Part shown: positions 1 to 64,000 of the stretch, in pieces
Layout of the letters: each line of letters begins with the position of its first letter
How positions within the stretch are numbered: the first letter of the stretch is position 1
Source of the DNA: Balneola sp.
Lineage (GTDB): Bacteria; Bacteroidota; Rhodothermia; Balneolales; Balneolaceae
NCBI GenBank assembly: GCA_017640785.1
Contig: JAEPPZ010000009.1
Coordinates: 124,001 to 188,000, forward strand
DNA: 64,000 nt
Reading direction: 5' to 3'
Notes under the pieces: generated by a model
Told to the model about the DNA's origin: nothing
Databases searched by the model: none
What the model saw: only the letters and a program-made list of their open reading frames with translations
Position numbers and translations under genes: made by a program

Positions 1-3
1 ATT

Positions 4-594
4 GTGAAGAATTCGGATCTCATTGATCAGCTTCTTCGCCAGCTTGCAACGTGCGGGCAAAGCTTCAAAATTGATCCATCACATTCCTTTGTAAGTAACG
101 AACGTATGCGACTTCAGATTACTTTCCCAGAGCTTCGTCTCCGTGATCGTGAATCGGATATTGCCTTATCAGCTTTTATTCATAATTCATATGACCAGAG
201 TGAAGGGGTACGATTCTATTTTGGTGCCATAAGAGCCATATGTAGTAACGGCATGGTATTCGGGAAAATCCTTTCCAAGTATTATTCCCGTCATACGTCT
301 GGCTTCTCTTTCGAGAATCTAGGTGAAAAGCTTGCTGAGGCTCGAGAGTACTTCCCAGAGATCCAAGAGCGCATCAATCGCTTAGAAATTCTCCGAGTGG
401 ACGAGCAACTCATTGAAAACGTATCCACCAAGATTTCCAAGCGACTTGCCGAACAAGCAATAGCCGAGGAAGAGATTGGACGCATTTCTCAGTGGCAACT
501 TCTGAATAGGCTAACCAACCATATCTCTCACCAGATGGAGCCACGCATGCAAGCCAAGTACCAAGATAACGTAAGCAAGGTGTTTGCCTTATGA
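4..594 (+). CDS. DUF932 family phage/plasmid-type protein, probably 5'-truncated by the window
   Basis: Seen: the product contains the signature order of DUF932 proteins, an RFYFGAIRAICSNGMVFG segment followed by YYSRHTSGFSFEN, then a helical C-terminal part. The function of the family is unknown, but it is typical of plasmids, phages and integrative elements. The visible 196 residues are shorter than the roughly 250-330 usual for the family. The only start in view is a GTG at position 4, so the true start probably lies left of the window. The stop overlaps the ATG of the next small ORF (ATGA-like overlap at 591-594), indicating co-transcription. Family call is good; start and function are not settled. 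Confidence 0.7.
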   Translation: MKNSDLIDQLLRQLATCGQSFKIDPSHSFVSNERMRLQITFPELRLRDRESDIALSAFIHNSYDQSEGVRFYFGAIRAICSNGMVFGKILSKYYSRHTSGFSFENLGEKLAEAREYFPEIQERINRLEILRVDEQLIENVSTKISKRLAEQAIAEEEIGRISQWQLLNRLTNHISHQMEPRMQAKYQDNVSKVFAL

Positions 595-755
595 AGACAT
601 ACTACCTCATCTTAAAGCTTCTGCTCCATGAAATATTGCGAGACGTAATCAATGCCGTAGTCGATTTCGTTCGTCGCATCCTTCGGCTACTATTGCTTGG
701 GGAGGATTTTATCCCTTACCAAGAAGAAGCCTTTCATTCAGAGCCTTTCGAGTAA
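591..755 (+). CDS. Small hypothetical protein (54 aa) coupled to the DUF932 gene
   Basis: Seen: an ATG at 591 overlaps the DUF932 stop codon and opens a 54-codon frame ending TAA at 753-755. The product begins MKTYYLILKLLLHE and has a hydrophobic/basic middle and an acidic tail (EDFIPYQEEAF). It ends inside the left arm of a clear intrinsic terminator. The translational coupling and exact fit before the terminator argue that it is real. I do not recognise a family; the leucine-rich N-terminal half could be an amphipathic helix. Confidence 0.5.
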   Translation: MKTYYLILKLLLHEILRDVINAVVDFVRRILRLLLLGEDFIPYQEEAFHSEPFE

Positions 756-770
756 TCGAGAGGCTTTTTT
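742..770 (+). terminator. Intrinsic terminator after DUF932/small ORF
   Basis: A 10-bp stem (agcctttcga with tcgagaggct, one G-U wobble) and a GTAA loop are followed by a run of six T. It closes the transcription unit before the YqaJ gene. Confidence 0.85.
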
Positions 771-797
771 ATTTCTAACAACTAACACATACTTATT

Positions 798-1733
798 ATG
801 AAATCATTAGACTCAGCGCTTCCCTCCGACGAGTGGGTAAAGGAGCGTTCAAATTATATAGGAGGAAGCGATGTAGGGACCATACTTGGTGAGAATCCAT
901 ATTCTACCCCTCTGCAGTTATGGCTTCGAAAGAACGGAGCCTTGCCTCCCATCGAGGAAACACCCATCCTTCGATTTGGCCATTTCTTCGAGCAGATTCT
1001 TTCCATTCATTTTGAAGAAACGACCGGGCTTAAAACCCGACAGGTAAATAAAACCTATGAGCATTCTACTTATGCCTTCCTTAGGGCCAACATTGATAGA
1101 ATGGTGCTCGCTGATCCCGAAAAAGGATTGTCTACGACGGCCGTCTTAGAACTCAAAACCACAACCAGCCATAGGCTTAAAGCCTTAGGGGGTGAATATC
1201 CAAAGGAATGGATACTTCAAGTGCAGCACTATTTGGGAATCACGGGCTACTCCAAAGCCTACCTTCAGTGCTATGAAAGAGACACCTGCAAGTTCCATGA
1301 TCCAGTACTCATCGAACGAGATGATAATCTGATCGCAGAAAATATGGGCAAGCTCATAGCCTGGTGGGATACTCATATGGTAAATGGGAAAAGACCCGCA
1401 CCTATCAATGGAGAGGATAGGCTTATCTTGTATCCTAACTCCTATGATGGGAAGACGGTTGAAGCCACCCCTGCCGTGTACAGCCTGTACACAGAGCTGA
1501 AAACTATCAGAGAACGCAAAGCAGATCTGGAAAAGATGGAAGAGTACCTCAAAGTACGTATCCAAGATAAACTCCAATCTGGAGAACGACTTGTATGTGG
1601 AGGCAAAACTCTGGTTAGCTGGAAAAGCTCCTCACAAAATAGGTTGGACATGGCCTCCTTTAAGGAAGCTCATCCCAAGCTTTACCAGCAGTACTTAAAA
1701 GAAACCAAAACCCGACGGTTTACCGTCCATTAA
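798..1733 (+). CDS. YqaJ-family viral recombinase (lambda-exonuclease-like nuclease)
   Basis: Role: DNA exonuclease of the YqaJ/lambda Exo class, which prepares ends for single-strand-annealing recombination in phages and integrative elements. Seen in 311 aa: the N-terminal YqaJ hallmark YIGGSDVGTILGENPY followed by TPLQLW; RFGHFFEQ (metal-binding Glu), ANIDRMV (Asp), LELKTTT (Glu-x-Lys of the PD-(D/E)XK core) and WILQVQHYLG (the conserved Gln helix). All expected catalytic positions are present. The C-terminal 90 residues are a charged, probably coiled-coil extension. A gene for a probable DNA-binding partner follows 13 bp downstream with a strong AGGAGG site, so the two are likely one operon. 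Family assignment is firm; the substrate and partner are inferred. Confidence 0.9.
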   Translation: MKSLDSALPSDEWVKERSNYIGGSDVGTILGENPYSTPLQLWLRKNGALPPIEETPILRFGHFFEQILSIHFEETTGLKTRQVNKTYEHSTYAFLRANIDRMVLADPEKGLSTTAVLELKTTTSHRLKALGGEYPKEWILQVQHYLGITGYSKAYLQCYERDTCKFHDPVLIERDDNLIAENMGKLIAWWDTHMVNGKRPAPINGEDRLILYPNSYDGKTVEATPAVYSLYTELKTIRERKADLEKMEEYLKVRIQDKLQSGERLVCGGKTLVSWKSSSQNRLDMASFKEAHPKLYQQYLKETKTRRFTVH

Positions 1734-1746
1734 ACAGGAGGCAATT

Positions 1747-2250
1747 ATGCCATTAATCGTAAAAGAAGACCCCAATGAATACCCACTTTGTCCCGACGGA
1801 TTACATTCTGCTGTTCTTGTAGACGCCGTTGATCTGGGAAAACAAGAAAGCCCTTGGGGAGCAAAACACAAGCTCTCCCTTGTATTTGAAACTCAACTTC
1901 AGGACGAGGAAGGTAACCAGTACATCCTTGCAAAAAGATATACATGGAGCCTTCATGAGAAATCAAATCTTAGGAAAGATCTAGAGCGCTTTCGAGGTCA
2001 AAAGTTCACCCTGGATGAACTCGCCCATGGTGTAGACCTAGAAGCTTTCATAGGTATGTCCTGCAATATTCTTGTGGTGCATAATGAAAAAGAAGAACAG
2101 GTCTATGCTAATATAGAATCGGTACTACCGTACAAGAATACGAATGGTAAAGTAGCTTACTTTGAGTTAACACCTTCCGGAAATTACCAACGTGTAATAG
2201 AACGAGAAGGGTACAAGACTCCAGAGGAGTTTGCATTAAATGGAGTGTAA
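1747..2250 (+). CDS. Probable phage-type single-stranded-DNA-binding/recombination accessory protein
   Basis: Seen: 167 aa, start ATG preceded by aggaggcaatt, an unusually strong Shine-Dalgarno for this window. The sequence is beta-rich: a lead-in with YPLCPDGLHSAVLVDAVDLG, then HKLSLVFETQL, KRYTWSLHEKSNLRKDLERFRG, and MSCNILVVHNEKEEQVYANIESVLPY. This layout (ligand-like strand, charged helix, strand ending in the 'ANIESV' motif) resembles short phage proteins encoded beside YqaJ nucleases, often OB-fold-like DUF669 relatives. Position directly after the nuclease supports a recombination role. No motif proves DNA binding, so function is inferred from context. A terminator follows at once. Confidence 0.55.
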   Translation: MPLIVKEDPNEYPLCPDGLHSAVLVDAVDLGKQESPWGAKHKLSLVFETQLQDEEGNQYILAKRYTWSLHEKSNLRKDLERFRGQKFTLDELAHGVDLEAFIGMSCNILVVHNEKEEQVYANIESVLPYKNTNGKVAYFELTPSGNYQRVIEREGYKTPEEFALNGV

Positions 2251-2256
2251 GCTCCG

Positions 2257-2282
2257 AAAGAGAAGGCGTTGCTTTCTCTTTT
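2257..2282 (+). terminator. Terminator after the YqaJ operon
   Basis: Inverted repeat aaagagaa / ttctcttt with an 8-base loop, just after the stop at 2250 and followed by a T-rich stretch. Weak G+C in the stem makes it less certain than the one at 742. Confidence 0.5.
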
Positions 2283-2365
2283 AGATTTAGATTGATTATA
2301 TCAAAATTTATCTTGTTATTCATATGGTTTTCAATGATATACAACTAATATTTTGGCGGTACATA

Positions 2366-3749
2366 ATGTCTAAAACTCTTCTAGATTTAACAATTAATGA
2401 ACTGCTAGATAAATTTGGAGCTGGAAAACATAAACCTGGTTCGGGCAGTGCTTCAGCGATGCTTGGTTTGATATCATGTAAAATGACTCAAACCGTAATA
2501 AAGTTGACGATTAAGAAACCTAAATACAAATCTTTCAAGAGTAGGTTTGAAGAAATAAAGAACAGCATACAGCAAGGGATTGAAAATGATCTAAAGAATG
2601 CACTTAATGAAGATTCAATCCAATTCGATAAGGTCTATAAGGCCCGAGTTGAAAGGGATAAAGAGAGTGATTTTTCAAAAAAAATCGAATTAGAAGATGT
2701 TGCGTTTGACGAGTTAAGACTATCTACTGATTGCGGAAAATTGTATACAATTAACTAATTATGCTTTAGAAGTATTTGATAATGGTTTTCGATCAGCAAG
2801 GGGTGATTCTGCAGTCGCTATAAGCTCTGCACTCTCTGGTGCTTCAGGTGCCATATCTATTGTATATCTAAACCTAGTTAGTTTTTGGGGAGATTCATGG
2901 GCTAATTCAAGAATCGAAAAAGCTGACGCTTTAAATTTAAAAATTACTGAACTTCAAAAAGAGCTATCAAAAAGAATAAAGAGACTTAAAGAAGAAGTTA
3001 TTACTGAGAATGGTCAGTTCAGATTAGATCAAACCACTTTTACAACTAATATAAACAAGCCTAATAGTTTTGAGACCATTGAAAATCAAGCTAGAAAATT
3101 ACAGAATAACATCTGGAAGAATAGGAGGAAGATTTGGAAAGAAAATCCCCCGAAGAACTTAGTAGATATCCTTAAACCAGAAATTGTAATTAAGTTATAT
3201 GATTTTAATTTTACTAAGGAAATTTCTTTAGGTCAGTTTGAAAAAGGTGGAGAGCTTGTAGAAGTAGCTGGGTTATTCAACAAGAATGAAAACTCTGTTA
3301 GTATATCTAGCCAATTTCCAATTGATGTCCAGAATTTTACTACTGCTCATGAGTTAGGTCACCTTATTTTACACCAAGATGATTTAGTTATTCACAGGGA
3401 TAGGCCTCTTACTGGTGAAATGCAGTCTGGAAACAGAAACCGAATTGAGATTGAAGCTGATAAATTTGCAACTTTTTTCTTAATGCCTAAAAAAGAAATA
3501 GAACGTGTTTTCGAGAAGATTTTTAAGACAAAAAAATTCAAAATTGATCAGGATTCGGCTTTTGCTCTAGGCTTCGAAAGTGAAGAAGCTTTGAAGAAAA
3601 AGTGTAAAACACTAAGAGAATTGACTAGACTTTTAGCACAACAAACTCTTTTCTATTCTAATCCCTTCATGTCACTTGTGGAAAGATTTAAGGTTTCTGT
3701 TGAAACCATGGCTATTCGTTTGGAGGAATTGGAGTTAGTAGAATATTAG
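2366..3749 (+). pseudogene. Cyclodeaminase-like (FTCD_C) domain fused to ImmA/IrrE metallopeptidase, frameshifted
   Basis: Seen: the 5' frame (ATG 2366 to stop 2758) gives MSKTLLDLTINELLDKFG then HKPGSGSASAMLGLISCKM, the glycine/serine-rich turn of cyclodeaminase/cyclohydrolase (FTCD_C) proteins. The homology stops making sense near 2728-2735 and resumes in another frame, open from 2718, with NYALEVFDNGFRSARGDSA and AISSALSGASGAISIVYLNL, which is the rest of the same domain. That frame runs on without a break through a charged linker into an ImmA/IrrE-type peptidase: HELGH at 3348-3362, then IEIEADKFATFFLMP, the third-ligand region, ending at 3749. With one base shift restored the protein would be about 460 aa. 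Either the gene is inactivated, or there is a sequencing error or programmed frameshift. The ATG at 3420 is only an internal codon, past the HELGH motif. An XRE regulator lies downstream on the opposite strand, fitting the usual ImmR/ImmA pairing. Confidence 0.75.
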
Positions 3750-3899
3750 TGACGGGAAATCGCTAAAACATTTCTCAGAAACAGTTTTATAATAGACAGC
3801 GCCTCGTAGATTCTTTTAAATAAGAAGAGTTGAGGAATCTCGTCACTATCTCCCTATTTTTGGTATAAGAATAGTGTAAGCTTACAAACTGATTAGTTA

Positions 3900-3935
3900 A
3901 GAGAAGATCTTCGGGTCTTCTCTATTTCTTTTCAA
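3900..3935 (+). terminator. Terminator between the ImmA-like gene and the XRE gene
   Basis: Stem agagaaga / tcttctct with an 8-base loop, followed on the plus strand by atttctttt. It overlaps the stop codon of the converging XRE gene. The 150 bp upstream of it (3750-3899) hold no gene I can support. Confidence 0.6.
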
Positions 3936-4164
3936 GCTCATTTTCAAGTTCCTTCATAAGGATACTTGGTGATAGTTCCAATGCATCAGCAATCTTCAAA
4001 AAAGAATGTATTGTTGGCATTCTTTTTCTACGCTCAATGAACTCAATCATTGTTCTATGAAGATCGCTACCTACTGCTAAATCAAACTGAGATATCCCTT
4101 TCTTATCTCTTTGACGCTTTATTATTACTGATAAAGCCTCCTGTATTTCTTCCTTTGTATGCAT
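3922..4164 (-). CDS. XRE/Cro-C1 family helix-turn-helix regulator
   Basis: Role: short DNA-binding repressor, cytoplasmic. Seen: from the ATG at 4164 the product is 80 aa and is almost entirely one HTH_3 domain: IIKRQRDKKGISQFDLAVGS (helices 1-2), LHRTMIEFIERRKRMPTI (recognition helix and turn), FLKIADALELSPSILM (helices 4-5). An upstream in-frame extension would add 30 hydrophobic residues unlike any XRE protein, so I chose the internal start. A perfect 8+8 palindrome lies 32 bp upstream, between this gene and the divergent lipoprotein operon. Inferred: it represses itself and that operon, and the nearby ImmA-like peptidase may once have cleaved it, as ImmA cleaves ImmR. Confidence 0.8.
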   Translation of the reverse strand: MHTKEEIQEALSVIIKRQRDKKGISQFDLAVGSDLHRTMIEFIERRKRMPTIHSFLKIADALELSPSILMKELENELEKK

Positions 4165-4195
4165 GAAGGAACATGCAAGAAAAAAACTCTTGACT

Positions 4196-4215
4196 ATCCA
4201 TACTATCGTATGGAT
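4196..4215. promoter_or_regulatory. Palindromic operator candidate between XRE gene and lipoprotein operon
   Basis: Perfect inverted repeat atccatac-tatc-gtatggat, 26 bp before the lipoprotein ATG (4242) and 32 bp before the XRE start (4164). A TTGACT hexamer abuts it at 4190. Its place in a divergent intergenic region next to an HTH gene makes it the natural operator for that regulator. Confidence 0.55.
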
Positions 4216-4241
4216 ATTAATCCTAACTAAATCCCGAAATA

Positions 4242-4730
4242 ATGAAATATTCACTTTTTATTCTATTCTTTCTTTTAATCTGTTGTTCCAAGAGTAAAAC
4301 TGATCAAAATCTAACTGAAACCCCTACTTTTGAAGAACCAAGAGCTGAGATAAGAACTGATAGCTCTGAAAATCAATTAGAAGAAATATCTTTACCACTA
4401 CCTGAAACTATTGAAGTAGATATTGACGGTATTACATCCTATAGGGATAATCCATGGAAAGAATTCTCCGTCTATCGATACAAAGACCAATCAGCTATTG
4501 GGCTTATTTATCCAGACGATGGAGGAGTCTCTTTATTTGTTATTAAAGACAAAGGCATCAAGAAAATAATGAACTCTAATGGGTTTCCGGTTACAGTATT
4601 TACTACTTATATAGCTGTTGAACCAACAGATGAATGCATATTCACTCTTATGAATGAATCAGCTAATCCAAGGTATCTTAGTTATACCTGTAAACAAACA
4701 CCAAATGCTGTTGGTAGGTGGAAATTATGA
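4242..4730 (+). CDS. Hypothetical lipoprotein
   Basis: Seen: 162 aa with a short basic start, a hydrophobic core and a lipobox (FFLLICCSKS), so it should be lipidated at a Cys near residue 14-15 and exported. The mature part is first acidic and low-complexity, then a small beta-rich domain with FSVYRYKDQSAIGLIYPDDG and SLFVIKDKGIKKIMNSNG, ending in two Cys-containing stretches. I recognise no family. The stop overlaps the next ATG (ATGA at 4727-4730), so it is the first gene of a three-gene operon of exported or membrane proteins. Likely controlled from the palindrome at 4196. Confidence 0.7.
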   Translation: MKYSLFILFFLLICCSKSKTDQNLTETPTFEEPRAEIRTDSSENQLEEISLPLPETIEVDIDGITSYRDNPWKEFSVYRYKDQSAIGLIYPDDGGVSLFVIKDKGIKKIMNSNGFPVTVFTTYIAVEPTDECIFTLMNESANPRYLSYTCKQTPNAVGRWKL

Positions 4731-5176
4731 AAGTTCTATTTTGCTCACTATTATTACTTTTTGGGGTAGCTCTTTCTAGCACAAGTAGTTTAATCGCACA
4801 AGGACCGATTGATATTACTGATGAGCATGCTAAACTTAGTCGAAAATTTGCTGATCGAGTATGGATCGTTTCAAAGACTGGAACAATTAGCCTACCTAAA
4901 AGATTAAAATTAGCTACAGGCAAAAAGGGAGAGTCTATCGAGATTACTTTTCCTAAAGGCACGACCCAATGGACGTTCAGATCTAGCGTTGACGAAATTG
5001 TCCAAAACCATTCTGAAATAGTGAATGATGTTGGTGGATGGACAGACGAAGATGGTCTAGTTATGACCTTAATAACTTTAAATAGATTTGATAAAAAGCA
5101 AAGAGCTGGGTGCTTGGTAATCTATAATGAGAAAACAGGAGTCGCAGTCTTTATCAGCATGAGTAGTCAATTATGA
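4727..5176 (+). CDS. Hypothetical secreted protein
   Basis: Seen: 149 aa from the ATG at 4727, which overlaps the previous stop; a GTG three codons earlier is possible but lacks that coupling. An N-terminal signal peptide (KVLFCSLLLLFGVALSS, probable cleavage after SLIAQ) is followed by a soluble domain with ITFPKGTTQWTFRSS, a helix with DEIVQNHSEIVNDVGG, and a beta hairpin with RAGCLVIYNEKTGVAVFISM. I recognise no family. It overlaps the following gene by 4 bp. The tight packing suggests that the three proteins act together in the envelope. Confidence 0.65.
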   Translation: MKVLFCSLLLLFGVALSSTSSLIAQGPIDITDEHAKLSRKFADRVWIVSKTGTISLPKRLKLATGKKGESIEITFPKGTTQWTFRSSVDEIVQNHSEIVNDVGGWTDEDGLVMTLITLNRFDKKQRAGCLVIYNEKTGVAVFISMSSQL

Positions 5177-5436
5177 AAAAACACATCATTAAAATAGCAT
5201 TCACAATAATCTGGACTATCTTAGGCTTATGGATTTCTTTACCAGTCGACAATGGTCGTGAGATCGGTGACATTTGGATGGAAGGAGGAGATTTACTTGT
5301 AAAGACCAGCGAACCAACCTTTGACTTCGGTTTCTTTGCCATATTCATGATCCCAGTCGCAGTTCTTTGGATTTGGAGTTTATTTTCCAATGAATCAAAA
5401 GATACACCTGTAAAGCGTAAGAGCAGGATGTTTTAA
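5173..5436 (+). CDS. Small two-helix membrane protein
   Basis: Seen: 87 aa with two predicted membrane segments, IIKIAFTIIWTILGLWISL near the N-terminus and FGFFAIFMIPVAVLWIWSLF near residues 55-75, joined by a 30-residue polar loop rich in Gly, Glu and Asp. It ends in a basic tail (KRKSRMF). It starts inside the previous stop codon (ATGA) and is the last gene of the exported-protein operon. No family recognised. Confidence 0.65.
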   Translation: MKKHIIKIAFTIIWTILGLWISLPVDNGREIGDIWMEGGDLLVKTSEPTFDFGFFAIFMIPVAVLWIWSLFSNESKDTPVKRKSRMF

Positions 5437-5460
5437 ATAGAGGCCAATCTTCTCTTTAGT

Positions 5461-6465
5461 TTAATTTTTATAACTTAATGTAATTTTGCCATTATCTGAT
5501 ATTGAAATAATAACAGAGTCATCTCCACTCCTATCATTAATCCCTGTATTTCCATTAGGCTCCCAGTGTTCGATTTTTGATTCATCATCATCTCTATCTG
5601 TTCGAAATATATTTCCGATAGGTATACCACTATTTAGAAATCTCTGAGCGGTTGTTGCTCTAGGGTGACCATAGGTATCCTTGCTACCTGCTGGAAAGAT
5701 TACATACTCTGGACTAACTGCGCGAATAAATGGGTATGAGCTACCGTCATCACCACCATGATGTGAGGCTACTAAAACATCTGAATCAATAGGAACTGCA
5801 AACCTATTTTCTAACACATATTTTTCAGCAGCAATTACTCCAGAATCAGGAAATTTTGCTGTTTCATCTCTACCTACCATGTCTCCCGTAAGTAGAATAC
5901 TCTTTCCTTTGTATACTATTCTCATCACTATACTCCCCGCATTTCGATACTCACTTGCATTACTAGGTGTAAATCCCCAGTCAGTTGGAGGCACGTGAAA
6001 GCCTGATACAAACGTCACATAGGTTTGACCAAAGATCCACGTAGTTCCTATGGCTATATCATCATTTTTGAGATTGATAATTTCTGCATTTGTTTCATTA
6101 TCTATTGCACGATTAACATCCTTCCATGTTTCAAGTGTCTGTCTTTCAAATCCAGACCATAGAATTTTCTTTACTTCGTATAATTCTAAAATATCATCGG
6201 CATTGCTAATATGATCGCTGTCATTATGAGATAATACCATTAAGTCAATCTCTTGGGTAGCAGGAATCAAAGCTTGAATATCATCTTTACATCCTTGTCC
6301 TACATCGTACAGCATATAGTAAGGGTCAGTAGTATCCATATCATTTGGTATTTCTAAAACTACACATAGCCCAGCGCCTACATCAACCACTGTTGCTTTC
6401 AATGATTGAGCATGACTTTCAATAGATAATAAAAAGAGGGTTATAATTGACAAATAAATCTTCAT
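5461..6465 (-). CDS. Secreted metallo-beta-lactamase-fold hydrolase, ComEC/Rec2 C-terminal-like
   Basis: Seen: 334 aa with a signal peptide (IYLSIITLFLLSIESHAQS). The mature protein has the MBL-fold order of ComEC-type hydrolases: VVDVGAGLCVVLE, YDVGQG, the metal motif SHNDSDHI (HxDxDH variant), SILLTGDM, DVLVASHHGGDDGSS, and YGHPRATTAQRF. Known relatives use this fold to hydrolyse nucleic acids or phosphoesters, and in ComEC it is attached to a DNA channel. Here no channel is present, so it would act freely outside the inner membrane. Substrate is unknown; an extracellular nuclease or a nucleotide phosphodiesterase are options. It converges on the small membrane protein operon. Confidence 0.8.
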   Translation of the reverse strand: MKIYLSIITLFLLSIESHAQSLKATVVDVGAGLCVVLEIPNDMDTTDPYYMLYDVGQGCKDDIQALIPATQEIDLMVLSHNDSDHISNADDILELYEVKKILWSGFERQTLETWKDVNRAIDNETNAEIINLKNDDIAIGTTWIFGQTYVTFVSGFHVPPTDWGFTPSNASEYRNAGSIVMRIVYKGKSILLTGDMVGRDETAKFPDSGVIAAEKYVLENRFAVPIDSDVLVASHHGGDDGSSYPFIRAVSPEYVIFPAGSKDTYGHPRATTAQRFLNSGIPIGNIFRTDRDDDESKIEHWEPNGNTGINDRSGDDSVIISISDNGKITLSYKN

Positions 6466-6692
6466 GTTACTGTTCCTCGAATAGATATTTTAGGTGAATA
6501 TATAAGATAAAAGTTTCTAGCAGTTGCTCATCTTTAGCAAATTCTACCCATAATTTCATGATCTGAACTTCAGATAATCTTCCCTGACAATATTCGCGAA
6601 TTTCCAAAAGCATATAAGTAAGACAGTTTAACTAGCAATTCCTTACAAAATTTGTGACTTTAATTTTAATTAATGATAAATATTGATGAGTT

Positions 6693-7373
6693 ATGTGCGG
6701 ACGATACGCTTTCTTTAAAAAAATGGATGAGATAGATCACTTTCTAGGAACACTTGAAAAGAAGGGAGATCTCAGACCAAACTATAATGTAGCGCCTACT
6801 TCTGTGATGCCAGTTTGCCGGGTAAATGATGAAGGTAAAAGAGTACTAGAGAATATGTATTGGTGGTACATGAAATGGTTGCCTAAGAATGGTAAACCAG
6901 ATTTTAAGTACTCTACCTTTAATACGAGGGATGACAAGATTCTTTCAAGTAAACTATGGGGTAAGGATTTTAAAGAGAAACAGATTCGATGCATTGTGCC
7001 TATGAATGGCTTCTATGAATTCACTGGTCCTAAAGGAAGTAAATCAGCGCATTATTTTTATCCCAAAAGTACCGGGCTATGGGGAGCGGCTGGTATCTAT
7101 TCCAAGATAAGTCCTAACGAGGGCATGGGTTCTTTTTCAATTATTACTACCGATCCAAACCCAATGGTTGAGAAAGTTCATGATCGTATGCCTGCCTTTT
7201 TACATCCTAGTGAGTTTGACGACTGGCTGAATCCCGATCATTCTCCTGAGTTCCTGTTGGATATGTTGAAGCCTTATCCTGTTGATGATATGGAAACCTA
7301 CATTGCTTCTCCGCAAGTAAGTAATTCTAGGAATAATGGGCCTGAGCTACTAGAAAGGTCAACGTTGTTTTAA
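6693..7373 (+). CDS. yedK: SRAP domain protein (HMCES/YedK family)
   Basis: Role: forms a protective covalent crosslink with abasic sites in single-stranded DNA through its N-terminal Cys2. Seen in 226 aa: MCGRYAFF with the invariant Cys2, PNYNVAPTSVMPV, STFNTRDD (substrate-binding Asn/Arg), CIVPMNGFYEF (catalytic Glu), FSIITTDPNP and VHDRMPAFL (the His). Length matches the family. The Met-Cys start fixes the translation start. It touches the next gene directly (stop 7373, ATG 7374). On a mobile element it likely handles damage to single-stranded DNA during transfer or repair, and it is close to a Y-family polymerase. Confidence 0.93.
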   Translation: MCGRYAFFKKMDEIDHFLGTLEKKGDLRPNYNVAPTSVMPVCRVNDEGKRVLENMYWWYMKWLPKNGKPDFKYSTFNTRDDKILSSKLWGKDFKEKQIRCIVPMNGFYEFTGPKGSKSAHYFYPKSTGLWGAAGIYSKISPNEGMGSFSIITTDPNPMVEKVHDRMPAFLHPSEFDDWLNPDHSPEFLLDMLKPYPVDDMETYIASPQVSNSRNNGPELLERSTLF

Positions 7374-7775
7374 ATGGTTAGTCAGTTAATTTTAGCATAC
7401 TTCTGTCTAGTATTGAATTTTTTGATTTTCAGCTACTTAAATGAGCTCACTTATCTCAAGAGAAGTATAATTGTCGCACTAGTTATTTCATTAATAACCA
7501 TTCTCGTATTTAAGTTTATGGGAACATTTGATAGTGTGATTTCAGATAATACCTTCAATTTGCTCCTATTGTGGAGTGGCAGTATTGTTATAATATACTT
7601 TATGACCTCACTAATGACCGCGTATTTAAGAGATGTTGAAAAACATAAGGATAAGAAGGGACGTAGTCATGCATTAAAGATGTTTGATTGGATGCGTTTA
7701 CATTTTGTTTGTGTTGCAGTTTCTTTTGTCCAACTCATGACTATTTTCAATCAGTTTGTTTCACCGTACAAATAA
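7374..7775 (+). CDS. Hypothetical integral membrane protein
   Basis: Seen: 133 aa with four hydrophobic stretches: LILAYFCLVLNFLIFSYL, SIIVALVISLITILVFKFMG, LLLLWSGSIVIIYFMTSLMT and, after a basic loop (EKHKDKKGRSH), LHFVCVAVSFVQLMTIF. The ATG directly follows the stop of the SRAP gene, so it is probably translated from the same message. No family recognised. The last 15 bases overlap the 3' end of the converging gene. Confidence 0.6.
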   Translation: MVSQLILAYFCLVLNFLIFSYLNELTYLKRSIIVALVISLITILVFKFMGTFDSVISDNTFNLLLLWSGSIVIIYFMTSLMTAYLRDVEKHKDKKGRSHALKMFDWMRLHFVCVAVSFVQLMTIFNQFVSPYK

Positions 7776-8366
7776 GAACTCTCTATCCACTTCCTGCATA
7801 AACCTCCAGTCCAATTGATCTAGGGTATATACTAAATGATAGAACCGTTGTTCTGTATCTTCAGCAACAAAGTGTAGGTGCTTGGTAATCATCGTATTCT
7901 CCATGTGAGAGGTTTCAATGCGACTTACTTGTATTGATCCATGTTTTCCTCTTTTAAAGCGGTAGGGGCGCAATCTGTCAATAAGAGCAAACTCAATTGG
8001 GGTTGCTCGTTCAATAACTTCTTTAGGAAAGATCTCAAAGCGTATTGGAATCATTCTATGTGCATCAGAAGGTTGATGCTTGTGTCTTTTCATATGCACT
8101 AATACCCGGTCAATGACTACGTTCTTTTGGGAATCATTTTGTACCAAAGACCATAACAATTCCTCCTGGTCGAATTCTAATTCAAAGATCTGTCCATCTT
8201 TTGTTTCAATGCTGTAGTAGGACTTTTTAATGCCACCGATAACTTTACTGTGGCAAGATCTCACTCTCTTTAACTGATGGGTAAACTCTCGTCTCCATGT
8301 AGGTTTAGGAAGCCTACTATGCCGGCAAAAAAAGACGAGTATTTCAATGAGTGGATATTTATTCAT
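7761..8366 (-). CDS. Hypothetical protein divergent from the Y-family polymerase
   Basis: Seen: 201 aa from the ATG at 8366 (a TTG two codons earlier is less likely). It is basic and soluble: LPKPTWRREFTHQLKRVRSC near the start, then beta-rich stretches SYYSIETKDGQIFELEFDQE and MIPIRFEIFPKEVIERATP, and a C-terminal part with FYHLVYTLDQLDWRFMQEVD. I do not recognise it. It shares a 67-bp divergent promoter region with the polymerase gene, which suggests joint damage-responsive control, and by position could be a polymerase accessory. Confidence 0.55.
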   Translation of the reverse strand: MNKYPLIEILVFFCRHSRLPKPTWRREFTHQLKRVRSCHSKVIGGIKKSYYSIETKDGQIFELEFDQEELLWSLVQNDSQKNVVIDRVLVHMKRHKHQPSDAHRMIPIRFEIFPKEVIERATPIEFALIDRLRPYRFKRGKHGSIQVSRIETSHMENTMITKHLHFVAEDTEQRFYHLVYTLDQLDWRFMQEVDREFLFVR

Positions 8367-8433
8367 GACCAATTCTATTTGGTCGTTTCAAGATATACAT
8401 ATATTATACATATGTTTTGAATAAATAAAAGTT
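8367..8433. promoter_or_regulatory. Divergent promoter region with inverted repeat
   Basis: The 67 bp between the two divergent starts contain gacca-N8-tggtc at 8367-8384 and an AT-rich tract (tatacatatattatacatat) at about 8393-8412. These could be an operator and overlapping promoters. No canonical LexA box was recognised. Confidence 0.35.
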
Positions 8434-9774
8434 ATGACCATTAAAAAAAACTTTTCTTACCAGCCTGAGAACGGTGTCCACAGAATCACCCTCTACAATA
8501 CCGTTTATCCTGAGCATCAACACAGGGGAAAGAAAGAACGATTATATCTACACTTTGACTTCGCATGTTTCTACGCTCAGGTGGAGCAGTTACGTAATCG
8601 GATGTACGGATTGCCGCTTATTATTGGAGGATGGAGAAAAGAGAATGGGCAAGTAAAAGGGATTGTAGCTACCTCTTCCTATGAAGCCCGTTCCTTTGGA
8701 ATAAAAACAGGAATGAGCGCTTTTGAAGCATATCAGCTTTGTCCTTTTGTGTGTATGCTACAGGTAGATTATGCCTCCTACACGGCTATATCAAAACAAG
8801 TACATTATATCTTTAAACAGTTCTCCCATACTGTCGAACGCTATTCTATGGATGAATACTTTATGGATATCTCTTTCTTAGTAGGTAAACCTGAGTTAAA
8901 GATCAGAGCTTTTGCGCAGGATGTACAAGACAAGATCTTTGAAGCTACAAACTTGTATGGCTCTATTGGGATCGCACGATCAAAGACCTATGCTAAGCTT
9001 TCCAGTAGCTTAGATAAGCCCAAAGGAATTACTTCTATAATTACCACAGAAGACGAGAGAGCTTTTATCTATCCACTAGATGTGGATGAAGTTTGGGGAG
9101 TAGGAGGTCGGCGCTACGAACACATTTTAGCTGAAGGATTCAGAACTATAGGAGATGTAGTTGATAGAGGAGCTGATAAAACCTTTATGCGACTTTTTGG
9201 AGCGAACTTTGGTAAGATGTTATATCAGACCATTACAGGTCAAGATCAAGCGAGAGTACTTGAAGAGAATGATAACTACACGCCTAAATGGGGCGTAAGT
9301 TATGGCCATACATTCAGCGAAGGATCTTGTGATGTAGAACGAATCAAAGGGGAGTTTGCAATAGCGGTAGAACAAGTATGCTATAGGCTTCGAGCTTATG
9401 GAATAAAAGCGAGTTCATTTAGCGGAATGTTTGGCTTCAATAGTACTGATCAACCGGGAGTGGGATTCAAGTTTGGAATAGATGGATACACGAATATTGA
9501 TAAAGTTGTGTTTAAATCTTGTATGAGTAGAATACTACCTGCCATCAAAGGAGCGTGCAGAGCAAAAATGGAGATCCGTAATATCATCATAGGCACAAAA
9601 GAAATAGACAAAACAGATCAGTTGAATTTATTCTTCTCTGATGAAGCTAAAGAACTGGAGAGATTCAAAGCCATTGATCAGATCAACAACCGATATGGCA
9701 AGGGGACACTAACTAAAGCTCATACTTTACTGAGGGTAAAAGGTAATACGCATTTCTTGGAAAGAAACGGGTAA
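8434..9774 (+). CDS. Y-family translesion DNA polymerase (DinB/UmuC class)
   Basis: Role: error-prone synthesis across damaged bases. Seen in 446 aa: an N-terminal 30-residue leader, then LHFDFACFYAQVEQLRNR (first catalytic Asp), GIVATSSYEARSFGIKTGM (dNTP-binding Y-fold helix), VERYSMDEYFMDIS (catalytic Asp-Glu, a variant of the usual SIDE), GSIGIARSKTYAKLSSSLDKPKG (palm end) and VWGVGGRRYEHI (helix-hairpin-helix thumb). Near the C-terminus DQLNLFFSDE carries a textbook beta-clamp-binding motif (QLNLF). Length and leader fit an accessory UmuC/DinB rather than core Pol IV. It is followed after 15 bp by a small gene, likely in the same operon. Confidence 0.9.
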   Translation: MTIKKNFSYQPENGVHRITLYNTVYPEHQHRGKKERLYLHFDFACFYAQVEQLRNRMYGLPLIIGGWRKENGQVKGIVATSSYEARSFGIKTGMSAFEAYQLCPFVCMLQVDYASYTAISKQVHYIFKQFSHTVERYSMDEYFMDISFLVGKPELKIRAFAQDVQDKIFEATNLYGSIGIARSKTYAKLSSSLDKPKGITSIITTEDERAFIYPLDVDEVWGVGGRRYEHILAEGFRTIGDVVDRGADKTFMRLFGANFGKMLYQTITGQDQARVLEENDNYTPKWGVSYGHTFSEGSCDVERIKGEFAIAVEQVCYRLRAYGIKASSFSGMFGFNSTDQPGVGFKFGIDGYTNIDKVVFKSCMSRILPAIKGACRAKMEIRNIIIGTKEIDKTDQLNLFFSDEAKELERFKAIDQINNRYGKGTLTKAHTLLRVKGNTHFLERNG

Positions 9775-9789
9775 AGTTTATATTACTTT

Positions 9790-10062
9790 ATGAAAGACAC
9801 TTTTGTACACGTCTTACGAGGAGATCTTACGCTTGGATTAGCTCACCTAGATTATCCTCGTTGTATCATGTGGTACCAACCTGAGGAGTTTGGGCATTGC
9901 TATCAGTGGATTGATACCGATCTATCAATAAGAGATCATAATCACGTCAAATTACTATTAGAAATGAAGGATATTGAACTAGGGCATATTGGTACTAAAA
10001 ACTTTCCGATGATAGAACTCAATGATGATTACACCCTCGAAATCTTAATGAAGAATAATTGA
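9790..10062 (+). CDS. Small hypothetical protein downstream of the polymerase
   Basis: Seen: 90 aa, soluble and slightly acidic, with LRGDLTLGLAHLDYPRCIMW, EFGHCYQWIDTDLSI and DYTLEILMKNN. It follows the polymerase by 15 bp in the same direction and is followed by a terminator-like hairpin, so the two form a unit. No family recognised. Possible polymerase accessory by position only. Confidence 0.5.
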   Translation: MKDTFVHVLRGDLTLGLAHLDYPRCIMWYQPEEFGHCYQWIDTDLSIRDHNHVKLLLEMKDIELGHIGTKNFPMIELNDDYTLEILMKNN

Positions 10063-10081
10063 GCTTTAAGTATGACTAGTT

Positions 10082-10120
10082 GGGAGAGGTGGTCTTTCAC
10101 CCTCCTATTTTAATCCAATC
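10082..10120 (+). terminator. Terminator-like hairpin after the polymerase operon
   Basis: Stem ggag(a)ggtg / cacc-ctcc with one bulged A and loop gtcttt, followed by tatttta. The rest of the gap to 10412 is AT-rich and I see no gene or recognisable RNA in it. Confidence 0.55.
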
Positions 10121-10412
10121 TCTAGCTCCTTTTAAGAATAACCAGAGAAACTTCCAGAGCATCCTGTATAGTACCATTGTTCCCAGGCTAAAAATATGGC
10201 TAAAAATACTTGAATTAGAAGCACTGCCAAATCTGTAAAATTACTGACTGCTATAATGGCAATTTCAGAACGTTTCATATAATCTCAATAATAACTATAC
10301 CATACAGATCAAAAATTAGCATCGTATTTGCACAAATAGTCATGCTGGTTATAACAACCAGATAGAACAATTTTTGAAAATCGTTCTACTAATCAATCAA
10401 AATAAAAAACAC

Positions 10413-10733
10413 ATGACTAATAAAGGAAAATCTGAAAATAAAAGTAAACCTAAAAAAGTTAATCCACCTTTGAATAATGCTCAAATAGAACTCAAATTGA
10501 GAAGCTTAGAAATGGTGATCTATGTACTTAGATCCTATTTGCTTACTTCTCAGGCACAACAAGATGACTTAGTAGAACTCTTTCAAAAAGTAAGAGGCCT
10601 GCTGGGGGGTGTAGTATATGATGTTACGAATGCTGGTCATTCCGAAGATTGTCCATTAATTGATCGTATCATGGACTCAGTTCACACAATTGATACAGCA
10701 GTTATTGGAAGTCATAATAAAAAAGAAGATTAA
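10413..10733 (+). CDS. Small hypothetical helical protein
   Basis: Seen: 106 aa from the ATG at 10413 (MTNKGKSENKSKPKK). A TTG 13 codons earlier is less likely. A lysine/serine-rich N-terminus is followed by helices LNNAQIELKLRSLEMVIYVL and QDDLVELFQKVRGLLGGVVY, and a C-terminal helix with LIDRIMDSVHTIDTAVIG. It could be a small DNA-associated or structural protein; there is no motif to decide. A good terminator follows. Confidence 0.5.
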   Translation: MTNKGKSENKSKPKKVNPPLNNAQIELKLRSLEMVIYVLRSYLLTSQAQQDDLVELFQKVRGLLGGVVYDVTNAGHSEDCPLIDRIMDSVHTIDTAVIGSHNKKED

Positions 10734-10740
10734 CATTAAA

Positions 10741-10772
10741 GAAAGGTGCCCAATCTGGGCGCCTTTCATCTT
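10741..10772 (+). terminator. Intrinsic terminator
   Basis: Stem gaaaggtgccca / tgggcgcctttc (one wobble), loop atc, then a T-rich tail. It closes the small helical-protein gene. Confidence 0.8.
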
Positions 10773-10874
10773 TCTACCAAGCCCCTCTTCGAGTTCTTTC
10801 AAAAGATCTGCTGCACTCACTGGTAAAACTTCCGACAATTTCATAAAGAATCGTTAATTCAAGCATTCATTTGA

Positions 10875-11009
10875 ATACCTTTCCTATATGCTGCTTTACA
10901 AGAAATACTTGATTCACCAGATAACCCTGTGGTCCTTCTTGAGGGAATGAGTAGATTAACTAATACTAAACAAAAAGACAGAACACATATTAAGCTACAA
11001 TACTTCTAA
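10875..11009 (+). pseudogene. Possible gene remnant (45 codons, no start)
   Basis: Between 10772 and 11102 no complete gene is visible. One frame open from a stop at 10872 to a TAA at 11007 reads like real protein: YAALQEILDSPDNPVVLLEG followed by MSRLTNTKQKDRTHIKLQYF. It has no start codon before the internal Met and no signature I can name. It may be the decayed 3' end of an earlier island gene, or chance. Confidence 0.25.
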
Positions 11010-11102
11010 ACCTGATATAAGAATAATGGTGCTTAAAGCGTGACTAGCTAGCAAGACCTTAGCCCCCCTTTTTAATTTTACGACCTAATCAATGGAAAAA
11101 GT

Positions 11103-12224
11103 ATGAAAGAAACTACTATTATAAGAACTAAACTCTTCAAATTACTATGGAGTAAACCCATTTCTGAGATTGCAACAGAGTATGATACTGACCACCAAAC
11201 AATAATTGGAATATGTAGCGAGTATAATATCCCCCGACCTCAATCTGGGCATTGGACAAAGGTTCGATTTGGAAAGAAAGTTGCAACTCCTGCCCTGCCT
11301 GAATCAGAACAACCTGATTCTAATATTACACTACCAGGAAAAAAGTTAGCCCTCCAACTTCCTAAAAAGACTGATGTAATTCGAGTGAAAAAAAAGATTG
11401 GGATACTACATAATTTAACTCAAAGAATATTTGATGCCTTAAAAAATAAACGAACTAGTAGACATGATAGATTAAGATCTAGAGGGTCTTCAATTCTTGA
11501 TATTTCTGTAACCTCAAAACATCTTAACAGAGCTATTAGGATAATTGATGCTATTGTAACTGAATTTGAGAAAAATGGTTATGAAGTAAAAACAACTTCA
11601 TATAATGATCTGTCAAAGTCTTTTGTTTTGATTGATGGCGAAGAAATGTATTTCCATATACACGAAAAAGGAAAAAGAGTAAAAAATCCGGATCAAAAAT
11701 ATAGCTGGGACGAATTCAGACACTTCAATACTGGAGAATTAATCCTTGGACTTAGTGACACTAAATATTGGTCACGAACAAGGTCTATTGCTGATGGAAA
11801 AACTCAGAAACTCGAAGATAAGATCGAGAAATTCTTCAAGACCGCTTTCGATATGGCTAGTAAATTGAAAGAAGAGAGAATTGAGTTTAATAAAAGACAA
11901 AATGAAGCAAATAGAATTCGAGAAGAGAAAGAACGAATCCAGCAGTTAAAACTAAAGATTAAAAAACATCGTGAAGTAAGAGTTCAAAAAGAGGTTGATA
12001 AAAGAAATGAATTAGAAAATCAGGCCAGTAACCTTTTCAAATCTGATCAAATTCTGACACTCATTGAAAGAGTAGACGATGAGATTAGAAAACGAAAGTT
12101 GAATGATGTTCAAAAAAGAAAGTATCAGGATTGGAAATGTTGGGCAGATGATCAAACTAAACGACTAAGCCCAATCCATCAAATTGTTTCAAGACTAATT
12201 CATAATAATCAGTCAAGTAATTGA
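11103..12224 (+). CDS. HTH-like N-terminus with coiled-coil C-terminus, uncharacterised
   Basis: Seen: 373 aa. Residues about 5-55 (LFKLLWSKPISEIATEYDTD, then IIGICSEYNIPRPQSGHWTK) match a module I know from uncharacterised proteins of mobile elements, of the form 'LY.LVWS.PM..LA...GIS...L...C....IP.P..GYW.K'. It looks like a helix-turn-helix. A Pro-rich linker and a basic segment follow. A middle alpha/beta domain has ELILGLSDTKYWSRTRSIAD, and a long charged helix (about residues 250-330, KRQNEANRIREEKERIQQLK) should be a coiled coil. Function unknown; probably DNA-binding. It converges on the hsdR gene with a 16-bp gap. Confidence 0.6.
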   Translation: MKETTIIRTKLFKLLWSKPISEIATEYDTDHQTIIGICSEYNIPRPQSGHWTKVRFGKKVATPALPESEQPDSNITLPGKKLALQLPKKTDVIRVKKKIGILHNLTQRIFDALKNKRTSRHDRLRSRGSSILDISVTSKHLNRAIRIIDAIVTEFEKNGYEVKTTSYNDLSKSFVLIDGEEMYFHIHEKGKRVKNPDQKYSWDEFRHFNTGELILGLSDTKYWSRTRSIADGKTQKLEDKIEKFFKTAFDMASKLKEERIEFNKRQNEANRIREEKERIQQLKLKIKKHREVRVQKEVDKRNELENQASNLFKSDQILTLIERVDDEIRKRKLNDVQKRKYQDWKCWADDQTKRLSPIHQIVSRLIHNNQSSN

Positions 12225-12240
12225 ATTTTAATTGGACTAA

Positions 12241-15200
12241 TCAAATCTCAAACCCTCCTTCAATGATAAATTTTTGAAGAAAAGAATCAATTCTAATATT
12301 AACTTTAAAGGCAGGTAATTTAGATCCTTCAAGCCCTTCGAAATATTGTCTTGCTTTCTCTTTATCAACGGTTTCTTTGAGTTCAGTAAATCTGCCATAT
12401 TCATTAATATTTGCTTCATTTACTCCTGAATCCATCATTGATCTCAATCTTGACTCGTCTAGTCCAAAGAGTTGAGACATTTTAAAGATCTGATCATTCT
12501 TTGCTTCAAACTGGTATTGAACAATGTAGTCTTTAAACGTTTTACCACTTTCTAAATTAACTGTTCCACTTGCCACATCATGTAAGAATATATTGGCATA
12601 TTTCTGCTCTTCCTGAGTTAATGAAGCAAATGATTTATGAAGTTCATCTAACGTTTTCTGGACCTCATCTTTACTTAGATCATCATTTCGAAGTGACTTT
12701 AAATATTTCTCGAACCGAGAATTCATAAAATCTGCATCAATTTTCTCAGTATCTATTTCAGTGATATAACCCTCAATTTCATATGGAATATCACCTCCAC
12801 CTGAACCCCCTCCATTTCCAAGTAATTCCTTATATCTCAACGCTAATACCAAATAAACTTCCTCATTAAATTTCAATTTAATAGAGATTCTATCTTCACC
12901 CTTTCCAAATGTGTATTCTAATTTGCTCCAGTTGAATCCTTGAATTTTTGCAGCTTGTAAATATGAGTTTAAGCTATTGAACAAACTGACAAATCTACCC
13001 CGCTCAGCAACATCTTCAGGTAGCTTCTCGAAATGCTCTATTCCAGCATTTTCAAATAATTCCGAGATGTCATCGAACAAAGAATTCATCCTGATAAGAT
13101 TGGTATCCAAATGTTCCGCGAATAACCCTAAAGGTCTATCCCCGGAATAAAGTTTTACAGCACGGTTTATATGCTGTTCCATAGTGTGAGGTTTTCGATA
13201 ATATTTTATTGTACCGAAGGGTTTGTCTGGTCCAAATAGCCGATTAGTTCTTGAAAAAGCTTGTATTATGTGCTCATACTCTTTCACCTTGTCCATATAG
13301 AGCGTGCTAACCCACTTTGAATCAAACCCGGTTAGCATTTGATCTACTACTATCAGAATATCAAGCTGATCTTGTGGAGTATTTTCTATTCTAAGATATG
13401 GTTTCTTATGTGCAAGTCTGGATGCAATATCTTTTTTGAACTTAGAGTGTGATGCAAAGGTGAAGTCCTGACCAAACAACTCATTGTAATCAGTAATTAT
13501 TTCAACAAGAGCCTCTTCTTTAAACTCAAATCCCGCATTATTATCGATAGTAGGATCAAATAAGGCAGTTACTTTTAACTCTGGTTTTCTAGCTTTAAAA
13601 ATTCGGTAATAATTTACTGCCTCAGCTATACTACTTGTAGCAAAAATTGCATGAAACTTTCCACCTTGACTTAAATCTAGCCAACTTTCACCTATGTCTT
13701 CTACTACTTTATCCTGGTGTTCCTCTCTTTGATACTGGGACATTGGAATGTAATCTTCAATTCCTCGTATATATTTACCACTATTATCAATAAAGCCTGC
13801 CATTGCAACAGACTTCATGAACTTATTATAGATCTTCTTTTTCTTTGGATCTGCTAGTGCCTCTTTTTCATCATTAGCCTTAGCTTTTTCCAACGCAACA
13901 GCTCTTCTTAAATCACGATCTTTGTAAGTAAGAACCTTATAAGGATCAAATCCAAGTACATTGCCATCCCTAATTCCATCAGCAATGCTATATCTGTGCA
14001 ACTCATCTCCAAATACAGTAGCTGTAGTGTTTAAGTTTTTTTGATTCTCGCTGTGGATAGGAGTGCCAGTAAACCCGAAGAATATAGCTTTCTCGAATGT
14101 TGCTTTAATAGTAATGAGCATGTCTCCAAATGTGGAACGATGCGCTTCATCAACTATAATAACAATCCGATGATCATTGATGATCTCAAGGTCTCTTGCA
14201 TTTAAGCTGAATTCTTCACTTTTAATAAGACTCATTTTTTGAATGGAAGTAACAATCAATGTATTTGCAGGATCGGTGCTTTTTAATTTCGATATTAACA
14301 CATTAGTGTCTTCTGTAGCCTGAACATCTTCGCTTTCATCCGAGAATCCCCTGTATTCACGTAATGATTGGTTACCAAGTTCAATACGATCCATCAGAAA
14401 GATTACTTTATCTGCGTCTTTTGAATTTGAAATAAGTTGAGCAGACTTAAAGCTTGTCAAGGTTTTACCTGAGCCTGTGGTATGCCAAATATATCCACCT
14501 AATGATTCTTTACTAGACCAATCATTTTTAGCCACCTTATCAGAGATGGAATTTGCTGCATAATACTGGTAACTACGCATCACTTTTAATATACCATCGG
14601 TATCATCAGGAACGGTATAGAAACCAATTAACTGATGCGCCATAGGAATAGATAACAAAGAAGAAGCAACGTCAGCCCAATTGTTCATAGGCTCGTTATT
14701 GAAATCTGCCCAGTGGAAATAATAGTCTTTATTAAAAATCCCATCCGAGCCAGGATTAGCAAAATATACTGTTTCCTCCGGTTCCATAGCCACAAATATC
14801 TGGATAAGCGAAAATAAACCAGTGAATAACCCTTCTTTGGAATACTTCTCTATTTGATGATATGCCTGGCTAACAGAAACCCCGCTTTTCTTTAGTTCAA
14901 TATGAATAACCGGCATTCCATTAATGAGTAGCATTAAGTCACCACGGCGGTCGTTCAGAATTCTTGAGGCACTTTTGAATCTGGGCTGTTGAACAATTTG
15001 GTACCTACTTTGCCCTGCTGCTATTTCTTGGCGATCATAGATTTTTAAGCTAACCTCTTTCCCAAAATGTTGGGTATCATTTTTATTGTCTCTTTTAATA
15101 GAAACAGTTTTACCGTTTATGAAACTATTTAATTTGAGAGGTGTTCTGAGCTGCGTGATTTGCTCTAGAATCTGCTGCATTTCCCCTTCTGTTAGGGGAT

Positions 15201-15366
15201 GATCATTGAGCCGATCTATCCCTCGATTATTCTCGAATAGAATGTTTGCCCAGTTTTGAAGTAAATCTTTTTCTGAAGGATTCTTAATTATCTCGTTTTC
15301 CCAGCCCTTTTGGGTAAGAGTTTTAATAACTGCGTTTTCGAACTCTGCTTCAATAGTAAATTTCAT
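12241..15366 (-). CDS. hsdR: Type I restriction endonuclease subunit R (first system)
   Basis: Role: ATP-driven translocase and nuclease of a type I restriction-modification complex, cutting unmethylated invading DNA. Seen in 1041 aa: an HSDR_N nuclease with RRGDLMLLIN and IHIELKK (Asp about 143, Glu about 157, Lys about 159 of the PD-(D/E)XK core), Walker A TTGSGKT at about 296-302, the DEAH box IIVDEAHRST at about 406, FFGFTGTPIHSENQ (motif III), and VDQMLTGFDSKW with HIIQAFSRTNR (motifs V-VI). A glycine-rich linker near residue 855 (GNGGGSGGGD) precedes the C-terminal helical region that docks on HsdM. It is the third gene of the minus-strand operon hsdM-hsdS-hsdR, 18 bp after hsdS. Intact. 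Confidence 0.95.
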   Translation of the reverse strand: MKFTIEAEFENAVIKTLTQKGWENEIIKNPSEKDLLQNWANILFENNRGIDRLNDHPLTEGEMQQILEQITQLRTPLKLNSFINGKTVSIKRDNKNDTQHFGKEVSLKIYDRQEIAAGQSRYQIVQQPRFKSASRILNDRRGDLMLLINGMPVIHIELKKSGVSVSQAYHQIEKYSKEGLFTGLFSLIQIFVAMEPEETVYFANPGSDGIFNKDYYFHWADFNNEPMNNWADVASSLLSIPMAHQLIGFYTVPDDTDGILKVMRSYQYYAANSISDKVAKNDWSSKESLGGYIWHTTGSGKTLTSFKSAQLISNSKDADKVIFLMDRIELGNQSLREYRGFSDESEDVQATEDTNVLISKLKSTDPANTLIVTSIQKMSLIKSEEFSLNARDLEIINDHRIVIIVDEAHRSTFGDMLITIKATFEKAIFFGFTGTPIHSENQKNLNTTATVFGDELHRYSIADGIRDGNVLGFDPYKVLTYKDRDLRRAVALEKAKANDEKEALADPKKKKIYNKFMKSVAMAGFIDNSGKYIRGIEDYIPMSQYQREEHQDKVVEDIGESWLDLSQGGKFHAIFATSSIAEAVNYYRIFKARKPELKVTALFDPTIDNNAGFEFKEEALVEIITDYNELFGQDFTFASHSKFKKDIASRLAHKKPYLRIENTPQDQLDILIVVDQMLTGFDSKWVSTLYMDKVKEYEHIIQAFSRTNRLFGPDKPFGTIKYYRKPHTMEQHINRAVKLYSGDRPLGLFAEHLDTNLIRMNSLFDDISELFENAGIEHFEKLPEDVAERGRFVSLFNSLNSYLQAAKIQGFNWSKLEYTFGKGEDRISIKLKFNEEVYLVLALRYKELLGNGGGSGGGDIPYEIEGYITEIDTEKIDADFMNSRFEKYLKSLRNDDLSKDEVQKTLDELHKSFASLTQEEQKYANIFLHDVASGTVNLESGKTFKDYIVQYQFEAKNDQIFKMSQLFGLDESRLRSMMDSGVNEANINEYGRFTELKETVDKEKARQYFEGLEGSKLPAFKVNIRIDSFLQKFIIEGGFEI

Positions 15367-15384
15367 GATACTCTTATCGATTTT

Positions 15385-16635
15385 TCACTTTGTCATCTTA
15401 TTTAGGCATGCTTTTCGAATAAGCTTCAACTTTTTAATATGCTTTATTTGTAATGAAATTTGTTTATCAATATTTCTGAAGAAGTAAGCTATTTGCTTTT
15501 GTTCATCTAGAGATGGAACCAAAGTAGAAATTTGTTCAAATGCAGGTTTATTAATTACATAACGTTGAACACCTTGCGCTGCAAAAACAAGTTGTTTTCT
15601 AACATATTTAGATGCAAACGCATAGTTTGGAAAATTTGAGAAGAGCACCCCTTCTTTTGGTCTCAAGCGTACTAAATGATATGAAAAAACAGTATCTGGC
15701 AAATCATATTCTATAACTAATACCCTTCCGATATCCTCAGGAGTCTCTGAAGTAGGAGTGAAAAAAATATCATTCTTCTGAATATTACAATCAATTATTT
15801 GACTATGACTTGCAGTAACCTCCATTAATTTCTGAATGTTTTCAGGGGTAATTTCTCTTGAATTAAAAACATCAGTATAGTTTAACAAGTATACTGGATT
15901 TTCATCGTAAGATGATTTTTTATTTACTCCATTTGATTTAAGATCGCCAATTTCAACTAGCTTCTTTTTTTCCCAATGACCTTTAAATCCGCTGAACCGA
16001 ATATCTGGAACATCTTTTTCAGATAAAGGAAACATTTTCTCTAGCATTGCTTTCTTTAAAAAACTAAGCTTATTGTATTTTTGTTTATGATTTTCTAGTT
16101 GCTGCTCGAGAGAATCAAATAAGGAAATAATATCCTTTTGTTCTTTTAAACTTGGAACTATAATAGTTCTTTTTTTCCAATCATCTACATCAAAAACTAA
16201 CTTCTCAATATCAACCCCATAAGAGCTAAGAAAGAATTTCTTATGCATTTTTGGGAGCTTGGATAACAATGTCCAAAACTCACTTGATATTTTCTCATTA
16301 CCTGCTGAAACCAGGTATTCGTTAGATACTATAGCTTTATCTAGAGATTTAGGGATAATTCCTGTCGCACCGTGTACAACTTGTCTTTTAGATACTACAA
16401 AATCACCTTCCCTTACCTGAAAATAGTTCTTTACTAATATATCTTTCCCTTTAAGGTGGCCTCGAGGAACAACTCCTTCATTTCTACGTTTAACAGTTAC
16501 TAATTCATATTCCCGATCATCCTCTAATACAATTGGGCGTTTCTTTTCCGCAAAAATTTCCCCAATCTTAAATTCCTTCCAATCTTCTGAATATTTAGAA
16601 AGCCTTATTTCAGGGTTTATTTTATCCTCACTCAT
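15385..16635 (-). CDS. hsdS: Type I restriction-modification specificity subunit S (first system)
   Basis: Role: DNA recognition; each of two target-recognition domains reads one half of a split site. Seen in 416 aa: two repeated units, each a variable domain followed by a conserved helical spacer. TRD1 begins YSEDWKEFKIGEIF and ends before VPSLKEQKDIISLFDSLEQQ; TRD2 begins FSGFKGHWEKKKLVEIGDL and ends before VPSLDEQKQIAYFFRNIDKQ. The 'PS..EQK.I...' repeats are the family hallmark. The start overlaps the end of hsdM by 8 bp. The recognition sequence cannot be read from the protein. Confidence 0.93.
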   Translation of the reverse strand: MSEDKINPEIRLSKYSEDWKEFKIGEIFAEKKRPIVLEDDREYELVTVKRRNEGVVPRGHLKGKDILVKNYFQVREGDFVVSKRQVVHGATGIIPKSLDKAIVSNEYLVSAGNEKISSEFWTLLSKLPKMHKKFFLSSYGVDIEKLVFDVDDWKKRTIIVPSLKEQKDIISLFDSLEQQLENHKQKYNKLSFLKKAMLEKMFPLSEKDVPDIRFSGFKGHWEKKKLVEIGDLKSNGVNKKSSYDENPVYLLNYTDVFNSREITPENIQKLMEVTASHSQIIDCNIQKNDIFFTPTSETPEDIGRVLVIEYDLPDTVFSYHLVRLRPKEGVLFSNFPNYAFASKYVRKQLVFAAQGVQRYVINKPAFEQISTLVPSLDEQKQIAYFFRNIDKQISLQIKHIKKLKLIRKACLNKMTK

Positions 16636-19396
16636 CCTCAGAGCCCATTAATGAAGATTGAAATTCTTTAAGGCCTTTTATATCGTGTTCATTGCCATCC
16701 AAGGTATCGATCATTTTTGCTAATGAACTCTCTGCCTCGTTGATTTCTTTAGCAATATCAGAGTAGGTGATCTCATACTTTTCAACAAGAGCCTGAATCT
16801 TATCGGAAAGATGATTTATTGTTTTATCCGGTAAAAAATTAATAGAACTTACAAGTGGTTTAACCCATTTTAGCTCGAGAAGCTTAATTACTAGTTCATC
16901 GGAGAGTTCTTCAATAAATTCCTTAGTCTGCAAGTGTAGTACATCTTCTTCTTCTTTTATTAGCTTTTTAAGCTTTTTCAACTCATTTATTAGTTTAGTT
17001 GTTTGAACAATTTTTTGTTCAAAAGTACCTTCAGGAAACTCAAAAGAGAGCTGCAATTCTTGCAGATAGGTACTAACAGCATTTTTTCCAAAGGTTCCAT
17101 CTTTATTAGGATCTAATTGCGACCAATCTATTGTTGAGCAATTGGCTATATAGACTTCTTTCTCTTTTTTCTTAGCTCTGTCATCAAGTAGCTTTAAATA
17201 ATCCTTTAGAGCAGTTATTTCTTCCGACTCAACCTCTTGGAGGATTTCACCTATTGCTTTGTCTACTTCTTTATTAACAAATTTATCATTTGAGTCGTTA
17301 AGAATTGGCAGATCCTTTTCTTCCTCTGTAAAGGAGTCTATAATTTCATCTAATTCAGAAGCTATTTCAATTAATCTATCTTCTTTCTCCTGAATACTAT
17401 TCAGCTCATCCGGAAAATGTACTTCTTGAACCAGTTTAAAAGGTAGAATTCGACCAATCCAACCTTCCTGAACTTCAGTATCTTTACCTTTGCGTTTTCT
17501 GATTACCATGTTGGGATCAACTACTTTAGTAGATTCAAACCCTTCCGTTTGAATAATCTCAAGATCCACCTTTATTTTCTGCCAATTATCATCTAGTATT
17601 TGGTAGGCTTCATATTTATCGATTAAGGGAATAGTCTGGAGCCTTTTAAAGATATCATCTCCAAGAATCTTCTCTTCTCTATTAATATGTACAGTTTTCA
17701 TATTGGTGATCAATTCTTCGACTAAAAACGAATTGAAATTCCCAAAAGTCTTATTAAAGTTTTCAACGAATACCTGTACCGAGGAGTGTTTCTTAATTGC
17801 GGCTTCAATATCACTGACTTTTACATCAACATTTACTTCCGTGTTTTCTGAAAACAAAGACTCTCTTAATCCTGTAAATGATTCCCAATAGCTGTTCAAG
17901 TCTTCTAACTCATTAACCGGTATACCCCCAAACATGGATGCATAAATATCCCAGCTTTCTGGGGCTTCTGTGGAATCTACATATCTCGGTATGTTTAGGT
18001 TGTACTCATTATCTCTGATTTCTTGGCGCTCAACTATTTTTGAATATTTTGGGATAGAAAGTCTCCCATTTACAGTGTCTGAGATCTTTTTAATATCAGA
18101 AGCCCGAAGTTTATTGTTCTTTCCGTCTTTTTCATACTCTTTAGAAGCATCAACTATCAAAACGTCGGTGTTTTCACGCTTCTGCTTCAGGATCATGATT
18201 ATCGTAGGTATTCCAGTACCAAAGAAAATACTGGGTGGTAAACCAATAACCGTATCTATGTGATTAGCTTCAATGAGATTTTCTCGAATTGCACTTTCTT
18301 CTCCACCTCTAAACAGAACACCGTGAGGCAATACAATTGCCATAATACCATCTGGTTTTATGTGGAATAAGTCATGCAATAAGAAGGCATAATCTGCTTT
18401 TGCTTTAGGAGCTAAGCCAAACCGTGAATACCTCGGGTCGGCTTCTTTATCTTCAGAGTCCCATTTTTGAGAATAGGGTGGGTTTGAAACTACCGCATCA
18501 ACATATAATGGGTTATAAGTGTGAACCGGGTCATTTTCATCAAAGTATGGCCAGTCTTCTTCTAATGTATCTCCTCTCCGCGCAACAATGTTACTTGGAA
18601 TAATACCACGCATAACCAGATTCATTCTAGTCAGGTTGTATGTGTTTTGCTTTAATTCCTGAGCATAGTATTTGATATTATGTTCGTCATCAATATGCTT
18701 TGCAACGCTACTACCAATATTAATTAACAAAGAACCTGAGCCACTTGTAGAATCATATATTTGAATCTCTGACTTCTCTTGAAGATGGTATGCAATGATT
18801 TCAGACATCAGTACTGAAACTTCATGTGGGGTGTAGAATTCACCTGCTTTTTTCCCGGCATTTGCTGCGAACTTTTCTATCAGGTATTCATAGATATACC
18901 CAAGTACATCATACCCTTGTTTGCCATCCATCGGGATGTCTTTAATCAGGTGGATTAATTGGCTAATTGCCTTTGTTTGGGAAGCTGATGTATCGCCAAG
19001 TTTGCTTAACCCGCTTTGCAGTGTATCAAAAATTCCGTCAAAAAGTTTTTTGTGTGCCGGGCTAATTAATCTACTAAATGCTGAAAGGGCATCTCTTACA
19101 TCAGAAACATCAAAATCTTTAGCCTTATCTACCCAAGTTGAAAATAAGTGGTCGTATGAAATAAAGTAGCCAATACTCTTTTTAAAGTATTCAACGGTTT
19201 CAGTTTCCTCTTCGGAAAGCCCCTTAATATCCTCGTCTGTAAAGTCGTATTTCTTAGCAAACTGTAATTCTTTTTCGGACAGATACTTATAAAAAATAAA
19301 GCCAAGAATGTAATCTTTGTATTCATTTGCTTCAATTTTAGAACGCATCTGGTTCGCAGATTCCCAGATTTTAGCTGCCAACTGTTGTTTATTCAT
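16628..19396 (-). CDS. hsdM: Type I restriction-modification methyltransferase subunit M, extended (first system)
   Basis: Role: N6-adenine methylation that protects host sites and forms the core of the restriction complex. Seen in 922 aa, against about 500-550 for a usual HsdM. HsdM_N helical region (about 1-165, DYILGFIFYKYLSEKELQF); GEFYTPHEVSVLM; SAM motif I as YDSTSGSGSLLINIG; catalytic motif IV VSNPPYSQKW near 308; and IVLPHGVLFRGG with FGTGIPTIIMILKQ. From about residue 500 there is a 400-residue extension, mostly charged helices and probable coiled coils (KELKKLKKLIKEEEDVLHLQ), that may replace or add to the usual C-terminal contact with HsdS. The next genes on the opposite strand are Kiwa. 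The core motifs leave no doubt about the family. Confidence 0.95.
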   Translation of the reverse strand: MNKQQLAAKIWESANQMRSKIEANEYKDYILGFIFYKYLSEKELQFAKKYDFTDEDIKGLSEEETETVEYFKKSIGYFISYDHLFSTWVDKAKDFDVSDVRDALSAFSRLISPAHKKLFDGIFDTLQSGLSKLGDTSASQTKAISQLIHLIKDIPMDGKQGYDVLGYIYEYLIEKFAANAGKKAGEFYTPHEVSVLMSEIIAYHLQEKSEIQIYDSTSGSGSLLINIGSSVAKHIDDEHNIKYYAQELKQNTYNLTRMNLVMRGIIPSNIVARRGDTLEEDWPYFDENDPVHTYNPLYVDAVVSNPPYSQKWDSEDKEADPRYSRFGLAPKAKADYAFLLHDLFHIKPDGIMAIVLPHGVLFRGGEESAIRENLIEANHIDTVIGLPPSIFFGTGIPTIIMILKQKRENTDVLIVDASKEYEKDGKNNKLRASDIKKISDTVNGRLSIPKYSKIVERQEIRDNEYNLNIPRYVDSTEAPESWDIYASMFGGIPVNELEDLNSYWESFTGLRESLFSENTEVNVDVKVSDIEAAIKKHSSVQVFVENFNKTFGNFNSFLVEELITNMKTVHINREEKILGDDIFKRLQTIPLIDKYEAYQILDDNWQKIKVDLEIIQTEGFESTKVVDPNMVIRKRKGKDTEVQEGWIGRILPFKLVQEVHFPDELNSIQEKEDRLIEIASELDEIIDSFTEEEKDLPILNDSNDKFVNKEVDKAIGEILQEVESEEITALKDYLKLLDDRAKKKEKEVYIANCSTIDWSQLDPNKDGTFGKNAVSTYLQELQLSFEFPEGTFEQKIVQTTKLINELKKLKKLIKEEEDVLHLQTKEFIEELSDELVIKLLELKWVKPLVSSINFLPDKTINHLSDKIQALVEKYEITYSDIAKEINEAESSLAKMIDTLDGNEHDIKGLKEFQSSLMGSEDE

Positions 19397-19577
19397 AAAG
19401 TTTTGTTACTTCTTACGTCATTTTTGTTACATTCGATTCAGGTTGAATATATACTTACTATGATAACTATTAAAACCAGTATCTAAGAAACTCACAAGTT
19501 TAGTTGTGAAAAATGAATAAACTTGGTAAGGAGTTGTGCTGGGAGTGGTATAAAGGGTAAGATTTTCATTTACTATG

Positions 19578-19618
19578 ACACATACTGTCAGTGTCTGAAT
19601 GTATATTCAATTGAATAT
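19578..19618. promoter_or_regulatory. Palindromes upstream of kwaA
   Basis: Within the 239-bp divergent region between hsdM and kwaA are an inverted repeat gacac-N9-gtgtc (about 19578-19596) and a perfect 16-bp palindrome atattcaattgaatat (19603-19618) ending 17 bp before the kwaA ATG. The palindrome's position fits an operator that would block translation initiation or transcription. No regulator gene lies next to it. Confidence 0.4.
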
Positions 19619-19635
19619 TACTTAATAAGTGTAGC

Positions 19636-20214
19636 ATGAAAACGAACGTATTTACTTCGGTCATTATTTTTATTAGTGCTTATTCTCCTTTAGCCTTAAT
19701 TATAGCTATTCAGGATTTCAAAGGAAAAAATTATAGGTATGACTCTATAAATGAAGCCATTCAGTTATTTAACAACCCATTTGTAACTTGGACAATCGTT
19801 GGCATTTCAATCATTAGTTTAGGTCTATTATGGTATGTAATGCGAAACATCGAAAGGGGGCATCTAATTACTATAAAATCAATTTCAAACCGCTCCAGTG
19901 AACTAGTCAATTATACAATACCATATATGATCTCATTCTTTGGGTTTGACTTGTTTAATGTAACTGAATTAGTATCCTTTTTAATTTTTATGACATTGCT
20001 ATGCATTTTGACAATAAAAACACAGGCAATTTTTATTAATCCAATTCTTGCAATCGCAGGGTATGGAAATTATGATATTGAGTATGAAGAAAATGGGATT
20101 GAGAAAGACGGAGTCTTCCTTTCAAAAATTAAACCACGAAAAGGTCATAACTACCAGATACAAAAAATTACTGATTATTCATTTTTGATAACTAAAGATA
20201 TAACAAATGGCTGA
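19636..20214 (+). CDS. kwaA: KwaA-like membrane component of a Kiwa anti-phage system
   Basis: Role: in Kiwa, KwaA is the membrane partner of the DNA-binding effector KwaB. Seen: 192 aa with four membrane segments (VFTSVIIFISAYSPLALIIA; FVTWTIVGISIISLGLLWYV; YTIPYMISFFGFDLFNVTEL; LVSFLIFMTLLCILTIKTQA) and then a short cytosolic domain (IEYEENGIEKDGVFLSKI). Size, topology and the 8-bp overlap with a DUF4868 gene match the described pair. KwaA sequences are divergent, so the call rests on topology plus neighbour rather than a unique motif. It lies back to back with a type I restriction operon, as is common in defence islands. Confidence 0.75.
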   Translation: MKTNVFTSVIIFISAYSPLALIIAIQDFKGKNYRYDSINEAIQLFNNPFVTWTIVGISIISLGLLWYVMRNIERGHLITIKSISNRSSELVNYTIPYMISFFGFDLFNVTELVSFLIFMTLLCILTIKTQAIFINPILAIAGYGNYDIEYEENGIEKDGVFLSKIKPRKGHNYQIQKITDYSFLITKDITNG

Positions 20215-21145
20215 TGCTACTTTAACTAAACTAAAAAACCTCAAACTTGATAATACGGTAGCTACCTTTTGGATAGTTACAAGAGCATATAAGAGGTCAG
20301 AAAGAGAAGCAAAGTACAATGTTCATTCTGTTGACATAACTGACAAATTAGAAAAAAAGGTAACTTCGATTGTAGAATCTAGCATCCAAAATAGTAATCA
20401 GATTATTCAGTATGACTATCTCACAACAGACCAAGATAAAGAATCTGTTTTCAAAATTGGAAGTAGTGAAACAGATTTCGATCAAATCTTGGAATTTATA
20501 GATCAAGGTAGCGAGGCTCCCAAAATTACTAATTTTAACCAGCTGGAAAATGCTTGGGCTTATGTTATAAAATTACAATCGAATGACTTTCAAGTTCTTG
20601 GTTTTAAGAGAATCATTAGAGATATGGGATTAAAAACCTCCGATAAATTTCATACTACAATTTTCAGAGACCACAAATTTGAAGATTTAGAAGAAGAAGA
20701 AGTTTTCAGAATTAGTAAAAACTTAGATTTCTATTACTTTGAAAATGAATTATTCATACTCAACAAGAAAAATTTTGAAACCGGACTTAACTTTAGAGAG
20801 GGTATGGAAAGGAAAAGAGATGAAACTCTTTCTGATTTCGAAGACCTAAATGTTGTTACAGATACGGGGAAAATTAGAGAGTTCATTGGGGATAATATGA
20901 CCTATTTAAGGAAGATCTCAACCATAAATAAGAATGGTTACTATAAGCATCCAAATTTTTTAGTTGAATTAGAAAGAGTGAGTACTGCGGAGGGCTGGGG
21001 AGTTGAATTCGATAACGGAACCTTAGTTGTTACAGACGACAATATCGAGCTTTTACTCACAGTTCTAAACAAGGATAGGCTAAAAGATCTAATAGAAGGC
21101 GAGACTTTTGACGTTGGTACTAAGAAGCCTGTTGTTCTAAGTTAA
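20207..21145 (+). CDS. kwaB: KwaB-like protein (DUF4868), Kiwa anti-phage system
   Basis: Role: soluble effector of Kiwa, reported to bind DNA and act with membrane KwaA against infecting phage. Seen in 312 aa: the DUF4868 pattern of AWAYVIKLQSNDFQVLGFKR in the middle, then LDFYYFENELFILNKKNFET, REGMERKRDE, and a C-terminal region with YYKHPNFLVELERVSTAEGW and DDNIELLLTVLNKDRLKDLI. Length matches the roughly 315-residue reference. The start codon overlaps kwaA by 8 bp, implying coupled translation. Assignment is from remembered family pattern; a profile search would confirm it. Confidence 0.82.
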   Translation: MADATLTKLKNLKLDNTVATFWIVTRAYKRSEREAKYNVHSVDITDKLEKKVTSIVESSIQNSNQIIQYDYLTTDQDKESVFKIGSSETDFDQILEFIDQGSEAPKITNFNQLENAWAYVIKLQSNDFQVLGFKRIIRDMGLKTSDKFHTTIFRDHKFEDLEEEEVFRISKNLDFYYFENELFILNKKNFETGLNFREGMERKRDETLSDFEDLNVVTDTGKIREFIGDNMTYLRKISTINKNGYYKHPNFLVELERVSTAEGWGVEFDNGTLVVTDDNIELLLTVLNKDRLKDLIEGETFDVGTKKPVVLS

Positions 21146-21198
21146 AATTTTGATTTATGCTGCAAATCAACAATCAGAAAGTTTAATACCTCCGAGCG

Positions 21199-22890
21199 AT
21201 GACAGACGACTTCGAAGTCTTTTGTAAATATATTTCTAGGTTTAACCTTGAAGACCTAGCGTTGATGTCAAGTATAATTTCAACAATGGAGTATTACAAC
21301 GATTGGCCAAATGAATACCCATATTTTATTCCTATGGTGAATAATGCGATGGCAAATTTGGCATCAAAGTCTCTTCTTTATTCAAATTCAAATTATTCGA
21401 AAAAGGAAAGGCTGAGCAGATCAGATTTACCTAGTATTCTCAATTCACTTGTCCAAACTGGTGATCGACTTGATATATTTCATGATGAAAAAATAGAGTC
21501 GGGTGATAAGTTAGATTACGTAATTCATTCACTATTTTCTTCTCAATTTTGGTATAACAGAAATATTACTAAAGAGAAAATAGGTCTGCTTTATTCACTA
21601 TACCAAGAAATTCCTACAGAGTTTAGAGATGAACTAAAGGAAATCTATGGAGAACACTTTATAGATATTCCTGATTTGCTCAGTACCGATATTGGGATAA
21701 GCATAAGTAAGTATCTAATTTCTTGTGTTTATCTTGTATACATTCATCACAAAGTACTGTACGATAAATATTTGGAACCAAGTGAAGAAGCAAAAGAATA
21801 TATCAGGTTATTTGAAAGTGATGAAGATAGTCAAAATGGTATACGTCAAGAGTTGATCTTAAACATACTCGAAAATTCGATTAGCTATTATCCTCTCTTT
21901 GGTTTCTCGAAACAACCATCTTTTCTATCTAGTTTTTCTTTAACTCAGCTTTTAGGCTTTTTGTCAGAGCCTGAAATTGATGCATTTTTAAGATTAACAT
22001 CAAAAAATATATCTGAGTTACGAAAAATTAACTCTGAAACTTGGCATCAAAAGGGGCATATTAGTCAGCGTTTAAGTCCTTTTGAGCGATACCCAATATT
22101 GAAATTAGATTTTCCATGTTACATAATTCCAAATCTTCGTTTTTTTGAACTTGGAATAACAGAGTTAATAAGATTTGAGCTCCAACAACTATTTCTAGAA
22201 GATAATAATTTCCATGAGGTCATGGGTAGTATACAAGAGTTATTTCTAATTAAATTACTTAAGCAATTAGATAGCCCAGAATTTATTGTTATAAAAGAGA
22301 GATCCTATGTGAGGAATAAAAGTGAATATAAAGGCCCCGATGTCATAATTATTGATAAAGGTAGGCCAATACTAGTTGAATCAAAAGCTAAGCAATTGCT
22401 TCTAGATACACGTTTAAAGCCTGATCTGGATATACTTAATAAAAATATCAAACCCGTAATCTCGGCTCTTGTAAAATTAAATGAAGAGAAATTTGAGGAT
22501 TTGTATGACAATGAAATTTACAGCGATATTCAGGATAAATTAATTGAAAGAGAAAGTGTACAACCACTTTTTGTTGGAGTTATGGGCGAGGGACCAATCG
22601 CATTTCAAGAGCAGGTTTCAAAACTAAAAAAACAGAAAAAAGATCATGATTTAAACCAAATCAAATACCCTACTGTTTTTATTGATGTATTCAATTTTTA
22701 TAGAGCTGTTGAAATGTCTAAAACCAATGATACTTCTCTTTATGAGATATTAGAAAAATATTGGTTGACTGGTTCAAGTCTTGAGCCTAAATCCTCGGCT
22801 TCAGATGACTTTGAAGGCCTAAAATATAATTTAGAGAAATCCTATAGTAAGGAACGGTTCGACTTAATGATGGACGAAATTTTTAGTTGA
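21199..22890 (+). CDS. Uncharacterised protein with PD-(D/E)XK-like motif, linked to Kiwa
   Basis: Seen: 563 aa. The first 370 residues are mainly helical without a motif I know. Around 375-400 is a nuclease-like signature: Asp381 in YKGPDVIIIDKGRPILVES followed by Glu394-Ser-Lys396, that is D-x12-E-x-K on two hydrophobic strands, as in PD-(D/E)XK restriction-fold enzymes. The C-terminal part has FVGVMGEGPIAFQEQVSKLK and YPTVFIDVFNFYRAVEM. It lies 53 bp after kwaB on the same strand with no terminator between, so it may be a third gene of this Kiwa locus or an independent defence nuclease. Catalytic residues are consistent with activity. Function is inferred. Confidence 0.6.
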   Translation: MTDDFEVFCKYISRFNLEDLALMSSIISTMEYYNDWPNEYPYFIPMVNNAMANLASKSLLYSNSNYSKKERLSRSDLPSILNSLVQTGDRLDIFHDEKIESGDKLDYVIHSLFSSQFWYNRNITKEKIGLLYSLYQEIPTEFRDELKEIYGEHFIDIPDLLSTDIGISISKYLISCVYLVYIHHKVLYDKYLEPSEEAKEYIRLFESDEDSQNGIRQELILNILENSISYYPLFGFSKQPSFLSSFSLTQLLGFLSEPEIDAFLRLTSKNISELRKINSETWHQKGHISQRLSPFERYPILKLDFPCYIIPNLRFFELGITELIRFELQQLFLEDNNFHEVMGSIQELFLIKLLKQLDSPEFIVIKERSYVRNKSEYKGPDVIIIDKGRPILVESKAKQLLLDTRLKPDLDILNKNIKPVISALVKLNEEKFEDLYDNEIYSDIQDKLIERESVQPLFVGVMGEGPIAFQEQVSKLKKQKKDHDLNQIKYPTVFIDVFNFYRAVEMSKTNDTSLYEILEKYWLTGSSLEPKSSASDDFEGLKYNLEKSYSKERFDLMMDEIFS

Positions 22891-22982
22891 ATAACCATCT
22901 TATAAGAACTTTACATTTTAAATACATTTTCAACCTGTTCGCTAATAACCATATTCAATAAATCTGTATATCGCTGATTAGT

Positions 22983-24245
22983 TCAACCAATTTTCGAAAA
23001 AATATTATTACGTTCTTCTTCAGAAATTATTCTTTGAAGTTGATAAGACCATTTTTCTAAAGCGGTTTGCATTTCAAGGGTATAATTGTACTTGTTATAT
23101 ACTGCAGTAATTAGGCTACCCTCTGCTGGCTTCTTATGATTCAATATTTTAGACAGTACTTGAGGTGGTGTTCCAAGCCCAGCCAACCGGGTAGCAACAG
23201 TTGTTCTTAATGAATGGATGTTAAACCCCTCTATATTGTAATTTTCTCTTATCCGTTGAGCTGCTTTTTGCTGAGAACCGATTGGATTATTTTTCTTTGT
23301 AGGGCTTTCAAATACAAAATCACTTTTAGAATCTTTTTTAAGCTCCTTTAAGATTTTGATTACATATTTCGGTAGGGGAACTATATGCTGTAATCCATTT
23401 TTAGTATCACTCGATGGGATTTTCCATAACTGTTCCTTAAAGCTAATATTTTCCCATTTCATTAATCTTGTCTCTCCAGATCTTTGCCCTAAAAAGAGCA
23501 ATATTTTAAAAAAAGAGGATACGGGATCAGGGTGATTATTAAGTGCAGTCCACAAGATTTGTATTTGTGAGTCATTAAATTCAACATTAGTCCACTTTAA
23601 CCCCTTTTCAGTAGAACGCTTCTTTGCTTTAATAGGGATGCTACTAGCAATATTAGTCTCTATCCATTCCCTATTTTTTGCATGTTTAAAGATTCCAGAT
23701 AAAATTGCTTGGATACGTTTGGCTTGAGTAGGAGAGGTCTTTGCTATATCATTCAGTAACACTATTAAGTCATACCGTTTTAGCATTTTAATAGGCGTTT
23801 TCCCATCAAGTCCTCTGTTGATTGTTAGCTTATTATTTCCCTCACCTTTAATAAGATGCTTTAACCTGTTCTCATAGTCGATTCTAGTAGAATCTTTTAA
23901 AGTTAAAAGGTGATTCTCTTTATAATTCTCAACAAGCTCTTTAAATGTAATCTCTTCAACTACTCGATCATACATTTTAATATTCTGTGGGTCTATGCCC
24001 TGTTTGACTTTAATGTACAGGTCATCAGCGATAGATCTAGCTTTTGATAAACTTAAAGTTGGATAAGTACCAATAGTGAATCTCTGCAGTTTATCTCCAA
24101 ATTTATATCTGAATGAAAAAGACTTATGTCCATTCTTTGAAACTCGAAAGATGAATCCTGGTCTTACAGTATCGTAGAATTCAAATTCCTTGCCGGGGTA
24201 AGAAAAGCCACGAATAAAAGGGTCGGTTAATTTTTGTTTTGGCAT
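22983..24245 (-). CDS. Tyrosine recombinase/integrase with DUF4102 arm-binding N-terminus
   Basis: Role: site-specific integration of the island at tRNA-Phe. Seen in 420 aa from the ATG at 24245: an N-terminal DUF4102-type domain (KLTDPFIRGF, PGFIFRVSKNGHKSFSFRYK, RFTIGTYPTLSLSKARSIAD), a SAM-like core-binding domain (ITFKELVENYKENHLLTLKD), and the catalytic domain with LLFLGQRSGETRLMKW (Arg), NIHSLRTTVATRLAGLG (HxxR), KILNHKKP (His) and VYNKYNY (Tyr nucleophile). The reading frame stays open upstream to 24470, but that extension is antisense translation of the tRNA fragment (AELNRRHTDFQS) and not protein. All catalytic residues are present, so it is probably active. Confidence 0.93.
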   Translation of the reverse strand: MPKQKLTDPFIRGFSYPGKEFEFYDTVRPGFIFRVSKNGHKSFSFRYKFGDKLQRFTIGTYPTLSLSKARSIADDLYIKVKQGIDPQNIKMYDRVVEEITFKELVENYKENHLLTLKDSTRIDYENRLKHLIKGEGNNKLTINRGLDGKTPIKMLKRYDLIVLLNDIAKTSPTQAKRIQAILSGIFKHAKNREWIETNIASSIPIKAKKRSTEKGLKWTNVEFNDSQIQILWTALNNHPDPVSSFFKILLFLGQRSGETRLMKWENISFKEQLWKIPSSDTKNGLQHIVPLPKYVIKILKELKKDSKSDFVFESPTKKNNPIGSQQKAAQRIRENYNIEGFNIHSLRTTVATRLAGLGTPPQVLSKILNHKKPAEGSLITAVYNKYNYTLEMQTALEKWSYQLQRIISEEERNNIFSKIG

Positions 24246-24405
24246 ATTGAAATAATTCTGAGGGTACCTCGCGGGTAACTGATTTGGGTAATGTAATGAA
24301 AAACAAAGGTAGTAAATGAAAATAATAAAACCTATAAATATATGTGATTCAATGGTTTGCAGTTCATTAAGGAAGCTTATGAAATTCAATGAAATGAAAA
24401 TAAAT

Positions 24406-24454
24406 ACGGACTGAAAATCCGTGTGTCGGCGGTTCAATTCCGCCCGGTCCCACC
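24406..24454 (+). other. tRNA-Phe 3' fragment: island attachment site
   Basis: Seen: anticodon stem acgga / tccgt closing the loop ctgaaaa (anticodon GAA, Phe), variable region gtgtc, T-arm ggcgg-ttcaatt-ccgcc, and acceptor strand cggtccc then acc. Upstream of 24406 there is only AT-rich DNA, with no D-arm and no 5' acceptor strand, so the gene is cut at the anticodon arm. This is the duplicated 3' end left by integration, and the native terminator remains just downstream. It cannot make a tRNA. Confidence 0.9.
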
Positions 24455-24458
24455 TTAG

Positions 24459-24491
24459 AGCCCCATTCATTTTATGAGTGGGGCTTTTTTG
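24459..24491 (+). terminator. Native terminator of the tRNA-Phe locus
   Basis: Stem agccccattcat / atgagtggggct (one wobble) with a three-base loop and a run of T. It marks the chromosomal side of the island junction. Confidence 0.85.
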
Positions 24492-24499
24492 TTTATGAC

Positions 24500-25060
24500 A
24501 AGCCCCTTGGATAAGGGAAAAGACATTTTAAATAGAAGACAATTGTTTTAAAAGCCCAGACGTCATCCTGAACTTGTTTTAGGATCTTTGTAGGGCCTGG
24601 TAGTTTGATTAAATCTCTCAGCTTCCGCTGCGGAATGACCTACTTTTGTTTTGACCCCTTCTGTCTTCCCCTTGGATAAGGGGAAGGACGTTTTGAATAG
24701 ATCACAATAGTATTAAAAACCCAGGGTCATCCTGAACTTGTTTCAGGATCTTTGTGGGGTCTGGTAGTTTGATCAAATCTCTCAGCTCCGATTTCTAACC
24801 CACCCCCGTCCCCTCCCTAAGATTAAGGAGGGGAGATCCTTAAGAACACCCAACGTCTAGTTACGAACGCACATGAGTGACAATGGACATTGAATGTTCA
24901 GTATTGGATGTTGAATCACTACCTACCCACTATATCGTCCCGTTTACCAGCCGGATTTTATGGTACCAATTTTATTACGTAGGGGCGATTCATGAATCGC
25001 CCCTACAAAGGGTTTTATAATAATAATTTCATCTTGATCCGCTGGTATATGTATCCCGAA
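24500..25060. repeat. Intergenic mosaic of dispersed repeats
   Basis: No gene. Two copies of a 'gtcatcctgaacttgtttca ... ctggtagtttgat' element (about 24560-24640 and 24726-24790) are separated by a 'cttccccttggataagggga' block (about 24663). A 'gacaatggacattgaatgtt' block lies near 24880. The first copy ends in ...ggaatgacc, so like the 90-bp elements it is bounded by gtcat / atgac. Related blocks recur at 25.74-26.95, 38.99-40.45 and, reversed, near 61.15 kb. Confidence 0.75.
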
Positions 25061-25101
25061 TTACCTTAAAGCCCATCTGACGGATTGCCCGTTTGAAGGA
25101 A

Positions 25102-25584
25102 CTAATTCTCCCCGTCTTCCTGGCCTAATTTCATCACACTATAAACGATCTTACACTCGGGGAGCTGGCTTAAGTTAGAAATCATTTTGACCTCGAATTC
25201 TTTATTATCATCATAAGCAGAGAAACGTTCTATAACTTCTCCACAGAAAGCATCTAGTTCCACATCTATATCTTCCATTCTTTCAATATCCTTATTTATG
25301 AGCGCTTGTTCTTCAGGTGTAGCGCTCATCAAATAGGTAAAGAAGTTAGCTTGCGCCTGCTCTTCGCCGACCTCTAACATATCAGTCATTAAATCGACTA
25401 GCTTTGGATGGAGGGCGTCAAAGAATAGGTTCATGCAGCTACACATACCCTTAGCGGCAGACTTTGCATCTGTTTCCATTTTTTGTTCTTCTGTTTGCCC
25501 TTCAGCTTGCGCATTTGCTGTAGCGACAAAGGCAAAAGCAGTTAACAGAGTAAGGAGTAGGTTTAAGAAGATTTTTTGCAGCAT
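25102..25584 (-). CDS. Hypothetical secreted protein with four cysteines
   Basis: Seen: 160 aa, clear signal peptide (FLNLLLTLLTAFAFVATANA, cleavage after NA-Q). The mature part is acidic and helical with four Cys (GMCSCMNLFF, DAFCGEVIERF, LPECKIVYSV) spaced as if for two disulfides, and a central VGEEQAQANFFTYLMS and TPEEQALINKDIERMEDIDV. It should sit in the periplasm or outside the cell. No family recognised. It stands alone among repeats, so no operon context helps. Confidence 0.65.
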   Translation of the reverse strand: MLQKIFLNLLLTLLTAFAFVATANAQAEGQTEEQKMETDAKSAAKGMCSCMNLFFDALHPKLVDLMTDMLEVGEEQAQANFFTYLMSATPEEQALINKDIERMEDIDVELDAFCGEVIERFSAYDDNKEFEVKMISNLSQLPECKIVYSVMKLGQEDGEN

Positions 25585-26057
25585 TTTTTTGAGATAGTTT
25601 ATTTTGATGACATTATAGAGAATAAAGAGATAAAATTTAAAGCGTCAGAAAAAGAATCTTAGGATTTGGCATTCCCGAATTATCTTAAAGCCCCATCTGA
25701 CGGATTACTCGTCTGATGGAGCTTTAGTCGTGTTTTAAATCAAGCCTTTTTCTGACCCCATCTGTCTTCCCCTTGGATAAGGAGAAGGACGTTTTGAATA
25801 GATCACAATAGTATTAAAAACCCAGACGTCATCCTGTCCGCCAGCTGGCGGATCAGGATCTTTGTGAAGGCTGGTAGTTCGATCAAATCTCCCGGCTCCG
25901 ATTTCTAACTCACCTACACAAGCGCAGGGCTGAAGCCCTTGCTAGCTTATGAACGAGGTTTTATTCTATACTCAATTATTAACGTCATCCTGAAGATACT
26001 ACCGAAGGATCTGCACGATTAAAGAACTAGCTCTAAGGTTTATTTCTTGTCTGCACG

Positions 26058-26196
26058 CCGGGCGTGAACGCCCTACTAGCTTAAGTTTTGGTGTATGATT
26101 TTAAACCAGCAGATTCTTCAGGACCGGCGCGGGTTGTATCCTGAAACAGGATGTTTTAAATAGAAGACAATTGTTTTAAAAGCCCAGACGTCATCC
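26058..26196 (+). repeat. 139-bp direct repeat, copy 1
   Basis: Runs from ccgggcgtgaacgcc to cagacgtcatcc and matches 26486-26624 base for base apart from about three substitutions, with identical length and 428 bp between starts. It contains the hairpins ggcgtgaacgcc and atcctgaaacaggat. Confidence 0.85.
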
Positions 26197-26341
26197 AGTC
26201 CGCCAGCTGGCGGATCAGGATCTTTGTGGGGTCTGGTAGTTTAATCAGGTCTCCCTGCTCCGATTTCTAACCCACCTCCGACCCCTCCCTAAGATTAGGG
26301 AGGGGAGCTCCTTAAGAACATCTCAGTAGTGATAAAATCCG

Positions 26342-26431
26342 GTCATTCCTGCGGAGCCAGGAATCTGGATCGTTCTCACAGGCATGCTCCTCTAAACCAA
26401 TCCGGATCTCGGGCATACGCCGCGAGATGAC
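26342..26431 (+). repeat. 90-bp GTCAT...ATGAC element, copy 1
   Basis: Bounded by gtcat and atgac. Contains the first hairpin region (imperfect here: cctgcggagccagg), the direct repeat aatctggatc / aatccggatc, and the hairpin tctcg-ggcatacgccg-cgaga. Length exactly 90 bp. Confidence 0.85.
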
Positions 26432-26485
26432 CATAATTGAATCTTACCAAGATCGAATGCCAACAAAGCAGATTGAACATACCCA

Positions 26486-26624
26486 CCGGGCGTGAACGCC
26501 CTACTAGCTTAAGTTTTGGTGTATGATTTTAAACCAGCAGGTCCTTCAGGGCCGGCGCGGGTTGTATCCTGAAACAGGATGTTTTAAATAGAAGACAATT
26601 GTTTTAAAAGCCCAGACGTCATCC
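26486..26624 (+). repeat. 139-bp direct repeat, copy 2
   Basis: Partner of 26058-26196. The flanking 'gtcatcctgaac' block continues after it, so this is part of a larger duplicated arrangement. Confidence 0.85.
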
Positions 26625-26764
26625 TGAACTCGTTTCAGGATCTTTGTGAAGGCTGGTAGTTCGATCAAATCTCCCGGCTCTGTTTCTAACCCACCTACAC
26701 AAACGCAGGGCTGAAGCCCATGCTAGCTTATGAACGAGGCTTTATTCTATTCTCTATATTTAAC

Positions 26765-26854
26765 GTCATTCCTGCGGAGGCAGGAATCTGGATCGTTATG
26801 AATGGCATATTCCTCTAAAACAATCCGGATCTCGGGCATACGCCGCGAGATGAC
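26765..26854 (+). repeat. 90-bp GTCAT...ATGAC element, copy 2
   Basis: Same boundaries, hairpins (cctgc-ggag-gcagg) and length as copy 1; same orientation. Confidence 0.85.
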
Positions 26855-27223
26855 TCTTTTGAAATGAATTAACCCAATACCCAAAGTCCAGTTACGAACG
26901 TCACATGAGTGACAATGGACATTGGATGTTCAGTATTGGGTGTTGAGTTAGTGCCTATCTGTCTGAAATCGCTGCGGATTAAAATCCCGGCTGGTTTACT
27001 TGAGTAGATCTATATCACCACCAACAGCAGTATTAAGTTTGCCAGAGAGGACTTCAGTCCGACACTTTTCACTTCTAACTTTTCACCTCTCACTTTTCAC
27101 TTTTAACTCCCTCCCCCCTCTAACATCTTTATGTGACTACACCCAACACACTGTAAAACAGATACATGCCGTTAACAAGGCAGCAGCGGCAGCTGCATTA
27201 ACCATTAACGAACAGGAGACATC

Positions 27224-27607
27224 ATGTCTGTAAAGTATAAAATCATAGAACGAGGAGAGCCGGGAGTGGTCGGCGGTGGAACCAAGAAGTTTTACGCTTC
27301 ATTAATTAGTTCAGGAAGTCTGGGAATAGAAGCCCTGACCGACAGGATCCAGCAAATGAGTACGGTAACCGGTGCGGATATACGCGCGGTATTGTATGCT
27401 ATTGCTGATATCGTACCTCAGTTGTTGAGCGAAGGACAGATCGTGACGATCGGCGATCTGGGTAACTTCCGCTTAAGCGTATCCAGTGAGGGTAGCGATA
27501 CCGAAGAAGAAGTAACGAAAGCGAACATCCGTAAGTCGCGCATTCTGTTCCGACCGGGTTCTAAGTTCGCAAACATGCTCAGTAACCTGGAGTACGAAAA
27601 ATCATGA
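27224..27607 (+). CDS. HU-like DNA-binding protein (HU-HIG/TIGR01201 type)
   Basis: Role: nucleoid-associated DNA bending. Seen in 127 aa: an N-terminal extension typical of Bacteroidota HU relatives (VKYKIIERGEPGVVGGGTKK, then YASLISSGSLGIEALTDRI), followed by the HU core with VTGADIRAVLYAIADIVPQL, EGQIVTIGDLGNFRLSVSSE and a short arm ending in KSRILFRPGSKFANML. Start is supported by an aggagacatc site before the ATG; the next gene-free 25 bp lead into a terminator. It is a single-gene unit. Family call is firm; its specific nucleoid role is unknown. Confidence 0.88.
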   Translation: MSVKYKIIERGEPGVVGGGTKKFYASLISSGSLGIEALTDRIQQMSTVTGADIRAVLYAIADIVPQLLSEGQIVTIGDLGNFRLSVSSEGSDTEEEVTKANIRKSRILFRPGSKFANMLSNLEYEKS

Positions 27608-27631
27608 TAACCCATAAAAAAGAACACTAAC

Positions 27632-27664
27632 AGGCATGGCTGCCCCAGTAGTCATGCCTTTTTT
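27632..27664 (+). terminator. Terminator after the HU-like gene
   Basis: Stem aggcatg / catgcct with a 12-base loop and a run of six T. Confidence 0.85.
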
Positions 27665-28045
27665 GTTGCGCAACAATCTCTTAATTGATGCGCATCTCTT
27701 TCCTCATTCATACGCAACGACTCGTTAATTCATAAGCATCAGCAAAGTAAGGAGTAACTATAGGCTGAAATATTGCGCTGATTTCCTTTTTGGTCATCCT
27801 GATCCCGAAGTTTCGGGACGAAGGATCTGCACAACTAAAGAACTAGCACAGAATCAATGTAGGGTTACCTTCCATTGATCTGGTCATTCCTGCGAAGGCA
27901 GGAATCTGGATCGTTATGAATGGCATATTCCTTTATACCAATCCGGATCTCGGGCATACGCCGCGAGATGACCTACTAACTCCATTCACGATCCCGAGAA
28001 TTCGGGAGAAGTGATCTCCCAAAAATGAGCGGATATCGCTAAATG
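27665..28045. repeat. Intergenic repeats before the second restriction operon
   Basis: No gene. Holds a 'gtcatcctgatcccgaagtttcggg' block (about 27794) and one 90-bp element (27883-27972). The stretch 27665-27780 shows nothing recognisable. Confidence 0.6.
27883..27972 (+). repeat. 90-bp GTCAT...ATGAC element, copy 3
   Basis: Begins gtcattcctgcgaaggcagg and ends cgcgagatgac; 90 bp, same orientation as the other copies. Confidence 0.85.
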
Positions 28046-28048
28046 AGA

Positions 28049-28291
28049 TTACTTCAGTCTCACTTTATCAGTTTCAATATATTCGAATAAATGGCTGTAC
28101 TGTTTTCCTGCTTTTGTATTTGTATGTGTTCGCAACCGGATTTGCTCCGGTAGTGCTATGTCCCCAGACTTTTGATGGTATAATCCACGCTCGCCAATCT
28201 CTTTGCTGATTTCATGGATAGTTGCAGTCCTGTTCTCTTTACTTAGTAGAACTACAGCAATTGCTTCATGAAGTGTGAGTATATTATTCAT
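28049..28291 (-). CDS. Small winged-helix (HARE-HTH-like) protein in the second restriction operon
   Basis: Seen: 80 aa with LTLHEAIAVVLLSKENRTAT, IHEISKEIGERGLYHQKSGD and EQIRLRTHTN...YSHLFEYIETDKVRL. The order 'HEAI..VL', 'IHEISKEI..RGLY', 'RLRTH......F.....VRL' resembles the HARE-HTH winged helix found in restriction proteins and chromatin factors. Its start overlaps the end of hsdM by 8 bp, so it is translated with it as the last gene. Possible roles: DNA-contact accessory, or a regulator of the operon. Function inferred from fold and place. Confidence 0.6.
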   Translation of the reverse strand: MNNILTLHEAIAVVLLSKENRTATIHEISKEIGERGLYHQKSGDIALPEQIRLRTHTNTKAGKQYSHLFEYIETDKVRLK

Positions 28292-29936
28292 TGGACCTCG
28301 GTAACAAATCTAAACCCAGCTCTTTCAAAAAGCTATTATGCTTCTCAGTAGCTGAATTTATTTTTTTCTCAATATCCACAAGCTTTTCATTTACTTCTTT
28401 TAAGTCAATAATTGGATCTGCTTTCTGAGTACTTACATAACGAGAAATGTTTAGATTGAAACCGTTCTTCTCGATTTCTTCCATCGAAACTCTTTTGGCG
28501 TACCGTTCAATTTTTTCAGGACGCTCAATGTAGGTATCGATTATTCTCTTGATATCCTTTTCTCTGAGTTCGTTTTGACGCTTACCTTTTTTGAAGTTTT
28601 CGTCAGAACTAGCATTGATAAATAATACATCGTCTTCTTTCTTACACTTTTTAAGCACAAGAATACAAACAGGAATACCTGTGGAATAGAACAGATTGGA
28701 AGGAAGTCCGATCACCGTATCAATATGATTGTCTTTGAGGAGTTTGGTTCTGATTCTCTCTTCTGCTCCGCCACGGAATAGCACACCATGAGGAAGAATG
28801 ATTGCCATAGTTCCTTCCTGACTCAGAAAATGAAATCCATGTAACAAGAAAGAGAAGTCGGCAGCGGATTTGGGCGCTAAACCATAACTTTTGAACCGGA
28901 AATCTTCCGCCATTGTATCGTTTGGTACCCAACGTAAACTAAATGGAGGATTGGCAACTACCGCATCAAATTCTGTTTTTTTGGATGGGTTCATTTCATT
29001 TAAAATGTCCCACTGGTTTTTTAGAGTATCCCCGTGAAAGATTTCGAACTCTGTATCTTTCATCCCATGCAGGAGCATGTTCATGCGTGCAAGGTTATAA
29101 GTAGTTACGTTATTCTCCTGACCATAAATTTTACCTACAGTACCGTTATTATCATTGATTCGCTTCCTCACATTCAGTAATAACGAACCCGAACCACAAG
29201 CGAAATCCAATACCTTATCAAGCTTCTTTTTCTTTCCGGTTTTGGGGTCCTGACTGTCTAACGTAACAATCTCAGAAAGAACAGTAGAGATTTCCTGAGG
29301 GGTATAAAATTCACCGGCTTTTTTACCAGAACCAGCCGCAAACTGACCAATCAGGTATTCGTAGGCATCGCCTAGGGTATCGGTATCTGTTGAGAACTCA
29401 GCAATTCCTTCTGCAATTTTCTGGATGATGGTGCAAAGCTTATTATTCCGGTCTTTGGGAGTCTTACCCAATTTTTCGGAACTCAGGTTGATCTCAGAGA
29501 ACAAGCCTTTAAAGGTACTTTCAAAAGACTCGTTCTCAATGTAGCGGAATCCCTCTTCTAACGTGACCAATAATTCACCGTTCTGGGTTCTAGCCATTTC
29601 GGCAATATTACTCCACAGGTGTTCCGGTTTAATTACATAATGCACCTTTCTTCGCATTTGTTTTTCAAATTCGGATACAAACTCTTCATTCTCAGCATAC
29701 CAAATCTGTAATGGCGAATGTGCTTTGAGTTTATTCATTACATCCGCTGGGGTATTATCCGGATAGTCAGAACCCAATTCCTTCTTTGCTGATTCTTCGT
29801 AATTATTCGAAAGGTATTTCAAAAACAAAAAGGATAGCATGTAATCTCGGAAGTCATCTGCATTCATGGCTCCGCGTAATTGATCAGCGATATCCCAAAG
29901 TGTTTTACCTAATGCTTGTTGGTCTTTTTTTGTCAT
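28284..29936 (-). CDS. hsdM: Type I restriction-modification methyltransferase subunit M (second system)
   Basis: Role: N6-adenine methyltransferase of a second type I complex. Seen in 550 aa, the usual length: HsdM_N (RDYMLSFLFLKYLSNNYEES), AGEFYTPQEISTVLSEIVTL, SAM motif I VLDFACGSGSLLLNV, catalytic VVANPPFSLRW, IILPHGVLFRGGAEERIR and GIPVCILVLKKCKK, then a short C-terminal coiled region (VDIEKKINSATEKHNSFLKE). The start overlaps the upstream ATPase gene by 4 bp. It differs clearly from the 922-residue HsdM at 16.6 kb, so the two systems are not a recent duplication. Confidence 0.95.
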   Translation of the reverse strand: MTKKDQQALGKTLWDIADQLRGAMNADDFRDYMLSFLFLKYLSNNYEESAKKELGSDYPDNTPADVMNKLKAHSPLQIWYAENEEFVSEFEKQMRRKVHYVIKPEHLWSNIAEMARTQNGELLVTLEEGFRYIENESFESTFKGLFSEINLSSEKLGKTPKDRNNKLCTIIQKIAEGIAEFSTDTDTLGDAYEYLIGQFAAGSGKKAGEFYTPQEISTVLSEIVTLDSQDPKTGKKKKLDKVLDFACGSGSLLLNVRKRINDNNGTVGKIYGQENNVTTYNLARMNMLLHGMKDTEFEIFHGDTLKNQWDILNEMNPSKKTEFDAVVANPPFSLRWVPNDTMAEDFRFKSYGLAPKSAADFSFLLHGFHFLSQEGTMAIILPHGVLFRGGAEERIRTKLLKDNHIDTVIGLPSNLFYSTGIPVCILVLKKCKKEDDVLFINASSDENFKKGKRQNELREKDIKRIIDTYIERPEKIERYAKRVSMEEIEKNGFNLNISRYVSTQKADPIIDLKEVNEKLVDIEKKINSATEKHNSFLKELGLDLLPRSNE

Positions 29937-31015
29937 AGAATTTTTTGTCCAGGTTTAAACAATTTCTCAATAGCTTCCATTACGTCTATAATTACATTTT
30001 TGTCATTGTCATTTAAAAATGACGCCTTTTGATTATAAAATTCATGAGTTCGAGCATTGATGATATCTGTTTTCTCTGTGACTTCAGATATTCCCATTTT
30101 ATCTAACGCATAACTAAATTTCGGTTTGCCGAGAAAAGAACTTAGCGTTTCAAGTAACTGTCTGATCAAAGCAAAATGGGAATAATCCAGATTATCGTTT
30201 TGAATTGCATCATTAAGCATATCCACCAGTAACAAATGGTAAAAGAAGCTTCCCTTTTTAGCAGATTTTAGAGTGTGATCATCATCACTTTTTTGAAGGA
30301 TTCTAACAACGTATTTATTTTTTTCTTCACCCTTTTGATTTTTCGCTTTGAAGTATGAACTATTATCTGCATTTCTAAGCCAACTTGATAAAGTTGAGAA
30401 CAATCCCGCGTGATGTGTTGTAAGAACAATTTTTGTGCTGTCAATTTTATCCTTGAAAAGATCCAATATTAAACGTGCAGTATTAAAGACATTATTATCA
30501 TCTAGGCTAGAAACAGGATCATCAATAAAGATGTAATCCTTTTGATTGTCAACTAATTCACTAACCTCAAAAAGAGTTAAGAACCAGCACCAAATAAACA
30601 TACGCTCTTCACCTCTCGAAATTTTTACGTTTGTTTCTTCATCTTCTGGATAAAAAAAAGAAACTGATTTCCATCCTTTTTGAGGATCATCGTCCTGAAT
30701 CAGATTAAATCTAAAATCAAATTTGGTAGAATAGTACTTTAGTTTATTTTGAATATCTAATTCAGTACCCATGTACTGGTGGAAATCGTTTAAAGAACTA
30801 GGTTTTATAATAAGCTCCATTGCCTCATTGTCCCATGTAAAAAGGTCTTCACTGTAGGCGTTAAAATACACCCCACTATGGGATCCATCTTTTCTCTTTA
30901 ATGAATCTTTGAGATTAACCGATAGACGTGTTTTTCCTGTACCATTAAAGGCATAAACTAAATATACATTCTCTGATGCTTGAATTATTTTATCTGTTAC
31001 TTCTTGTAATGTCAC
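29933..31015 (-). CDS. AAA/ABC-type ATPase with PrrC/RloC-like anticodon-nuclease signature
   Basis: Seen in 360 aa: Walker A VYAFNGTGKTRLSVN near residues 20-30, an ABC-signature-like ISRGEERMFIWCWFL, and Walker B DYIFIDDPVSSLDDNN followed by IVLTTHHAGLF (His switch). The C-terminal part has Arg285 and Glu289 in FALIRQLLETLSSFLG and His324 in NARTHEFYN. Known: PrrC, encoded within type I restriction loci, uses an Arg-x3-Glu...His triad (R320, E324, H356 as I recall) to cleave tRNA in the anticodon loop when the restriction enzyme is disabled by phage. Spacing here is 4 and 35, against 4 and 32. The gene lies between hsdS (7-bp gap) and hsdM (4-bp overlap), matching a restriction-linked guard. 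Length is near PrrC (396 aa) and far below RloC. Anticodon-nuclease activity is inferred. Confidence 0.65.
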   Translation of the reverse strand: MTLQEVTDKIIQASENVYLVYAFNGTGKTRLSVNLKDSLKRKDGSHSGVYFNAYSEDLFTWDNEAMELIIKPSSLNDFHQYMGTELDIQNKLKYYSTKFDFRFNLIQDDDPQKGWKSVSFFYPEDEETNVKISRGEERMFIWCWFLTLFEVSELVDNQKDYIFIDDPVSSLDDNNVFNTARLILDLFKDKIDSTKIVLTTHHAGLFSTLSSWLRNADNSSYFKAKNQKGEEKNKYVVRILQKSDDDHTLKSAKKGSFFYHLLLVDMLNDAIQNDNLDYSHFALIRQLLETLSSFLGKPKFSYALDKMGISEVTEKTDIINARTHEFYNQKASFLNDNDKNVIIDVMEAIEKLFKPGQKIL

Positions 31016-31022
31016 AGTTAAT

Positions 31023-32264
31023 CTATTTTAAATTTGGAAATAGCCCCTGCATTAATCCTTTTTTATGGTGACGCAATTCATCAATTTTTTCAACTTGTTC
31101 ATTGATTATGGCATCAATAGTTGCAACACAGTTTGATATTTTTATCTGTTCATCTTCACTTTTTGGAAATTTGATTGAAATATTCTTCAAGTCAGTATTG
31201 TATAATCTCTTTATTACACCACCATCTGAAGTTTGCCACTTTATATTAGAATAGCAGTAGTACAAAAAATCGTTTTTTACTTCCGAATGATCATGTTCCA
31301 GCCAAACAATATTTGAATCTTGAAAATATGCTGGCTCACCATTGTAGATAACGAGTCTTCCAATCGTGCCGGATGCAGAAATTAAAATATCGCCCTTATC
31401 AGGAAAGTTGTAGTTCTCTTTGTAATCATTATATAAGTCGTCAGGGATATAAGCGTCAGCCTCTTTTCCGAAAGTTCCAATCTTATAAAAAGGAATACCT
31501 CCTTCAGGATTGGGGGTAGTCTGATTTTTGAAAATGCGTTTACACATTTTCGGGTCACCAACCTCACCAAGCTTTTTCTCCACCCACTCCCCATCTTTCT
31601 CAAACTCTGGAAAGCGAACTTTTGGAACCGTCTCACCTTCTTGTGGAAATAAGTTTTGCAGTAGCCCTTTTTTGTGGTCTTTAAGGGCTTCCAGCTTTTT
31701 GTTGTGGGCGACGATTAACTTATCTAAGGAGGAAAGGCAATCGGCGATTTTTTGTTGTTGGGATTCATTATCTACAATTGGTATTTGGCAAGTAATGATT
31801 TGTTTTGGATAAATATGCTTAACAGTTGTACCCGAAACTAATTTTATTATCTCCCTTTTGGAATGATTAAGTAAATAACTTAGGAAAATTGAATTAACTC
31901 TTAACTTTGGTCGAAGAATGTTCATGTCCCCTCCAAGTAGTACATCATCAAGAGTAATTGCAGAGGCTTTTGCCAAACCATCTGGTGTTACATCCGAGCT
32001 CGGCATCAAAATATCTCCAGATTCACTCCTAAAACCATCTTTTTTATCTGTTCTTGAGTAAATATCTAAAATGATTTCACTATACTTCGTAAACAACTCA
32101 CCATAATGAATACATAATTCAGTACCATCTTCATTAATATCAGATTTAGAAAATGTACTCCCCCTATACACGTCACAAATTTTTGACACCCTAGTAATTG
32201 CCCAATGCCCAGTAGGTTCATCAAATCTTAACTCGGGTATCACCAGCTTCAATTCTTTATTCAT
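31023..32264 (-). CDS. hsdS: Type I restriction-modification specificity subunit S (second system)
   Basis: Role: site recognition for the second type I complex. Seen in 413 aa: two target-recognition domains, the first after LRFDEPTGHWAITRVSKICD, the second after FPEFEKDGEWVEKKLGEVGD, each followed by the conserved helical spacer with 'Q.KI..C...LD' (SQQQKIADCLSSLDKLIVAH; EQIKISNCVATIDAIINEQV) and 'LRHHKKGLMQGLFP'. It starts 8 bp inside the end of hsdR. The recognition domains are unlike those of the hsdS at 15.4 kb, so specificity should differ. Confidence 0.93.
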   Translation of the reverse strand: MNKELKLVIPELRFDEPTGHWAITRVSKICDVYRGSTFSKSDINEDGTELCIHYGELFTKYSEIILDIYSRTDKKDGFRSESGDILMPSSDVTPDGLAKASAITLDDVLLGGDMNILRPKLRVNSIFLSYLLNHSKREIIKLVSGTTVKHIYPKQIITCQIPIVDNESQQQKIADCLSSLDKLIVAHNKKLEALKDHKKGLLQNLFPQEGETVPKVRFPEFEKDGEWVEKKLGEVGDPKMCKRIFKNQTTPNPEGGIPFYKIGTFGKEADAYIPDDLYNDYKENYNFPDKGDILISASGTIGRLVIYNGEPAYFQDSNIVWLEHDHSEVKNDFLYYCYSNIKWQTSDGGVIKRLYNTDLKNISIKFPKSEDEQIKISNCVATIDAIINEQVEKIDELRHHKKGLMQGLFPNLK

Positions 32265-35259
32265 AAGCAGCTAACCCCGAGATTTCGCGCCCTTCCGCCA
32301 ATTTCTTAAGTTGGGGAACTAAGTCTTCCATCAAAGCCAGTTCTTTGGTTCGGCGTTCTTTCCAACTGAGTTCGAGGGGTTCCAGTAAATCAGTGAGTTT
32401 TTCCCCGTCAAAGATCATACGATTCATAATTTGTTCCACAAAGGTTTTCAGCTCTGCTGTTTCCAAGCCATGTTTATTTGCTATCTCGGCTATTTCTTTA
32501 TTGTGCTTATCAACCTTAAAGGTTTCGTAGCCTTCGCGAAGGGTTTGCACATCTTTACCGCTTTCCCAGTCCAGACTGTTTATATAATCCGTCAGGTCTT
32601 CCTCTTCTTCCATCAGGTTCGCGTTGGACTTCAGTAAGCTAATCACCTGAGCCTTAGACATCTTTTGCTTGGATGGTTTTTTCTGGGTGCTGTCAGCCAC
32701 CAGATTCATAATGTAGTCGTAGTCAATCACCGCAGAGGCAAACAATACAAACTCAAAATCCAGTTGTTGGATATCCTCTGAGGCCTCATCTCCTTTTTTA
32801 TCCTGAATGGCTCGTAATTGTTTCGCAGTTTCTAAATATGAGCTTCTGAATTCCTGTAATGAATCAGCCGGAAGTATGCTCTCAATTTCGGCTTGTTGTT
32901 TTTCATCCAGATCGGTGTATTGATCCAACTGGGTTTTAAGGCGCTGCACTTCCTTAAAGTTCTTTACAAAAGCCACTTTTGCCGCATCTCCTCTTAAACT
33001 ATACACTTCTGAAGGTTCATTTACCAGATTGTGCTCCTGCATAAATTCACCCAGTTTTTCTACAGCTTCCTGATATTTGTCAATAACCACGGGAGCAGGA
33101 TCGACCATCCAGATTTCTTTGGCATTACCTGCATCTTCTCCGGAAAAGAGAGCAATGGCCTGATTAACCAAATCCTGCTGTGAACGGAAATCCAGAATAT
33201 TCCCATACGGCTTACTATCGTTTAACACACGGTTGGTACGGGAGAAAGCTTGTATTAAACCATGATACCGAAGGTTTTTATCTACGTACAGCGTATTGAG
33301 GTATTTGGAATCAAAACCGGTTAACAGCATATCTACCACAATGGTAATATCAATCTTGTTTTTATGCGGATAATCTTTGTTGCTGTATTTCTGATTCTTG
33401 ATACGACTTTGTACATCCTGATAGTATAAATCAAAATCGTTAATGCTGTGATTGGTCCCGTATTGCTCATTATAGTCATTAATGATCTCAATCAGAGCTT
33501 GCTTCTTTTCTTCTGGATTATGCTTGTTGTCTTCTTTTTCCTGAGCTAAATCTTCCTGGAGTTGTTTGATATCTTCCGCATTCTTTTGGCTTTTTTGATC
33601 GCCATCTTTTGCAATCAATTGCGCAGGAGGAGAAAATACACACGCAATATTTAATGGAGCATAGTCTTCATCTTCGAAACTCTTTTCTTTCTGAAGTGCC
33701 CTAAACAAACGATAATACTCAATAGCATCATTAATGGATGACGTAGCGAAAACGGCATTGAACTTTCGTTGGTTAGTTGCCGCATTATGTTTGTTTATAA
33801 TAGCTTCAGCAACGGCTTGTTGTGTAATGCCTTCGCCAGGCTTCACAAGCTTCTCATCTTTGCCTTTGAAATAATCGATATGGAAACGTAATACATTTCG
33901 GTCATCGATGGCATGAGTTATGGTGTATGCATGAAGTTCCTTTTCAAAAATGGTCTTCGTAGTCTTGTAGTATTCAACCTCACCTTCACGCACTTTATAG
34001 GTGGCATTATCATCAAAAATGGGAGTTCCGGTAAACCCGAATAACTGAGCTTTAGGAAAGAACTCTTTAATTGCCTTATGGTTTTCGCCAAACTGAGAAC
34101 GATGACACTCATCAAAAATGAATACCATGCGTTTATCACTTAATGGCTCTAACCGTTCTTTGTAGTTCTTTTTATAAGTTCCATCTAATGCCAGCCCTAA
34201 TTTCTGTATTGTCGTCACAATCACCTTATCTTCATAAGAAGTAGAGAGTAATCGTCTCACCAACATTTCGGTATTAGTATTTTCTTCTACACTGCCTTCC
34301 TGGAACTTGTTGAACTCTTCACGAGTCTGTCTATCCAAATCTTTACGATCTACAACAAACAAACATTTCTCAATCTCCGGATTACTTTTTAATAGTGTTG
34401 AAGCCTTAAAAGAAGTAAGCGTTTTCCCACTTCCCGTTGTATGCCAAATATAACCATTTCCCCGATTCTCATTAATGCAGTCCACAATCCTTTTCACAGC
34501 ATAAATCTGATAGGGTCGCATCACCAGCATTTTCTGCTCACTTTCCACCAATACCATATACTTACTGATCATTTCAGCCAGAGTACATTTGGACAGAAAT
34601 TTCTTCGTGAACGGTTCAAGATGCGTTATTTTCTTATTGTCTTCATCTGCCAATTGATAGATGGGGAGGAATTGCTCATCTGCATTAAATTGAAAATGCT
34701 GTTTTTTGTTATTGGCGAAGTAAATAGTGTTACTTCTGTTGCTTACAATAAACAACTGCATAAAACACATCAGAGAATTGCCATAACCGTTGCCGGGTTC
34801 ATTCTTATAATCCACAATTTGCTGCATGGCTTTACGCGGAGAAATATCCAGTCTCTTCAATTCGATCTGAACCACCGGTAACCCATTAATCAACAGAATT
34901 ATATCATACCGCTGATTGCTGTTTTCGGTATTCATTCGTAACTGGGTAATCACCTCAAAGTCATTCTTACACCAATCCTTAATGTTTACCAGAGTATAAT
35001 GTAGAGGAGTACCGTCTTCCCGCTGGAAATATTGTTGTTCCCGAAGCTTTTTGGAAGCTTCAAAAACGTCCGGCTCAATGATATCTTCTCTAAGTCTTAG
35101 AAATTCATTTTCTGAAAGACGTACTCGATTCAGTGTTTCAAACTTCTTTTTGAAGTTTTCCTCAAGAGCGTACCTGTCTGTAATATCAGATCTGTAAGTA
35201 TACTTAAGCTCTTGTAGATACTTAACTAAACTTTCTTCTATCTGGTGTTCTTTGATCAT
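32257..35259 (-). CDS. hsdR: Type I restriction endonuclease subunit R (second system)
   Basis: Role: translocase-nuclease of the second complex. Seen in 1000 aa from the ATG at 35259 (MIKEHQIEESLVKYL; the frame is open 16 codons further, but that stretch is not conserved-looking). PD-(D/E)XK nuclease: NQRYDIILLINGLPVVQIEL with Asp about 119 and Glu-x-Lys at about 133-135. Walker A TTGSGKT at about 272-278, DECH box IFDECHRSQFG at about 383, FGFTGTPIFDDN, VVDMLLTGFDSKYLN and GLIQAFSRTNRVL. The C-terminal 250 residues are charged helices that dock to the methylase. First gene of a five-gene minus-strand operon hsdR-hsdS-ATPase-hsdM-HTH. Confidence 0.94.
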   Translation of the reverse strand: MIKEHQIEESLVKYLQELKYTYRSDITDRYALEENFKKKFETLNRVRLSENEFLRLREDIIEPDVFEASKKLREQQYFQREDGTPLHYTLVNIKDWCKNDFEVITQLRMNTENSNQRYDIILLINGLPVVQIELKRLDISPRKAMQQIVDYKNEPGNGYGNSLMCFMQLFIVSNRSNTIYFANNKKQHFQFNADEQFLPIYQLADEDNKKITHLEPFTKKFLSKCTLAEMISKYMVLVESEQKMLVMRPYQIYAVKRIVDCINENRGNGYIWHTTGSGKTLTSFKASTLLKSNPEIEKCLFVVDRKDLDRQTREEFNKFQEGSVEENTNTEMLVRRLLSTSYEDKVIVTTIQKLGLALDGTYKKNYKERLEPLSDKRMVFIFDECHRSQFGENHKAIKEFFPKAQLFGFTGTPIFDDNATYKVREGEVEYYKTTKTIFEKELHAYTITHAIDDRNVLRFHIDYFKGKDEKLVKPGEGITQQAVAEAIINKHNAATNQRKFNAVFATSSINDAIEYYRLFRALQKEKSFEDEDYAPLNIACVFSPPAQLIAKDGDQKSQKNAEDIKQLQEDLAQEKEDNKHNPEEKKQALIEIINDYNEQYGTNHSINDFDLYYQDVQSRIKNQKYSNKDYPHKNKIDITIVVDMLLTGFDSKYLNTLYVDKNLRYHGLIQAFSRTNRVLNDSKPYGNILDFRSQQDLVNQAIALFSGEDAGNAKEIWMVDPAPVVIDKYQEAVEKLGEFMQEHNLVNEPSEVYSLRGDAAKVAFVKNFKEVQRLKTQLDQYTDLDEKQQAEIESILPADSLQEFRSSYLETAKQLRAIQDKKGDEASEDIQQLDFEFVLFASAVIDYDYIMNLVADSTQKKPSKQKMSKAQVISLLKSNANLMEEEEDLTDYINSLDWESGKDVQTLREGYETFKVDKHNKEIAEIANKHGLETAELKTFVEQIMNRMIFDGEKLTDLLEPLELSWKERRTKELALMEDLVPQLKKLAEGREISGLAAYE

Positions 35260-35319
35260 GCAATAAGATAATATTTTAATAATAACTTGATATACCTTAT
35301 TGAACAAAAGAGGAGAGGT

Positions 35320-36207
35320 TTATAATTTTTGTATAACCCCCAACCCCTCAATAACCAATCCGGCATTTACTAAACTGATGGCGGTTTTCTGGGCTTTCTT
35401 GCTGGTTTTGTCGCCGTTGGGTCCGTAAATGGGATCGTCGATGATGGGATAGCCCCAATGTTCTAAATGCAAACGAATCTGGTGGGTGCGTCCGGTTTTA
35501 GGTTCGCATTTAATGATGGCGGAATCTTCTTTTCGTTCTATAACGGTGAAGATGGTTTCAGCAGGCTTGGCGTTGGTCAGGTCGGGATTACTTTCAAAGA
35601 CAAATCCCGTTTTACGCTTGATGGGTGTGTTAATGATCACTGAATCTTCTTCCGGAACTCCCGAGACTTCAGCGAAATAGGTTTTTTGTACTCTGCCTTC
35701 GGCAAACTCTGTCATGGCGCGCTGGGCAAAGGCTTTGGTTTTGGCAAAGAGTACGATTCCCGAAGTCACGGCGTCTAAGCGATGCACAATTTTCAGATCG
35801 GCATAGCCCATATCTTCCAACATAGCCGTGAGTGTATTCTTGAAATAACGTCCTCCCGGATGCATCGGCAACGGCGCGGGTTTATACACGGCGATCCAGT
35901 CGTCAGTTTCCTGCAGGATCTCAATTTCATCCGGCACACTGGGTTCGATAACATTGGGGTTGTGATGGAAAACAGAATCGGATTTTTTGAGCAAGACATC
36001 CGGCGCAGCAGATTCTTCATTCAATCCCACTCTCCCGTTGTGGATCCGTTTTTCCCATTCTGATTCAGCGCGAAAGGGAAATCGAGTGACCATCATCTCC
36101 AGCAATGACTTTCCAACAAATTCGTCCTGAACTTTAAAACGATGTGTGATCGGGTACGGCGATATCAGCCGAACCTTACGACTGTTCAGCTGCTTGTTGG
36201 GAAGCAT
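35320..36207 (-). CDS. RluA-family pseudouridine synthase
   Basis: Role: converts uridine to pseudouridine in rRNA or tRNA. Seen: YPITHRFKVQDEFVGKSLLE, then an S4-like segment (WEKRIHNGRVGLNEESAAPD), IAVYKPAPLPMHPGGRYFKN, and the catalytic motif VHRLDAVTSGIVLFAKT containing the essential Asp, followed by KTYFAEVSG and EPKTGRTHQIRLHLEHWG. The frame is open to 36387, but the first 60 residues there lie inside trhO and look non-native, so I chose the ATG at 36207 (MLPNKQLNSRKV), giving 295 aa and a 32-bp overlap with trhO. The two RNA-modification genes are thus probably co-transcribed. The exact target uridine cannot be told. Confidence 0.88.
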   Translation of the reverse strand: MLPNKQLNSRKVRLISPYPITHRFKVQDEFVGKSLLEMMVTRFPFRAESEWEKRIHNGRVGLNEESAAPDVLLKKSDSVFHHNPNVIEPSVPDEIEILQETDDWIAVYKPAPLPMHPGGRYFKNTLTAMLEDMGYADLKIVHRLDAVTSGIVLFAKTKAFAQRAMTEFAEGRVQKTYFAEVSGVPEEDSVIINTPIKRKTGFVFESNPDLTNAKPAETIFTVIERKEDSAIIKCEPKTGRTHQIRLHLEHWGYPIIDDPIYGPNGDKTSKKAQKTAISLVNAGLVIEGLGVIQKL

Positions 36208-37141
36208 GTCGGTCTTTGAAGTCATCGCCGAAATAGTTGTACCATTTGCGGAAAGGTTTAAAGGCATTTTCAGGGTCAAAAGGTCGGCAGTATTCGCTTT
36301 GTTTACATTCGTCACTGCAACACCCTTCCATGATATGCGCGCCTTCTTCTGAGCAGACAAACAGTTTGTTGCATTCCATGTTGGCACAATTCACGTAGGT
36401 ATCGGCCGGTTTTCCGGTGATCTCACATTTGGCGATCGGCGCCAGATCTTTGGGATTTACAGGCACAACGAGGCGATCATCAAACACAAAGCATTTTCCT
36501 TCAAAGTGCTTGCCTTCTTCTTCTTTGGCGTAGCGAAGGATTCCGCCGTGCAACTGGTTTACATCGTCCCAGCCTTGCTCTTTCATCAGCACAGAAAATT
36601 TCTCGCATCGAATTCCGCCGGTGCAATACATCAGTACTTTTTTGTCCTTGGGGATCTCAGCTTCTTCCAGCCACTGCGGAAAGTCAAAGAAGTTTTCGAC
36701 ATCCGGTTTCAACGCCCCTTTAAAGTGACCGATCTTTGATTCATAGTTATTGCGGACATCGATCATCACGTGATCTTCCTCTTCCATCACTCTGCGCCAT
36801 TCAGCCGGAGATAAATGGTTGCCTCCGTCTTTGGGATCAACTCCATCCACATGCAGAGAAACAATTTCTTCTCTGGTCTTACAGATCAACTTGGAAAACG
36901 GGATATAGTCTGATTCATCCGTCTTAAACTCGGTGTTTTCAAATCCCGGGATGGCTCTCAGGTCTGCTTTATACTGCGCCATTTGCTCCGGCGTACCGGC
37001 AGCGGTTCCGTTTATTCCTTCAGAGGAAATATAAATTCGTCCTTTGATGCCTAGGTCTTTGCAGTATTGTTTGTGCTGTTTGGCAAACTGCTCGGGATGC
37101 TCAATCGTATTAAAGTAGTAGTAGAGAATAACTTCGTACAT
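36176..37141 (-). CDS. trhO: tRNA uridine(34) hydroxylase TrhO (rhodanese-like, YceA family)
   Basis: Role: oxygen-dependent hydroxylation of U34 in tRNA to 5-hydroxyuridine. Seen in 321 aa: the N-terminal acylphosphatase-like domain (IEHPEQFAKQHKQYCKDLGI, GRIYISSEGINGTAAG), the rhodanese domain with MIDVRNNYESKIGHFKGA, the active-site loop MYCTGGIRCEKFSVLMKEQG, and a C-terminal Cys-rich tail (CVFDD, CEITGKPADTYVNCANMECN, CCSDECKQ) that probably binds a metal. Length and motifs match the family. It is divergent from the metalloprotease gene at 37243. Confidence 0.94.
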   Translation of the reverse strand: MYEVILYYYFNTIEHPEQFAKQHKQYCKDLGIKGRIYISSEGINGTAAGTPEQMAQYKADLRAIPGFENTEFKTDESDYIPFSKLICKTREEIVSLHVDGVDPKDGGNHLSPAEWRRVMEEEDHVMIDVRNNYESKIGHFKGALKPDVENFFDFPQWLEEAEIPKDKKVLMYCTGGIRCEKFSVLMKEQGWDDVNQLHGGILRYAKEEEGKHFEGKCFVFDDRLVVPVNPKDLAPIAKCEITGKPADTYVNCANMECNKLFVCSEEGAHIMEGCCSDECKQSEYCRPFDPENAFKPFRKWYNYFGDDFKDRHASQQAAEQS

Positions 37142-37242
37142 ATTTCTTAGTGCAATTCTCGTTTAAAATATTATCTTTTCAGTGGAGTTTATCCTACGGG
37201 GCAAAGTTACGAATTTTATATTTAAATAATGTTGAGGCGACT

Positions 37243-38955
37243 ATGGTGTTAAGAGCAAAATTTTTGTGTGGTTTGATGGTTACTGTTTTGCTGGCGGGCT
37301 CAGCATATGGACAAACAAACCGGCACCAGATCCCGGATATTATTCAGGAATTTAAAAAGGGGAACTCGACTGCAGATGATGCGCTTCAACAAATACGGGA
37401 TCATTTTTCAAACGGAGAAATTCATAAATGCTCCGCTATCGAACATATTTTTGTTCATAAGTATAAAGATGAGATCTCTTCTTCGCTTTTAGAACCAAAT
37501 GATCGGTTCAGAGAAAAATCGGCTCAGGCAACTTATACAAGTCCGTCGGGTAAATTTGTACTTACCTATCAAACAGCGGGAGATGATGCTGTCCCTGCAA
37601 CAGATAGCAATACCAATAATGTACCCGATTATATTGAAGAAGCCGGTATAGCAGCAGATTCTACTTACAACTATTTGGTGCAAACGTTGGGTTTTGGTGA
37701 TCCTATCCCGGATGGCAATACTTACGATATTGCTTTTGAAGACCTTCAGTCTGTGTATGGTTTTGCAGAAACTATTGGTGGTGATGGCCCGGGTACTCAA
37801 ATAGTTATCGAAAATGATTTTGTAGGATTTCCTGAGAACGATGATCCGGATGGTGATCAATTAGGAGCTTTAAGAGTAACGATAGCTCATGAGTTTAAAC
37901 ATGCTATTCAGTTTGCTCAAAATAATTTTAACGGAGATTCGGATCTTTGGGCAGAAATGGATGCCACGTTGATGGAAGAAGTGGTCTATGATCTGACTAA
38001 CGATTATTACAATTATTTAGGAGGTGCCGGAGATGTGTTCGGAAGTCCCGGAACTACCGTAGCACCAGGTTCTTACGAAGACATTACATGGGCACTTTAT
38101 TTTCATGAAAAGATAGGAGCAGATTTTTGGCCGGGCGCATGGAGCAGAATTGAGAACAGTATTCCGGATCTGCCGTTATTAGACGCCGTTGAGCAGGAAT
38201 TGTCATCCCGCCAGCTTGATTACACAGAGTCTCTTTTAGAGTTATACTCATGGCATTTTGCTTCGGGAGCTTATAATAATGTTAACTTTGGCTTTGGAGA
38301 GAGTTTGTTTTACCCCACTCCGAATGCGCAAAGAACGGATACTCAAATTGGCGATGTTATGTCATCGGATATAAGCTTAGGAAGGCTTGCCAGCTATTTC
38401 GTAAATGTGAAACCTCCATCTAATCAAACCGGCGACGTTGCCATTATATTAGATACCGATTCTCCTGATATAGCTCTTGCAGTGGTGGCAATTTTTGACA
38501 ATGGCTCTGTTTCATTCGAATATGCAGTACCGGAGGGAGAGTTCATGGTGGTGAAGAAAGAATGGGCTTGGTCTGATATTGATCGGGTAGGAGTAATCGT
38601 GCTTAACGAAAACAGAACGGCATCTCAGACATTCAAGATCAGAATATCATCTACTATTCAGACTTCTGTTTTTGATGATGATACCAGACCTGATGTAACA
38701 GAACTAAAACAGAATTACCCTAACCCTTTTAATCCGAGCACAACTATTCCTGTTAGTATTTCGGAGTTTCAAAAAGTAAAAGTAGATGTTTATGACATGA
38801 CCGGAAGACTGGTGAGATCTGTGTTTAACGGAACGTTGCCAACAGGAAATCATGCATTGTCTGTAAATCTGGAAGACCTGGCTTCAGGAGTCTACATGTA
38901 CCGACTTCAAACCAATGATATGGTTCAGATCAAAAGAATGACACTGGTTAAATAG
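37243..38955 (+). CDS. Secreted metalloprotease-like protein (MXAN_6640 type) with T9SS sorting domain
   Basis: Seen: 570 aa from the ATG at 37243, which gives a proper signal peptide (FLCGLMVTVLLAGSAYGQ); a frame open 31 codons upstream would bury it. Then LTYQTAGDDAVPATDSNTNN, PDYIEEAGIAADSTYNYLVQ, and the zinc-binding helix VTIAHEFKHAIQFAQN (HExxH variant HEFKH) with EMDATLMEEVVYD downstream as likely third ligand. This is the order of the MXAN_6640 family of putative metalloproteases. The C-terminal 80 residues are a sorting domain: LKQNYPNPFNPSTTIPVS, VYDMTGRLVRS, LASGVYMYRLQT and a final TLVK. It should be exported across the outer membrane and anchored or released. Confidence 0.82.
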   Translation: MVLRAKFLCGLMVTVLLAGSAYGQTNRHQIPDIIQEFKKGNSTADDALQQIRDHFSNGEIHKCSAIEHIFVHKYKDEISSSLLEPNDRFREKSAQATYTSPSGKFVLTYQTAGDDAVPATDSNTNNVPDYIEEAGIAADSTYNYLVQTLGFGDPIPDGNTYDIAFEDLQSVYGFAETIGGDGPGTQIVIENDFVGFPENDDPDGDQLGALRVTIAHEFKHAIQFAQNNFNGDSDLWAEMDATLMEEVVYDLTNDYYNYLGGAGDVFGSPGTTVAPGSYEDITWALYFHEKIGADFWPGAWSRIENSIPDLPLLDAVEQELSSRQLDYTESLLELYSWHFASGAYNNVNFGFGESLFYPTPNAQRTDTQIGDVMSSDISLGRLASYFVNVKPPSNQTGDVAIILDTDSPDIALAVVAIFDNGSVSFEYAVPEGEFMVVKKEWAWSDIDRVGVIVLNENRTASQTFKIRISSTIQTSVFDDDTRPDVTELKQNYPNPFNPSTTIPVSISEFQKVKVDVYDMTGRLVRSVFNGTLPTGNHALSVNLEDLASGVYMYRLQTNDMVQIKRMTLVK

Positions 38956-39080
38956 AAATAAATACCAAGCTTCAAATTACAAATAACAATCTGGCTAACT
39001 AGATCACAATAGTATAAACCCCCAGACGTCATCCTGAACTTGTTTCAGGATCTTAGTGGGGGCAATTTTCTATAGTTATG

Positions 39081-39170
39081 GTCATTCCTGCGAAGGCAGG
39101 AATCCGGATCGTTATCAAAGGCATTTTCCTCTAAACCGATCCGGATCTCGGGCATACGCTGCGAGATGAC
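39081..39170 (+). repeat. 90-bp GTCAT...ATGAC element, copy 4
   Basis: Same boundaries, hairpins and 90-bp length; the second hairpin reads ...catacgctgcgagatgac here. Confidence 0.85.
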
Positions 39171-39732
39171 GATTTTGAAATTAACTCAATATCCAATGAG
39201 GAATAAGGAACATCCAAATTCCAGCTAAGAATGTCACGTGAGCGACAATGGACATTGAATGTTCAATATTGGATGTTGAATTACCGCTTACCCACCGGGC
39301 GTGAACGCCCTACTAGCATAAATTTTGATCTGTGATTTTAAACCAGCAGGTCCTTCAGGGCCGGCGGTTTGTGGTTTACCAACCTGTAATCGCTGCAGAT
39401 TAAAATCCCGGACCCTTTCGCGAGCGACAGCGAAGTGATCTCCCGAATAGGATTGGTATATAACTACAGGAGATTGCTTCGTCGTATGCACTCCTCGCAA
39501 AAGGTTAGTTAATTATATTTGAGGACCCCATCTGTCTTCCCCTTGGATAAGGGGAAGGACTTTTTAAATAGATCAGAATAATATAAAAACCCCGACGTCA
39601 TCCTGAGGATACCTCCGAAGGATCTGCACGATTAAAGAGCTAGCTCAAGATTTAATTCATGCCCCCAAACCCGCAGGGCTGAAGCCCTTGCTAGCTTATG
39701 AACGAGGTTTTATTCTATTCTCTATAATTAAC

Positions 39733-39815
39733 GTCATTCCTGCGGAGGCAGGAATCTGGATCGTTCTCACAGGCATGCTCCTCTAAACCAATCCGTATCT
39801 CCACTGCGGAATGCC
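39733..39815 (+). repeat. 90-bp element, copy 5, chimeric or truncated
   Basis: The first 60 bp match the other copies, but after aatccgtatctcc the sequence turns into actgcggaatgcc, the ending of the other 'gtcatcctg' repeat family, so the terminal hairpin is lost. Confidence 0.7.
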
Positions 39816-40252
39816 CTTCTTTTGTACCGACAAAAGTACCAAAAACTCCCGGCGTAGTTCATTCCGTGCCTGTCATCTGCGAAGCGAGGGACAAACCTAA
39901 ATGCTTCGTTCCTCAGCAAGTTTTGCCCGGCTCACTTCTGCCAATGATGACAAGCTATTACTTCATGAACTACATGCCGAAGCAAACGGATAGAACGTAT
40001 TTAACCAATAGTACAAAACCACAGACGTCATCCTGAACTTGTTTCAGGATCTTTGTGGGGGCTGGTAGTTCCATCAAATTTCTCGGCTCCGTTTGCTAAC
40101 CCACCCCCGTCCTCTCCCTAAGATTAAGGAGGGGAGCTCCTTAAGAACACCCAACTTCCAGTTATGAATGTCACATGAGTAACAATGGAAATTGGATGTC
40201 GAGTGTTGAACTCGTTACAGGATCTTAGTGGTGGCTATTTTCTATAACTATG

Positions 40253-40342
40253 GTCATTCCTGCGAAGGCAGGAATCCGGATCGTTATCAAAGGCATATTC
40301 CTCTAAACCAATCCGGATCTCGGGCACACGCCGCGAGATGAC
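40253..40342 (+). repeat. 90-bp GTCAT...ATGAC element, copy 6
   Basis: Intact; 90 bp; same orientation. Its left neighbour sequence (tggctattttctataac) is also close to that of copy 4, so a longer block was copied with it. Confidence 0.85.
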
Positions 40343-40487
40343 GATTTTGAAATTAACTCAATATCCAATGAGGAATAAGGAACATCCAAATTCCACCTAT
40401 GAACGTCATATGAGTAACAATGGACATTGGATGTTGAGTGTTAAGTTAAGTGTGGAAGGCAACTCAACACTAAACACTCAAAACTCA

Positions 40488-41747
40488 TCACTTCTTAGAA
40501 GGCAAAATCTTCCCTTCCACAGCACCGAAGCCAATTCGATAATCATCGTTCTCTGCATATCCCGTCATGATGATATTATCGCCGTCCTGAATGAATTTTC
40601 TTTCCGAGCCGTCATTTAATTGTACAGGCTTGCTTCCTTTCCAGGTAAGTTCCAGCATACTTCCGTAAGAATCCTCAGTATTTCCGCTGATGGTTCCTGA
40701 TGCGTACATATCGCCGGGACGTACATTACAACCGGTAACCGTTTGATGAGCTAATTGCTGAGCCATACTCCAGTACATATGCTTGTAATTTGATGTAGCC
40801 AGTTTGTGTGGTTCGTTTAGATTCTCGTTATCCAGATACACTTCCAGATTGATATCAAAAGTGGAACGGTTTTTCTGATTTAAGTAAGGAAGCACCTCCG
40901 GATCCTGTTCCGGCATATCCAACCTGAATGGAGATAAAGCATCCAGCGTCACGATCCAGGGAGAAATACTGGTTGCCCAGTTTTTGGCAAGAAAAGGTCC
41001 TAGCGGCTGATATTCCCATTTCTGAATATCACGGGCGCTCCAGTCGTTAACCAGAACCATCCCGAAAATATGATCTTCAGCGTTGTCTACGGAAATCGTA
41101 TCACCAAGCTCGTTTCCGGGACCGGTAAAAAAGCCGACTTCCAGTTCAAAATCCAGAAGCTTACTGTCTCCAAATACAGGCTGGTCGGAATCGTTGGGAA
41201 TGGTTTGACCTTTTGGACGATGCAGATCCGTTCCGCTTAACACTATGGAACTAGCACGGCCGTGATAACCAACGGGCAAATGTTTCCAGTTTGGCATCAG
41301 AGCATTGTCCGGGTCGCGAAACATAGATCCTACATTGAATGCGTGTTGCTCAGACGAGTAAAAGTCGGTGTAGTCTCCAATCTCGACAGGCATAATCATT
41401 TCCACATCTTCCATGGGAACAAAAACCCGTGATCTGAGCAGGTCATCATCTCTCAAAGTTGGATTCTCTTTATCGAGGAGACTAGTCAATGTTTGGCGCG
41501 CTTCCTGCCAGGCCGGCTTTCCAAGTCCCATAAAGAAATTGAGAGTAGAATCCTGAAAAGCGAATTGGTCTTTTAAATATTTGCCATCAAATAAACCCGC
41601 TTCATCCAGAACAAAAAGGTCGATCACATAATCACCAATAGCAGAGCACAGATGAATCTCTCCATCTTCTGTTTCGAAAGCGCTGAACGGAAGGTTTTGA
41701 ATTGGAAAATGAGATTCTTTATCAACGGGAATAAATGAAGTAAGCAT
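40488..41747 (-). CDS. fahA: Fumarylacetoacetase
   Basis: Role: last step of tyrosine/phenylalanine breakdown, hydrolysing fumarylacetoacetate to fumarate and acetoacetate. Seen in 419 aa: N-terminal SH3-like domain (HFPIQNLPFSAFETEDGEIH), then YTDFYSSEQHAFNVGSMFR (metal Asp and catalytic His), LDFELEVGFFTGPGNELGD (two metal Glu), and VLVNDWSARDIQKWEYQPLG followed by PFLAKNWATSISPWIV, nearly the same as the animal enzyme. Length matches. It stands alone on the minus strand, with the rest of the tyrosine pathway not in this window. Very confident. Confidence 0.96.
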   Translation of the reverse strand: MLTSFIPVDKESHFPIQNLPFSAFETEDGEIHLCSAIGDYVIDLFVLDEAGLFDGKYLKDQFAFQDSTLNFFMGLGKPAWQEARQTLTSLLDKENPTLRDDDLLRSRVFVPMEDVEMIMPVEIGDYTDFYSSEQHAFNVGSMFRDPDNALMPNWKHLPVGYHGRASSIVLSGTDLHRPKGQTIPNDSDQPVFGDSKLLDFELEVGFFTGPGNELGDTISVDNAEDHIFGMVLVNDWSARDIQKWEYQPLGPFLAKNWATSISPWIVTLDALSPFRLDMPEQDPEVLPYLNQKNRSTFDINLEVYLDNENLNEPHKLATSNYKHMYWSMAQQLAHQTVTGCNVRPGDMYASGTISGNTEDSYGSMLELTWKGSKPVQLNDGSERKFIQDGDNIIMTGYAENDDYRIGFGAVEGKILPSKK

Positions 41748-41931
41748 AAAGTCTTTTGAGATTTAAAAGGTCATCGTAAGGTAAAAAAACCTCGGCTTAG
41801 TTAAGAACTGAAATCAACGGCGTTATAGAATCGGGAACCGGAAAGGTAAAAATTAGTAAATAAAATGTTCGGTGTACTTAAACGTGCTTTTTGTAGCCCA
41901 TCAATAAAGTGCACTAAACAACTTAATATTA

Positions 41932-44730
41932 ATGAACAAAGAGGATATGAAATCCAATAATATACTAACACTGTTAGTGATAGGAATTCTTTCTATATCA
42001 CTTTCAAATTTTACTCAAGCTCAGGCTGTGATAGGCCCTGATCTTCAAAACACACTAAATACAGCCGCGGAGTCTGTAGAGGTAATTATCACCTTTTGGG
42101 GCAATGAAGCTCCCGATGCCGGCGAGTTATCGATACTAAATGACGCCGGTATTTCAATAGGTTATTCTTTTCAAAGTTTACCTATGGCAGGCGCTATTGT
42201 TACTCCTGCACAAATTACTGACCTGGCATCCAGGCAGGAAATAAGATCGATCTATTTAAATAAAGAGCTTTCTTATTTCAACAAAGATTCAAGAGCGATC
42301 ACAGGTGTAGATAAAGTTCAATCTAACGCTGAGTTTACATCTCAAAACGGCGGCTTCCCGATTTCCGGAAAAGGAATTGGAGTTGTTGTGAATGACAGCG
42401 GGGTCGATGGAACTCATCCCGATCTGGAATATGGAACCGCACTGGTTCAAAATGTGCTGGGATCAACAAACTTACATGCATACAGCGATCTAGCTCCTGT
42501 AACTTATGTTGAAGGCGTGCCTAATACAGATACCAACTCAGGTCATGGTACACACGTAGCCGGAACAGTTGGTGGTCGCGGTGTAGCTTCAAATGGTAAA
42601 CATCAGGGAGTAGCGCCCGGTGCCGATCTGATTGGTTATGGATCAGGTGGTGCTCTTTTTGTACTTGATGGAATTGGCGGCTTTGATTACGCCATAACAC
42701 ATCAGTTTGAATATGGAATTCGCGTGATAACTAATTCCTGGGGTTCTTCAGGTAACTTTGATCCGAACCACCCAATTAATCTGGCTAGTAAATTGGCTTA
42801 TGATCGTAATATCGTAACGCTTTTTGCTGCCGGAAATGAAGGACCTGGTGAAGATACTCACAATCCATACGCTAAAGCACCATGGGTAATTTCTGTAGGA
42901 GCCGGAACTAAAAGCGGTGAGCTTGCCGATTTTTCATCAAGAGGAACAAAAGGAAGAAGCGGAACTTTTGAACTGGATGGCGAAACGTTCACTTTTGTAG
43001 ATGAACCAAGTCTTGTTGCTCCCGGAGTAGATATAATCTCAACGAGAACAGTAGCTCCAATTCCTTTATTAGGCGCAGAAGCTGATGCAGAATTAATAGA
43101 GCCGTCAAATCTGGCTTTTTATACTACTTCAAGTGGTACATCAATGGCGACACCGCATGTAGCAGGAATTGTTGCATTACTTCTGGAAGTAGATCCGACT
43201 TTAAACCCGGATGAAGTTAAAAGTATTCTTCAAAGCACAGCTACCAACATGCAAAGCAGAGAAAGCTGGGAAGTTGGTTCCGGATATGTGAATGCATTTG
43301 CAGCCGTTCAAAAAACGTATGACAGAGATGCTGAATTCGGAAGCAGCATTAACGCTAACAGAGAATTTAATGGTGAAGCTCAGTTTGATGTTCAGACGAA
43401 TCCGTTTACAGTTAATTATGATCCAAGTGGAGTTACAAACGAAACACACAGTTTCAACTTAACAGGAAATGAAAGCGTGCTTTCTGTTCGTGCAAGCTTA
43501 GAAGGTGTTGCCGGCCAAACCGGAAACCCTGTTAATCTTATCGTTATTGACCCGAATGGCGTTGAATACAGCTCAGGAATTCCTGTTCTATTCACGCTTA
43601 CTTATCTCAGAGAAGTTCAGGTTACAAACCCAATTGCAGGTGAATGGGCTGTGGAGATCCGCGGCCTGAGAGGCGACGAAGCTAACCCAACAAATGGTAT
43701 CGGCATAGCTGAAACAGTTTCCGGTACTATTAAAACACAAACGGCAAGTGGCTATACAGGTTTAAATGATATAAACGGTCATCCTGCTGAAACCGCTATT
43801 AAACTGGCGATCTCAGAACGTCTAGTTGATAGCTTTAACGATAAAAGATATAAGCCGAACAGAAATCTGAAGCGTATTGAGCTTGCAGAATATCTGGTTA
43901 TGGGACAAGAGATCCGACAGTCGCTGCCACTGAATGGAAATACATTCAGCGATGTAGACGGAGCCTTCGAAACGCTGATAGCTCAATCAGTAGTAGCTCA
44001 GGGAGCACCATTAAAAGATACCGCTCAATTTGATGACGGTGTTATGCTTGCCGGTTCTGCTTCGAGCTTTAATCCCAATGGGAATGTAAACCGAGCAGAA
44101 CTTGCCTATTCTCTGGTTCAGAGTTTAGGACTTCAATGGGCTGCCGAAGAAATTGGCGAAGAAGATGTAACTGTTGTTTATAACGGAGAGAGAATTGCTG
44201 TTGAAGACTCAGATGAGATCCCGACAACATTCAAGCCGTATGTGCAAATTGCAATTGATCTGAACATTCTGAATGTGACGTACAGTCTTGAGCAAGGGCC
44301 ATATGATCTGGAACCTGTAGTTAAAGCCGAGTTCAATCCCGGCGAGAACGTAAGCAGAGCTGATTTTGCTGTTGCAGCAACAAGAAGCTCCACTGCAAGT
44401 TTCGAAAGCACAGAAACACAGTCTAAAGCACTGCCACAAGATGAGGAAATGCTTACAGAGCAGGTTACTGAATTCAAATTGGATCAAAACTATCCGAATC
44501 CATTTAACCCGAGCACTACCATTTCTTACTCTGTGGCTGAGAATGCAGATGTAACTTTAAACGTGTTTAACATGTTAGGAAAGAAGGTAGCTACGCTGGT
44601 AAACTCCACCCAAAGCGAAGGTTCTTATACCGTAACATGGGATGCATCCAATGTAGCGAGTGGAATCTATATTTACCGCTTGCAGGCAGGGAACAAAGTG
44701 TTCACAAGAAAAATGAACCTGATTAAATAA
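41932..44730 (+). CDS. Subtilisin-like serine protease with SLH repeats and T9SS sorting domain
   Basis: Seen in 932 aa: signal peptide (ILTLLVIGILSISLSNFTQA); a subtilase domain with catalytic Asp155 (VVVNDSGVDGTHPDL), His205 (SGHGTHVAGTVGG) and Ser404 (SSGTSMATPHVAGI), plus NSWGSSG and AAGNEGPGED; a beta-sandwich of about 130 residues; then three S-layer-homology-like repeats marked by YKPNRNLKRIELAEYL, FNPNGNVNRAELAYSL and FNPGENVSRADFAVAA; and the sorting domain (LDQNYPNPFNPSTTISYS, LGKKVATLVN, VASGIYIYRLQAG, NLIK). All three catalytic residues are present. SLH units usually hold proteins to cell-wall polymers, so with a T9SS domain this is an odd double-anchor design. The start could also be the Met five codons later. 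A terminator follows. Confidence 0.92.
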   Translation: MNKEDMKSNNILTLLVIGILSISLSNFTQAQAVIGPDLQNTLNTAAESVEVIITFWGNEAPDAGELSILNDAGISIGYSFQSLPMAGAIVTPAQITDLASRQEIRSIYLNKELSYFNKDSRAITGVDKVQSNAEFTSQNGGFPISGKGIGVVVNDSGVDGTHPDLEYGTALVQNVLGSTNLHAYSDLAPVTYVEGVPNTDTNSGHGTHVAGTVGGRGVASNGKHQGVAPGADLIGYGSGGALFVLDGIGGFDYAITHQFEYGIRVITNSWGSSGNFDPNHPINLASKLAYDRNIVTLFAAGNEGPGEDTHNPYAKAPWVISVGAGTKSGELADFSSRGTKGRSGTFELDGETFTFVDEPSLVAPGVDIISTRTVAPIPLLGAEADAELIEPSNLAFYTTSSGTSMATPHVAGIVALLLEVDPTLNPDEVKSILQSTATNMQSRESWEVGSGYVNAFAAVQKTYDRDAEFGSSINANREFNGEAQFDVQTNPFTVNYDPSGVTNETHSFNLTGNESVLSVRASLEGVAGQTGNPVNLIVIDPNGVEYSSGIPVLFTLTYLREVQVTNPIAGEWAVEIRGLRGDEANPTNGIGIAETVSGTIKTQTASGYTGLNDINGHPAETAIKLAISERLVDSFNDKRYKPNRNLKRIELAEYLVMGQEIRQSLPLNGNTFSDVDGAFETLIAQSVVAQGAPLKDTAQFDDGVMLAGSASSFNPNGNVNRAELAYSLVQSLGLQWAAEEIGEEDVTVVYNGERIAVEDSDEIPTTFKPYVQIAIDLNILNVTYSLEQGPYDLEPVVKAEFNPGENVSRADFAVAATRSSTASFESTETQSKALPQDEEMLTEQVTEFKLDQNYPNPFNPSTTISYSVAENADVTLNVFNMLGKKVATLVNSTQSEGSYTVTWDASNVASGIYIYRLQAGNKVFTRKMNLIK

Positions 44731-44753
44731 GCCAAGTTTGATCAGAGATTCGA

Positions 44754-44786
44754 AGCCGGGTGTTTAATTACATCCGGCTTTTTTTA
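44754..44786 (+). terminator. Terminator of the subtilase gene
   Basis: Stem agccgggtgt / acatccggct, loop ttaatt, then seven T. It touches the stop codon of the converging gene at 44784. Confidence 0.85.
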
Positions 44787-45776
44787 TGCAATTAAATTTA
44801 ACTCCTGAAGATCTTCTACGGGCTCGTCGAAACTGCAACTCCCGAACGAGGTGACAGAAAGATCGCGTAACATGTGCAGCTCTTCAAAAGAAACAGATTG
44901 TCCTCTCCATGAAAACTCAGATTCTTCAAAAGAGAAGTTTGAAGCATTTTCGTCATTCAGAATTTCCAGCAATTCGTCTTCAGAAAGCTTTTTGGAATAA
45001 CTTAACAAAGAAGCCCCGAACACATTCAGAAAACCATGCATCTTAGTTTGTACAGAATCATTGTAGTGACGAACAGGATGGTGAAGTCCGGCCGTGAATT
45101 TTAGAGGGACAGCGTTTTCTCTGGAAAAAGAAATGGCTTCAGCCAAATAATCCGTTGGCGGAAATTGAAAAGCTTCTACTCCACCGCAACGGATCTTAAA
45201 ACCGGAAAAACAGTAATTTTCCTTTTCATTCGATTCAAGCCATTCATTGTGTGTATGAATGCCCTGAACAAGTCCTTTGGCGTATTTCATATCGAAATCA
45301 AATCCCGGAACTTCAAAAAAGATCTGATAAGGTAATGTTTCAGATTTTGCCATGGATTGAACAGCGTACTCAATAGCTGCTTGAAGATCGGATGAGCTTT
45401 CTTCCTTCAGACAAACCAGCGGCACCTTAATTTCTAAAGTGGATATGTGGACTCTTTTATCTGTGGATGCAAGAGCGCGCTTAATGACTTCTACAGTGTT
45501 GTCGATTACTTTTTTGAAGCTGTAAAGATCATCAGAGGCAGCACCAACCAGCGTTATTTTAAAGGGAGAAGGAGAATCAGGCTCCGCATCAATGAGTGTA
45601 ATAAGTTTAAGCAGTAGTCCGGTTCCGACAACAAATTTTGAAAGCATCCATGCTTCTTTCTGCTCAATATGAGAAAGATATTTCCTGAACGCCTCTTCCA
45701 AAGGTAGCTCAGAAGGCGGATATAAGCCCGCATAATCAATAATATCGGATAAGAAGGGACGTAAACTAGTCTTCAA
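44784..45776 (-). CDS. Conserved hypothetical protein
   Basis: Seen: 330 aa, soluble, no signal peptide. Segments that look conserved: FLSDIIDYAGLYPPSELPLE at the start, YQIFFEVPGFDFDMKYAKGL, FSGFKIRCGGVEAFQFPPTD, AVPLKFTAGLHHPVRHYNDS and TKMHGFLNVFGASLLSYSK. Alternating strand/helix rhythm with 'KFTAGLHHP' suggests a TIM-barrel-like fold, and the Arg/Cys/His-rich segments could form an active site. I do not know the family's function. It is read alone, convergent to the subtilase and divergent from the HU pair. Confidence 0.6.
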   Translation of the reverse strand: MKTSLRPFLSDIIDYAGLYPPSELPLEEAFRKYLSHIEQKEAWMLSKFVVGTGLLLKLITLIDAEPDSPSPFKITLVGAASDDLYSFKKVIDNTVEVIKRALASTDKRVHISTLEIKVPLVCLKEESSSDLQAAIEYAVQSMAKSETLPYQIFFEVPGFDFDMKYAKGLVQGIHTHNEWLESNEKENYCFSGFKIRCGGVEAFQFPPTDYLAEAISFSRENAVPLKFTAGLHHPVRHYNDSVQTKMHGFLNVFGASLLSYSKKLSEDELLEILNDENASNFSFEESEFSWRGQSVSFEELHMLRDLSVTSFGSCSFDEPVEDLQELNLIA

Positions 45777-45936
45777 TTGAGTTTAGCATTTAATTCTGAT
45801 TACCCGACTAACTTAACAGAATTCCAGCAAAATTGTGAGTATCATTATGCTATTATTCCTGATATAGCATTATTTACAGGGATTATTTGACAAAATCAGA
45901 CTTTTGTTGCTAATTGGAGTTAACTAACTATGGGAT

Positions 45937-46221
45937 ATGAATAAATCAGAAACGATAAAAGCACTTAGTGAACGACTTGAGTTAACTCAAACTCAAACAG
46001 AAGAGTTATATAACTCGCTAGTGAGTACTTTTACAGAGCACCTGTCAAACAATAACGGCTTCAGCATTCCCGATTTCGGTAGCTTCAGCTCTGAGATCAG
46101 AGAAGAATACAAGTCCTATAATCCGCACTATAAGCAAATGATGCTTCTCCCAAAAAAGAAAGTAGTTCGGTTTTCTCAAAGCTCGGCTTTGAAAGATGAA
46201 TTCAATGAGGCGGAGCTATGA
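45937..46221 (+). CDS. HU family DNA-binding protein
   Basis: Seen: 94 aa, the size of a plain HU subunit: KSETIKALSERLELTQTQTE (helices 1-2), LSNNNGFSIPDFGSFSSEIR (the 'I..FG.F' turn) and the arm region with YNPHYKQMMLLPKKKVVRFS. The usual arm motif with GRNP is changed to YKSYNPHYKQ. It overlaps the ATG of the next gene, which starts with another HU domain, so the two are co-translated and may form a heterodimer. Confidence 0.88.
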   Translation: MNKSETIKALSERLELTQTQTEELYNSLVSTFTEHLSNNNGFSIPDFGSFSSEIREEYKSYNPHYKQMMLLPKKKVVRFSQSSALKDEFNEAEL

Positions 46222-47357
46222 GTAAAAAAATTACATTTTCGGAATTGATAAAAGCGTTTGCTGAATCAAATGGTATTACTCAGCAGAAAGCAGAGGAGAT
46301 GATCCGTGGTGTTTTTGATCTGGTAATTGATGATCTGGAAGAAAGTGGAAAAGCATCTATAACCAACTTTGGTAGTTTCGAATTAAAAGACGTTGCTGAA
46401 AGAACGGGTATAAATCCGCAGACAAAAGAAGAGATCGTAATCCCGGCGCATAAGAAAGTATCATTCAAGCCTTTTAAAGCACTTGAACAAACAGTAAACG
46501 CACCTTTTACAGGATTGGAACCAACCTTGCTTGGTGAAAAGTCCGGAACTGAAACAGAAGAAACAACGGCAAAGCCAGAGAAAGAGCAGGAATCTGAAGT
46601 ATTTGAAGATCCGTTCGAAGAAGTTATAAAGCCTGCTGAAGAACAGGCCGATGAAGCGGAAACGCCGGATTCAGTTGAGGAAGAAGCTGAAGAGGAACAA
46701 GAAGAAAGTGAAGCAGAAGCTGCTCCTGTTTTTAAAGCACCCGAAAAGGAAAATGGAAATGATATAAGTTGGGTCTTTATAGTTCTGGTACTGTTGATAG
46801 CCGGGACGGGAATTTGGTTTTTCTTTCTGAGAGATTCAGATCCGGGGAGTATTGACAATGTAGTTGCAGGAAATCAGACTCCGGCTCAACAACAAGCTGA
46901 GCAGGTTGAAAAAGTGCCACCTGCTGAAACGCCGGTAAAAGAAGAAAAAACCCCTGAAGCTTCAGCGGCATCATCAGAAACAAAGAATAATGTCAGTGCA
47001 GAACCGGCTGTGCAAAAAGAAAAACCAGCCCCAAAAGAAATGACCGCTTATATCATCGAAAAAGATGAATGGATGTGGGATATTTCAAGAGAAGTGTACG
47101 GCGCACCGTATTTATGGCCACTGATTTTTGAAGCAAATAAAACCGTAAATGACGATCCTAATTTAGTGGAGCCGGCTAATACCCTGATGATTCCTTCTTT
47201 GGAAGGAAGTTCGGCTAATCTGACAAAAGCAGATTATGCAAAGCTGGCCAAAGCAACGAAGTTAGTTTCTGAAGCATATGCTAAATCAGGAAATTCGGAA
47301 CGTGCGAAGGAATATTCAAGATTCGCTGCTAAGTATGAAAGGCATAGTAAAAACTAA
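46218..47357 (+). CDS. HU DNA-binding domain - membrane helix - LysM-like domain fusion
   Basis: Seen in 379 aa: residues 1-95 are a complete HU domain (ITFSELIKAFAESNGITQQK, SGKASITNFGSFELKD, RTGINPQTKEEIVIPAHKKV). About 100-180 is a Glu-rich disordered linker. A single membrane segment follows at about 184-205 (ISWVFIVLVLLIAGTGIWFF), then an Ala/Pro/Glu-rich spacer. About 275-335 is a LysM-like unit: MTAYIIEKDEWMWDISREVY, YLWPLIFEANKTVNDDPNLV, ANTLMIPS. The tail is helical. Topology implies DNA binding in the cytoplasm and peptidoglycan or glycan contact in the periplasm. It overlaps the upstream HU gene by 4 bp. Role in chromosome-envelope tethering is inferred. Confidence 0.85.
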   Translation: MSKKITFSELIKAFAESNGITQQKAEEMIRGVFDLVIDDLEESGKASITNFGSFELKDVAERTGINPQTKEEIVIPAHKKVSFKPFKALEQTVNAPFTGLEPTLLGEKSGTETEETTAKPEKEQESEVFEDPFEEVIKPAEEQADEAETPDSVEEEAEEEQEESEAEAAPVFKAPEKENGNDISWVFIVLVLLIAGTGIWFFFLRDSDPGSIDNVVAGNQTPAQQQAEQVEKVPPAETPVKEEKTPEASAASSETKNNVSAEPAVQKEKPAPKEMTAYIIEKDEWMWDISREVYGAPYLWPLIFEANKTVNDDPNLVEPANTLMIPSLEGSSANLTKADYAKLAKATKLVSEAYAKSGNSERAKEYSRFAAKYERHSKN

Positions 47358-48493
47358 GCGGTTATAAAATCTAAAGTGAGTGCGTCGGCGATCTTTAATC
47401 CGGAGGAACTGAGCCGGATAGAATCAGAGGCGAAATGAATTTTGCCCTCTTTTTCTTTTCGTGTTAAGTATGCGAGCTGTCTTTCAGATAAGCTGTATTC
47501 ATACTTTTTCTCCAAGTTTTCCAAAGAGACTCCTTTTACGGTTCTGAGTCCGAGCATGATCCGTTCTTCGGCAAGACTCTGAAGAGATAACTCTTCTTTT
47601 TCGGATTCGCTGAAATCTGTTTTTTGAAGATATTTTTTCAGATCCGGTTCATTTTCCCATCGGTAAGCAAAAGCATTTGATTCATCCCATTGGAAAGAAT
47701 GTGCTCCGGGACCTAAACCAAGATAGTTTTTGTGCTCCCAGTAATTTGCATTATGAACGGCTTCCGATCCTTTTTTAGCAAAGTTGCTTACTTCATAGCG
47801 ATGAATGCCTTTCTTTTTCAGTTTCTCTTCCACCAGCTCAAAATGCTTTTCCACGGTTTCATCTTCTGCGGGGATAAGTCTGCCCAGTTCAATCTGTTTT
47901 CCCAATCGGGTTTTAGGCTCAATGGTTAAGGAATAGGCAGAAACATGAGGCGGATCAAACTGCAAAAGGATGTCCAGGTCTTTTTCCAACATTTCTAAAG
48001 TCTGCCCGGGATTTCCGTAGATCAGATCAGCAGTAAACACATTTATTTCGGAAGCCTTAAGTAACTCAAGGCATTTTAAAGCTTCCGCCGAATTATGAGT
48101 TCGGTTCATGAATTTTAGCAGATCTTCATCAAAGGTTTGAACTCCCATACTCACCCGGTTCACGCCAATGCTTTTGAGTGCAGACAAATACTCTTTGGTA
48201 ACATCGTCCGGATTCAGTTCAACGGTAACTTCTTTCAGATCTAAGCGGAATGAATCATCTAAAGCTTCGAAGATTTTACTGAACTGATCTGCGCTTAGTA
48301 AGGACGGCGTTCCGCCTCCAAAATAGATGGTGTCAATAATTTCGCTTGAATAGATCGTGTCCTTTTTTGAACGGATCTCTTCAACAAGCTTTTCAGCAAA
48401 TGCATTTTTATTGCCGGGCTTGGTAACAAAATAGAAATCGCAATAGGAACAAGCTTGCTTGCAAAACGGGATATGGATGTAGATTCCGGACAT
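47354..48493 (-). CDS. hemW: HemW-type radical SAM heme chaperone
   Basis: Role: HemW family proteins resemble coproporphyrinogen III dehydrogenase but act in heme delivery. Seen in 379 aa: IYIHIPFCKQACSYCDFYF with the CxxxCxxC iron-sulfur motif, TIYFGGGTPSLLS, ELNPDDVTKEYLSALKSIGV, RVSMGVQTFDEDLLKFMNR, DLIYGNPGQTLEMLEKDL, PPHVSAYSLTIEP and LGLGPGAHSF, then the HemN_C-type winged helix. I chose the second of two adjacent Met codons (48493). It converges on the HU-LysM gene with a 4-bp overlap. Confidence 0.93.
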   Translation of the reverse strand: MSGIYIHIPFCKQACSYCDFYFVTKPGNKNAFAEKLVEEIRSKKDTIYSSEIIDTIYFGGGTPSLLSADQFSKIFEALDDSFRLDLKEVTVELNPDDVTKEYLSALKSIGVNRVSMGVQTFDEDLLKFMNRTHNSAEALKCLELLKASEINVFTADLIYGNPGQTLEMLEKDLDILLQFDPPHVSAYSLTIEPKTRLGKQIELGRLIPAEDETVEKHFELVEEKLKKKGIHRYEVSNFAKKGSEAVHNANYWEHKNYLGLGPGAHSFQWDESNAFAYRWENEPDLKKYLQKTDFSESEKEELSLQSLAEERIMLGLRTVKGVSLENLEKKYEYSLSERQLAYLTRKEKEGKIHFASDSIRLSSSGLKIADALTLDFITA

Positions 48494-48507
48494 CAATGGT
48501 CAATGAT

Positions 48508-48544
48508 ACAATTATCAATTAAAAATGGTTCAATTGATAATTGT
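48508..48544. repeat. Perfect 13-bp inverted repeat
   Basis: acaattatcaatt and aattgataattgt, 11 bp apart, between the end of the gamma-carbonic-anhydrase-family gene (48560) and the hemW start (48493). It would form a long AT hairpin; it could be a weak terminator, or an operator for hemW. Confidence 0.6.
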
Positions 48545-48559
48545 GCCATTCTTAATTGT

Positions 48560-49108
48560 TCAGCCTTTAGGCTGATAAAAGGGATTCTCGTCGTATTTAT
48601 CTTTCTGCTGATACGCTCGAAGATATTTCACATAGTTGGAAGCATATTTCGGAATGGACTTTATTTCTTCTTCCGTAAGTTTGCGAACCGCTTTTGCGGG
48701 CGAGCCCATGTACATATATCCGCTTTCCAGAGTTTTGCCCGGAGGAACCAAGGTGCCCGCAGCAACGATCACGTCCGGCTCAATAACAACTTCATCCAAA
48801 ATGGTAGCATTGATTCCGATCAATACGCGATCTTTGATAGTACATCCGTGTACAACCGCACCATGACCAATAGTTACTTCGTTACCAATAATGGTTGGGC
48901 CTGTCTGATTCATAACATGAATACAAACGTTATCCTGTACATTACTTTGGTCTCCGATCTGTATAAAATTCACATCTCCCCTGATGGTTACGTTAAACCA
49001 AACACTGGATTCTTTTCCCAGGGTTACATCACCAATAATATCTGCGCTGGGAGCAACAAATGCGGTTTCATCAAATTGTGGGGTGCGTTTTAAAAATTCG
49101 TAGATCAT
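48560..49108 (-). CDS. Gamma-carbonic anhydrase family protein (left-handed beta-helix)
   Basis: Seen in 182 aa: hexapeptide repeats typical of the fold (FVAPSADIIGDVTLGKESSV, IRGDVNFIQIGDQSNVQDNV, IIGNEVTIGHGAVVHGCTIK, VLIGINATILDEVVIEPDVI) and the C-terminal helix (GSPAKAVRKLTEEEIKSIPK). The three metal His positions are visible as CIHV, TIGHGA and VVHGC, and the ring of RGDV/QDN is conserved. This is the YrdA/CaiE/PaaY subgroup. Whether it is a true carbonic anhydrase, a thioesterase, or an inactive scaffold cannot be told from sequence. Confidence 0.92.
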   Translation of the reverse strand: MIYEFLKRTPQFDETAFVAPSADIIGDVTLGKESSVWFNVTIRGDVNFIQIGDQSNVQDNVCIHVMNQTGPTIIGNEVTIGHGAVVHGCTIKDRVLIGINATILDEVVIEPDVIVAAGTLVPPGKTLESGYMYMGSPAKAVRKLTEEEIKSIPKYASNYVKYLRAYQQKDKYDENPFYQPKG

Positions 49109-49238
49109 GAGTTTTGTTCATTATAAATGAGTAAGAAATAATTACTGCCGGCACGGTTCAAAGATAAAGCAAAAAACACACAGAAGGTTTATCAAATAAG
49201 AAATGGTTTTAAAAAATTGAATTGGAAATTGATTCATA

Positions 49239-49258
49239 AAATGAAAGCGCTTACATTC
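49239..49258. promoter_or_regulatory. LacI/CcpA-type operator candidate upstream of the GH13 gene
   Basis: aaatgaaagcgcttacattc: a near copy of the perfect palindrome at 58352, with the central TGAAAGCGCTT shared. It resembles the catabolite-responsive/LacI-family consensus TGNAANCGNTNNCA. A TTGACA hexamer follows at 49259. The ATG inside it is therefore unlikely to be a start codon. Confidence 0.65.
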
Positions 49259-49279
49259 TTGACAATCCGATACGTTGCA

Positions 49280-52200
49280 ATGGCAAAAAATCTCTTAATA
49301 AACAGAATAAAGCACATCTTTGAATTAAAGAGTCTGCTCAGAATTACAGTAAAGTGTAGTCTCTCCCCCTCAATTTTGTTGGCGATCTTATTCTTTTCAA
49401 CAGGTGTTATTAACGCACAGGTCAGTTCATCTCCTGCATTTCCTTCCAGATCTAACAGCATTACCATTGTCTTTGATGCCACCAAAGGAAACCAGGCTTT
49501 GCTCGGGCATTCCGGAGATGTTTACATACATACTGGATTGATCACAGATCAAAGTAATCCTGATAATCCACCGGATCCTGTGGGAAATCCCGGAGACTGG
49601 AAATTCATCAAAACAGCTTTTGGTCAGAATACTTCTGCAACCAAAATGACACGCCTTGAGACGAATCTTTATTCGATAACGATCTCGGATGTGGACGCTT
49701 ACTACGGATCTGCATCAGCGAACGAGATCTTAAAACTAGCAATGATCTTCCGAAGTGGGGACAGTGGTAAAATTGCTAAAACCGAAAACGGCGAGGACTT
49801 TTTTATAGAACTGTTTTCTGACGGGATCTATGTTCGATTCAACGAACCGAGCGAAGAGTCTTCTTTTTTAGAAAACGGGGAAACGCTGGATATTCAGATT
49901 TTGGGCGCGGCTCTGGGCTCAGCTCTTCAATCTCTGGAGTTATTTGAGGACGGCGTCAAGCTTGCTGATACAGCCAGCGATACCTTGGACTACGTGCTAA
50001 CAGCAAATTCATCCGGCAGGAAAACTCTTAAGGCTGTTGCCACCAACACGGAAGGAGAAAAAGACAGCGCTTCAGTTTATTATCTGGTTCCTGATGCTAT
50101 CAATGAAAGCGCCAGACCAAACGGAGTAACACAGGGAATTAAATATTATGAGTCGGATCCGACCAAAGTAACACTGTCGTTACTGGCTCCTTTCAAAGAT
50201 CATGTTTATGTGATCGGTGAGTTTAACGACTGGGAGGTTTTACCGGATTTTCAGATGAACCGGGAAACGGTAAGCTCGAACGAAGTTTATTGGTGGATCG
50301 ATATAACCGGATTGAACCCGGGTCAGCAATATGCCTTTCAGTATTTGGTGGATAATGAGATCAGAATTGCAGATCCGTATGCCGAAGAAGTTCTTCATCC
50401 TGATGATAGTTTTATATCGGAGTCAACATATCCGAATCTGAAATCCTATCCGTACGGAAAAACGACGGAATATGTCTCCATCATTGAAACGGATAAAGAA
50501 GAATTCAACTGGACGGATCAGGACTGGGAACGCCCGGCAAAGAAAAACTTAGTTATCTATGAATTGCTGGTTCGGGATTTTTCCGCAAAGCATAACTACC
50601 AAACGGTTATAGATTCTCTGGACTATTTACAGAGATTGGGAATAAATGCCATCGAACTGATGCCCGTAAACGAGTTTGAAGGAAATAACAGCTGGGGTTA
50701 TAATCCGTCGTTTTATTTTGCAGCAGATCGATATTACGGACCTGCCGAAGACCTGAAAAGGCTCATCAATGAAAGTCACAACAGAGGAATAGCCGTAATT
50801 GTTGATGCGGTTTACAATCATTCCTTCGGTCAGTCGCCAATGGTTCGCTTGTATAATGAAGGAGATTACGGCAAGCCCACTTCAGAAAATATTTGGTTCA
50901 ATATCGATGCCCGACACCCATTTAATGTGGGCTACGATTTTGATCACACAAGTCAGTTTACACAGCAATTTATTGATAGTGTTAACCGGTTTTGGGTAAA
51001 GGAATTTCATGTGGATGGATTCAGATACGATCTGAGTAAAGGATTCACGCAAAACTTCACATCTGATGTGGGAGCCTGGAATCAATACGATCAGGGCAGA
51101 GTAGATCTGTTGAACAGAATGAAAAGCCGCATTCACGAAGTATATCCGGAGACGTACCTGATTCTTGAGCATCTGGGAAATAATGATGAAGAAACCGTGC
51201 TTGCGAACAGCGGATTCATGCTTTGGGGCATTATGCACGAACAGTATAAAGATGCAGCTCTGGGCTATAATGGTGACCTGACCAATGTCTCTTATCAAAA
51301 CAGAGGCTGGAATGATCCGCATCTGGTTGGATATATGGAAAGTCATGATGAAGAACGGATCATGCATGAAATTGAGAATTTCGGGAATGCTTTTTCGGGT
51401 TATGACACCAAAGAAAAAACAACGGCTTTAAACAGAATTAAGATCGCAAATGCATTTTTGCTCACGGTTCCGGGGCCTAAAATGTTCTGGCAATTCGGAG
51501 AATACGGCTACGATATCAGCATCAATCAGAATGGAAGAACAGGTGAAAAACCAATCCTTTGGAGTTATTTAAATGATGCAGATCGTTATCGTTTGTATCA
51601 AACGGTATCAGAACTGTCGAAACTGAAAACAACGCACCCATCTTTCGCTACAACCGATTATTCGCTGGATATGGGCGGAAAACAAAAAAGAATTCTGCTT
51701 CGCTCAGCAACCGACGTTCAGATACTTGGAAATTTTGATGTCGTCAGCGCAGATGTATTTCCGTACGGACATAATTCCGGATCCGGAAAATGGTGGTATG
51801 AATATTTCAGCGGAGATTCTTTGTTGATCAATGAGTCTTCAGTTCCGGCTATTAATATGGCACCGGGAGAATTCAGGATCTACTCTACTGCAAAGCTTGG
51901 AAATCCACCTCCGGGAATTTTGAATGAAAAAGCTGGACAAATCAGTCTGGATTCAGAATTAGTTGAGTTCGAGGAATTTTCGGGTGGCGACGTAAATCCA
52001 TCTTTTCAGAAAACACTTACTCTTACAAACACAGGAAGTGCCGAACTTACGATCACAGACATTTCTAATTTCAGTTCTGAATTTTCGGTTAGTCCGTTAA
52101 GTGCCTCAGTTGGCGTGGGCGGAACTCTTGATCTGAATATCACTTTTGAGCCGTCCGGTTTAGGTAATTTTGAAGATACATTTACGATCGAAACCATCGG

Positions 52201-54253
52201 AATCGGATCAGTAAGTTTTCAGGTGAAAGGAAGTTATACCGATGCCTTGCCCGGAAAACCTGTGATCACAAATCCAGAGAACGAACAACAGAACGTCCCG
52301 CTGAATATAGTTTTTGAATGGCAGCCGGTGAGTAACGCTGATACTTATGAAATTGAAATACGAAATGCAGATACGGACGAGATCAACGAAACGGAATCCG
52401 GACTTGCGGACAATCGTTTTGTGGGCTCAAATCTAGATCTGGAAACAGAATACAAATGGAGAGTCAGAGCAGAAAACAGTTTTGGTACAGGCGATTGGAC
52501 TTCATTCTCAACTTTTACAACGCTGCCGGAAGTTCCCGACGCAATTCTCCCCGGTTTACCTGAAGACAGCGCCACAGATGTTTCTACCAGTCCGGTGTTA
52601 ACCTGGAATGAAAATTCCGCCGCCACTACCTACGAAATTCATTTGGCCACCAATCCGGAATTCACGGAAAATCTGAAAGTAAAAGATGAAGTTGAAAGTT
52701 TATCAGTACAATTTGTTGGACTATCAGCCAATACAGAATATTACTGGAGAGTTCGTGGAAGCAATGTTTCCGGAGATGGGATTTGGTCAGCAACACGAAG
52801 CTTTACAACCAGCTCTGTAGGAACTCCTGATCTGGTTACACCGATCAATAATTCTTCTGATGTGGCTTTAGATACAGAACTTAAATGGAATACAGCCGCC
52901 AATGCTGAGAACTATACAATTCAGATATCGAAAGAATCCGATTTTAAAATAAGAGCGGAACAAACAGCAGTTACTGACACTATTTACGCACCGGATTTTC
53001 TGGAGAGAAATACAACCTACTACTGGCGTGTAAGATCCAAAAGCTCGGAATTTGAAAGTGCTTGGTCAGCTACGGGTATTTTCTCCACTCCTTTTGATGC
53101 ACCAACTAAACCCTCATTAATTTCTCCGGTCAATAATGAAGAAGATATAGCGGATGTTGTTTTGTTTGACTGGAGCGAAACTGAACGCACTTTCTGGTAT
53201 CAAATTCAGATATCTGAAAACAACGGGTTTTCCTCACCGACGATTGATTCCACGAATATTACTGAAAACGAACTGGAACTCAACGATAAACTGAACAGAA
53301 ACACTGCTTATTTTTGGAGAGTCAGAGCTATCAATTCAAGTGACTCCAGTGCGTGGTCTGATACTCTTAGTTTTTCCACACTACCTGAAATTCCGAATGC
53401 TCCTATCCAAGTTAGCCCTGCAGATAGCGTGACTGATCTAAGCACAGATCTGACATTTAAATGGAGAGATGCAGAGATTTCATCCGATTACAGATTTCAG
53501 CTTTCTGTAACCAAGAATTTTTATGAGAAAACAGATACGCTGATCAAATCTGATACTTCATTTACGGTATCGGATCTGAAGTTCAACCAGACGTATTACT
53601 GGCGAGTACAAACGATCAACGAAGGTGGTGTTTCAAAATGGTCGAAAGCACGATTGTTTAAAACGCAGGTCGATCTCCCGGGAATTCCCGAATTAATAGC
53701 TCCTCAGGCTCACATTTCTGTTGATCCCTTTGTAAACAGATTTGTATGGAGCAAAGCGGATCGAGCTTCTACTTATCGTTTTCAGTTGAGCAATACTTCC
53801 GGTTTTGAAAGTGTTTTAAAAGACTCTTCCGGCTTTGTTATTCAAACGCTTGAAAATGTGCCTCTTCCGGAAAACACAACCTTGTTCTGGCGAGTGCAGG
53901 CAAATAATAAGGCGGGTGCCGGTGCATGGAGTGCTGTTCAGGAAATAAAAACTTCTATCGCCACAAGCATAGAATCCGAAGCGTTGCCAAAGAATTATGC
54001 GATGGATCAAAACTATCCGAACCCGTTCAATCCATCCACAACCATTAAGTATGCATTGCCAAAAGCGGAAAGAGTATCTATCACCGTATTTAATATGATC
54101 GGGCAAAAAGTGGCGGTTCTGGTTGATAAAAGACAGGAAGCAGGATTCCACTCAATTACTTTTAACGCATCAAATCTGGCAAGCGGAATGTATATCTACA
54201 GAATTAAGGCGGGAAGCTTTAGTCAGATCAAAAAACTAACCCTCATCAAATAA
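49280..54253 (+). CDS. Secreted GH13 alpha-amylase-family enzyme with CBM48, FN3 repeats and T9SS domain
   Basis: Role: extracellular cleavage of starch or related alpha-glucans. Seen in 1657 aa from the ATG at 49280 (earlier TTG/ATG codons overlap the operator): signal segment LLAILFFSTGVINAQ; an N-terminal beta domain; CBM48 (HVYVIGEFNDWEVLPDFQMN); the GH13 barrel with NLVIYELLVRDFSAKHNY, AVIVDAVYNHS, nucleophile Asp584 in DGFRYDLSK, acid Glu630 in LILEHLG and Asp690 in MESHDEER; a choice-of-anchor-like domain with TLTNTGSAELTITDISNFSS; six FN3-like repeats, each ending YYWRVR...W...FTT; and the sorting domain (YAMDQNYPNPFNPSTTIKYA, LIK). All catalytic residues are present. The next gene starts 7 bp later and shares its FN3 type. 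Confidence 0.92.
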   Translation: MAKNLLINRIKHIFELKSLLRITVKCSLSPSILLAILFFSTGVINAQVSSSPAFPSRSNSITIVFDATKGNQALLGHSGDVYIHTGLITDQSNPDNPPDPVGNPGDWKFIKTAFGQNTSATKMTRLETNLYSITISDVDAYYGSASANEILKLAMIFRSGDSGKIAKTENGEDFFIELFSDGIYVRFNEPSEESSFLENGETLDIQILGAALGSALQSLELFEDGVKLADTASDTLDYVLTANSSGRKTLKAVATNTEGEKDSASVYYLVPDAINESARPNGVTQGIKYYESDPTKVTLSLLAPFKDHVYVIGEFNDWEVLPDFQMNRETVSSNEVYWWIDITGLNPGQQYAFQYLVDNEIRIADPYAEEVLHPDDSFISESTYPNLKSYPYGKTTEYVSIIETDKEEFNWTDQDWERPAKKNLVIYELLVRDFSAKHNYQTVIDSLDYLQRLGINAIELMPVNEFEGNNSWGYNPSFYFAADRYYGPAEDLKRLINESHNRGIAVIVDAVYNHSFGQSPMVRLYNEGDYGKPTSENIWFNIDARHPFNVGYDFDHTSQFTQQFIDSVNRFWVKEFHVDGFRYDLSKGFTQNFTSDVGAWNQYDQGRVDLLNRMKSRIHEVYPETYLILEHLGNNDEETVLANSGFMLWGIMHEQYKDAALGYNGDLTNVSYQNRGWNDPHLVGYMESHDEERIMHEIENFGNAFSGYDTKEKTTALNRIKIANAFLLTVPGPKMFWQFGEYGYDISINQNGRTGEKPILWSYLNDADRYRLYQTVSELSKLKTTHPSFATTDYSLDMGGKQKRILLRSATDVQILGNFDVVSADVFPYGHNSGSGKWWYEYFSGDSLLINESSVPAINMAPGEFRIYSTAKLGNPPPGILNEKAGQISLDSELVEFEEFSGGDVNPSFQKTLTLTNTGSAELTITDISNFSSEFSVSPLSASVGVGGTLDLNITFEPSGLGNFEDTFTIETIGIGSVSFQVKGSYTDALPGKPVITNPENEQQNVPLNIVFEWQPVSNADTYEIEIRNADTDEINETESGLADNRFVGSNLDLETEYKWRVRAENSFGTGDWTSFSTFTTLPEVPDAILPGLPEDSATDVSTSPVLTWNENSAATTYEIHLATNPEFTENLKVKDEVESLSVQFVGLSANTEYYWRVRGSNVSGDGIWSATRSFTTSSVGTPDLVTPINNSSDVALDTELKWNTAANAENYTIQISKESDFKIRAEQTAVTDTIYAPDFLERNTTYYWRVRSKSSEFESAWSATGIFSTPFDAPTKPSLISPVNNEEDIADVVLFDWSETERTFWYQIQISENNGFSSPTIDSTNITENELELNDKLNRNTAYFWRVRAINSSDSSAWSDTLSFSTLPEIPNAPIQVSPADSVTDLSTDLTFKWRDAEISSDYRFQLSVTKNFYEKTDTLIKSDTSFTVSDLKFNQTYYWRVQTINEGGVSKWSKARLFKTQVDLPGIPELIAPQAHISVDPFVNRFVWSKADRASTYRFQLSNTSGFESVLKDSSGFVIQTLENVPLPENTTLFWRVQANNKAGAGAWSAVQEIKTSIATSIESEALPKNYAMDQNYPNPFNPSTTIKYALPKAERVSITVFNMIGQKVAVLVDKRQEAGFHSITFNASNLASGMYIYRIKAGSFSQIKKLTLIK

Positions 54254-54260
54254 CAAGATC

Positions 54261-57200
54261 ATGAAAAGAATTACCGGCTTATTTTTTCTTGTATGTCTGA
54301 TGGGATCAGTATCGCTGAACGCCCAGATCTATCAACCAGAAGGGGTTAATATTCCCGGCGCCTGGAATGGATTTGCGAACTCGAATGATTCAACAGCAAT
54401 GGGCAACTTCAGGATGAATTACCGATCATTTGCGGGCGGACAATATATCACTACGTTGGAAGTAAAGTCCGCAGATGGAGACGCTACAGCCGGTGTGTTT
54501 AATATGCTTTTTACCAGCGGGCCCGACGGCAATAACTTCGCCAATAAATGGGCAGATGCCACGCTCACAATTGACGGCTTCACAGATCTCAGTTACAACA
54601 CCGGTGCGGATAACTCCATTACATTAATTAATGACAACTACTACACTTTAATTTTTGATGACAACGGATACGATAATTCCTCAGCGGCTGTTTTAAAAAC
54701 ATCAGCTGTCCCGGTAAGTATAGTTTCTGTAACGGGCACTCCAACCGGGAATGTGGCTGCAAATGATCCGGTGACAATTTCGGTAGAATTGGACAAGGCA
54801 AAATCAGCTGAAGAAAAAGTCTATATCCGATATTCAACAGATAACTTTGCATCCAGCAGTGCGGTTGAAATTACTAACTTCACAGGTGCAACAGGTTCTG
54901 CTGATATTCCGGGTCAGCCAAAAAATACAGTGGTAGAATTCTATGTGCTTACAACTACACTGGATGAAGCGAACTGGAACTCAAAGATCGATCTCGCAAC
55001 TCTGGCTTTTGATGTAAACGGAGGCTCTAATTACAGATATTTTTACGAAGCTAACATTTTGCCGGCAAATGGAGCAACCGCTGTTGCCAAAACTCCTGAT
55101 TTCAGTTGGTTTTCTACGGATGGAGCTGCCGGTTATGACTTTCAGCTTTCTGAAACCAACGACTTTTCTACCACGGTTGAAGACCAGTCCGGATTAACCG
55201 ATACGACCTTTTCAGTTACAGATCCGCTGGATATAAATACCAAATACTATTGGAGATTTAAAACTTCAACGGCAACCGAATGGTCTAATGTGTATTCATT
55301 CACAACCGAAACAGAGATCACTTTCGCTAATCTTCAGTTTCCATCTGAAGTGGTTATTGACAGCGAAGAAACTTTTCAAGTCTATGGACAGCTAACCGTT
55401 CCCGGAGTTACAAGTTTGTCCGGAGAAAACGCGGATATATCAGCGTGGGTTGCCGTAAATGAAAACAATACCGATCCATCCACTTGGGATGAAGTGAGTT
55501 GGAAGTCGGCTGCTTTTTTTGAGGATAAAACGTCGACCGACGAATACAGCACTTCACTTGGTTCAGAATTAGAAATTAAAAAGTACTATTTCGCATTCAG
55601 GTACAGATATAAAGATCAGGATTTTGTGTATGGCGGAGTGAATGGTTTTTGGGATGCAGGCACAAGTCCTTCGGGAGAATTGGATGTGCTGGAAATTCCC
55701 CAACTTGTTTCTCCTTTAAACAACGCTACCGAAATTTCATTGGAAGCATTGTTGGATTGGTCAGCTTCGGATTCCAGAATTCAGGGATATCATATACAGT
55801 TAGCAAATGAAGCTACATTCAGCTCTCCAATTATTGACGATTCGGGATTGTCATCCGCGACCACAGAATACACGGTAGCTTCCGGAGTTCTTGAAAATGA
55901 AACCAAATATTTCTGGAAAGTCCGTGCTGAATATGACACCACTTCAAGCGGTTGGTCAGAAACGCTGGCATTTACAACTTTGGCTGGTATTCCGGATAAG
56001 GTCACGGCACTTCTTCCTGAGGATGATTCTGAAAACGTTTCTTTAGCTCCGGCCTTTTCATGGAATCAGGAAAGCCGCTCCGATTCTTATTCAGTTCAAA
56101 TATCTACGGATAACAATTTCACTGTTGTTCAAACCAACACTTCTGTTGCGGATACTCAGTTTGTATATAGTGATCAGGATTCGCTTTCTGCAGGAACTCG
56201 TTATTACTGGAGAGTTCGCGGAGTGAATTCAAGTGGCTCCGGTGCTTGGTCAGATACGCTTACTTTTAAAACAGAACTAAAAGTGCCGATGCTGATCTCT
56301 CCGGCGGATGAAGCTGAAGATGTTGTTACAGATACCGAATTGGTTTGGAGATCGATCGATGGAGCAGTGAATTACGATCTTCAGCTTTCTAAACTATCTT
56401 CGTTCAGTACAACGGTTTCTGATACATCCGCACTATCTGATACTACTTTTCAGGCAGCACTTCTGGAAAATTCTACTTCGTACTACTGGAGAGTACGAGC
56501 AAATTATTCTGAAGACGTTGGGGATTGGTCGACAGCTCAATTGTTTACTACAAAAGCTCCGGCTCCTTTAGCGCCTGAATTGCTGTCACCCGAAAACGGA
56601 AAAGAGAATCTGGATCTATCTCCAACATTACAATGGGCAAGTGTAGCTGATGCGGATTCGTATGATCTGCAATTATCAACAGAATCGGATTTCACTTCAG
56701 GAATAGTAACAGACAGTTCAGGAATTATCACAACAACTTTACAAACAGTCACGCTTGCCAGAAATACCGATTACTTCTGGAGAATACGGGCGATGAATAA
56801 CACTACCGGCAACAGCGACTGGTCAGAAACCCGATCATTTTCAACCATTCCCGAAATTCCCGGCGCATTCACTTTACTGTCTCCTATTGATAAGCAGGAA
56901 AACACAAGTCTCCCGGTAACATTTGTATGGTCTTCCGCTTCCGGAGCTGCTGATTACAGAGTTCAATTTTCAACAGACGATAACTTTACTTTTGTTTCTG
57001 ATACCGCCACAACCGATACTGCTCTAACGGTTAATTCGCTGTCAGCGACAACAACTTACTTTTGGAGGGTGAAGGCATCCAACGCGGGAGGAAGCACCGA
57101 ATGGTCTTCACCATTTGAGTTTAAAACGGGAATTTCCGGTTCTGAAGGACCGGTTCTCATCAGCCCGCTGAATAATGCTGTAAACCTGAGATCACCCATA

Positions 57201-58286
57201 GAATTTGCGTGGGACAGCGTAGCTTTGGCGGAATCTTATACCATTCAGCTGTCCGAAACTTCCGCATTCGAGTCATTAATTACAGACAGCTCAGGAATTA
57301 CGGATACTTCTGTGTTAGTCACCTCGGTGCAAAAAAGTAAACGATACTTCTGGCGTGTTCAGGCAATGTCGTCATCAGGAGCAAGCAGCTGGTCGCAAGT
57401 GTATTCTTTTGAAACAGAAAAAGAAATTCCGGCTTCACCACAATTGTTGCTCCCCGAAGATCAGTCTGCAACAGACCCGCAGGAAATTGAATTTGTATGG
57501 ACAGAAGTTGCTGATGCAGAGAGCTACGATATCAGAATTTCGAAAACGGAAAATTTCAAAGTTTCCATCGACAGCACGGTAACCAATGATACTACATTAA
57601 CTTTACAGTCTTTTAGTTTTGATACCGATTATTACTGGCAGATCAGATCGGCGAATGCATCGGGTAAAAGTGCATGGAGCGCGGTATTTACTTTTAAAAC
57701 CAATGTTCCACTTCCCGGAATTCCTGAACTATTGAGTCCGCTTGAAAATGATGCCGTGAACGACCCTGTTGTTTTTGGATGGAACAAAGCCGACTACGCC
57801 GATTCATATCAACTTCAAATTTCAGAAATGCAGAGTTTCGAAAGTACGGTGATCGATACTTCGGGTATTTCCGGAACTACGGCTGAGATAGAAGACCTCG
57901 CCGAAAACACGGAATATTTTTGGAGAGTACGATCTGAAAATTCAGCAGGGAACAGTGAGTGGTCGGAAGTTGCCGGTTTTATGACTCAGATCTTTACTTC
58001 TTTGCAAGAGGGCGAAGTGCCGTCAGAATTCAAGCTACACCAAAATTATCCGAATCCTTTTAATCCGGGTACAACCATCCGGTACGATCTTAAAACCGCC
58101 GGACAGGTAAGCATTAGTGTCTATGACATTACCGGAAAAGAAGTAATGACTTTGCTTAACGGTAAAAGATCGGCAGGCAGCCACACTGTAAACTTCAATG
58201 CATCAGGTTTGGCAAGCGGAGTGTATATTTTGAGAATGACCACTCCCGGTTTTGTTCAGATCCGTAAAATGACGCTCATAAAGTAA
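54261..58286 (+). CDS. Giant secreted FN3-repeat protein with T9SS sorting domain
   Basis: Seen in 1341 aa: signal peptide (ITGLFFLVCLMGSVSLNAQ); an N-terminal domain (YQPEGVNIPGAWNGFANSND, QYITTLEVKSADGDATAGVF) that looks like a carbohydrate-binding beta sandwich; a second beta domain (VTISVELDKAKSAEEKVYIR); then nine FN3-like repeats of 90-105 residues, each with the pattern 'L.SP....N......W......Y..Q.S' to 'Y.WRV.A......W......F.T', with a different domain of about 120 residues after the first repeat (SGENADISAWVAVNENNTDP); and the sorting domain (LHQNYPNPFNPGTTIRYD, LASGVYILRMTT, LIK). No catalytic motif. It starts 7 bp after the GH13 gene, so it probably binds the same substrate. Confidence 0.85.
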   Translation: MKRITGLFFLVCLMGSVSLNAQIYQPEGVNIPGAWNGFANSNDSTAMGNFRMNYRSFAGGQYITTLEVKSADGDATAGVFNMLFTSGPDGNNFANKWADATLTIDGFTDLSYNTGADNSITLINDNYYTLIFDDNGYDNSSAAVLKTSAVPVSIVSVTGTPTGNVAANDPVTISVELDKAKSAEEKVYIRYSTDNFASSSAVEITNFTGATGSADIPGQPKNTVVEFYVLTTTLDEANWNSKIDLATLAFDVNGGSNYRYFYEANILPANGATAVAKTPDFSWFSTDGAAGYDFQLSETNDFSTTVEDQSGLTDTTFSVTDPLDINTKYYWRFKTSTATEWSNVYSFTTETEITFANLQFPSEVVIDSEETFQVYGQLTVPGVTSLSGENADISAWVAVNENNTDPSTWDEVSWKSAAFFEDKTSTDEYSTSLGSELEIKKYYFAFRYRYKDQDFVYGGVNGFWDAGTSPSGELDVLEIPQLVSPLNNATEISLEALLDWSASDSRIQGYHIQLANEATFSSPIIDDSGLSSATTEYTVASGVLENETKYFWKVRAEYDTTSSGWSETLAFTTLAGIPDKVTALLPEDDSENVSLAPAFSWNQESRSDSYSVQISTDNNFTVVQTNTSVADTQFVYSDQDSLSAGTRYYWRVRGVNSSGSGAWSDTLTFKTELKVPMLISPADEAEDVVTDTELVWRSIDGAVNYDLQLSKLSSFSTTVSDTSALSDTTFQAALLENSTSYYWRVRANYSEDVGDWSTAQLFTTKAPAPLAPELLSPENGKENLDLSPTLQWASVADADSYDLQLSTESDFTSGIVTDSSGIITTTLQTVTLARNTDYFWRIRAMNNTTGNSDWSETRSFSTIPEIPGAFTLLSPIDKQENTSLPVTFVWSSASGAADYRVQFSTDDNFTFVSDTATTDTALTVNSLSATTTYFWRVKASNAGGSTEWSSPFEFKTGISGSEGPVLISPLNNAVNLRSPIEFAWDSVALAESYTIQLSETSAFESLITDSSGITDTSVLVTSVQKSKRYFWRVQAMSSSGASSWSQVYSFETEKEIPASPQLLLPEDQSATDPQEIEFVWTEVADAESYDIRISKTENFKVSIDSTVTNDTTLTLQSFSFDTDYYWQIRSANASGKSAWSAVFTFKTNVPLPGIPELLSPLENDAVNDPVVFGWNKADYADSYQLQISEMQSFESTVIDTSGISGTTAEIEDLAENTEYFWRVRSENSAGNSEWSEVAGFMTQIFTSLQEGEVPSEFKLHQNYPNPFNPGTTIRYDLKTAGQVSISVYDITGKEVMTLLNGKRSAGSHTVNFNASGLASGVYILRMTTPGFVQIRKMTLIK

Positions 58287-58351
58287 GAAATAGCGGCTGT
58301 TTCTAGCGGATTTACTTGAAAAGCTATTGTTTTTTTAGTTTTCGTTTATTA

Positions 58352-58371
58352 AAATGAAAGCGCTTTCATTT
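58352..58371. promoter_or_regulatory. Perfect 20-bp palindromic operator (LacI/CcpA type)
   Basis: aaatgaaagc-gctttcattt, a perfect palindrome with the CpG centre typical of LacI-family sites. It lies 55 bp before the ATG of the third sorting-domain gene. Together with the site at 49239 it suggests one regulon. No LacI gene is in the window. Confidence 0.8.
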
Positions 58372-58426
58372 TTCTTGGCGTTTTAGGGATTCCAAGGGGT
58401 AACAAATAATTTTAAAGAATATAAAA

Positions 58427-60604
58427 ATGAAAAAAAGAATACAGCTTTTGCTTGGGGCAACTCTGATCGTCTTCATGGGATTAGGACAGGCTTTTGGGCA
58501 GGTGATAACAAAAGCAACAAAGTTGGGAATACTCTCTTTTTTGATGGGACTATTTATCTTTGGAAATATTAATGCGCAGCTTTCCAAGGCTAGTGATGAG
58601 GCTACAAATTATTCGTCATGGGCTGATGGAGACAACCAAGGATATGGGTTTGGATCATGGTCAATTTCATCGAGTGGAGGTTCGGGAGGTTTTGCGGGTG
58701 TTTTTTTAGGAAACCCCTCCACAAATTCGGGTATATCTGGTTTACCTGCTTCTTCCTTTTCATTGTATGCTCATAGTGATGGGGGCGCCTTTGTAAACGC
58801 AGATAGAACATTTAGTTCTTTAACAAGTTCGGACACTCTTAGATTTAAGTTTGGTATTAATTGGGACAGTAATGGAGGGAATAAAGGGATAAACATTTAT
58901 AGCGGGGGGACTAGCGGAACTCAACTATTGAATATTAACAACGCAAGTACCGATGATATTACTATAAATGGAGCAACTATGTTCGACAATTATGGAACGA
59001 ACGCAATTGAGCTAACAATAATATATATATCAGATACTAATATAAGGGTTTTTGGAACTGGAAGAGATGGATCAGAAACTTTTGATGACACGCTGTCGGT
59101 TTCTTCCGGAACTCCAGATGCAATTAGATTTTATGCTTCTGGGCAGGGGTCAAATGATGACAACCGTAATTTACATTTTAACAATCTAGAAATTAACAGC
59201 CAATCTTTAACTACAAATATTACGGGCTCCGCTGGCTTTCGTCTAATGTCTTCTCCTGTTACCACTTCGTATTCTGATATACTTGATGAGATTTGGACTC
59301 AAGGTGCTAGCTCAGGTGCAGATGCAACTAATGGAGATCCCAACGTATTTGGCTGGAAGTGGAATGTATTATCTCCGGAGTGGGAAACACTTACAAATTT
59401 ATCCGCAAATATTAGTACCGGAATTGGCTTTTTGGTTTATGTTTTTGCTGATGATGATTACGACGGTTCAGCAGACGCTTTTCCTAAAACATTAAGCGTT
59501 AGCGGAACAGAACATTCAGGAAATGTTGAACCCAATATTAACACGGATAATGATGTATATCAGTTATTCGGGAATCCTTATGCTTCAACTATAGATTTCG
59601 ATGACATTACTAAGACAAATCTTACAAATGTAGCTTATGTCTGGGATCCAAATGCCGGTGGTTCAGGTGAATGGGAAACATGGAATGGTACTACGGGTGA
59701 TCTTACAGATGGACTAATAGCTCCATTTCAGGGCTTTTTTATTCAAACCGCATCTTCCGGCACTCCTGATATCACAATTACAGAAGCTTCCAAATCGTCA
59801 AATGGCAGCTTCTTAGGCAAAACAGTTGAAGAGCCTCAAAAAATAAGATTTGAAGTGGAAGGAAACGGGTTGTCAAATTCTGCTTTCCTTCAGTTTGGAA
59901 TAAACGGATCACCAACCGAAAAGGTGATCGGCGATGCTGAAGAATTAACGTCTCTTAGTTCATCATTTGCACAATTGTCTTTTGCAAAAGCAGATGGATT
60001 GTTTGATATAGCTAATATTGGAAACCCTACTGAAGAAGTAACTATTCCATTAGATTTTACAAGTTCAACGGGAGGGGTTTTCACCCTTAGCGCTACAGAT
60101 TTTGATGTTTCATCTAATTATGATCTCACTTTCCACGATTATAAAACCGGAGAGTCATTATTAATCGATGAATCATTCAGATATTCATTTGAGACCCAAA
60201 GATTAAAACCTCAGGAAGTTCCTGTATTAACATCATTGACTGCATGGGCTATAAAGGCAAAATCTTCAGAAAGCAACAGATTCGGAATCACACTTACACC
60301 AAGTACGTCCGTAAGTATTGATGATGAAATCGATGCACCAACAGAATTTACGCTAGGTCAGAATTATCCGAATCCGTTTAACCCAACTACGAATATCAAT
60401 TATTCTGTGGGCGAAGCCGGTCCTGTGAATATTACCGTTTACAACACAATGGGACAGAAAGTAGCTGAACTGCTCAATACGACGAAGAATGCAGGAAGCT
60501 ATCAGATAACCTGGAACGCAACAGGCGTAGCAAGTGGTATTTACTACTACCGCCTAACCGCTCCGGGCCAAGTACTAACCAGACAAATGACATTAATTAA
60601 ATAA
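58427..60604 (+). CDS. Secreted T9SS sorting-domain protein with two tandem signal-like segments
   Basis: Seen in 725 aa: the N-terminus has two export-signal-like stretches in a row, IQLLLGATLIVFMGLGQAFG and then LGILSFLMGLFIFGNINAQ, each ending in a typical cleavage context. Next is a Gly/Ser-rich beta domain (WADGDNQGYGFGSWSISSSG, DTLRFKFGINWDSNGGNKGI) resembling secreted lectin-like domains, then a segment GFRLMSSPVTTSYSDIL with FGNPYASTIDFDDI and IAPFQGFFIQTASSG, common in sorting-domain proteins of this phylum, and finally the sorting domain (LGQNYPNPFNPTTNINYS, GQKVAELLNTT, VASGIYYYRLTAPG, TLIK). The palindromic operator upstream ties it to the alpha-glucan genes. Function beyond export is unknown. 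Confidence 0.8.
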   Translation: MKKRIQLLLGATLIVFMGLGQAFGQVITKATKLGILSFLMGLFIFGNINAQLSKASDEATNYSSWADGDNQGYGFGSWSISSSGGSGGFAGVFLGNPSTNSGISGLPASSFSLYAHSDGGAFVNADRTFSSLTSSDTLRFKFGINWDSNGGNKGINIYSGGTSGTQLLNINNASTDDITINGATMFDNYGTNAIELTIIYISDTNIRVFGTGRDGSETFDDTLSVSSGTPDAIRFYASGQGSNDDNRNLHFNNLEINSQSLTTNITGSAGFRLMSSPVTTSYSDILDEIWTQGASSGADATNGDPNVFGWKWNVLSPEWETLTNLSANISTGIGFLVYVFADDDYDGSADAFPKTLSVSGTEHSGNVEPNINTDNDVYQLFGNPYASTIDFDDITKTNLTNVAYVWDPNAGGSGEWETWNGTTGDLTDGLIAPFQGFFIQTASSGTPDITITEASKSSNGSFLGKTVEEPQKIRFEVEGNGLSNSAFLQFGINGSPTEKVIGDAEELTSLSSSFAQLSFAKADGLFDIANIGNPTEEVTIPLDFTSSTGGVFTLSATDFDVSSNYDLTFHDYKTGESLLIDESFRYSFETQRLKPQEVPVLTSLTAWAIKAKSSESNRFGITLTPSTSVSIDDEIDAPTEFTLGQNYPNPFNPTTNINYSVGEAGPVNITVYNTMGQKVAELLNTTKNAGSYQITWNATGVASGIYYYRLTAPGQVLTRQMTLIK

Positions 60605-60690
60605 CAGCTATTAGCTATGAGTGCTTAGCCGTTAGCTTTTAGTGCCCGACGGGAAACTAAAAGCTAATAGCTAACAGCTGATAGCCCGAA
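60605..60690. repeat. Inverted-repeat hairpin region
   Basis: ttagcttttagt / actaaaagctaa (12 bp, 11-base loop) nested in further 'agctatta'/'taatagct' partners. Probably a folded repeat that also works as terminator between the sorting-domain gene and the PID-CTERM-like gene. Confidence 0.65.
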
Positions 60691-60701
60691 ATTATACTAC
60701 T

Positions 60702-60899
60702 ATGAAAAATTTTCTTCTAATACTACTCACACTTACTATCGCTTTAATATTAACCTCACTAGCTATGGCACAACCGGGCTTACCGAGCGATCCTGCTCAG
60801 GCTCCCATTGACGGCGGGCTAGGCTTGCTTGCAGCTGCAGGCGGAGCGTATGCTTACAAAAAGCTTAAAGGCCGTAACAGCGAAAGCGAAGACATGTAA
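60702..60899 (+). CDS. Small PID-CTERM-like exported protein
   Basis: Seen in 65 aa: an N-terminal signal peptide (NFLLILLTLTIALILTSLAM, cleavage after MA-Q), a Pro-rich mature part (PGLPSDPAQAPIDGG), a small Gly/Ala hydrophobic helix (LGLLAAAGGAYAY) and a basic tail (KKLKGRN). The PIDGG + short membrane helix + basic residues layout is the PID-CTERM putative protein-sorting tail of Bacteroidota. Here almost the whole mature protein is that tail, so it may be a minimal carrier, a processed peptide, or a remnant of a larger protein. It is followed by a strong terminator. Confidence 0.7.
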   Translation: MKNFLLILLTLTIALILTSLAMAQPGLPSDPAQAPIDGGLGLLAAAGGAYAYKKLKGRNSESEDM

Positions 60900-60989
60900 A
60901 CAAGATCACGCTCATTCACGAGCGTAGCGAAGTGATCTCCGAATCACTGCTCACTTTTTAGCAGGGCAGATATTCACTGATTTACATCT

Positions 60990-61022
60990 GGTTCCGATGC
61001 TCTGCGTCGGAACCTTTTTTTT
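60990..61022 (+). terminator. Strong intrinsic terminator
   Basis: Stem ggttccga / tcggaacc with a 9-base loop and eight T. It ends the segment of plus-strand genes. Confidence 0.9.
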
Positions 61023-61029
61023 GTTTTGG

Positions 61030-61380
61030 AACTGTCGAATACAATAAACCGCAGAACCTGAAGGATCTGCTGGTTTAAAATCACGCACGATAGTTTAAGC
61101 TAGTAGGGCGTTCACGCCCGGCGGTCGGGGTGGGTTAGCAATAGAGCCCGAAAGCCCAGAAAAAACTACCAGCCTTCACAAAGATCCCGAAACGAGTTCA
61201 GGATGACCTTCACATAGTCATTCCTGCGAAGGCAGGAATCTAGATCGTTATTAAGGTTTTATCCTTTTAAACAAATCCAGATCTCGGGCATACGCCGCGA
61301 GATGACTATATTCTTTAATGTAATTTCAGGACCAGGATGACTTTGGAATTTAATTCCGAAACAGGAATCTCGTTCATTAC
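61030..61380. repeat. Intergenic dispersed repeats next to smc
   Basis: No gene. A reversed 'ccgggcgtgaacgccc' block (about 61105), a reversed 'gtcatcctgaac' block (about 61165-61206) and one intact 90-bp element in plus orientation (61217-61306). Confidence 0.7.
61217..61306 (+). repeat. 90-bp GTCAT...ATGAC element, copy 7
   Basis: Intact boundaries and hairpins, 90 bp. The middle is the most diverged of the set (tagatcgttattaaggtttt). Confidence 0.8.
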
Positions 61381-61383
61381 CCG

Positions 61384-64000
61384 TCAGGCAGCGTCTTCTA
61401 CATCGTCCATTTTAACGCCAACGAGTCTGCTTACACCGGTTTCAGGCATAGTAACTCCGTACATCATTTCAGCTTTACTCATGGTCTTTTTGTTATGAGT
61501 GATAATGATGAACTGGGTGTCATTGCTAAAGCTTTTGATCATTTGAGCAAAGCGTTCGATATTGGCGTCATCGAGGGGAGCATCAACCTCATCAAGTACA
61601 CAGAAAGGCGATGGTTTAACCAGATAAATCGCAAACAGCAAAGCAATAGCGGTTAACGTTTTCTCTCCACCGGAAAGCTGAGATATTCCCGATGGGCGTT
61701 TACCTCGGGGTTGAGCAAGAATTTCAATTTTGGCTTCCAGCGGATCTTCCACATCCTTTTCAATGATCAGGTCACAGTTGTCATCTTCAAAGAAAAGGGT
61801 TTTAAAAACTTCCTGAAAGTTGGTCCGGATCTTTTCAAAAGTAGTATTAAAGCGCTCTGTGGCAGTATCGTTAATTTCAGCGATGGTTTCCAGAAGCTGT
61901 TTTTCAGCTTTGTTGAGGTCGTCTATTTGTTCTTCATAGAAATCCAGACGTTCTTTTTCTTCCTTGTACTCATCTATGGCAAGGGCGTTAACTTCACCGA
62001 TGTTATTCAGTTTTTGACGAAGCCATCCTATCCGTTGTTTTACTTCATCAGTCGACATATCCTCCGGCATTTCGCCTTCAACCTGCTTCATCAGAATGCC
62101 GTATGTTTCCCAAATATGATCCGTCAAAGCCTGGCTTTGCATTTCCATCTTTTCCTTGGCCATAGCAAGGTGATGGACCAGTTCCATGTTCACCTCTTTT
62201 CGCCGACGAACTTCTTTCAGTTCTTTTTCAAATTCATTGATCTTACCGCGCTGGATACTGGCAGCTTCTTCTGCTTTTTTAAGAGCTTCATCCGCTTCAA
62301 CTTTCAATTCCTGATTGTCCGAAAGCTCCTGTTCCAGTGATGTAATTTGTTGGCTATAGCTTTCAATCCGGGCTTTACTCTCTTCCGTTAGTTTAGTTCT
62401 GTTCTCAATTCTGGACTGTACACTGTTTATTCCGGTTTCAGCTCTACGAACATCCCGCTCATGATTTTCTACCTTATTTTTCAGGTCCTGATGTTGAAGC
62501 TGAGCATCATTATATCTGGTCTGTGCAATGCTTCTGTCCTCTTCAAGCGACTCCAGAAGATCTTTCTTCTGATTCTGCTTTTCGTCCAGTTCCAACATTT
62601 TGCTTTGCAGCTCTTTCTGTTTTGGCTGGATAGAATCCAGTTCTTCTTGTGCAGAACCTTCGTTTGTTTTCAGATGATCTTTTCTGTTAACAAGCTCGCC
62701 AATATTCTTTTGATAGACCTGAACTTTCGAACTCAGGCTATGTTGCTGTTGCTCAAGCCGACGAACTTCCTGTTCCTTTTCTTTCAGATTCTGACTCAGG
62801 TTTGCGACGTCCAGCTTTTCATATTTTTCAACGATCTGCTTTAAGTAATCTTCCAGCTTGGTGATCTCTTTTGAAGTCTGGGCTTTTTCCTTTTCCAGCT
62901 TTTCGATCTTATCCTTTAACCCAACTCTTATCCCTGCATTTTTACTCTTACTACCGCTTTGAAAGAATCCTGATCTTGTGACCACTTCTCCGTCGTAGGT
63001 AACGCCAATGGAAGAAGAATTTTTAATACCGGAATATGCGTCTTCAACAGAGTCTGCGATCAACACATTTCCAAGTAATAACTGCTTAAGCGCGGAATAT
63101 TCTCTTTTTGATTTCACCTGATCGAACAAGCTTCCGTCCTGAACTTCGTAAGTAGCAGCCAGCTGATCCAGAGGAATAAACGTGGCACGCCCTTTTTTGT
63201 TCTCTTTCAGAATCTTGGCAGCTCGCTGTGCCTCATCAAGAGTTTTGATCACAACATAATTCAGAGCATCGCCCAGAGCTGCTTCCAGAGCAACGGCGTG
63301 CTTTTCGTCTGTATCAAAAATTTCAGAAACAGTGGTCAGGTCCTTGAATTCAAACCGGTGTTTATCGATCAGGTATTTTACACTGCTTGGGAAAGCTTCA
63401 TTCGAATTTGCGAGCTCTTTCATCAGATTGATCTCGGATTCCAGAGAAGCATTTTTGCTTTGCAGAGTCCTTAGTTCATCTTTGATCTCATTTTGTTTTT
63501 CCGCAAAACTTTCTCTTTTCTCCCGGGCGCCTTCCAATTCTACTTCAAGCTGGTCACGTTCTTCCGTAAGGGTATCCAGCTTGCCTTCTATCAGTTTCTG
63601 TTCGCCATTCAGATTGTCAACTTCATCATTAAGATCCACGATCTCATCATCGATCCGCTCCAGGTCCCCTTCAGTGTTTTCCAGTCGGGACTCGATCTTA
63701 ATTCGTTTTGTCTGAAGTTGATTTAATTCGTTGTTGGCTTCACTCAGTTGAACTTCAATTTCGTACAACTCGTGTCGTTCACGGTTATATTGTTGCTGAA
63801 TTTGCGAATACTGTTTCTTTGAATCTTCCAGCGTATTAGAAGATTTTTCCAGGTCGTCATCAAAAGATTCCAGCTTACTTCTGCTGTTTGAAAGCAAATC
63901 CATCAACTCTTTTAAGTCGATTTCACCCTGCTCAATATCTTTAGAATATTCTTTGATCACCTTTTCTTCGTTCTGAATTTTTTCTTTGGTGATCCTGAGA
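61384..64000 (-). CDS. smc: Chromosome partition protein SMC, 5' end beyond the window
   Basis: Role: ATPase of the condensin complex that organises and separates chromosomes. Seen in about 871 visible codons, open to the window edge: long coiled coil; hinge (SSVKYLIDKHRFEFKDLTTV, HAVALEAALGDALNYVVIKT, RATFIPLDQLA); second coiled coil; and C-terminal head with ISQLSGGEKTLTAIALLFAI (ABC signature) and PFCVLDEVDAPLDDANIERF (Walker B), then FIIITHNKKTMSKAEMMYGV and the final DDVEDAA. The N-terminal head with Walker A lies right of the window. A GTG at 63960 is only an internal Val. Confidence 0.96.
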   Translation of the reverse strand, partial: LRITKEKIQNEEKVIKEYSKDIEQGEIDLKELMDLLSNSRSKLESFDDDLEKSSNTLEDSKKQYSQIQQQYNRERHELYEIEVQLSEANNELNQLQTKRIKIESRLENTEGDLERIDDEIVDLNDEVDNLNGEQKLIEGKLDTLTEERDQLEVELEGAREKRESFAEKQNEIKDELRTLQSKNASLESEINLMKELANSNEAFPSSVKYLIDKHRFEFKDLTTVSEIFDTDEKHAVALEAALGDALNYVVIKTLDEAQRAAKILKENKKGRATFIPLDQLAATYEVQDGSLFDQVKSKREYSALKQLLLGNVLIADSVEDAYSGIKNSSSIGVTYDGEVVTRSGFFQSGSKSKNAGIRVGLKDKIEKLEKEKAQTSKEITKLEDYLKQIVEKYEKLDVANLSQNLKEKEQEVRRLEQQQHSLSSKVQVYQKNIGELVNRKDHLKTNEGSAQEELDSIQPKQKELQSKMLELDEKQNQKKDLLESLEEDRSIAQTRYNDAQLQHQDLKNKVENHERDVRRAETGINSVQSRIENRTKLTEESKARIESYSQQITSLEQELSDNQELKVEADEALKKAEEAASIQRGKINEFEKELKEVRRRKEVNMELVHHLAMAKEKMEMQSQALTDHIWETYGILMKQVEGEMPEDMSTDEVKQRIGWLRQKLNNIGEVNALAIDEYKEEKERLDFYEEQIDDLNKAEKQLLETIAEINDTATERFNTTFEKIRTNFQEVFKTLFFEDDNCDLIIEKDVEDPLEAKIEILAQPRGKRPSGISQLSGGEKTLTAIALLFAIYLVKPSPFCVLDEVDAPLDDANIERFAQMIKSFSNDTQFIIITHNKKTMSKAEMMYGVTMPETGVSRLVGVKMDDVEDAA

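Follow-up and report, generated by a model that had tools for sequence, protein, structure and literature searches.

Among the described systems, the nearest relatives of the gene pair investigated in this study are the HU-CCDC81_bac-SPOR proteins (PF18174, PF18175 and PF05036), which, like the pair, combine two HU-type domains with a linker, a hydrophobic helix and a C-terminal domain of a peptidoglycan-binding type. The CCDC81_bac Pfam families are said to originate from Burroughs et al. 2017 (doi 10.1080/15384101.2017.1315494), whose title refers to chromosome partitioning. A second system with comparable parts is Vibrio HubP, where a LysM domain, followed by a transmembrane (TM) helix and an acidic region, places the protein at the pole and the origin of chromosome 1 is held via ParA1 (PMC8789113). 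HubP and FimV share with the fusion protein described here the LysM domain, a single TM helix and an extended acidic region in the cytoplasm, but their order is reversed, with an N-terminal periplasmic LysM domain and a C-terminal acidic/TPR region, and HubP contains no HU domain and acts via ParA1 and protein partners. We regard HubP, the best-studied case of such a protein holding a chromosome region at the envelope, as a functional analogy and not as a relative. By profile as well as by structure, the LysM domain of the fusion is most similar to that of YgaU/Kbp (NF008399; PDB 7pvc, 7vcm). Kbp is a soluble K+-binding protein composed of a BON and a LysM domain, and since the fusion lacks a BON domain, a role as K+ sensor by analogy to Kbp is a weak candidate. 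Precedents for a heterodimer of HU-type subunits are provided by IHF and HU of E. coli, from which the pair differs in the membrane tether of one partner and in the distinct arm motif YNPHY..PKKKVV of the other. To our knowledge, the ways in which chromosomes are held and moved in Bacteroidota are poorly known, and a conserved pair with a DNA-binding-type fold on the inside and a wall-binding-type fold on the outside offers a concrete candidate for a direct link between nucleoid and wall.

The pair is located in a stretch of 64,000 nucleotides of a Balneola genome, referred to as the window, and consists of a stand-alone HU protein (HU1) and a fusion whose N-terminal HU domain (HU2) is connected via a TM helix to a LysM domain (Table 1). 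The original prediction had placed both genes and their overlap exactly, and its HU domain, acidic linker, single membrane helix and LysM-like unit are all found in our analysis, whereas the composition of the spacer, which had been described as Pro/Ala and is in fact Glu/Pro/Ala/Lys-rich, required correction and the C-terminal helical hairpin, evident in AF2 models, had been missed. The model of the full-length fusion, built from an alignment of 25 sequences, contains an HU fold (residues 1–94) followed by disorder, the helix, a second disordered region, the LysM domain and the hairpin, the latter three ordered elements at the positions listed in Table 1.

Table 1. Features of the HU1/HU2-TM-LysM gene pair, with positions counted from the first nucleotide of the window
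Feature	Position	Strand	Evidence
HU1, stand-alone HU/IHF-fold protein, 94 aa	45937..46221	+	PF00216 (9.8e-21); own clade in tree
HU1 arm motif YNPHY...LPKKKVVRF	within 45937..46221	+	26-member family alignment, arm-tip proline near-invariant
ATGA start/stop overlap of 4 nt coupling the HU1 and HU2-LysM genes	46218..46221	+	sequence
HU2-TM-LysM fusion gene, 379 aa	46218..47357	+	sequence; PF00216; AF2 model
HU2 domain, aa 7-94	46236..46499	+	PF00216 (4.9e-26); alignment; match to solved HU/IHF
Acidic disordered cytoplasmic linker, aa 95-181	46500..46760	+	net charge -26 from aa 95 to TM helix; pLDDT<50 over 104-180
Single TM helix, aa 182-205, predicted N-in/C-out	46761..46832	+	AF2 helix; hydropathy; positive-inside count
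Glu/Pro/Ala/Lys-rich disordered periplasmic spacer, aa 206-274	46833..47039	+	pLDDT<50 over 207-272
LysM domain, aa 275-326, YgaU/Kbp-like LWP variant	47040..47195	+	NF008399 (2.2e-8); AF2 fold; structural matches; orthologues pass PF01476
C-terminal two-helix hairpin, aa 337-378	47226..47351	+	AF2 models; alignment

Both HU domains are assigned with confidence by PF00216, with scores of 74.3 bits for HU1 and 91.2 bits for HU2 at a cut-off of 22.4, and the profile is matched by all members of the two family alignments (25/25 and 26/26). Foldseek searches with the model of the fusion retrieved HU/IHF structures, some of them in complex with DNA. The hairpin is kept in Balneolaceae and Marinimicrobia, as judged from the alignment and individual sequences. 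The nearest named relative of the Balneola-like organism is Balneola sp. EhC07, with a 96% identical protein. A promoter scan upstream of HU1, restricted to the sigma-70 consensus that is ill-suited to Bacteroidota, did not detect a site. Divergently oriented to HU1, the window encodes a protein of 330 residues (44784-45776, minus strand) that has no Pfam match at E<=1, and a relative of this protein occupies the same divergent position in a locus of another genus.

Several observations connect HU1 to HU2. HU1 is located directly upstream of the fusion in all 26 Balneolaceae pairs inspected, most of them with the same or a similar overlap, and equally at every parseable Marinimicrobia or Bacteroidia locus of the full HU type, where the same or similar start/stop overlaps are found. 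In a tree of 71 HU domains, whose inner forks are poorly resolved in the short alignment of 96 columns, 31 HU1s form one clade (100/98) and 31 HU2s another (97/92), each of them spanning Balneolaceae, Marinimicrobia and Bacteroidia, and this congruence across three lineages indicates that either a single ancestral pair would have been inherited or that the pair would have been transferred as a unit. At one locus (L194, genome G657), the two are joined in a natural single-frame fusion of the order HU1-HU2-TM-LysM. Conversely, seven Marinimicrobia loci carry a DUF1508 domain (PF07411; three loci assigned by Pfam, the remaining four by sequence) in the place of HU2, ahead of the acidic, TM, LysM and hairpin regions, and none of these seven has an HU1 reading frame ending within 150 nt upstream. 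Because of the adjacency of the genes, the congruence of their clades, the fusion in L194 and the absence of HU1 beside the DUF1508 forms, it is likely that HU1 and HU2 form a heterodimer. The suggestion that the overlapping HU gene provides a dimer partner has found strong support in the joint gain or loss of both genes, the matching clades and the natural fusion. A deviating form of HU1 is encoded in two Marinimicrobia loci (L143:143-877 and L152), where a protein of 245 residues carries a long acidic and Pro-rich C-terminal tail that distinguishes it from other HU1s.

The fusion contains no signal-like segment at its N-terminus. Among 47 proteins, the 12 residues to either side of the TM helix contain on average 3.06 Lys and Arg residues on the N-terminal and 0.91 on the C-terminal side, with an excess on the N-terminal side in 39 proteins and the opposite bias in one, and this distribution of charges therefore predicts HU to reside on the inside and LysM on the outside, as demanded by the geometry that had originally been envisaged for a link between nucleoid and wall. 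In Balneolaceae and Marinimicrobia, the periplasmic spacer has a median length of about 68 residues; the medians, obtained by regular expressions, were restricted to these two groups since some Bacteroidia rows did not fit the pattern. By our own arithmetic, this spacer would correspond to a contour length of up to roughly 25 nm, sufficient to span the distance to the peptidoglycan.

The identity of the C-terminal unit is less immediately apparent from profiles. In the window copy, PF01476 gives no match even at E<=1, and the NCBIfam model NF008399 of YgaU matches residues 264–327 with 34.6 bits, covering its LysM part only and staying below the equivalog cut-off of 134 bits, which refers to the full-length BON-LysM protein. 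In an AF2 model of the LysM-hairpin region alone (pLDDT 86), the unit adopts a beta-alpha-alpha-beta fold followed by the helical hairpin, and its best structural matches in Foldseek and VIA-align are LysM domains, with Z-scores of 6.0–6.5 for Kbp and further matches in contractile-injection and phage baseplate proteins and in fungal and bacterial proteins, including LysM domains that bind GlcNAc polymers. Two orthologues (L134, 23.0 bits; L179, 22.6 bits) exceed the PF01476 cut-off of 20.9, as does a DUF1508 form (L132). Although the missing PF01476 match of the window copy is a finding that the original prediction had named as speaking against it, this objection is overturned by the fold and the orthologues, and the modelled unit folds as a LysM domain. 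In Marinimicrobia, a separate protein of 224 residues (L133:1197-1868) combines a signal-like hydrophobic N-terminus with a LysM-hairpin region and contains no HU domain.

A survey of its phylogenetic spread, which had been proposed as a check, found the fusion to be kept in Balneolaceae, Marinimicrobia and Bacteroidales-like families. Of 92 genomes of Balneolaceae, the family of the host, about 74 contain the fusion and 71 contain HU1; the three genomes containing the fusion without HU1 (G016, G074, G107) hold a match that lacks the HU end. Both genes are absent from 18 of the 92 genomes, 11 of which are at least 90% complete. The genomes without the pair include two of the same genus as the window organism. 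Since several healthy genomes of this genus do without the pair, the lineage does not depend on it, a point that weighs against the tether proposed below. At the thresholds used, the pair was not found in other families of the same class. In Marinimicrobia, 21 of 149 genomes contain a match at E<=1e-12, DUF1508 forms included, and in the order of the Bacteroidales-like families the number is 39 of 295 at E<=1e-22, with the weakest match probably being a plain HU. The orthologous pairs in Marinimicrobia and Bacteroidia rule out a curiosity confined to Balneolaceae, and the conservation in dozens of genomes rules out a sequencing artefact or an accidental membrane anchor. The neighbouring genes vary between lineages: in Bacteroidia the order is usually rimO-HU1-HU2-LysM-moxR, and three loci that were followed further have ftsY upstream of it, whereas a Marinimicrobia pair (L183) succeeds a gyrA-yggS stretch. 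At one locus (L180:4369-5607, G573), a transposase-like reading frame is inserted between HU2-LysM and moxR in an otherwise constant order. The exchange of HU for DUF1508 in the Marinimicrobia loci L126–L132 would make a tether of this kind modular.

The relation to HU-CCDC81_bac-SPOR proteins is reflected in the common order of HU module, TM helix and envelope-binding domain, and the fusion in L194 resembles such a protein whose SPOR domain has been exchanged for LysM. The window pair differs from them in its LysM-hairpin region, in the separate gene for HU1 and in both HU domains, which in Balneolaceae and Marinimicrobia are full-armed, ordinary members of PF00216. On PF18175, HU2 of the window reaches 14.9 bits at a cut-off of 35, and PF18174 matches neither window protein, compared to 97–101 bits on PF18174 and 64–87 bits on PF18175 in true members. 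These cut-offs, together with the missing SPOR domain, for which a profile search of the pair gave no match, rule out direct membership in CCDC81_bac. Because matches to PF18174 and PF18175, although weak, occur in the HU1/HU2-LysM family, and because of the layout of L194, both systems probably share ancestry. Typical proteins with HU-CCDC81_bac_1, bac_2 and SPOR domains are encoded alongside the LysM pair in Bacteroidia genomes. For the HU-LysM fusion, we found no description in the literature searched, with Burroughs et al. 2017 lying outside that search, and within this scope the HU1/HU2-LysM device is so far unnamed. The view that no function had been assigned holds for the LysM form, although it had overlooked the close HU-CCDC81_bac-SPOR kind, of which this genome itself contains a divergent copy.

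The two-gene unit and its conservation, the HU and LysM folds, the predicted topology and the linkage of HU1 with HU2 are computed results. In the mechanism that we propose, HU1 and the HU2 domain would constitute an obligate cytoplasmic heterodimer of the HU type, which would bind the nucleoid without strong sequence specificity. From HU2, the chain would pass along the acidic, flexible linker, cross the membrane as a single helix and extend through the flexible periplasmic spacer to the LysM domain, which would hold peptidoglycan and thereby attach DNA to the cell wall by a single chain. We judge the chances that the two genes form such a membrane-spanning tether between nucleoid and wall to be close to balanced. 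Binding of DNA by the HU1:HU2 complex is reasonably probable and binding of peptidoglycan by the LysM part is favoured to a slightly lesser degree. That the device serves to position or segregate the nucleoid is plausible at a level just short of even. The specific proposal of a dedicated HU heterodimer that links nucleoid and peptidoglycan directly through one transmembrane polypeptide, and in this way places or segregates the chromosome with no ParA-type intermediate, is a tentative one.

The leading rival to the tether, which we consider unlikely, is a protein-protein adaptor, where HU1:HU2 would not bind DNA and instead bring a cytoplasmic partner, such as a division, wall-synthesis or motor protein, to an envelope site marked by LysM. 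CCDC81 has been proposed as an adaptor of this kind and the HTH-fold of RodZ is known to be one. The tip prolines of the HU arms were counted from alignments and by reading of rows (for example L026, L029, L031, L125, L136 and L143). In Balneolaceae, the tip proline is near-invariant in HU1 (P63, within the YNPHY motif) and invariant in HU2 (P67), where R62 is nearly invariant. With two exceptions, HU1 retains its arm and tip proline throughout the three lineages, including 7 of 7 Bacteroidia, and the tip proline of HU2 is retained in Marinimicrobia in 9 of 9 cases. This retention in both subunits, together with their scores as ordinary HU proteins in PF00216, argues against the adaptor. Conversely, the proline is found in 0 of 7 Bacteroidia HU2s, L194 has lost the HU2 arm and the SPOR paralogue is likewise arm-less, and the net charge of HU2 is about zero to negative in most Balneolaceae, in contrast to the basic arms of HU1. 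These properties and the replacement of the HU2 module by DUF1508, which is not a known DNA-binding domain, favour the adaptor and count against the tether; the weak matches of HU1 to HU-CCDC81 profiles are also in line with an adaptor. In the simplest reading of these sequences, HU1 would be the DNA-engaging subunit in all lineages and HU2 its membrane-bound dimer partner in all, contributing to DNA contact in some. Since the tip proline is lost in Bacteroidia and the arm deleted in L194, HU2 may in these cases serve solely as a platform for dimerisation.

On the periplasmic side, the closest solved LysM relatives, Kbp and the baseplate proteins, are not known as established peptidoglycan binders, which likewise counts against the tether. 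These structural neighbours and the missing PF01476 match of the window copy would suit a LysM-hairpin region that binds a different ligand, such as an ion, a protein or a capsule glycan, and anchors HU to another feature of the envelope, an alternative made improbable by the Marinimicrobia and Bacteroidia orthologues that pass PF01476, by the lack of the BON domain found in Kbp and by the GlcNAc-polymer-binding LysM domains among the matches. Similarly improbable is an envelope sensor, whose LysM domain or hairpin would read the state of the wall, with regulated proteolysis or a conformational change freeing or retargeting the HU pair to alter gene expression. The single TM helix with disordered linkers on either side and the combination of a DNA-binding-type fold inside with a wall-type fold outside would be appropriate for this purpose, yet HU is not a sequence-specific regulator, and the neighbours, which differ by lineage, include no conserved protease, anti-sigma factor or kinase. 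Finally, a role towards foreign DNA at the envelope, in uptake or exclusion, as proposed for some HU expansions of Bacteroidetes (HU-HIG), could be related to the weak matches of HU1s to PF18291 and to an HU-HIG protein in a restriction island of the same genome. It appears highly improbable in light of the vertical conservation of the pair beside housekeeping genes (hemW, rimO, ftsY, gyrA) and outside of islands.

With a parallel HU-SPOR system in the same genomes, one membrane may hold two HU tethers that are directed to different parts of the wall. SPOR domains are usually markers of denuded glycan at the septum and LysM domains of the wall more generally, so that the two systems invite direct comparison. 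The genome of the window itself contains a divergent second envelope-tethered HU unit (L008:3034-6966; contig C16 of G000, about 100033-103965), consisting of an HU-like reading frame of 66 residues that lacks the first helix, followed by a protein of 585 residues with an arm-less HU, an acidic region, a TM helix and SPOR. Genes for ExbB, ExbD and TonB-C succeed its HU-SPOR gene, and a link to a TonB-type motor is also seen in another member of the order (L228), where ExbB is encoded downstream. This HU-SPOR form occurs throughout the order, also in genomes that lack the LysM pair. Elsewhere in the window, the HU-HIG protein (27224-27607; PF18291, 1.4e-34) adjoins a type I restriction-modification operon (28284-35307), whose hsdM and hsdS genes are separated by an extra gene for an ATP-binding-type protein of 360 residues. 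Together with an integrase (22983-24470), this region has the appearance of a defence island.
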